A stretch of 9,032 nt of DNA from JBDRGX01 sp043817485 [NCBI: bacterium] (GTDB taxonomy: Bacteria > JBDRGX01), in contig JBDRGX010000007.1 of NCBI GenBank assembly GCA_043817485.1, positions 1-9,032 on the forward strand, given 5' to 3'. The notes beneath the pieces were generated by a model. That model searched no databases and was not told the origin of the DNA. It worked only from the letters and a program-made list of their open reading frames with translations. The position numbers and the translations under genes are program-made. This document shows positions 1 to 9,032 of the stretch, in pieces (position 1 is the first letter of the stretch; every line of letters begins with the position of its first letter).

Positions 1-138
1 GTTAATAGATGAGGATAATTAAACTTTCAGAAAAAGAACCAGTGTATGCGAAATGCGAGGTAAAAAAATATTTGGGTGAGCCTTAAAAATGGACAAACCG
101 CATACACCTTGTAGTTCTATAAGATTTTATTTACCAAC
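1..138 (+). ncRNA. ssrS: Candidate 6S RNA (ssrS-like), 5' end cut by window edge
   Basis: A perfect 9-bp inverted repeat, GTGTATGCG (42-50) with CGCATACAC (99-107), encloses a 48-nt apical region. GCCTTAAAAATGGAC (80-94) lies on its 3' side, and the stem is followed directly by CTTG (108-111). As I remember it, E. coli 6S RNA has the same order: a GAATGTG/CACATTC stem base, GCCTTAAAA on the descending strand, then ACCTTG at the central bubble. Outside the bubble, 6-14 can pair with 125-133 using several G-U pairs, which would be part of the closing stem. 6S RNA mimics an open promoter and sequesters the housekeeping RNA polymerase. The 5' start is missing, and the 3' end would touch the last codons of the convergent RRM gene. 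Alternatively this is simply the 3' UTR/terminator structure of that gene, since the minus strand reads the stem followed by GGTTCTTTTT. The match rests on memory, so confidence is moderate. Confidence 0.42.
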
Positions 139-421
139 GAGAATATTGTCTTGGTTCTCGTCTGGATGAAAAATCTTCTTTTCTGTCATGGGCTTTATTG
201 ACTTTAAGTAAACGACCTTTAAGGTCTTTATTGTTTAAACCTTCAATTGCAGCATTAGCTTCACTTTCTTCTGCCATTTCGATAAAACCAAAACCTTTGG
301 ATCTGCCTGTTATTTTATCTTTTACAATTGTAGCAGAAGTAACTTTACCAAAATCTGCAAATGCTTTTTGTAATTCATCATCTGTAAGATCGTATGATAA
401 ATTACCTACATAAATATTCAT
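131..421 (-). CDS. Small RNA-binding protein, single RRM domain
   Basis: This 96-aa protein is one complete RRM fold (residues 2-77) plus a short basic tail. RNP2 is IYVGNL (3-8) and RNP1 is KGFGFIEM (42-49), so the aromatic residues that stack on RNA bases are present (Y4, F44, F46). The tail (about 78-96) is rich in Arg, Lys, Asp and Ser instead of the glycine-rich tail seen in several cyanobacterial homologues. Such one-domain RRM proteins bind single-stranded RNA in the cytoplasm, and in cyanobacteria some are cold-induced; that role is only inferred here. The start is fixed by a strong GGGAGGT (428-434) six bases upstream of ATG. The gene is monocistronic, divergent from the sugar transferase and convergent with the 6S-like RNA. 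Its promoter and leader are listed separately. The family assignment is very secure; the RNA targets are unknown. Confidence 0.95.
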   Translation of the reverse strand: MNIYVGNLSYDLTDDELQKAFADFGKVTSATIVKDKITGRSKGFGFIEMAEESEANAAIEGLNNKDLKGRLLKVNKAHDRKEDFSSRREPRQYSRW

Positions 422-425
422 CTAT

Positions 426-440
426 ATACCTCCCTGGTAT
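426..440 (-). promoter_or_regulatory. Hairpin enclosing the RRM gene Shine-Dalgarno
   Basis: On the minus strand ATACC-AGGGA-GGTAT is a perfect 5-bp inverted repeat with a 5-nt loop. The ribosome binding site GGGAGGT (428-434) runs across the loop and the 3' stem arm, so part of it would be paired when the hairpin forms. The stem is short and contains three A-U pairs, so it could melt easily or be opened by a protein. Temperature control or autoregulation by the RRM protein are possibilities, not observations. Confidence 0.35.
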
Positions 441-482
441 TAAAAACTCTTTTGCCTTAAATTTGCCTGACTTACTTATTTA

Positions 483-506
483 TCAAACAAAAAAAACAGC
501 AATCAA
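483..506 (-). other. Possible 7-codon leader ORF upstream of the RRM gene
   Basis: The RRM leader contains a second strong Shine-Dalgarno, GGGGAGG (512-518), unusual in so A+T-rich a genome. Five bases further on is TTG, opening TTG ATT GCT GTT TTT TTT GTT TGA, a peptide of seven residues (M-I-A-V-F-F-V). The purine-rich site could instead be a protein-binding or structural element, because the start codon is TTG and the peptide shows no attenuation-type codon run beyond two Phe. Confidence is low. Confidence 0.2.
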
Positions 507-539
507 TAAAACCTCCCCACCCATTTATATTGTTTTATT

Positions 540-568
540 TTAATAACATTGTTTTTTTTATTTGTCAA
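540..568 (-). promoter_or_regulatory. Promoter of the RRM gene
   Basis: The minus strand has a perfect -35 TTGACA (563-568), a 17-bp spacer, and TATTAA (540-545) preceded by TGT, giving an extended -10 (TGnTATTAA). Transcription would start near 532-534, leaving a 5' UTR of about 110 nt before the RRM start codon. That leader contains the GGGGAGG site and the Shine-Dalgarno hairpin. No terminator is seen between promoter and gene. Confidence 0.6.
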
Positions 569-626
569 GAAAATGTTTATGTTTATTTTTTTAAATTATA
601 TAAATTTTACTACTTTTATCTTTTTC

Positions 627-655
627 TTGACTTTAAAATATTTTTATACTATTTT
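627..655 (+). promoter_or_regulatory. Probable promoter of the sugar transferase gene
   Basis: TTGACT (627-632), a 17-bp spacer and TATTTT (650-655) form a plausible sigma-70-type promoter, with a better -10 hexamer TATACT (645-650) at the shorter spacing of 12. The predicted start lies roughly 20 nt before the ATG at 685. The background is so A+T-rich that -10-like hexamers are common; the TTGACT box carries most of the weight. The 263-bp divergent intergenic region holds only this promoter, the RRM promoter and the RRM leader. Confidence 0.4.
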
Positions 656-684
656 TAATTTTTATTTTAACAAAAGAGAAAAAA

Positions 685-2094
685 ATGACAATAAAGCAAA
701 AAGAAAAAATAATTCTTTTTATTTGTTTATTATTAGTAGATATTTTTGTAATCAACTTTAGCTTTTTATTTTCTTATTGGTTAAGATTTGAATCAAATCT
801 AATTCCTACTCCTTTAGGAAAACCTTCTTTAAATACATATTTTCCAATAATGTTTTTTATTACAATTATTTGGCTTTTAGTATTTAAAACATTAAATATG
901 TATGAAAAAAATGTAGTTCAAACAAAATCCAATGTTTTCTATTCTATTTTTAAACCAGTATTGTTTTGTATTGTGATAATTATAACAATTAGTTTTTTCT
1001 TTAGAGAATATTCTTTTTCTCGAATACTAACACTAATATATTTTTTTAACAATGTTTTTTTTATTTTTTTAGGAAGAATTTTTATTTGGAAAATATTTCT
1101 TATTCGGAAAAAAAAAGGATATGGTTTAACAAATTTAGCTATTATTGGTTATAGCAATATTGCTGAAAATATTGCATATAAAATTGAAACAAATCCAGAA
1201 TTAGGTTATAATTTTGTTGGATTTATATTTTCTTCTTTTATTCAAAATCAAAATACAAAAAAAATTTTAGGAAAAACAGAAAATATTCGAGAAATTTTTG
1301 AAAAAAATTTAATTAACGATGTTTTTATTTTAACTAAACATTTTTCACATGAAGATGTTTTTTCTTTTATTACAATTAGTGATGAGTTTAAAATAAATAT
1401 TTGTCTTATTCCAGATATGGTTGAGATGATGACTTCCAATGTAATTTTTGAAAAAATTAAAGGTATCCCTATAATTAAAATAAAAGAAATTCCTATACAA
1501 GGGGTTAATCTTATATTAAAAAGAATTACAGATATTATTTTTTCGAGTTTACTTCTTATATTATTTTTACCTTTAATGATTATTATTGCTTTACTTATAA
1601 AAACAACATCTCCTGGAAAATTTATTTATAAACAAAAAAGAATAGGTAGGGATGAAAAACAATTTACTCTTTATAAATTTAGAACCATGGTTAAAGAATC
1701 TAATAATGTAAGTCCCAAATGGTCAAATCCAAATGATCCAAGAATAACTTTAATAGGAAATTTTTTAAGAACAAGTTGTATAGATGAATTACCACAACTA
1801 TTTAATGTACTTAAAGGAGATATGAGTTTAATTGGACCAAGGCCAGAACAACCTTTTTTTGTTGAACAATTTAAAGAATTTATTCCTCGATATTTTGAAA
1901 GACATAAAATTAAATCTGGAATAACTGGATGGGCACAAGTAAATGGATTAAAAGGCGATACACTAATTGAACAAAGAATAAAATATGATCTTTATTATAT
2001 TGAAAACTGGTCTTTATGGTTTGATTTCCAAATTTTATTAAAAACTTTAGGAATTTTTATTTCTTCAATTATTTCTTTTAAAAAAAATATATAA
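685..2094 (+). CDS. Polyprenyl-phosphate sugar-1-phosphate transferase (WcaJ/WbaP-type)
   Basis: This 469-aa inner-membrane enzyme should transfer a sugar-1-phosphate from a nucleotide sugar to undecaprenyl phosphate, the first step of exopolysaccharide, capsule or O-antigen repeat-unit synthesis. Four hydrophobic segments lie at about 8-32, 51-71, 87-106 and 113-140. A Rossmann-like cytoplasmic domain (about 150-260) follows. The catalytic sugar transferase domain (about 275-465) begins with a membrane segment (LKRITDIIFS, then 286-305). Diagnostic motifs are SPGKFIYKQKRIG (309-321), YKFRTM (330-335), DPRIT (351-355), IDELPQLFNVLKGDMSLIGP (366-385) with the catalytic D367-E368 pair, RPE (386-388) and GITGWAQVNG (412-421). 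The length is normal for the family. The nucleotide-binding loop of the middle domain is degenerate (GYSNIA at 155-160). The sugar substrate cannot be told. No other glycosyltransferase or polymerase gene is adjacent, so it is an orphan here. The Shine-Dalgarno is weak (AGAG at 675-678). Confidence 0.93.
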   Translation: MTIKQKEKIILFICLLLVDIFVINFSFLFSYWLRFESNLIPTPLGKPSLNTYFPIMFFITIIWLLVFKTLNMYEKNVVQTKSNVFYSIFKPVLFCIVIIITISFFFREYSFSRILTLIYFFNNVFFIFLGRIFIWKIFLIRKKKGYGLTNLAIIGYSNIAENIAYKIETNPELGYNFVGFIFSSFIQNQNTKKILGKTENIREIFEKNLINDVFILTKHFSHEDVFSFITISDEFKINICLIPDMVEMMTSNVIFEKIKGIPIIKIKEIPIQGVNLILKRITDIIFSSLLLILFLPLMIIIALLIKTTSPGKFIYKQKRIGRDEKQFTLYKFRTMVKESNNVSPKWSNPNDPRITLIGNFLRTSCIDELPQLFNVLKGDMSLIGPRPEQPFFVEQFKEFIPRYFERHKIKSGITGWAQVNGLKGDTLIEQRIKYDLYYIENWSLWFDFQILLKTLGIFISSIISFKKNI

Positions 2095-2151
2095 TTATTT
2101 GTTAGAGAATAATACTATTGTATAGATAATTATTGAACTTATAAAATTTAG

Positions 2152-2180
2152 TTGACAATTTATAAATATTAAATATTGAA
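2152..2180 (+). promoter_or_regulatory. Candidate promoter of the cimA operon
   Basis: A perfect TTGACA (2152-2157) lies about 90 bp before the cimA start. At the usual spacing the -10 is poor: TATTGA with a 16-bp spacer (2174-2179). The TATAAA at 2161-2166 is too close to serve. The position after the upstream stop codon and before the leader hairpin supports a promoter, but the -10 is not convincing. Confidence 0.35.
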
Positions 2181-2224
2181 AATTAAAAATTGCATTACAT
2201 CAAAAAAAATTAATTTTTAATTTT
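2179..2224 (+). repeat. 13-bp perfect AU-only inverted repeat in the cimA leader
   Basis: AAAATTAAAAATT (2179-2191) is followed after 20 nt by its exact reverse complement (2212-2224). A further ATT/AAT pair (2175-2177, 2227-2229) is possible beyond an unpaired G. The hairpin ends 9 nt before the GAGAGGA ribosome binding site of cimA. No clean U-run follows, so it is a poor intrinsic terminator. It could be an mRNA 5' stabiliser, an operator for a dimeric regulator, or a by-product of A+T-rich composition; 13 consecutive pairs makes the last less likely but does not exclude it. Confidence 0.45.
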
Positions 2225-2247
2225 GTAATTATTGAGAGGAAAAAATA

Positions 2248-3813
2248 ATGAGTAATTTTGTAGAAATTTATGATACTACTTTAAGAGATGGAACACAAGG
2301 AGAAGGTATTTCTTTTTCCGTAGAAGATAAAATAAGAATTGCTTTAAAATTAGATAGTTTAGGATTTCATTATATTGAAGGTGGTTGGCCTGGTTCAAAT
2401 CCAAAAGATGTAGAATTTTTTAAAAAAATTAAAAAAGAAAATCTTAAAAATGCTAAAATATGTGCTTTTGGAAGTACTCGTCGAGCAAAAAATAAAGTAA
2501 ATGAAGATACAAATATAAAAGCCCTTATTGATGCAGAAACACCAGTAGTTACTATTTTTGGCAAAAGCTGGCTTTTACATGTAAAAAATGTATTAAATAT
2601 TGATGAAAAAACTAATTTAGATTTAATTCTTGATTCTATACAATATCTTAAAAGTAAAGTAAAAGAAGTTTTTTTTGATGCTGAACATTTTTTTGATGGA
2701 TTTAAAGATAATGCAAATTATGCATTAGAAGTTCTTAAAAAAGCTCAAGAAGCAAAGGCTGATAGAATAATTCTTTGTGATACTAATGGAGGAACACTTA
2801 CAGATGAAGTAATAAAAATAATAAAAGAAGTTAAAAAAATAATAACAATACCATTAGGAATTCACGCTCATAATGATTCTGATTTAGCTGTTGCTAATTC
2901 TTTAGTAGCAGTACAATCAGGAATATCTCAAGTACAAGGAACTATAAATGGTTATGGAGAAAGATGTGGTAATGCAAATTTATGTTCTATAATTCCAAAT
3001 TTAAAATTAAAGTTAAATATAAATTGTATTTTAGATCAAAATTTAAAAGAATTAACAAATATTTCTATTTTTGTAAGTGAATTAGCTAATTTATTGCCTT
3101 TAAAATCACAGCCTTTTGTAGGAACAAGTGCTTTTGCTCATAAAGGTGGTATTCATGTAGATGCTATTAATAAAGAATCGAGAAGTTATGAACATATTCA
3201 ACCAAAATTAGTTGGAAATACTCAAAGAGTGCTTATATCAGAGCTTTCAGGGCAAAGTAATGTATTATATAAAGCTGCTTTATATAATTTAGGAATTACT
3301 AAAGATATGCCAGAACTTAAAAATATTTTAGAAGAAGTTAAAAAATTAGAAAAAGAAGGATATCAATTTGAAGAAGCAGAAGGTTCTTTTGAATTATTAA
3401 TTAAAAAATCTCTTGGACAGCATAAAAAATTTTTTGAATTAGAAAGTTTTAGAGTAATAGTAGAAAATATAAAAGGAAAAGCAATTTCTGAAGCAACCAT
3501 CAAACTTAAAATACAAGGACAAAAAAAACATACAGTAAGTGAAGGAAATGGCCCAGTAAATGCTTTAGATAATGCTTTAAGAAAATCTTTAGAAGAATTT
3601 TATCCTTGTTTAAAAGAAATGCACTTAGCAGATTATAAAGTTAGAATTATTGATAGTCAAAATGCTACAAAAGCTACTACACGAGTTCTTATAGAATCAA
3701 GAGATAAACACGATATTTGGACTACAGTTGGAGTTTCTGAAAATATTATTGATGCAAGTTGGCAAGCATTAGTAGATAGCATAGAATATAAATTAATTAA
3801 AGAAAAAATATAG
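2248..3813 (+). CDS. cimA: (R)-citramalate synthase
   Basis: This 521-aa enzyme condenses pyruvate and acetyl-CoA to (R)-citramalate, the entry to threonine-independent isoleucine synthesis; the product then goes through the LeuCDB-type steps. The catalytic HMGL-like TIM barrel (about 3-275) has [13 protein letters not shown] (8-20) with R13 and D14, [13 protein letters not shown] (42-54), HFFDGFKDN (147-155), CDTNGG (177-182), the metal ligands HAHND (206-210), and NGYGERCGN (234-242). The linker carries [10 protein letters not shown] (298-307). The region from about 395 to 520 is the LeuA-type regulatory domain, which in this family mediates isoleucine feedback. [11 protein letters not shown] and HFFDG favour the long citramalate synthase subfamily over 2-isopropylmalate synthase, and the length is typical of it. 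GAGAGGA (2234-2240) sits seven bases before the ATG. It is the first gene of a probable five-gene operon. No other isoleucine gene lies in the window. Confidence 0.95.
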
Positions 3814-3826
3814 GAGGTTATTAAAA

Positions 3827-4459
3827 ATGTCTATTCAATCTGAACCATTAGGAAAAATAGAAAAACCACAAGTAGCAGATTATGAAAAAGGAAAAAAACT
3901 ATTATATTTTATTCCTCTTATTTTTATTCCTCAAAATGCTTCTTCTGATTTTTTAGAATTATTAAATAAATATTGGAATGAAATAAATACACAAATAACA
4001 AATTTAGAAACAAAATTAGGTAAAGTTAATAAAATATATCATGAATTAATTCCAGAAGAAGAAAATGAAAAAAAAATAAATGCTATTAAAGAAATAAATC
4101 CTCAAGGATTTGAAATGATTAAAAGTAGATTAGATCAAGGTGTCCAATTACAAACTATAGAAAACAAAGATTTATTAACAGAATTTATGGATTGGGGTAA
4201 GTGTTTAACAACACGGCTTCAAAATCAAAAAGTATTAAATCAAATATATGCATTTTATATAGAAGTTCAGAAAAAAAGAAATGATTACATTCTTCAAAAA
4301 ATAACAGAAACTTTAAAAGAAACAGAAAAAGGCATTTTAATAATGGGTGAAGGATATCAAATTCAATTTCCAGAAGAAATAGAAATATTTTATATTGCTC
4401 CACCATCACTTGATGAATTTAAGCATTTAATTAGAAAACATCAAGAAGCAAAAAAATAA
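3827..4459 (+). CDS. Unrecognised 210-aa protein, helical, in cimA operon
   Basis: I do not recognise a named family. The protein has no signal peptide and only one short hydrophobic stretch (25-35, LLYFIPLIFIP), so it is probably cytoplasmic. Residues 41-75 and 135-170 are strongly helical and charged, with coiled-coil-like spacing (YWNEINTQITNLETKLGKV). Specific-looking patches are MDWGKCLTTRL (121-131), KKRNDYI (149-155), and a C-terminal GILIMGEGYQIQFPEEIEIF (169-188) followed by YIAPPSLDEFKHLIR (189-203). These read like conserved family signatures and not low-complexity sequence, and I have an unverified impression of similar uncharacterised proteins in other anaerobes. The Shine-Dalgarno AGGAGGT (3812-3818) is the strongest in the run and overlaps the cimA TAG stop, with the ATG 8 nt on. 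Translational coupling to cimA is therefore likely. No function is assigned. Confidence 0.85.
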   Translation: MSIQSEPLGKIEKPQVADYEKGKKLLYFIPLIFIPQNASSDFLELLNKYWNEINTQITNLETKLGKVNKIYHELIPEEENEKKINAIKEINPQGFEMIKSRLDQGVQLQTIENKDLLTEFMDWGKCLTTRLQNQKVLNQIYAFYIEVQKKRNDYILQKITETLKETEKGILIMGEGYQIQFPEEIEIFYIAPPSLDEFKHLIRKHQEAKK

Positions 4460-4485
4460 TTTTAAAAAAACATAGGAGATGATTA

Positions 4486-4947
4486 ATGGTACTATCAAAT
4501 TTTTTCAAAGAAAACCTTATTATCCTTGATTTAAAAGCAAAAGATAAAAATAATGCTATAAATGAAATAATAGAACTTATTTCAAAAAATAAGCAAATTA
4601 ATAAAGAAGAAGTAAAAGTATCTATATTGGAACGAGAAAAAATGCAAAGTACTGGAATAGGAAATGGTATTGCTCTTCCTCATGCAAGAATTACATCAAT
4701 AAAAAATATTATTATTGCTTTTGCTAAATCTAATGAAGGAATTGATTTTAATTCAATAGATAATAAATTTGTAAATATATTTTTTATGATTATTGGAAAT
4801 CCAGAAAAACATAATGAATATCTTGAAATTATATCAAAATTAGCTCGAATTCTTTCTAAAAAAGAAAATCGTCAATCTATTTTAGATACTGCTTCTCCTA
4901 AAAAAATAATAGATTTAATTGATAAAATAGATAAAAAGGAAATTTAA
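4486..4947 (+). CDS. PTS EIIA type-2 domain protein (PtsN/fructose EIIA-like)
   Basis: This 153-aa protein is a stand-alone EIIA domain of the fructose/mannitol-Ntr superfamily. The phosphorylatable histidine is H66 in GNGIALPHAR (59-68), the hallmark motif. It is preceded by EREKMQSTGIG (49-59) and followed by a fold-typical strand-turn region (KNIIIAFAKSNEGIDFNSIDN, split at about 73-93) and a KHNEYLEIISKLARIL helix (108-123). Phosphate would come from HPr or NPr through EI; neither is encoded here, nor are EIIB or EIIC. The domain is therefore more likely regulatory, as PtsN is for potassium transport in enterobacteria, than part of a sugar permease. AGGAGA (4474-4479) precedes ATG by six bases. 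It is 26 nt after the unknown gene and 2 nt before the CBS gene, so it is probably cotranscribed with a permease. Family call secure, target inferred. Confidence 0.92.
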   Translation: MVLSNFFKENLIILDLKAKDKNNAINEIIELISKNKQINKEEVKVSILEREKMQSTGIGNGIALPHARITSIKNIIIAFAKSNEGIDFNSIDNKFVNIFFMIIGNPEKHNEYLEIISKLARILSKKENRQSILDTASPKKIIDLIDKIDKKEI

Positions 4948-4949
4948 AA

Positions 4950-5429
4950 ATGATAATTAAAAATTTTATAACTTATAATCCAATTGTTATTTCTCCTTCA
5001 ACTACTTTTCTTGAAATAGTAAACAAATTTTTTGAATATCATTTTGATATTTTACCAGTAGTTAATACAAAACATCATCTTATTGGAGTAATTTCAAAAG
5101 CTGATTTAATAAAAATTTTTATTCCAAAATATTTTGATCTTTTAGATGATCTTTCTTTTGTTAAAGATTTTGGAGCTTTAGAAATAGATGAAAAACATAT
5201 TGAATTAATAAAAAACCTTTTTATAGCACATGATTTAATGACTATAAATGTAATTACTGTAGAAGAAGAAACAACTTTATTAAAAGCAATTACTTTAATG
5301 GTAAAAAATCATATAAGATGTCTTCCTGTTTTAAAAGAAAAAAAACTTATAGGAGTTATTTCCAAAAAAGATATTTTGAAAATATTTTTTAACAAAGAAA
5401 ATATTCAAAAAAGAGAAAATATTTTATGA
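4950..5429 (+). CDS. Stand-alone CBS domain pair protein
   Basis: This 159-aa cytoplasmic protein consists of two CBS motifs forming one Bateman module: about 2-58 (ending LIGVISKADLIKIF) and about 93-148 (ending LIGVISKKDILKIF). The Ser-x-x-Asp pattern used to hold an adenosine ribose in many CBS proteins is present in both halves (S49/D52 and S138/D141), so binding of AMP, ADP, ATP or a related nucleotide is plausible. The 59-92 linker is longer than in a minimal pair and rich in Asp, Leu and Phe. The start is 2 nt after the EIIA stop, with AAGGAAA just inside the end of that gene. The stop shares the ATGA (5426-5429) with the next start. The tight packing suggests it senses energy state for the permease or for EIIA. 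Family certain; ligand and partner inferred. Confidence 0.92.
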   Translation: MIIKNFITYNPIVISPSTTFLEIVNKFFEYHFDILPVVNTKHHLIGVISKADLIKIFIPKYFDLLDDLSFVKDFGALEIDEKHIELIKNLFIAHDLMTINVITVEEETTLLKAITLMVKNHIRCLPVLKEKKLIGVISKKDILKIFFNKENIQKRENIL

Positions 5430-6715
5430 CAATTAATTATATAGTATCTATATCAATATTTCTTCTTTTATTTATTTTTATTTGTACGGAAAAAATACAT
5501 AAAACTATTGTTAGTATGATTTGTGCAGCTTTAATGGTTATTTTTGGAATATTTCGTGGTTTTTATTCACCAGATAAAGTTATGCAAGCAATTGATTTCA
5601 ATACACTTGGTTTATTAATAGGAATGATGATTATTGTAAATCATCTTAAACAAACAGGTATTTTTAATTATCTATCTATTAAATTATCTAAATTATCTAA
5701 AGGAAATTCTTTATATCTTTTTATTTTTTTAACAACTATCACTGCTATAATTTCAATGTGGATAGATAATGTTACTACTTTAATTTTAATTGGACCTATA
5801 ACCATTTTAATTACAAATACTTTAGGAATTTCTTCATTACCTTTTTTAATAGGAGAAGCATTTTTATCTAATATTGGCGGAGCAGGAACTATGATTGGAG
5901 ATCCTCCAAATATTATTATTGGATCAGAAAGTGGTTTAAGTTTTAATAGTTTTATTGTTCATCTTATGCCTCCAACAATTATTATGATGATCGTAACTAT
6001 AATTGTTTTTTGTATTATTTTTCGCAAAGAATTTGAAAAAAATAAAAAAAATATTGAACATATAATGTCTATGGATGAATATGAAGCAATTAAAAAATCT
6101 AAAGGATTAAAAAGATGTGCAATAGTTTTATTGATTACTATTGCACTTTTTTTCTTACATCAAAAATTAGAAATACCACTTTCTTTTATTGCTTTTTTTG
6201 GAGCAAGTCTTTTACTTCTTTTAATGAGACCAAACTTAGAAGAAATTTTACAAAAAGTAGAATGGCCATCTCTTTTCTTTTTTATGTCTTTATTTATTAT
6301 TGTTGGAGGGATTGAAAACACTGGTCTTTTAAAAATAATTGGAGCAAAAATATTACCTTTGGCTCAAACAAATATAGTTTTATGTGCAATATATTTATTT
6401 TGGATTTCAATTATTTTATCTGCTATTACTAATAACATTTCATTTACTATAGCTATAGTTCCAATTATTAAGCATATTAGTATTACAATTCCAAATGCTA
6501 ATATTTTATGGTGGGCATTAGCTTTAGGTGCTGCTTTTGGAGCAAATGGAACACCTATAGGATCTACAGCTAATATAATTGCTATTTCAATAAGTGAAAA
6601 AACAAAATATCCAATTACTTTCAAAAATTGGATTAAATATGCTACATTTCCATTATTTATTGGATGTATAGTAATTTCTTTAATCTTACTTTGTTTCCCA
6701 AATTTATTTAATTAA
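5426..6715 (+). CDS. ArsB/NhaD/SLC13-type ion permease
   Basis: This 429-aa integral membrane protein has about 11-12 hydrophobic segments, starting at 4-20 and ending at 405-425, with a charged cytoplasmic loop at about 200-230. It belongs to the ion transporter superfamily containing ArsB, NhaD and SLC13 permeases. The first repeat has SMWIDNVTTLIL (110-121) and SNIGGAGTMIGDPPNIIIGS (148-167). The second has SAITNNISFTIAIVPI (332-347) and GANGTPIGSTANIIA (372-386). These paired hairpin-loop signatures define the inverted-repeat fold. Substrate (Na+/H+, arsenite, a dicarboxylate or another anion) cannot be fixed; GGxGTxIGDPPN favours the NhaD/ArsB side. In the second repeat the position usually Asp in DNIP is Asn (N336), and Pro is Ser (S339). 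No arsR or arsA is nearby. The start overlaps the CBS stop by 4 nt without a clear Shine-Dalgarno, implying coupled translation. It is the last gene before a palindromic terminator-like element. Confidence 0.9.
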   Translation: MTINYIVSISIFLLLFIFICTEKIHKTIVSMICAALMVIFGIFRGFYSPDKVMQAIDFNTLGLLIGMMIIVNHLKQTGIFNYLSIKLSKLSKGNSLYLFIFLTTITAIISMWIDNVTTLILIGPITILITNTLGISSLPFLIGEAFLSNIGGAGTMIGDPPNIIIGSESGLSFNSFIVHLMPPTIIMMIVTIIVFCIIFRKEFEKNKKNIEHIMSMDEYEAIKKSKGLKRCAIVLLITIALFFLHQKLEIPLSFIAFFGASLLLLLMRPNLEEILQKVEWPSLFFFMSLFIIVGGIENTGLLKIIGAKILPLAQTNIVLCAIYLFWISIILSAITNNISFTIAIVPIIKHISITIPNANILWWALALGAAFGANGTPIGSTANIIAISISEKTKYPITFKNWIKYATFPLFIGCIVISLILLCFPNLFN

Positions 6716-6727
6716 ATTATACAGAAC

Positions 6728-6757
6728 TTGAACCGACGATTTAAATCGTCGGTTCAA
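6728..6757. terminator. 30-bp perfect palindrome, probable bidirectional terminator
   Basis: TTGAACCGACGAT, a TTAA centre, and the exact reverse complement make a 30-bp palindrome that would fold on either RNA strand as a 13-bp stem with a 4-nt loop. It lies in the 80-bp gap between two convergent genes, the permease stop (6715) and the TPR stop (6796). Its stem is about half G+C against very A+T-rich surroundings. No U-tract follows on either strand, so it is not a canonical intrinsic terminator. It may block RNA decay, or belong to a repeat family. AAATCG recurs next to it (6756-6761). Confidence 0.6.
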
Positions 6758-6795
6758 ATCGATTCACCATTAAAAATAAATAAAAATTATAAACT

Positions 6796-7503
6796 TTACT
6801 TATTTTTCAACCATTCAATTTTATCTTGTATTTCTTTTTTAAAAGAACTTTCAGGATAAAAATCTATCAATTTTTGATAAGTATTTATTGCTTCTTTTTC
6901 TTTATTAGATTTAGCATAAATATCAGCCATAGATATAATTGCATATTCTGCTAAAATAGTATTTTTATATTCTTTTTCTACTTGTTTATAATAAAAAATG
7001 CTTTTTTCATTATTGTTTAAAGATTTACAACAACTTGCTAAATTTAATTTAATATAAGCAATTTCTATAGTTCCTCTAAATTTAAATAAACATTTTTGAT
7101 ATATTTCTGTAGCTTTTTTAAAATTCTTAAGTTCATAATAACAATGACCAGTATATAAAAAAGCTTCTTTTGCATCTTGAGTAAAAGAATATTTAGATAT
7201 AATTTTTTGATAAGATTTCAATGCTTTATTATATTTTTCTTCATTAGTGTTAAAAATAATTCCTTCGTTATTTTCTTTTAATGTTTGATGAAAATATTGA
7301 TGGGCTTTTTGCAATAATTTTACTGATTGATTCGTAGTTTTATTTATAGATAAATTTACAACAAAAATAATTATTAAAAAAGCAATAATTATTCCACCAG
7401 CAATTAATATTTGTTGTTTATATTTTTCAATTTTAGATAAAAAACGAAATATTATTTCTGTAAATGCATCATGTCTCATTTCTTTTCTTGTAATCTTACT
7501 CAT
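6796..7503 (-). CDS. Membrane-anchored TPR protein (YfgM/TolA-binding-like)
   Basis: This 235-aa protein has a basic cytoplasmic N-terminus beginning MSKITRKEMRHDAF, one transmembrane helix at about 31-51 (QILIAGGIIIAFLIIIFVVN), and an extracytoplasmic TPR array. Recognisable repeats run at about 86-110 (NKALKSYQKIISKY), 112-145 (AFLYTGHCYYELKNFKKATE), 148-181 and 185-219 (AIISMADIYAKSNKEKEAIN). The topology and N-terminal signature resemble YfgM-like or TPR_21 proteins that scaffold partners at the cell envelope, but the partner is unknown. The start at 7503 is chosen because AAAGGA (minus strand, 7511-7516) lies 7 nt upstream. A longer reading to 7557 enters the tRNA and is rejected. It lies 24 nt downstream of tRNA-Arg, without a terminator between, and is probably cotranscribed with it. 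It converges on the permease gene. Domain architecture is clear; exact family is tentative. Confidence 0.85.
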   Translation of the reverse strand: MSKITRKEMRHDAFTEIIFRFLSKIEKYKQQILIAGGIIIAFLIIIFVVNLSINKTTNQSVKLLQKAHQYFHQTLKENNEGIIFNTNEEKYNKALKSYQKIISKYSFTQDAKEAFLYTGHCYYELKNFKKATEIYQKCLFKFRGTIEIAYIKLNLASCCKSLNNNEKSIFYYKQVEKEYKNTILAEYAIISMADIYAKSNKEKEAINTYQKLIDFYPESSFKKEIQDKIEWLKNK

Positions 7504-7527
7504 ATTTATTTTCCTTTTATTGTTAAG

Positions 7528-7602
7528 TGCGCCTGAGAGGACTCGAACCTCCGACACACGGTTTAGGAAACCGTTGCTCTATCCATACTGAGCTACAGGC
7601 GC
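7528..7602 (-). tRNA. tRNA-Arg (anticodon CCU)
   Basis: The minus strand gives a full cloverleaf: acceptor GCGCCTG/CAGGCGC, D-arm GCTC/GAGC around AGTATGGATA, anticodon stem ACGGT/ACCGT with loop TTCCTAA (anticodon CCT, read CCU), variable GTGTC, and T-arm GGAGG-TTCGAGT-CCTCT. All stems are paired apart from one G-U in the T stem. The discriminator base is A (7528). The length is 75 nt, and CCA is not encoded (the next bases are CTT), so it must be added by nucleotidyltransferase. It reads AGG codons. Confidence 0.96.
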
Positions 7603-7686
7603 ATTTTAATTTAATCATATTTATTAAGGATAGAACAATCGTAATTATTTATTTTCATATCATGCTTATGGTTAATGAACAAAAAT

Positions 7687-7710
7687 ATTATATCATTTAT
7701 TGTCTGTCAA
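7687..7710 (-). promoter_or_regulatory. Promoter of the tRNA-Arg / TPR unit
   Basis: A perfect extended -10, TGATATAAT (7687-7695), is present on the minus strand. A perfect TTGACA (7705-7710) lies only 12 bp upstream of TATAAT, which is too close for normal pairing. It would instead fit TATTTT (7682-7687) with a 17-bp spacer. Either reading starts transcription near 7675-7680, about 75 nt before the tRNA 5' end. The element begins just 18 nt after the rarA stop, and no terminator separates rarA from it. The 125-bp gap 7603-7727 holds nothing else I can identify. Confidence 0.6.
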
Positions 7711-7727
7711 TTTTAAAAACAAAAATT

Positions 7728-9032
7728 TTATTTATTTTCTTTAATTCTTTTTTCCCAATATTCTAATCTTTCTTTAATAGTTTTTTCAAATCCTAAATTC
7801 GTAGGAAAATAAAATTGTTTAAAATCTGGCATATATTCTTGAGAAACAAAATGAAAAGGATAATCATGAGGATATTTATAATTTTGCTCATTATCAAGTG
7901 TTTCTTTTTTATAATCTGTATTTCTAAGATGATCAGGTACTGGTCTTGATTTGTTTTCCTTTACCTCATTTAAAGCTTCTGTAATTGCTAAATAAGCAGA
8001 ATTACTTTTTGGAGCAGTAGCAACATAAATTACTGCTTGTGCTAAAGGAATTCGAGCTTCTGGCATACCAATAAATTTTATTACTTGCAAAGTAGCATTT
8101 GCTAAAACTAAAGCCATTGGATCAGCATTACCTACATCTTCAGCAGCACAAATAACTATTCTTCGAGCAATAAAAAGAGGATCTTCTCCACAATGAAGCA
8201 TTTTAGCTAACCAATATAAACTTGCATCTGGATTTGAACCACGCATACTTTTGATAAAAGCAGAAATAATATCATAATGCATATCTCCATCTTTGTCATA
8301 TTGAAGAGATTTTTTTTGAATAGATTCTTCGGCAATATGAAGTGTAAAATCAATTTCATTATTTTCATTTGGCAATGTAGTTAAAACACCTATTTCTAAA
8401 GCATTTAACGCTTTTCTTGCATCTCCATTAGAATATTTAACTAAATGATTTAAGGATTCTTTATGTAAATTAACTTTATATTGACCTAATCCAAATTCTT
8501 TATTTTCAAGAGATTTATTTAAAATTGTTTCTATATTTTTATCTGTTAATGAATTAAATTGAAAAATGTTTGTACGAGATAATAAAGCAGAATTGATATA
8601 AAAATAAGGATTTTCTACAGTAGCACCAATTAAAATAATAATTCCATTTTCTACATCTGGTAAAAGTGCATCTTGTTGAAGTTTATTAAATCTATGAATT
8701 TCATCAATAAAAAGAATAGTTTTTTTAGAATAAAGTTGCCTTCTTTCTTTAGCTTTTTGAATATTTTTATGAATATCTGCTACTCCAGAAGTAACCGCAT
8801 TTATTCGTTCAAAAAAAGATTTTGTTTTTTCTGCAATAATTAAAGCAAGTGCTGTTTTCCCAGATCCTGGAGGTCCATGAAAAATAATAGAACTTATTCT
8901 ATCAGATTCAATAGATCTTTTTAATAAAGTATTTGCACCTAAAATATGCTCTTGCCCTACAAAATCTTCTAAATTTCGAGGCCGTATTTTAGCAGAAAGA
9001 GGTAAATCATCAATTTCTTTTTTTAAAACATT
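7728..9032 (-). CDS. rarA: Replication-associated recombination protein RarA/MgsA (5' end outside window)
   Basis: The frame is open from the window edge to the stop, giving 434 residues; only the start codon and a few residues are missing. This AAA+ ATPase works at stalled replication forks with SSB, in the Mgs1/WRNIP1 family. Numbering from the edge, PLSAKIRPRNLEDFVGQEHI (10-29) is the typical N-terminus. Walker A is GPPGSGKT (53-60), Walker B LFIDEIHRF with D110-E111, sensor 1 GATVENP (136-142), the arginine finger region SRT (152-154), and sensor 2 SNGDARKAL (201-209). From about 251 (MHYDIISAFIKSMRGSNPDA) comes the tetramerisation/MgsA C-terminal domain with ARRIVICAAEDVGNADP. The sensor 1 motif usually reads GATTENP, so T is V here, a mild change. 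All catalytic motifs are intact. It is followed by the tRNA-Arg promoter with no clear terminator, so read-through into the tRNA/TPR unit is possible. Confidence 0.95.
   Translation of the reverse strand, partial: NVLKKEIDDLPLSAKIRPRNLEDFVGQEHILGANTLLKRSIESDRISSIIFHGPPGSGKTALALIIAEKTKSFFERINAVTSGVADIHKNIQKAKERRQLYSKKTILFIDEIHRFNKLQQDALLPDVENGIIILIGATVENPYFYINSALLSRTNIFQFNSLTDKNIETILNKSLENKEFGLGQYKVNLHKESLNHLVKYSNGDARKALNALEIGVLTTLPNENNEIDFTLHIAEESIQKKSLQYDKDGDMHYDIISAFIKSMRGSNPDASLYWLAKMLHCGEDPLFIARRIVICAAEDVGNADPMALVLANATLQVIKFIGMPEARIPLAQAVIYVATAPKSNSAYLAITEALNEVKENKSRPVPDHLRNTDYKKETLDNEQNYKYPHDYPFHFVSQEYMPDFKQFYFPTNLGFEKTIKERLEYWEKRIKENK

What the first reader, a model, noticed from the sequence alone, without database searches (positions are those of the whole stretch)
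4486..6715. EIIA + CBS pair + ArsB/NhaD-type permease as a tightly packed three-gene module
A stand-alone PTS EIIA domain (H66), a CBS pair with both Ser-x-x-Asp sites, and an ion permease follow each other with a 2-nt gap and a 4-nt ATGA overlap. No EIIB, EIIC, HPr or EI is present, so EIIA is unlikely to serve sugar uptake. A permease gated both by phosphorylation state (EIIA) and by adenine nucleotides (CBS) would be an unusual control scheme. The gene identities are firm; the joint mechanism is inference. I have an impression that similar clusters occur in some uncultured phyla, so the arrangement may be recurrent though undescribed functionally.
Basis: partly seen in the sequence, partly recalled or inferred. 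Interest (0 to 1): 0.6.

Follow-up and report, generated by a model that had tools for sequence, protein, structure and literature searches.

The report
Phosphate-switched regulator beside an ion permease
Three neighbouring genes encode a membrane permease and two control proteins, one a phosphate-accepting switch and one a nucleotide-type sensor; the same trio, often with the two control proteins fused into one, recurs next to the same permease family in several bacterial phyla, so it is probably a real and apparently undescribed way to control a transporter.

Summary
EIIA (H66), a CBS pair and a CitMHS/ArsB-fold permease are co-directional, with a 2-nt gap and a 4-nt ATGA overlap. The linkage is recurrent. 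In searches of four phyla (Omnitrophota, Verrucomicrobiota, Planctomycetota, Spirochaetota) single proteins made of EIIA plus CBS pair occur, and the same permease family lies downstream within 600 nt in 70 of 76 returned loci. A cultured Fusobacterium has it too. The EIIA histidine is kept in 74 of 74 distinct fusions and in the window. Of 25 related genomes, 21 have HPr, 21 have EI, 0 have PTS_EIIC. I infer that PEP-EI-HPr sets the phosphorylation of EIIA, and EIIA with CBS gates the permease; no interaction was tested. The nucleotide arm is weaker: S/T-x-x-D is complete in only 19 and 20 of 74 fusion sites. The window's CBS and permease group with CBS-permease pairs, not with the fusions. 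One Omnitrophota genome has EIIA and CBS as separate genes before a Na+/H+ exchanger, suggesting an exchangeable cassette. Substrate, direction and sign of control are unknown.

The parts
4486..4947 (+). stand-alone PTS EIIA domain protein (PF00359), active-site His66
4681..4683 (+). codon of the predicted phospho-acceptor His66 in ALPHAR
   Evidence: residue number; bases cat
4950..5429 (+). CBS pair (Bateman module), both S-x-x-D motifs present, with a segment between the two CBS motifs that resembles that of other permease-linked CBS proteins
5426..6715 (+). CitMHS-family permease (429 aa) with the ion transporter superfamily elevator fold; closest solved structure ArsB
5426..5429 (+). ATGA overlap of CBS stop and permease start (likely translational coupling, inferred)
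6728..6757 (.). perfect 30-nt palindrome between the convergent permease and TPR genes; perhaps the end of the transcription unit (inferred; the terminator scan did not flag it)

Best explanation
The EIIA and CBS proteins form a dedicated cytosolic control unit of the permease. EI and HPr, encoded elsewhere, move phosphate from PEP to His66 of EIIA, so that EIIA reports the PEP/pyruvate or energy state. EIIA acts through the CBS protein, which docks on the elevator-type permease; one phosphorylation state (by analogy with E. coli PtsN and YcgO, the unphosphorylated one) holds the permease inactive. The CBS pair may add a second input from an adenine nucleotide or c-di-AMP. Shown here: gene identity, tight packing, recurrence, natural fusion, kept histidine, presence of EI and HPr in most and absence of PTS_EIIC in all of 25 related genomes. 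Inferred: binding, gating, sign, ligand and substrate.
For: EIIA-CBS fusions upstream of a permease of the same family in 70 of 76 loci: 13 of 14, 29 of 30, 18 of 19 and 10 of 13 in four phylum searches. Fusion confirmed by Pfam in four examples. Fifth case in Fusobacterium vincentii, with two CitMHS permeases in tandem 217 nt downstream. Histidine kept 75 of 75. HPr 21 of 25, EI 21 of 25, PTS_EIIC 0 of 25; among the 20 of these that carry EIIA with CBS, HPr 18 and EI 18. The CBS-permease pair without EIIA is common: CBS upstream in 24 of 80 permease loci, two of these with EIIA as well. EIIA next to other ion transporters: EIIA before a Na+/H+ exchanger (L087, L204, L207, L259) and EIIA-CBS before one (L203). 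Precedent: unphosphorylated PtsN binds the cytoplasmic region of the K+/H+ antiporter YcgO and inhibits it (PMC11808508, passages).
Against: No interaction or transport evidence. The window's nearest permeases mostly lack EIIA. Six of 76 EIIA-CBS loci have no permease downstream. Two EIIA-CBS carriers lack HPr and two lack EI in the assemblies held. 0 of 249 Bacillota genomes had the fusion (no positive control in that search). The nucleotide motif is often incomplete. The fold of a fusion could not be modelled (pLDDT 50.5).
Confidence: 0.62

Rival explanations
1. Plain co-expression: EIIA is one of several regulatory EIIA proteins acting elsewhere (on enzymes or transcription), and the operon only ties its dose to the permease.
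For: Stand-alone EIIA genes in Omnitrophota also sit before genes that are not transporters: in examples scanned, a CofD-family protein, a hexapeptide transferase, a nucleotidyl transferase and EI.
Against: Fusion to the CBS pair and 70 of 76 adjacency to one permease family; EIIA also recurs before Na+/H+ exchangers.
Confidence: 0.17
2. The CBS pair alone is the regulator of the permease; in the window the EIIA is a recent neighbour without a role in transport.
For: The nearest permeases carry CBS alone or neither; the window CBS groups with stand-alone CBS proteins; EIIA upstream in 2 of 80 loci found by permease, against CBS in 24 of 80.
Against: 2-nt gap and intact His66 in the window; the same trio exists as a fusion elsewhere.
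Confidence: 0.13
3. A real phosphotransfer path: EIIA passes phosphate to the CBS protein, the permease or the substrate, as a PTS without EIIB or EIIC.
For: The histidine is kept throughout and PTS_EIIC is absent from 25 related genomes.
Against: No EIIB-like acceptor among the window proteins scanned; the permease fold is that of secondary transporters. EIIC families other than PF02378, and EIIB, were not searched in the genomes.
Confidence: 0.05

Closest known systems
PtsN (EIIANtr) control of the K+/H+ antiporter YcgO in E. coli (PMC11808508, passages read)
   Same: An EIIA protein controls an ion antiporter by a phosphorylation-dependent contact with its cytoplasmic regulatory region; regulatory rather than sugar PTS.
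   Different: YcgO is a CPA1 antiporter with RCK and CorC domains in its own chain and its regulator is the general PtsN; here the EIIA is encoded with, or fused to, a CBS pair and the permease has the CitMHS/ArsB fold.
CBS-regulated transporters such as MgtE, OpuA and MpfA (review PMC10710835, passages read)
   Same: A CBS pair as an add-on control domain of a transporter.
   Different: There the CBS pair is part of a transporter subunit; here it is a separate protein, often carrying an EIIA domain.
LacS with an EIIA-like domain, and EIIAGlc control of LacY and MalK (PMC10710835, passages read)
   Same: PTS components controlling non-PTS transporters.
   Different: EIIA of the glucose type and sugar substrates; no CBS pair named in the passages.
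ArsB arsenite pump (10tp; PMC13381914, passages read)
   Same: Closest solved fold, Z 45.0, rmsd 2.8 over 415 residues; the two substrate-site Asn (111, 337) align with N115 and N337.
   Different: The three aspartates examined there for H+ coupling (D112, D148, D370) align with V116, G152 and A370 (read against the window protein).
MamN (NF040989)
   Same: Best NCBIfam hit of the permease, 223 bits.
   Different: Below the curated cut-off of 500 bits; no magnetosome-family match among the other window proteins scanned.

Membership tests
Regulatory (PTSNtr-like) EIIA | EIIA_2 domain with active-site histidine | tested here: met
   E 1.3e-34; H66
Regulatory (PTSNtr-like) EIIA | PtsN equivalog model TIGR01419 over its cut-off | tested here: not met
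   89.7 bits against 138.7; TIGR00848 IIA subfamily is met (111.2 against 103.5)
Regulatory (PTSNtr-like) EIIA | EI and HPr in the same genome, no sugar EIIC | not testable with these tools
   no genome held for the window; in 25 related genomes 21, 21 and 0
Bateman (CBS pair) regulator | two CBS domains in tandem | tested here: met
Bateman (CBS pair) regulator | binding of an adenine nucleotide or c-di-AMP | not testable with these tools
   motifs present in the window, incomplete in most relatives
ArsB arsenite efflux pump | curated ArsB models over cut-off (NCBIfam) | tested here: not met
   NF011980 123.2 of 457, TIGR00935 103 of 415, NF033877 97.6 of 760 bits; Pfam ArsB PF02040 is over its cut-off, 63.1 of 22.2, as a broad family
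ArsB arsenite efflux pump | aspartates proposed for H+ coupling (D112, D148; D370 also examined) | tested here: not met
   aligned to V116, G152, A370 (residues from PMC13381914)
MamN | NF040989 over cut-off | tested here: not met
   223 of 500 bits
NhaD | TIGR00775 over cut-off | tested here: not met
   33.4 of 577.1 bits
CitMHS / ion transporter superfamily fold | PF03600 over cut-off and IT elevator fold | tested here: met
   (274 of 31.9 bits)
EIIA-CBS plus permease module (defined here) | EIIA with CBS pair, as fusion or neighbours, directly upstream of a CitMHS permease | tested here: met
EIIA-CBS plus permease module (defined here) | descent of the window's parts from the fusion lineage | tested here: inconclusive
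   against: window CBS lies in a 23-row set of stand-alone CBS (support 99), and the permease in a 12-row set of mostly CBS-only or bare permeases (support 97), one of which follows a fusion; EIIA tree unresolved

The most novel reading that the evidence does not exclude
EIIA plus CBS pair is an exchangeable regulatory cassette, joined more than once in evolution (as fusion and as separate genes) to different ion or solute transporters: CitMHS permeases in at least five phyla and a Na+/H+ exchanger in one Omnitrophota genome. Together with the EIIA-exchanger pairs, this would make control of ion transport a main output of the PTS that lacks sugar permeases in the PVC group, spirochaetes and relatives.
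Probability: 0.4. Interest if true: 0.75.

Novelty: new variant of a known kind. Interest (0 to 1): 0.6.

Why it matters
Bacteria of the Planctomycetales, Spirochaetales and Chlamydiales are reported to have PTSNtr genes and almost no sugar PTS (PMC13104625, passages), and what that pathway controls there is, as far as I know, largely open. A transporter that recurs beside its own EIIA-CBS regulator gives a concrete output to test. It would show phosphate flow and a nucleotide-type sensor meeting on one secondary transporter, and would improve annotation of these genes, which score as fructose PTS IIA. A cultured Fusobacterium carries the fused form, so the test need not wait for uncultured species.

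Tried and rejected
Sugar uptake by this EIIA was rejected for the relatives, though only PF02378 was searched among EIIC families. Arsenite pump, NhaD and MamN membership were rejected on scores and residues. The idea that losing D336 marks the window's permease was dropped: 139 of 151 rows have D, but ArsB itself has Asn at the aligned place. The EIIA tree is unresolved (nearest partner L087, support 58) and carries two long-branch warnings, so no descent is claimed from it. Citramalate synthase did not place the window: 57 to 61% identity to genomes of unlike labels among the ten best of 80 searched. Fold of the L048 fusion failed (pLDDT 50.5, two rows) and was not used. The Bacillota search for the fusion (0 of 249) has no positive control. 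Sigma-70-like sites were no more frequent than in shuffles (29 against a mean of 37.4), and the only terminator-like site lies inside the permease gene. A PII-like label for a small protein in L259 was dropped: no Pfam match.

Literature: ten searches of open-access PMC papers. Eight bore on EIIA, CBS and permeases, one on Treponema PTS, one on ArsB structure. Three found no paper; the others gave listings, mostly capped (20 of 50, 15 of 34, 15 of 1,084, 12 of 24, 10 of 11), in which I saw no title or abstract start that describes such a module. Subscription papers are missing. A 2026 review of PTSNtr has no 'CBS', 'fused' or 'fusion' in its text.

Rows dropped before counts: the permease tree left out hits under 300 bits, stretches under 330 aa and identical stretches; the EIIA and CBS trees left out hits with E above 1e-12 and domains of 115 aa or less; one search used only the loci returned (best 30 in the Verrucomicrobiota search; L189-L202 in Omnitrophota, 13 fusions and the split G049, leaving out two more fusions without a locus, G090:C138 and G080:C127, whose coordinates also put a permease next to them). 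One row labelled 'none' (L161, second permease) in truth follows a fusion just outside the locus, so the 'none' labels include edge effects.

Full report
What is there. Three + strand genes lie at 4486-4947, 4950-5429 and 5426-6715, with a 2-nt gap and an ATGA overlap. They encode an EIIA_2 domain protein, a CBS pair and a permease. The permease is best described as CitMHS (274 bits); Pfam ArsB scores 63 bits. Its AlphaFold2 model is good (pLDDT 93.3), and the closest solved fold is ArsB (Z 45.0), followed by SLC13-type anion transporters. The three aspartates examined for H+ coupling in ArsB (PMC13381914, passages) are not at the aligned places in the window (V116, G152, A370), so I do not call it an arsenite pump. 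No genome is held for the window, and citramalate synthase did not place it. GC per 1000-base window is 19 to 29%.

Recurrence. A CBS gene lies directly upstream of the permease in 24 of 80, in several phyla, and EIIA as well in 2 of 80, both spirochaetes; none of the 46 loci labelled Bacillota has either. Whole-genome searches then gave more. Permease matches at E up to 1e-40 were found in 56 of 193 genomes of the phylum of L028 (record titled Omnitrophota) and 33 of 149 of that of L007 (titled Planctomycetota). Of the loci returned, many of the stronger ones have an upstream ORF of about 300 to 350 aa (399 at most, stop to stop) that holds EIIA followed by a CBS pair; Pfam confirms the fusion in three examples and in Fusobacterium.

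Adjacency. A model of 15 fusions (A2) was searched in four phyla. At the returned loci the permease lies downstream on the same strand within 600 nt in 13 of 14 (Omnitrophota, one of them the split G049), 29 of 30 (Verrucomicrobiota, best 30 only), 18 of 19 (Spirochaetota) and 10 of 13 (Planctomycetota): 70 of 76. Measured distances run from 3 to 454 nt. The six exceptions show no such permease; one of them is a partial match. At E up to 1e-40 the model matches 18 of 198 Spirochaetota and 11 of 149 Planctomycetota genomes. At 1e-30 it matches 142 of 240 Verrucomicrobiota and 179 of 193 Omnitrophota genomes, but part of the first and most of the second are EIIA alone; full-length fusions are listed in 13 Omnitrophota genomes. 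In Bacillota it matches 0 of 249, without a positive control. A Fusobacterium vincentii record carries the fusion, followed after 217 nt by two CitMHS permeases in tandem. Phylum names are inferred from the record titles of the centre genomes.

Phosphate path. The histidine is kept in 74 of 74 distinct fusions and in the window. In 25 genomes chosen around the stronger permease matches, HPr is found in 21, EI in 21 and PTS_EIIC in 0; the controls ring in 7 of 14 for each. Twenty of the 25 carry EIIA with CBS (one of these cut by a contig end); HPr is in 18 and EI in 18 of those. Completeness of the assemblies is not told. Other EIIC families were not searched. So phosphate can probably reach EIIA in most of these genomes, and sugar transport through a PF02378 permease is not seen.

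Nucleotide path. The Ser/Thr-x-x-Asp motif is complete at the first site in 19 of 74 fusions and 11 of 24 stand-alone CBS rows, and at the second in 20 of 74 and 9 of 24; the 24 include the window itself. The phosphate arm is therefore better kept than the nucleotide arm. A segment between the two CBS motifs looks similar in window, stand-alone and fused proteins among the rows printed and might be the contact with the permease; that is inference.

How the window's set arose. In the permease tree the window lies in a 12-row set (support 97) of permeases with CBS alone (6) or with nothing recognised upstream (5); one of the latter in truth follows a fusion. The window's CBS lies in a 23-row set of stand-alone CBS proteins (support 99), apart from the CBS of the fusions; the EIIA tree is unresolved. 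The simplest reading is that EIIA joined a CBS-permease pair here separately from the fusion lineage. These are FastTree trees, and the window's letter make-up is skewed in the permease and EIIA trees.

A cassette. In one Omnitrophota genome (L203) EIIA, CBS and a Na+/H+ exchanger stand as three separate genes in the window's order. EIIA without CBS precedes a Na+/H+ exchanger (PF00999) in L087, L259, L204 and L207. Of the 15 stand-alone EIIA loci, none shows a downstream gene that I recognise as EIIB or EIIC; only five of these downstream proteins were scanned with Pfam for this check, besides L204 and L207 counted among them as exchangers: L204, L207, L205, L206, L210 and L212 were scanned in all, so the rest rests on reading the sequences.

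Mechanism. Best reading: PEP, EI and HPr set the phosphorylation of EIIA; EIIA acts on the CBS protein, and the CBS protein on the permease. The nearest precedent is E. coli PtsN, whose unphosphorylated form binds and inhibits the K+/H+ antiporter YcgO through its cytoplasmic region (PMC11808508, passages). A review of transporter control describes CBS domains as 'plug and play' modules and EIIA control of LacY and MalK (PMC10710835, passages). Sign, ligand, substrate and any contact remain untested.

Literature. Ten searches gave no paper or listing entry that I could see describing this module; they cover open-access PMC papers only and several listings were capped. A 2026 review reports PTSNtr genes in Chlamydiales, Spirochaetales and Planctomycetales and near absence of sugar PTS there, and does not use the words CBS, fused or fusion (PMC13104625, passages).

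Noticed in passing
window 6728-6757: Perfect 30-nt palindrome just after the permease stop, between convergent genes; not flagged by the terminator scan.
   Followed up: no
window 3827-4459: 210-aa protein between citramalate synthase and EIIA, + strand, without any Pfam or NCBIfam match at 0.001 and only weak PHROG hits; may share the transcription unit.
   Followed up: partly
window 5426-6715, residues 336-339: NNIS where most relatives have DNIP (D336 in 139 of 151 rows); ArsB also has Asn at 336.
   Followed up: partly
window 7527-7602: tRNA-Arg (cct) on the - strand overlaps the listed GTG start of the TPR protein gene (6796-7557), so that protein probably starts further in.
   Followed up: no
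L008, L028, L099, L101, L102 (also L252, L255, L256): In Omnitrophota-like loci the permease, with CBS in four of the five, follows a gene that resembles waaA and precedes genes that resemble lpxK or lpxL of lipid A synthesis (names recalled from sequence).
   Followed up: no
L205, L206, L208-L218: Stand-alone EIIA genes in Omnitrophota precede genes of other kinds: EI (L205), a hexapeptide transferase (L206), a nucleotidyl transferase (L210), a CofD-family protein (L212) by Pfam; the others resemble these by eye. Suggests wider regulatory use of EIIA.
   Followed up: partly
L207 1516-3044: Two EIIA domains in a row before the Na+/H+ exchanger, the first with an N-terminal part that resembles a DNA-binding domain (recalled).
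   Followed up: no
L246, L247: Orphan EIIA-CBS fusions without a permease, downstream of genes resembling an ABC-2 transporter (names recalled).
   Followed up: no
L259 2775-8500: CBS, EIIA-CBS fusion and permease in a row, followed by EIIA, a Na+/H+ exchanger, a small protein without Pfam match and another EIIA.
   Followed up: partly
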